The position numbers and the translations under genes are program-made. Below the pieces are notes generated by a model that saw nothing but the letters and a program-made list of their open reading frames with translations, did not search any database and was not told the origin of the DNA. From Methanimicrococcus sp. (lineage in GTDB: Archaea; Halobacteriota; Methanosarcinia; Methanosarcinales; Methanosarcinaceae), in the NCBI GenBank assembly GCA_009776675.1, contig WRNK01000051.1:1-7940 (forward strand): a DNA stretch of 7,940 nucleotides, given 5' to 3'. Within the stretch, counting starts at the first letter, position 1. Every line of letters begins with the position of its first letter. Of this stretch, positions 1 through 7,940 are shown piece by piece.

Positions 1-1
1 T

Positions 2-1213
2 GATGAAGATGGCAACGGCAGGCCTGACGTCCTTGATACCTACTGGGATGTCATCTACAACGATAACGGCGGTAACGGCGATGGTCCTGCCACTGAAAAT
101 GTAGCTGTTCAAAACGGCTATGTTCTCAATACCACCACATTACCCACTCATGTACCGGACAGCGGTATTGATGTTGTCTTCGTTGGCTGGAGCACCACAA
201 ATGTTGCCACCATCCTAAGCAAGACGGACACCTTGCCGGTAACCATAACGCCAATTGTTGATATTGTCAACACGGACGTTACCGTCTATGCTGTTTGGGG
301 CTATGATGAAAACAGTGACAATGTTGCCGATATTTTGGAAGGAAAATACACACTCACTTACAACCTTAACGGCGGCACGGGCGGTCCCAGCCCGAACTCT
401 GTTGTCCATGTCAATGGTACCTATGCTCTTTCCACCACCGCTCCGACTCGCACGGGTGGTATTGTCTTCATCGGCTGGACAGCTACGCAGGACAATACTA
501 TCTACAGAATGAATGATACCACTGCTCCGATCACCATTCCGAATGTCAATATTAATGGTGCGAATGTCATAGTTCATGCGGTTTGGGGCTATGATGAAAA
601 CGGTAATGGTGTTGCTGATATCTTGGATCCAAAATACAGCCTGAATTACGACCTCAACGGCGGCAATGCAGGCACCGGTCCGATTCCAAACCCCGTTACG
701 ACTCTGGTTGACAACAAAATCTATACTCTCTCTACCACTGCCCCGACTCATGCTCAGGTCGGTGGTATTGATGTGGTTTTCATCGGCTGGACGGCATCAC
801 AGGATCTCACCACTTACCTCCGAAACGACACAGCTCCGATTACCATTACGCAAATTTACATCTCAGCTAATGCTGATGTCTATGCCGTTTGGGGCTTTGA
901 TGAAAACAGCAACGGTATTGCTGATGTTCTGGAACAGCCTGTTCGACCACCGGGCACCGGCTTTGGCAATGCAACGATTGTTCCATTCGGCGGCGGTGCA
1001 ATGCCCGACCCGCAACCTGACCCGCAGCCTGAACCACAGCCTGATGATATTCGTGTCAACGATAGCAATGCCTCCAACAACAGCAAAATAGATGATACTC
1101 CTCAAAAAGCAAGTTGGGTGACATCTCTCATATTGATTTCGCTCATCGTCCTTGATATCATCCTGTTTATGTATCGGAGAAAATATGGTGACCGAGTCTT
1201 CAATGAAAAATGA
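2..1213 (+). CDS. Membrane-anchored surface protein with InlB-type (Listeria-Bacteroides) repeats, 5' end outside the window
   Basis: The frame is open from base 2 to the TGA at 1211-1213, giving 403 visible residues; the true start lies upstream. I see three full repeats of about 96-102 residues. Each starts with a Y-x-L-x-Y-x-L-N-G-G-like strand, has a central STTAPT and VFIGWTA segment, and ends in AVWGYDENGNGVADILD. The NGG...GW pattern matches the Listeria-Bacteroides (InlB B) repeat family. The acidic D-x-N-x-N-G-x-x-D tail resembles calcium-binding thrombospondin type 3 or dockerin loops. After the repeats come a Gly/Pro linker, a Pro-Gln run (PDPQPDPQPEPQPDD, 1004-1048), a Ser/Asn-rich stretch, one hydrophobic segment (1112-1174) and a short basic tail starting RRK. 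This predicts an extracellular repeat stalk anchored by a C-terminal helix with a cytoplasmic tail. Adhesion is a family-based guess. No PGF-CTERM-type sorting motif is visible. The TTG at 233 is an internal Leu codon, not a start. Confidence 0.85.
   Translation, partial: DEDGNGRPDVLDTYWDVIYNDNGGNGDGPATENVAVQNGYVLNTTTLPTHVPDSGIDVVFVGWSTTNVATILSKTDTLPVTITPIVDIVNTDVTVYAVWGYDENSDNVADILEGKYTLTYNLNGGTGGPSPNSVVHVNGTYALSTTAPTRTGGIVFIGWTATQDNTIYRMNDTTAPITIPNVNINGANVIVHAVWGYDENGNGVADILDPKYSLNYDLNGGNAGTGPIPNPVTTLVDNKIYTLSTTAPTHAQVGGIDVVFIGWTASQDLTTYLRNDTAPITITQIYISANADVYAVWGFDENSNGIADVLEQPVRPPGTGFGNATIVPFGGGAMPDPQPDPQPEPQPDDIRVNDSNASNNSKIDDTPQKASWVTSLILISLIVLDIILFMYRRKYGDRVFNEK
38..934 (+). repeat. Three tandem ~100-residue coding repeats of the surface protein
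   Basis: The repeats cover 38-340 (101 residues), 341-628 (96) and 629-934 (102). The end of a further copy lies at 2-37. Each ends in a related acidic loop: DEDGNGRPDVLD, DENSDNVADILE, DENGNGVADILD and DENSNGIADVLE. The copies are also similar in DNA, for example around the segments encoding VWGYDEN. They are therefore plausible substrates for recombination that changes repeat number. Repeats 2 and 3 match the InlB-type consensus best; repeat 1 is more diverged (VIYNDNGG). Confidence 0.85.
1112..1174 (+). other. C-terminal transmembrane segment of the surface protein
   Basis: About 21 hydrophobic residues (SWVTSLILISLIVLDIILFMY) precede RRK and a 12-residue tail. The positive charges after the helix favour the tail inside and the repeats outside the cell. 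An Asp lies within the helix, which is slightly unusual. Confidence 0.75.
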
Positions 1214-1214
1214 T

Positions 1215-1249
1215 AATGGGCGAAGAAGATGATTTCTTCTTCTCTCATT
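1215..1249 (+). terminator. Short hairpin S1 just after the surface protein stop; possible terminator or 3'-end structure
   Basis: The left arm 1215-1229 (AATGGGCGAAGAAGA) pairs with 1235-1249 (TCTTCTTCTCTCATT) over 15 positions, with one C-T mismatch and one G-U pair, around a five-base loop (TGATT). The inner eight pairs are perfect. It starts two bases after the TGA stop. No long T-run follows, so an intrinsic-terminator role is uncertain. Confidence 0.55.
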
Positions 1250-1270
1250 CCTTCAATAAAAACGATGGTG

Positions 1271-1301
1271 AATGAAGGAGATACCTCCTCCTTCTTTCAT
1301 T
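1271..1301 (+). repeat. Short hairpin S2, paired with long hairpin A
   Basis: The left arm 1271-1280 (AATGAAGGAG) pairs with 1292-1301 over ten positions, two of them G-U, around an 11-base CT-rich loop. It runs into a TTTT stretch. Its right flank (TTTCATTTTTGAAA) matches that of S3, which marks the two as copies of one element. Confidence 0.6.
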
Positions 1302-1378
1302 TTTGAAATAGATCATGACGGGAATAATCAAACGAGCAACACCATAGTTTGGTCATTCTTCTCACGATCTGTTCCATA
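1302..1378 (+). repeat. Long hairpin A of the array
   Basis: The arms 1302-1333 and 1347-1378 pair without gaps over about 32 positions with a handful of mismatches. The core is 1311-1333 against 1347-1369: 17 Watson-Crick pairs, 3 G-U pairs and 3 mismatches. The loop at 1334-1346 is GAGCAACACCATA. It is the most diverged of the four units. Confidence 0.7.
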
Positions 1379-1383
1379 AAAAC

Positions 1384-1412
1384 GAGTGAAGAAGACCCTC
1401 TCTTCTTCACTC
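1384..1412 (+). repeat. Short hairpin S3, perfect 12-bp stem followed by a T-run
   Basis: GAGTGAAGAAGA (1384-1395) pairs perfectly with TCTTCTTCACTC (1401-1412) around a CCCTC loop. TTTTT follows at 1414-1418. Viewed alone it looks like a textbook hairpin terminator on the plus strand. In context it is the first half of the S3+B compound unit. Confidence 0.75.
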
Positions 1413-1414
1413 AT

Positions 1415-1499
1415 TTTTGAAAGATGAGGTCATGGAATAACCAAAGGTACACACACACGATCAATTTGGTTATTTCTTTCATGATCTTATCTTTCAAAA
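1415..1499 (+). repeat. Long hairpin B of the array
   Basis: The outer stem pairs 1415-1433 with 1481-1499: 19 contiguous pairs including two G-U. After a four-base bulge (1477-1480) the stem continues as 1434-1445 with 1465-1476, 12 pairs including one G-U. The loop 1446-1464 holds a CACACACA run. This is the longest, most complete stem of the array, about 31 pairs. Confidence 0.8.
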
Positions 1500-1527
1500 T
1501 AGAACATTCCTGTCTTTGTTTTTTAAA

Positions 1528-1591
1528 GAGGCCATGAGGGGAATAACTGAATAAGCACACACATTCGTTTAGTTATTCCCCTCATGATCTT
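1528..1591 (+). repeat. Long hairpin C of the array
   Basis: CATGAGGGGAATAACT (1533-1548) and AGTTATTCCCCTCATG (1571-1586) form 16 perfect pairs. Four further inner pairs (1549-1552 with 1567-1570) include two G-U. Outside the core, a C-A mismatch is followed by four more pairs. The loop 1553-1566 is AAGCACACACATTC. Confidence 0.85.
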
Positions 1592-1630
1592 ATTTTTCAG
1601 GATAGGGTATTCTTATCTTTGTTTGTTTTT

Positions 1631-1699
1631 TAGAGGCTATGACAGGAATAACCAAATAAACAACACACCATCGTTTGGTTATTCCTCTCATAATCTTTG
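1631..1699 (+). repeat. Long hairpin D of the array
   Basis: The arms 1638-1657 and 1673-1692 pair over 20 positions with one internal C-C mismatch. A C-A mismatch at the same relative place as in unit C is followed outward by six more pairs, three of them G-U. The loop 1658-1672 is AAACAACACACCATC. Confidence 0.85.
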
Positions 1700-1847
1700 T
1701 ATTCATCATAAATGGCTTATCATTTTTTAAACAACAAAGTTGCCCGATGATCGCAAAAATTCAAATCCGTTCTGTTTTTAAGAATCAGGCCACACAATTT
1801 TTTAAATAAATGCCGATTTGACCCAAAATTTCGGGTTGCTGATTTTA
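1700..1847. other. Intergenic remainder between the hairpin array and the nadM 3' end
   Basis: No convincing open frame or RNA gene is visible. The only structure I note is a near-palindrome ACCCAAAATTTCGGGT at 1821-1836, which folds slightly better on the minus strand. It lies downstream of nadM on that strand and may help terminate the nadM transcript. Confidence 0.4.
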
Positions 1848-1850
1848 AAT

Positions 1851-1865
1851 TAAAAATAAAAAAAG
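1851..1865 (-). terminator. Oligo-T terminator after nadM
   Basis: Read on the minus strand, the bases directly after the nadM stop are CTTTTTTTATTTTTA. Archaeal RNA polymerase commonly terminates at T-runs of this kind without a hairpin. A weak palindrome at 1821-1836 follows farther downstream. Confidence 0.65.
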
Positions 1866-1866
1866 A

Positions 1867-2381
1867 TTATCGGTCGGTACCCGATACTCTTTTAATGCGG
1901 CAAATGCCGTCGATATTGCGGATCACACCCGCAACTGTTGGTGGAACAAATTTTTCCCACTCCCCCTTTTTGCTGTCAATCATGGATTGGCGAACAGCTG
2001 TTCCGGAATAAATATTTCGTTCATACATGGCAGGGCGGCGTACTTCGATGCCGGCTTCCATGAATAGCTGTATGACAAGCGGATTGTTGGAATAAACGAT
2101 GTCAAACTTTGGAGACATGGACTTGACGTGGGAGACCCATAAAGAGTTGTATTCAACATCTTCAAGAGGGATGATGTAGTGGCGAATCGGGAAGTCTTCC
2201 AGAGCCTTTAGAACCATCTCCACGCGCTCTCCCGCAGTAAACGGATCGCGTGTGGAGTGGCTTTTTTGAGCACTGCCAATACCAATTACAATTTCATCGA
2301 CTTCTTCTGCAATTGTTTTAATTATTTTGTCATGTCCCAAATGGTAGGGCTGAAAACGCCCGACATAGAATGCGCGAATCA

Positions 2382-2382
<1 letters not shown>
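1867..2382 (-). CDS. nadM: Nicotinamide-nucleotide adenylyltransferase, archaeal type (NMNAT)
   Basis: This 171-residue enzyme would transfer AMP from ATP to NMN to make NAD+ in the cytoplasm. The sequence carries the nucleotidyltransferase signature GRFQPYHLGH at residues 8-17. It also has the archaeal NMNAT block IGSAQKSHSTRDPFTAGER at 35-53, VYSNN at 96-100 and the late YSGTAVR motif at 125-131, where the family has an ISGT/YSGT-x-x-R nucleotide-binding element. The length fits the archaeal family, about 170-180 residues. The ATG at 2382 overlaps the TAA of mer by one base (TAATG), and a GAGG ribosome binding site lies seven bases upstream within mer. It is therefore probably cotranscribed and translationally coupled with mer. 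The product supplies a general cofactor, so no direct functional tie to mer is needed. A T-run follows the stop. Confidence 0.93.
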
Positions 2383-3419
<1,037 letters not shown>

Positions 3420-3420
<1 letters not shown>

Positions 3421-3500
3421 GTTTACGTTTACTCATGGCGTTTTATATTTGCTTATTGTGTTTTACGTTCATTTATGACGTTTATGTTTTTATTCTATTG
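3420..3500. repeat. Imperfect tandem duplication of ~40 bp in the mer/elp3 divergent promoter region
   Basis: TTTACGTTTACTCATGGCG (3422-3440) recurs as TTTACGTTCATTTATGACG from 3462. The likeness extends over a unit of roughly 40 bp, each ending in TATTG (near 3459 and 3500). Both units carry an A/T run resembling a TATA box on the minus strand. It could be a duplicated promoter or operator for mer. Confidence 0.55.
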
Positions 3501-3508
3501 TCACAGAA

Positions 3509-3517
3509 CTTATATAT
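3509..3517 (+). promoter_or_regulatory. Candidate TATA box for elp3
   Basis: The bases CTTATATAT follow the purine-rich AGAA, which could serve as a BRE. A start of transcription about 25 bases downstream, near 3540, would leave a leader of about 30 bases before the ATG at 3569. Confidence 0.55.
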
Positions 3518-3559
3518 CTATTTGAATGTGAATGAAATCGAACAACTTCAACTTTAACA

Positions 3560-3564
3560 GTGAT
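3560..3564 (+). promoter_or_regulatory. elp3 ribosome binding site (GTGAT)
   Basis: GTGAT complements the ATCAC near the 3' end of archaeal 16S rRNA and lies four bases before the ATG at 3569. It overlaps an in-frame GTG at 3560, which has no ribosome binding site of its own. I therefore treat this GTG as part of the signal rather than the start. Confidence 0.5.
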
Positions 3565-3568
3565 TTTG

Positions 3569-5323
3569 ATGAGCTTACAAGAATTCGATATATCTGATGA
3601 CCTTTTTAATCAAGCCTGCCGAGAGATTCTTCAATCGGTCATGTCCGGTGAAATCGAATCGGAAAAAGAATTGGCTCAAGTGAAAAAAAAGATATGCAAA
3701 AGATACAAACTCAGCTCACTTCCAAGCAATGGCGACATCATTCTTAGCGGAAATCCTGATGAGAAAAAAGCGGTTCGGGATATTTTGCAGCGTAAACCGG
3801 TGCGTACAATCTCAGGCGTTGCAGTTTTGGCTGCAATGACTTCGCCTGCCCCCTGCCCGCACGGCAAATGCCTGCCCTGCCCGGGCGGACCGGACTCAAC
3901 TTTTCACTCGCCTCAAAGCTATATGGGACGAGAGCCGGCAGCGATGCGTGCCTTTGAATTTCGTTTTGACCCATACCAGCAAGTCAGCTCTCGCCTAAAG
4001 CAGCTGAACACAATCGGTCACGATGTTTCAAAAGCCGAACTTATTGTCATGGGCGGGACATTTTCGGCACGCTCCATTGATTATCAAGAATGGTTCGTCA
4101 AACGTTGTTTGGAAGCCATGAACGATTACGATGAATATGACGGCTGCGGCAAATCTGAGGAATCTGAAGAATACAAGAATCATGGCGCCTCTGTCGGAAA
4201 AAAATGGCAGCAATCTGCTGCATCTTGCGGCACGTCGCCGGAATCTGCCTACATTTCCTTAGAAGATGTCCAAAAAGCGAATGAAACGGCTTATGTCCGA
4301 AATGTCGGAATGACACTGGAAACCCGCCCGGACTGGGCAAAAGAAGAGCACATTGATGAATTTTTAAAACTCGGCGGCACAAAAGTCGAACTCGGCGTTC
4401 AAAGTGTTTTTGAAGATGTCCTTTTGAAAATGAATCGCGGTCACACCGTTTCAGAAACGGCTGCCGCCAACCGCCGACTGCGTGACAGCGGCTTTAAAGT
4501 CGGTTTTCACATGATGCCCGGATTGTTTGATACCGATATGGATCGGGATGTCCTCGGCTTTAAAATGCTTTTTGAAAATCCTGATTTTAAGCCGGATTAT
4601 TTGAAAATTTATCCGACGCTCGTTACGGAAGGGACAAAATTGTGCGAGATGTGGCAAAACGGAGAATATAAACCCCTTGATGATGAAAACGGTCCCCTGC
4701 TTATTTCCAAAATCAAAGAACTTTTGCCGAAATGGACGCGCCTTCAGCGTATTCAGCGGGATATTCCCGCCGATCAAATTTTAGCCGGCATTCAAAAAAG
4801 CAATTTGCGTCAAAATGCCGAAGATCTTCTTCACGCCCGCGGCGGCAAATGCAAATGTATCCGCTGTCGGGAAGTGGGTCACAATATTTTAAAAGGCAAT
4901 TCGCCTCTACCGGAAAACATTCAGCTGCTCGTTGAAAAATATGATTCTTGCGGCGGTTTAGAGCATTTCATATCCTTTGAAGACTTGAAAGCCGATGTTT
5001 TGATCGGATTCCTTCGACTTCGTTTTTTAAATTCGCCCCACCGCCCCGAGATAAAAAACACGGCGATGGTTCGCGAACTTCACGTTTACGGGGCACTCAC
5101 GCCGATTGGCGAAACCGCAGAGACACTTTCCGCACCGCTTGCGGATAACAGCCGTGCCTGGCAGCACCGCGGTTATGGAAAAGAGCTGCTTCAAAAAGCC
5201 GAAGAAATAGTGTCAGACGGTGGATTTGAAAAAATCGCCGTGATCAGCGGTATCGGGGTTCGTGAATATTATCGAAAATACGGGTATGAATTTGACGGGA
5301 CTTATATGATAAAAAAATTGTGA
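3569..5323 (+). CDS. elp3: Elp3-type tRNA uridine-34 carboxymethyltransferase (radical SAM plus GNAT)
   Basis: Archaeal Elp3 acts without the other Elongator subunits and installs a carboxymethyl group at C5 of wobble uridine 34 in tRNA, using SAM and acetyl-CoA. From the ATG the protein has 584 residues. The radical SAM part has Cys96, Cys101 and Cys104 in TSPAPCPHGKCLPCPGGP for the 4Fe-4S cluster, then VMGGTF (160-165), ETRPDW (251-256), GGTKVELGVQS (269-279) and YLKIYPTLVTEGT (344-356). A Cys-rich RGGKCKCIRCREVGH (424-438) follows, probably the zinc-binding linker. The C-terminal acetyltransferase domain shows ELHVYG (503-508), the acetyl-CoA loop QHRGYGKEL (532-540) and YYRKYGY (567-573). 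The protein seems longer than the roughly 520-550 residues I expect, mainly from a Glu/Ser/Lys-rich insertion at about 184-227. In-frame GTG 3560 would add three residues. The gene is divergent from mer and convergent with thiDN. Confidence 0.95.
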   Translation: MSLQEFDISDDLFNQACREILQSVMSGEIESEKELAQVKKKICKRYKLSSLPSNGDIILSGNPDEKKAVRDILQRKPVRTISGVAVLAAMTSPAPCPHGKCLPCPGGPDSTFHSPQSYMGREPAAMRAFEFRFDPYQQVSSRLKQLNTIGHDVSKAELIVMGGTFSARSIDYQEWFVKRCLEAMNDYDEYDGCGKSEESEEYKNHGASVGKKWQQSAASCGTSPESAYISLEDVQKANETAYVRNVGMTLETRPDWAKEEHIDEFLKLGGTKVELGVQSVFEDVLLKMNRGHTVSETAAANRRLRDSGFKVGFHMMPGLFDTDMDRDVLGFKMLFENPDFKPDYLKIYPTLVTEGTKLCEMWQNGEYKPLDDENGPLLISKIKELLPKWTRLQRIQRDIPADQILAGIQKSNLRQNAEDLLHARGGKCKCIRCREVGHNILKGNSPLPENIQLLVEKYDSCGGLEHFISFEDLKADVLIGFLRLRFLNSPHRPEIKNTAMVRELHVYGALTPIGETAETLSAPLADNSRAWQHRGYGKELLQKAEEIVSDGGFEKIAVISGIGVREYYRKYGYEFDGTYMIKKL

Positions 5324-5340
5324 GACGGTTTCGTTACGCT

Positions 5341-5356
5341 TTCTCATTTCTTTTTT
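5341..5356 (+). terminator. T-rich terminator of elp3, overlapping the thiDN stop
   Basis: The bases TTCTCATTTCTTTTTT begin 18 bases after the elp3 TGA. Only 31 bases separate the two convergent stops, so the elp3 transcript probably ends inside the 3' end of thiDN. Confidence 0.5.
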
Positions 5357-6803
5357 ATTTCTTTCTCATTTCATTACAAATCCGAATCACTTTATAAGCC
5401 GCATCAAACGCATCTGTCCCAAGAACACGAAGAACGCCTTCTTTTCCAAAACCGCCGGTTTCATAAACAATGTCGGGAACCTGTTGTGTCTTTTCAATAA
5501 CGGACCATGTGCCCCATTCTTTTGCTGCGTCAAAATCGTTTGGCTCATCATCTCTGATAAACGAGGGGGCGGTCAGACCTGCATTTTGGCAGCTTTCAAT
5601 AATTTTGGGGGAATATTTTAAATTAATACAGGCACAGACGGTTTCATCAAATTCTTGGACAGACCGAATAACTTTGGAGAGGTTGGAACCGGAACCAAAA
5701 GCCGGTGTTCCGATGCTTTCTGCCGTTAACTTTCCTGTTTTGTCCTTGACTTTACGGATTCGACCCGGGAAGGCGGCTGTTGCCGATAAAAATGTTCCAA
5801 AACTGTCGTATGTATTTTCTGTTTGACAAGCTTGCTGATTTGGATACATTTTGGAGGCATAATAATCGTTATGGACTGTGTTTTTGAAAATGTCGGGCAA
5901 ACTCATGGCGATGTTGGTTCCGACTTCAGGGATAAGCTCCGGAAAAAGCGGATCGGCTTTTAAAACATCATAAGCGGTTAAAATGTTTTCAATAATATTG
6001 GCACGCATGCTTTTAATAACGGTGCTTCCGATCGGGTTTACCGGTGAGACGCCGCCGCCGACGCGCTCGGAATAAAGAATTGCATGGACGACAAATTCTT
6101 TTGCCAAACGGCAGGCTTGTTTTGGAGGATAGCCGCGCGCCAGATAAGCCGTCAGGGCGGAAGAATAGGTGCAGCCGGTTCCGTGCGTTCCGCCTTTGAC
6201 AAAAGTGCCGTGAAGAAGCGTGAATTCATCTTTTTTGGAATCATAAACAATGTCTGTTGCTTCTAAATGACCGCCGGTGACGATGACATAGGAAACGCCG
6301 CTTTTTGCAATTTTTTGAGCCGCCGCTTTGGCATCTTCGGTGGTTTGAATCGTCATGCCGGAGAGGATTTCGGCTTCAAAGACATTTGGTGTTACGGCAA
6401 ACGCTGCCGGAAGCAATTCTTTGGCGAGCATTTGAACAGCCTCTTTTTGAAGCAGTTCGCCGCCGGCTTCAGCTGCCATAACAGGATCTACAATGAGGGG
6501 GATTTTATGTTCTTTGATTTTTTCTGCAACAAATGTGACGATTTGAGGTGAGGAGAGCATACCGGTTTTGGCATATGCCACATTAAAATCAGACAAAATC
6601 GAATCCAGTTGCGTACCAATCGTTTCAATCGGAATATCAAAAACGGCTTGAACGCCGGTTGTGTTTTGCGATGTGACGGAGGCGAGGACGCACGTTCCGT
6701 GAACACCAAGTGCAGCAAACGTTTTTAAATCAGCTTCAATGCCGGCGCCGCCGCCGGAGTCGCTGCCGGCAATTGTCATCACACATTTTTTCTTTTCTGT
6801 CAT
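5355..6803 (-). CDS. thiDN: Bifunctional HMP/HMP-P kinase and thiamine phosphate synthase (ThiD-ThiN fusion)
   Basis: The 482-residue protein has two parts. ThiD, about 1-270, phosphorylates hydroxymethylpyrimidine and its monophosphate. It shows TIAGSDSGGGAGIEADLKTF (10-29), SVTSQNTTGVQ (42-52), VDPVM (105-109) and the ribokinase-type GTHGTGCTYSSA (205-216) with the catalytic-site Cys211. ThiN, about 275-482, joins HMP-PP and thiazole phosphate and replaces ThiE in many archaea. It shows EVGTNIAMSLP (293-303), FPGRIRKVKDK (345-355), FGSGSNLSKVIRSV (369-382), NLKYSPK (394-400), DIVYETGGFGKEG (444-456) and VLRVLGTD (457-464). Compared with the ThiN pattern I recall, about 30 residues appear inserted between LPDIFKNTV and AAFPGRI. 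The start at 6803 is supported by AGAGAGGAC with GAGG eight bases upstream; Met9 is a less likely alternative. The gene stands alone behind a long purine-rich leader. No thiamine riboswitch is recognisable. Confidence 0.94.
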   Translation of the reverse strand: MTEKKKCVMTIAGSDSGGGAGIEADLKTFAALGVHGTCVLASVTSQNTTGVQAVFDIPIETIGTQLDSILSDFNVAYAKTGMLSSPQIVTFVAEKIKEHKIPLIVDPVMAAEAGGELLQKEAVQMLAKELLPAAFAVTPNVFEAEILSGMTIQTTEDAKAAAQKIAKSGVSYVIVTGGHLEATDIVYDSKKDEFTLLHGTFVKGGTHGTGCTYSSALTAYLARGYPPKQACRLAKEFVVHAILYSERVGGGVSPVNPIGSTVIKSMRANIIENILTAYDVLKADPLFPELIPEVGTNIAMSLPDIFKNTVHNDYYASKMYPNQQACQTENTYDSFGTFLSATAAFPGRIRKVKDKTGKLTAESIGTPAFGSGSNLSKVIRSVQEFDETVCACINLKYSPKIIESCQNAGLTAPSFIRDDEPNDFDAAKEWGTWSVIEKTQQVPDIVYETGGFGKEGVLRVLGTDAFDAAYKVIRICNEMRKK

Positions 6804-6928
6804 GTTTTGTCCTCTCTCTATTTCTCTATTCCTTTGTCTTCTTTATCCTTTATTCCTATCTTTTGTCTTCTTTATTTTCTGTCTTCTTTATTTTTCATCA
6901 TCTTTATTTTTTGTCTCTAGTCTGAGAG
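6804..6928 (-). promoter_or_regulatory. Long purine-rich leader of thiDN with three copies of an 11-mer
   Basis: If transcription starts from the TATA box at 6949-6959, the leader is about 125 bases. Read on the minus strand, the part nearest the gene (about 6804-6915) is almost all A and G with scattered T. TAAAGAAGACA occurs exactly three times, matching plus-strand TGTCTTCTTTA at 6835-6845, 6864-6874 and 6880-6890. Other short purine blocks such as AATAAAG surround them. I see no strong hairpin, so it should stay largely unstructured. It could be a protein-binding or translation-enhancing leader, or just low-complexity drift. Open frames on the plus strand here are a by-product of the C/T bias. 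Confidence 0.5.
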
Positions 6929-6948
6929 TTTGCCGCATTAATCCTCAA

Positions 6949-6959
6949 CTTTTTATAAG
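6949..6959 (-). promoter_or_regulatory. Candidate TATA box for thiDN
   Basis: The minus strand reads CTTATAAAAAG, the best TATA match in the divergent region. The predicted start lies near 6928, about 125 bases from the ATG. A second AT stretch, CTTATAATG, lies about 15-20 bases farther upstream. Confidence 0.55.
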
Positions 6960-6997
6960 ATATACTCATTATAAGTGTTCTGCAATTTTGATATTTA

Positions 6998-7031
6998 GAT
7001 TTTAAATTTGATTTAAATTTGATTTCAATTT
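6998..7031. repeat. Three tandem 11-bp AT-rich repeats with phased A-tracts
   Basis: GATTTTAAATTT (6998-7009), GATTTAAATTT (7010-7020) and GATTTCAATTT (7021-7031) lie head to tail. The AAATTT or CAATTT blocks start at 7004, 7015 and 7026, an exact 11-bp step close to one helical turn. Such phasing usually bends DNA. The repeats lie between the thiDN and LSm promoters. Confidence 0.7.
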
Positions 7032-7150
7032 AGATTTAGGCAAACAGTTATAACAGATATGTTTAAATATCATCATTCAATTCTTACACAGATTATAATC
7101 CGCGGTCTTTGACCAAAAATGGAAATAAAACGGTTCAACCATCGTTGGTT

Positions 7151-7161
7151 TGATCTGATCA
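7151..7161. promoter_or_regulatory. Palindrome TGATCTGATCA next to the LSm TATA box, candidate operator
   Basis: TGATC and GATCA are perfect complements around a central T. The site lies about seven bases upstream of the presumed TATA box, overlapping where a BRE or activator would bind. An imperfect hairpin with arms TCAACCA and TGGTTTGA abuts it at 7135-7153. Confidence 0.3.
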
Positions 7162-7167
7162 TTTAAA

Positions 7168-7178
7168 CTTTAAAATAG
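7168..7178 (+). promoter_or_regulatory. Candidate TATA box for LSm-rpl37e
   Basis: CTTTAAAATAG would place the transcription start near 7199, giving a leader of about 25 bases to the ATG at 7224 but only about 10 to the alternative ATG at 7209. Other AT-rich candidates (7062-7071, 7091-7100) lie farther upstream. Confidence 0.45.
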
Positions 7179-7223
7179 AGTATTTTCTTTGAAAAATACC
7201 TTTTCAATATGAAGGGAAATATT

Positions 7224-7442
7224 ATGACGAACAGACCTCTTGATATTTTGAATGAGGCTTTAAACAAGCCGGTTATTGCACGCTTGAAAGGCGGTCGTGA
7301 ATTCAGAGGAGAATTGAAAGGCTACGATCTTCACATGAACCTTGTTCTGGATAATGCGGAAGAATTAAAAGACGGCGTAAGTGTCAGAAAATACACCAGT
7401 ATTGTTGTCAGAGGAGACAACATTGTTTATGTTTCCCCCTAA
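7224..7442 (+). CDS. Archaeal LSm (Sm-like) RNA-binding protein
   Basis: This 72-residue protein should form a ring, usually a heptamer in archaeal LSm1 (SmAP1), that binds U-rich RNA and takes part in RNA metabolism. The Sm1 motif is clear at about 17-47, including [15 protein letters not shown] and [11 protein letters not shown]. Asp35, His37 and Asn39 lie at the expected uridine-binding loop. Sm2 is [13 protein letters not shown] at 60-72 with the Arg-Gly-Asp of the second binding loop. I chose ATG 7224 because LSm proteins of Methanosarcinales begin M-x-NRPLDIL and AAGGGA lies six bases upstream. ATG 7209 would add MKGNI and swallow that site. It is followed 86 bases later by rpl37e, a pairing common in euryarchaea, so the two are probably cotranscribed. 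The fairly high similarity to Methanosarcina LSm recalled from memory supports the lineage call. Confidence 0.95.
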
Positions 7443-7486
7443 TGAAATAGAATGATGATGATAATTTCATTTGATTCTATTTTTCA
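7443..7486 (+). terminator. Hairpin with U-rich 3' side between LSm and rpl37e
   Basis: AAATAGAAT (7445-7453) pairs perfectly with ATTCTATTT (7474-7482). With a two-base bulge the stem extends to the TGA/TCA ends at 7443-7445 and 7484-7486. The 20-base loop can form a small inner ATGA/TCAT stem. The right side is T-rich (TATTTTT). It may partly terminate or mark a processing site between the two coding regions. A separate rpl37e promoter is not obvious. Confidence 0.5.
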
Positions 7487-7516
7487 ATTTAAAATCAATT
7501 TTATCAAATTATTTAC

Positions 7517-7522
7517 AGGTGA
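7517..7522 (+). promoter_or_regulatory. rpl37e ribosome binding site (AGGTGA)
   Basis: AGGTGA is a perfect match to the archaeal anti-Shine-Dalgarno sequence and lies six bases before the ATG at 7529. It is the strongest site in the window, as expected for a ribosomal protein gene. Confidence 0.85.
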
Positions 7523-7528
7523 AGAATT

Positions 7529-7711
7529 ATGGTTAAAGGAACGCCCTCAATGGGTCAAAGACAAAAACGAACACATATGAAATGCAGAAGATGCGGCAGC
7601 ACATCATTCAATATCCATACCAAACAATGTACTGCATGCGGTTTTGGAAGGTCTGCAAAATTAAGAGACTACAAATGGGTTCGAAAATCCAAGTTAAACG
7701 GGGACTATTAA
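7529..7711 (+). CDS. rpl37e: Large-subunit ribosomal protein eL37 (L37e)
   Basis: This 60-residue basic protein of the archaeal/eukaryotic large ribosomal subunit binds 23S rRNA through a zinc ribbon. It begins [20 protein letters not shown], close to the conserved KGTxSxGxRxKxTHxxCRRCG pattern of the family. The four zinc ligands are Cys19, Cys22, Cys34 and Cys37 in CRRC and CTAC. The conserved [13 protein letters not shown] segment follows at 38-50. The length is usual and no defect is visible. It lies downstream of the LSm gene, with its own strong ribosome binding site, and is followed by a long T-rich terminator. Confidence 0.96.
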
Positions 7712-7720
7712 GTCAGCCGT

Positions 7721-7774
7721 CTCTTTTTTTTAATTTTTCTCTTTTTTTCCCCTTCTTTTTTTTATTTCGTTTTT
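7721..7774 (+). terminator. Multi-tract oligo-T terminator after rpl37e
   Basis: Starting ten bases after the stop, the plus strand carries successive runs of 8, 5, 7, 8 and 5 T, with C-rich breaks between some of them. This is a strong archaeal factor-independent terminator pattern, ending the LSm-rpl37e transcript. Confidence 0.8.
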
Positions 7775-7795
7775 GACTTCTGTCTGTATTGTCAT

Positions 7796-7911
7796 AATCA
7801 TGAAATTATGATTTTTTGATTAAGATGGAAAAGTTTTAGATCCTATCTTCAATCAAGAAGTGCATAATTTCATGATTTCAATAGGCGTCATGTAATTCAA
7901 GCACTTTCTTG
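7796..7911. repeat. Large inverted-repeat element with two mutually exclusive hairpins
   Basis: AATCATGAAATTATG (7796-7810) is the exact complement of CATAATTTCATGATT (7863-7877), 15 bp. Inside it TTGATTAAGAT (7816-7826) pairs with 7845-7856, 11 bp with a one-base bulge. The same right-hand bases (7854-7875) can instead pair with 7888-7911 in about 19 bp with a bulge and a small internal loop. GAAGTGCA (7857-7864) also has an exact complement at 7926-7933. No coding frame covers this stretch, and 7912-7940 shows nothing else. It may be the leader of a gene beyond the window, a small RNA, or a palindromic mobile element. Confidence 0.65.
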
Positions 7912-7940
7912 GTCTATTATTCAATTGCACTTCCAATCCT

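Follow-up and report, generated by a model that had tools for sequence, protein, structure and literature searches.

Consecutive transcription terminators and alternative 3′ UTR isoforms are known from Methanosarcina mazei, a methanogen of the same family as the source of the DNA analysed here, and from Methanococcus maripaludis. Several consecutive terminators per gene are reported to be common in archaea, where U-tracts drive termination together with aCPSF1 and a hairpin is not strictly needed (PMC8716108; PMC7237163, the latter relaying the M. mazei data second-hand). One Haloferax volcanii reporter is described in which a hairpin stopped 59% of transcripts (PMC7237163). Among repeated palindromes, REPs are given as 20-40 bp long and of high copy number, and BIMEs as alternating in orientation (PMC3733652; PMC2817692). 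Prokaryotic satellites, recorded in Methanosarcina and others, are local head-to-tail repeats; those of Methanosarcina are described as mostly having units shorter than 30 nt or coding for protein repeats, and transposition of non-coding satellites as rare (PMC6749651). The words hairpin and inverted repeat do not occur in the main text of that satellite survey (PMC6749651).

Positions 1215-1699 of the window, that is the whole 7,940-base stretch of DNA that we analysed, consist of four composite hairpin units of about 105 bases that follow one another head to tail behind a surface-protein gene. With the consecutive archaeal terminators, this array would share several U-tracts in a row behind one gene, from which alternative 3′ ends would follow. 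The known terminators, however, are reported as U-tracts for which a hairpin is not strictly required (PMC8716108), whereas in the array the stops would be tandem copies of one long-stem unit. Like REPs and BIMEs, the array places imperfect palindromes side by side in an extragenic region, but its units measure about 105 bp, share one orientation and are known from one site. As a series of head-to-tail copies of one unit it is a tandem repeat or satellite, and it differs from the satellites described for Methanosarcina in that its unit is a strong palindrome. Among the open-licence papers listed on Methanosarcina palindromic repeats and on archaeal palindromic tandem repeats near convergent genes, no title or abstract opening describes an element of such a layout, and no paper on Methanimicrococcus hairpins turned up. 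We tentatively interpret the array as a lineage-private tandem amplification of a composite 3′-end unit that would present serial stops and barriers in the plus-strand transcript of the surface-protein gene.

The array begins 2 nt past the stop codon of the surface-protein gene and takes up 485 of the 653 bases that separate the end of that ORF (stop at 1213) from a convergent gene, in agreement with the earlier note, which had described it as filling most of the gap between two convergent genes (Table 1). From its domain, we take the convergent gene to be nadM (nicotinamide-nucleotide adenylyltransferase-like). The ORF list of the window contains no frame of at least 60 aa inside the array. 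The surface protein carries Listeria-Bacteroides repeats, and by eye its translation displays a proline-rich stretch and a C-terminal membrane segment. Further genes in the window are presumably mer-like (a name taken from those of the matched proteins), elp3-like, thiD-thiN-like, LSm and L37e. The Mer protein is 80% identical to a protein of a 3.4-kb metagenome contig and 73% identical to that of Methanimicrococcus blatticola, which identifies the source as an uncultured relative of Methanimicrococcus.

Table 1. Features of the array and its flanks in the window. Pair counts of the long hairpins are for each hairpin folded alone on the plus strand; energies are predicted.
Feature	Coordinates	Strand	Pairs	Energy (kcal/mol)	Further evidence
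Surface-protein gene, 3′ part	2..1213	+			ORF; Flg_new PF09479, 4.2e-09; TIGR02543, 21.8 bits
Short hairpin s1, GAAGAAGA/TCTTCTTC	1215..1249	+	14	-16.0	
Short hairpin s2, GAAGGAG/CTCCTTC	1263..1305	+	16	-17.4	T-tract 1300-1304 at right end, partly paired in fold
Long hairpin A	1300..1380	+	25	-22.8	Palindrome score 19.1; T-tract 1300-1304 at left edge
Short hairpin s3, GAAGAAGA/TCTTCTTC	1378..1418	+	17		Right end is T-tract 1414-1418; terminator-like match 1384-1412
Long hairpin B	1411..1503	+	37	-35.1 on plus, -23.7 on minus	T-tract 1414-1418 within outer stem
Spacer x1, short hairpin absent	1504..1524	+			Ends in T-tract 1519-1524
Long hairpin C	1525..1594	+	24	-32.8	Palindrome score 20.2
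Spacer x2, weak short hairpin	1598..1631	+		-6.1	T-tract 1626-1631
Long hairpin D	1631..1699	+	25	-25.9	Palindrome score 19.2
Probable own 3′ end of nadM	1842..1893	-			Weak palindrome 1861-1893 over stop (score 10.5); terminator-like match on minus strand; T-rich tract just downstream; outside array
nadM-like gene, convergent	1867..2382	-			CTP_transf_like, 6.8e-19; 79-85% identity to counterparts in six closest genomes

Each composite unit runs from a short hairpin (s2 and s3; absent or weak before C and D) through a T-tract to a long hairpin with an AC-rich loop. Long hairpins had been noted before at a spacing of 105-113 bp, and we recovered all four, with unit-to-unit steps of 113 (A to B), 106 (B to C) and 105 (C to D) and with innermost pairs at 1332/1348, 1445/1465, 1551/1568 and 1656/1674, respectively. 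The three shorter hairpins, which had been taken to be of one type, also exist and all lie in the first half of the array; two of them have GAAGAAGA/TCTTCTTC arms, but the middle one (1263-1305) is built from GAAGGAG/CTCCTTC instead. Every long-hairpin loop contains an ACAC core (CAACACC, ACACACACAC, CACACACA and CAACACACC), and the loops are mostly unpaired in the predicted fold of the whole array (0.73-0.88). Hairpin B is interrupted by a 4-nt bulge, with blocks of 22 and 9 pairs on its two sides and further pairs towards the inside and the outside; four bases that match the bulge on its right arm are absent from its left arm. In addition, B has paired flanks (TTTTGAAAGAT/ATCTTTCAAAA) and an outward arm extension (GAAAGAT/ATCTTTC) that is partly present in the other units. 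These extended arms suggest an ancestral near-perfect palindrome.

Hairpin folding of the array is far above chance. As RNA, the plus strand of 1210-1710 is predicted to fold at -183.3 kcal/mol, where shuffles average -104.1 (z -14.6), and the minus strand at -168.0 kcal/mol, where they average -107.5 (z -11.0); for neither strand was any of 100 shuffles as stable. Hairpins that score at least 19 number seven in 1.26 Mb of related DNA and three within 400 bp in the window. A wider scan, over 2.43 Mb of related genomes, turned up hairpins of still higher score in one sister species (33.5 at most), so the hairpin strength of the array is rare, not unique. The array is also a tandem amplification. 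Direct repeats recur within it at a spacing of 103-117, TRF assigns it a period of 103 with 2.5 copies at 75%, and the sequence shared among the units points to an origin by tandem duplication. A covariance model scored the four units from which it was built at 81.5-104 bits and their complements at 27-40 bits; all four units are thus in plus orientation, and the alternation typical of BIMEs is absent. We rejected a CRISPR array, since over 37 nt the copies match the reference copy at 68-81% identity, and the spacers that follow B and C also belong together (a 60-nt family, 78%).

Upon comparison of the units with each other, the inner 24 pairs of C and D show five differences in the left arm and three in the right arm, and all three right-arm changes (positions 4, 13 and 19) are matched by left-arm changes that keep a Watson-Crick pair. 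This overlap of changed positions has a hypergeometric P of 0.0049 in one of six unit comparisons, the remaining five giving P values of 0.24-0.60, which are not significant. Across A-D, the inner 24 pairs contain 12 G.U cells and 4 A.C cells on the plus strand, an excess that leans towards plus-strand RNA, with the proviso that G.U cells are not independent because the units share ancestry. Correction of a quasi-palindrome at the level of DNA, in which one arm is copied from the other, could yield the paired changes between C and D too, and unit C fits such a process. The main rival explanation is a neutral palindromic satellite: the unit would have been multiplied from a quasi-palindrome by replication slippage or template switching, one arm would sometimes have been re-copied from the other, and pairing would have been kept without function. 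We consider it nearly as likely as an array of serial stops. At positions 12-14, unit C has perfect pairing in the place where A and D have a C.C mismatch in common (position 14), as arm-templated correction would give, and unit A carries several unmatched arm changes. Against it, the G.U pair of unit C at position 3 directly adjoins the doubly changed pair at position 4, and correction by tracts should have perfected the G.U pair unless the latter is younger.

The plus strand of the array contains five T-tracts of at least five bases (1300-1304, 1414-1418, 1519-1524, 1593-1597 and 1626-1631), a number not clearly above the 2.8 seen in shuffles, and their mean unpaired probabilities are, in this order, 0.49, 0.28, 0.80, 0.88 and 0.51. 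All except one are in register, at or just before the left edge of a long stem, a regularity that follows from duplication alone. Three of the four in-register tracts are partly paired in the predicted ensemble and would to that extent be hidden in the predicted fold. A terminator-like scan of 1100-2000 returned seven matches versus 0.7 in shuffles, three of which lie inside the array at two sites, 1274-1294 and 1384-1412.

As far as the searched collections reach, the array is private to this lineage. The earlier note had called for a covariance-model search of related genomes; against the 81.5-104 bits of the units, the best match elsewhere reached 30.1 bits in the 111 family genomes (stricter filters, 36 candidates scored per genome; eight genomes with a match at E ≤ 1). 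The best score was 25.4 bits in the six closest genomes (L001-L006, corresponding to G001-G006; five Methanimicrococcus and one Methanosarcinales archaeon), five of which had a match at E ≤ 10. Both of these searches scored a limited set of candidates per genome (36 or 150). In 126 loci of relatives, 2.47 Mb read whole with default filters, the best of five matches at E ≤ 1 again reached 25.4 bits. BLASTN of the array gave only weak matches in the six closest genomes (best E 0.087), and the 7.9-kb window holds no second site, the next best model score being 15.1 bits. Among 237 class genomes, with two candidates scored per genome, one 36-bp match (E 3.4e-4 per genome) fell in the T-rich spacer of the array; by eye, its surroundings contain no array, and we took it as chance. 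Phage and plasmid collections had no match to the array, so we dropped an origin from either, and the stem pattern occurred in viral contigs at two single sites without an array. No Rfam family matched the window at its gathering score, which set aside a known RNA family.

None of the four relatives with 650 nt of flank (L001, L003, L004 and L005) has the array after nadM; in L002 the sequence ends at 35 nt of flank, and L006 was not matched by the motif used. The L001 flank contains one hairpin (score 15.4). A crude motif rule selected nine surface genes with repeats in relatives; none has at least three such hairpins behind it and three have one or two in the 3′ flank, so that a tie between the array and the surface-gene family is not supported. 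The earlier note had named absence from every other genome of the genus, together with the lack of a transcript, as the mark of a private neutral duplication; the array is absent from the related genomes that we searched. This lack of copies in related genomes is in line with a neutral satellite.

The layout, by contrast to the sequence, recurs in sister species and leans to convergent gaps. We surveyed hairpins in 2.43 Mb of six genomes (1.20 Mb from M. blatticola, and 10 kb only from one genome), with genes called by a simple longest-ORF rule; this survey and that of tandem arrays leave out L003, which overlaps L317, and L001, whose stretch lies within a larger contig that was surveyed. Strong hairpins are about 7-12 times denser in intergenic DNA (0.72-1.21 per kb) than in coding DNA (0.097 per kb). 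Gaps between convergent genes hold 81 in 67.2 kb (1.21 per kb), those between divergent genes 74 in 102.4 kb (0.72 per kb) and those between codirectional genes 183 in 241.9 kb (0.76 per kb). The resulting rate ratios are 1.67 for convergent over divergent (nominal P 0.00097) and 1.59 for convergent over codirectional gaps (P 0.00045), P values that are optimistic because hairpins cluster and yet were treated as independent. Counted by gap, at least one strong hairpin occurs in 66 of the 246 gaps between convergent genes, in 58 of the 285 between divergent genes and in 156 of the 976 between codirectional genes. Convergent gaps make up 246 of the 1507 gaps and contain 30 of the 142 intergenic tandem repeats of relatives. 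Strongly folded tandem repeats of relatives (TRF, z ≤ -5) number seven, three convergent, two divergent and two codirectional, and two of the seven flank one gene in L298. When we added by hand the L267 array, inside which the gene rule had put a 116-aa ORF, four of eight strongly folded arrays were convergent and four divergent or codirectional.

The clearest folded tandem arrays all come from Ca. Methanimicrococcus labiotermitis. L267:4072-5168 lies behind a peroxiredoxin gene, which a second gene faces convergently, and consists of 4-5 copies of a 232-bp unit that combines several hairpins with AC-rich stretches. It resembles the window array in its composite multi-hairpin unit, AC-rich single strands, tandem arrangement, convergent gap and restriction to one of six genomes; its unit gave six BLAST pieces in the six genomes, all at its own locus (G006:C3:44072-45168). 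The two arrays nevertheless show no clear sequence relationship: in local alignment, 121 of 200 shuffles were as good on the plus strand, and 10 of 200 on the minus strand, a borderline value that is the best of six comparisons. L247 and L006 likewise bear no clear sequence relationship to the window array when local alignments are set against shuffles. L006:5916-6087 has three near-perfect palindromes (CCGTCCGCGCGCGGACGG type) at a spacing of about 61 bp between an MFS gene and a convergent elp3. In L298, a 35-bp palindromic unit forms 17 tandem copies (12896-13484) before a YhcG/DUF1016 PDDEXK nuclease gene and eight copies (14593-14867; array span 14576-14866) after it, the latter in a convergent gap; an mcrC-like gene lies beside this locus. 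The L298 repeat may be a nuclease-associated palindromic array. Its 35-bp pattern also has three matches at one place of another genome (G005:C91).

Other repeats and palindromes of relatives deserve a separate record. At L299:4541-4723, a 41-bp tandem repeat of 4.5 copies (z -5.0) lies between an aminotransferase gene and a convergent Nre gene. L305:8061-8133 is a lone intergenic hairpin of Ca. M. labiotermitis with long near-perfect arms (AAGTAACATAAGTTA type), and L301:15799-15867 is a long palindrome (AATTATATAATTATCTGTAACAA...) that has shorter hairpins close by and lies in an extended gap, convergent according to the simple gene rule. L105:1508-1692 contains three 60-bp tandem repeats with a small hairpin, AGGAAT-CAACACACA-ATTCCT, upstream of an opposite-strand ORF, and its loop (CAACACAC) resembles that of unit D. 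We rejected L105 as a distant relative and claim no homology: its stems are about 6 bp long, its scores do not exceed 24.4 bits, and every one of the 111 family genomes contains the loose pattern GGAAT..ACAC..ATTCC. L103 and L104 contain other repeats and were rejected as well.

For a neutral satellite, it counts that the arrays of sister species are unrelated in sequence and locus and that tandem repeats are reported to be abundant in related Methanosarcina, mostly with short or coding units (PMC6749651). A hairpin density that is higher between convergent than between divergent genes is, on the other hand, not expected of plainly neutral DNA, and weaker purifying selection could contribute to it. 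Most of what we observe would also result if palindromes grew neutrally and selection were relaxed between convergent genes, and for this reason we favour the functional interpretation with reserve.

Dispersal fits less well. We consider it improbable that the array is one site of a mobile palindromic family, REP/BIME- or MITE-like, that is multiplying in this genome. Its units form one family of imperfect palindromes and lie in intergenic DNA 3′ of a gene, a usual place of REPs and BIMEs, and the paired flanks of unit B would allow an original element that was an almost perfect palindrome, each arm measuring about 35 bp. Palindromic elements are also reported, by a permissive tool, to be widespread in archaea (PMC12306157). 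Among the seven window genes examined, none encodes a TnpA/RAYT transposase. Yet all four units share an orientation, and no match outside the array, in the window, the 126 loci (25.4 bits) or the six closest and 111 family genomes (30.1 bits), approaches the units. Two observations favour local amplification: the window has no other strong match, and the nearest analogue, L267, occurs at a single place in its genome.

The earlier note had also proposed a multi-hairpin small RNA. One such RNA, or several almost identical ones, might sequester a protein or target RNA through the repeated AC-rich loops, which agrees with the ACAC core of all four mostly unpaired loops and with the loop of the L105 hairpins. 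We give it little credence: we recognised no archaeal promoter by eye before the units, and the L105 stems are short and score low with the model. A conserved RNA is unlikely, given that Rfam had no match at the gathering score and that neither the six closest genomes nor the 111 family genomes gave a model score near that of the units.

We return to serial stops and 3′-end protection, which combine best with the position of the array. Repeats of a T-tract and a stem lie right behind a stop codon and face a gene with its own T-rich end, an arrangement best read as a series of stops that also protects the 3′ end and shields nadM. It agrees with the structured 3′ UTR suggested earlier, the most likely of the three ideas then offered and one with which our results are compatible. 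From these features we infer transcription through the array, termination within it and protection by it. The U-tract of each unit would provide a site for archaeal termination of the aCPSF1 type, the hairpins would make RNA polymerase pause and would shield the 3′ end against exonucleases, and the array as a whole would block antisense transcription that runs into nadM. For this mechanism we count the stronger folding on the plus than on the minus strand, the paired changes between C and D, the in-register T-tracts, the terminator-like matches, the excess of hairpins in convergent gaps and the arrays of Ca. M. labiotermitis between convergent genes (L267:4072-5168, L006:5916-6087 and L298:14576-14866). 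Against it, folded arrays also occur between divergent and codirectional genes, and none of the nine related surface genes has a similar 3′ array. Moreover, because archaeal terminators do not strictly need a hairpin, four long stems exceed what termination requires.

On the scale of the genus, arrays of palindromic units, each at a single locus and preferentially between convergent genes, might arise repeatedly and independently in Methanimicrococcus species and turn over in sequence and place while their hairpins are kept. Such arrays would stop transcription from both sides, so that neither of two convergent genes is reached by transcripts of the other, and would form a structure-conserving, sequence-free class of archaeal 3′ elements, a generalisation that we regard as rather unlikely. 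If serial stops are the correct explanation for the window array, archaeal 3′ ends would gain strength by copying a whole unit of hairpin and U-tract, which would explain how related species come to have a common layout without a common sequence. In that case the array would also offer a clean test of whether long hairpins, which U-tracts do not strictly need, add to archaeal termination or to the stability of 3′ ends. A neutral array would remain a clear example of how palindromes can drive tandem growth in the genome of an archaeal genus.
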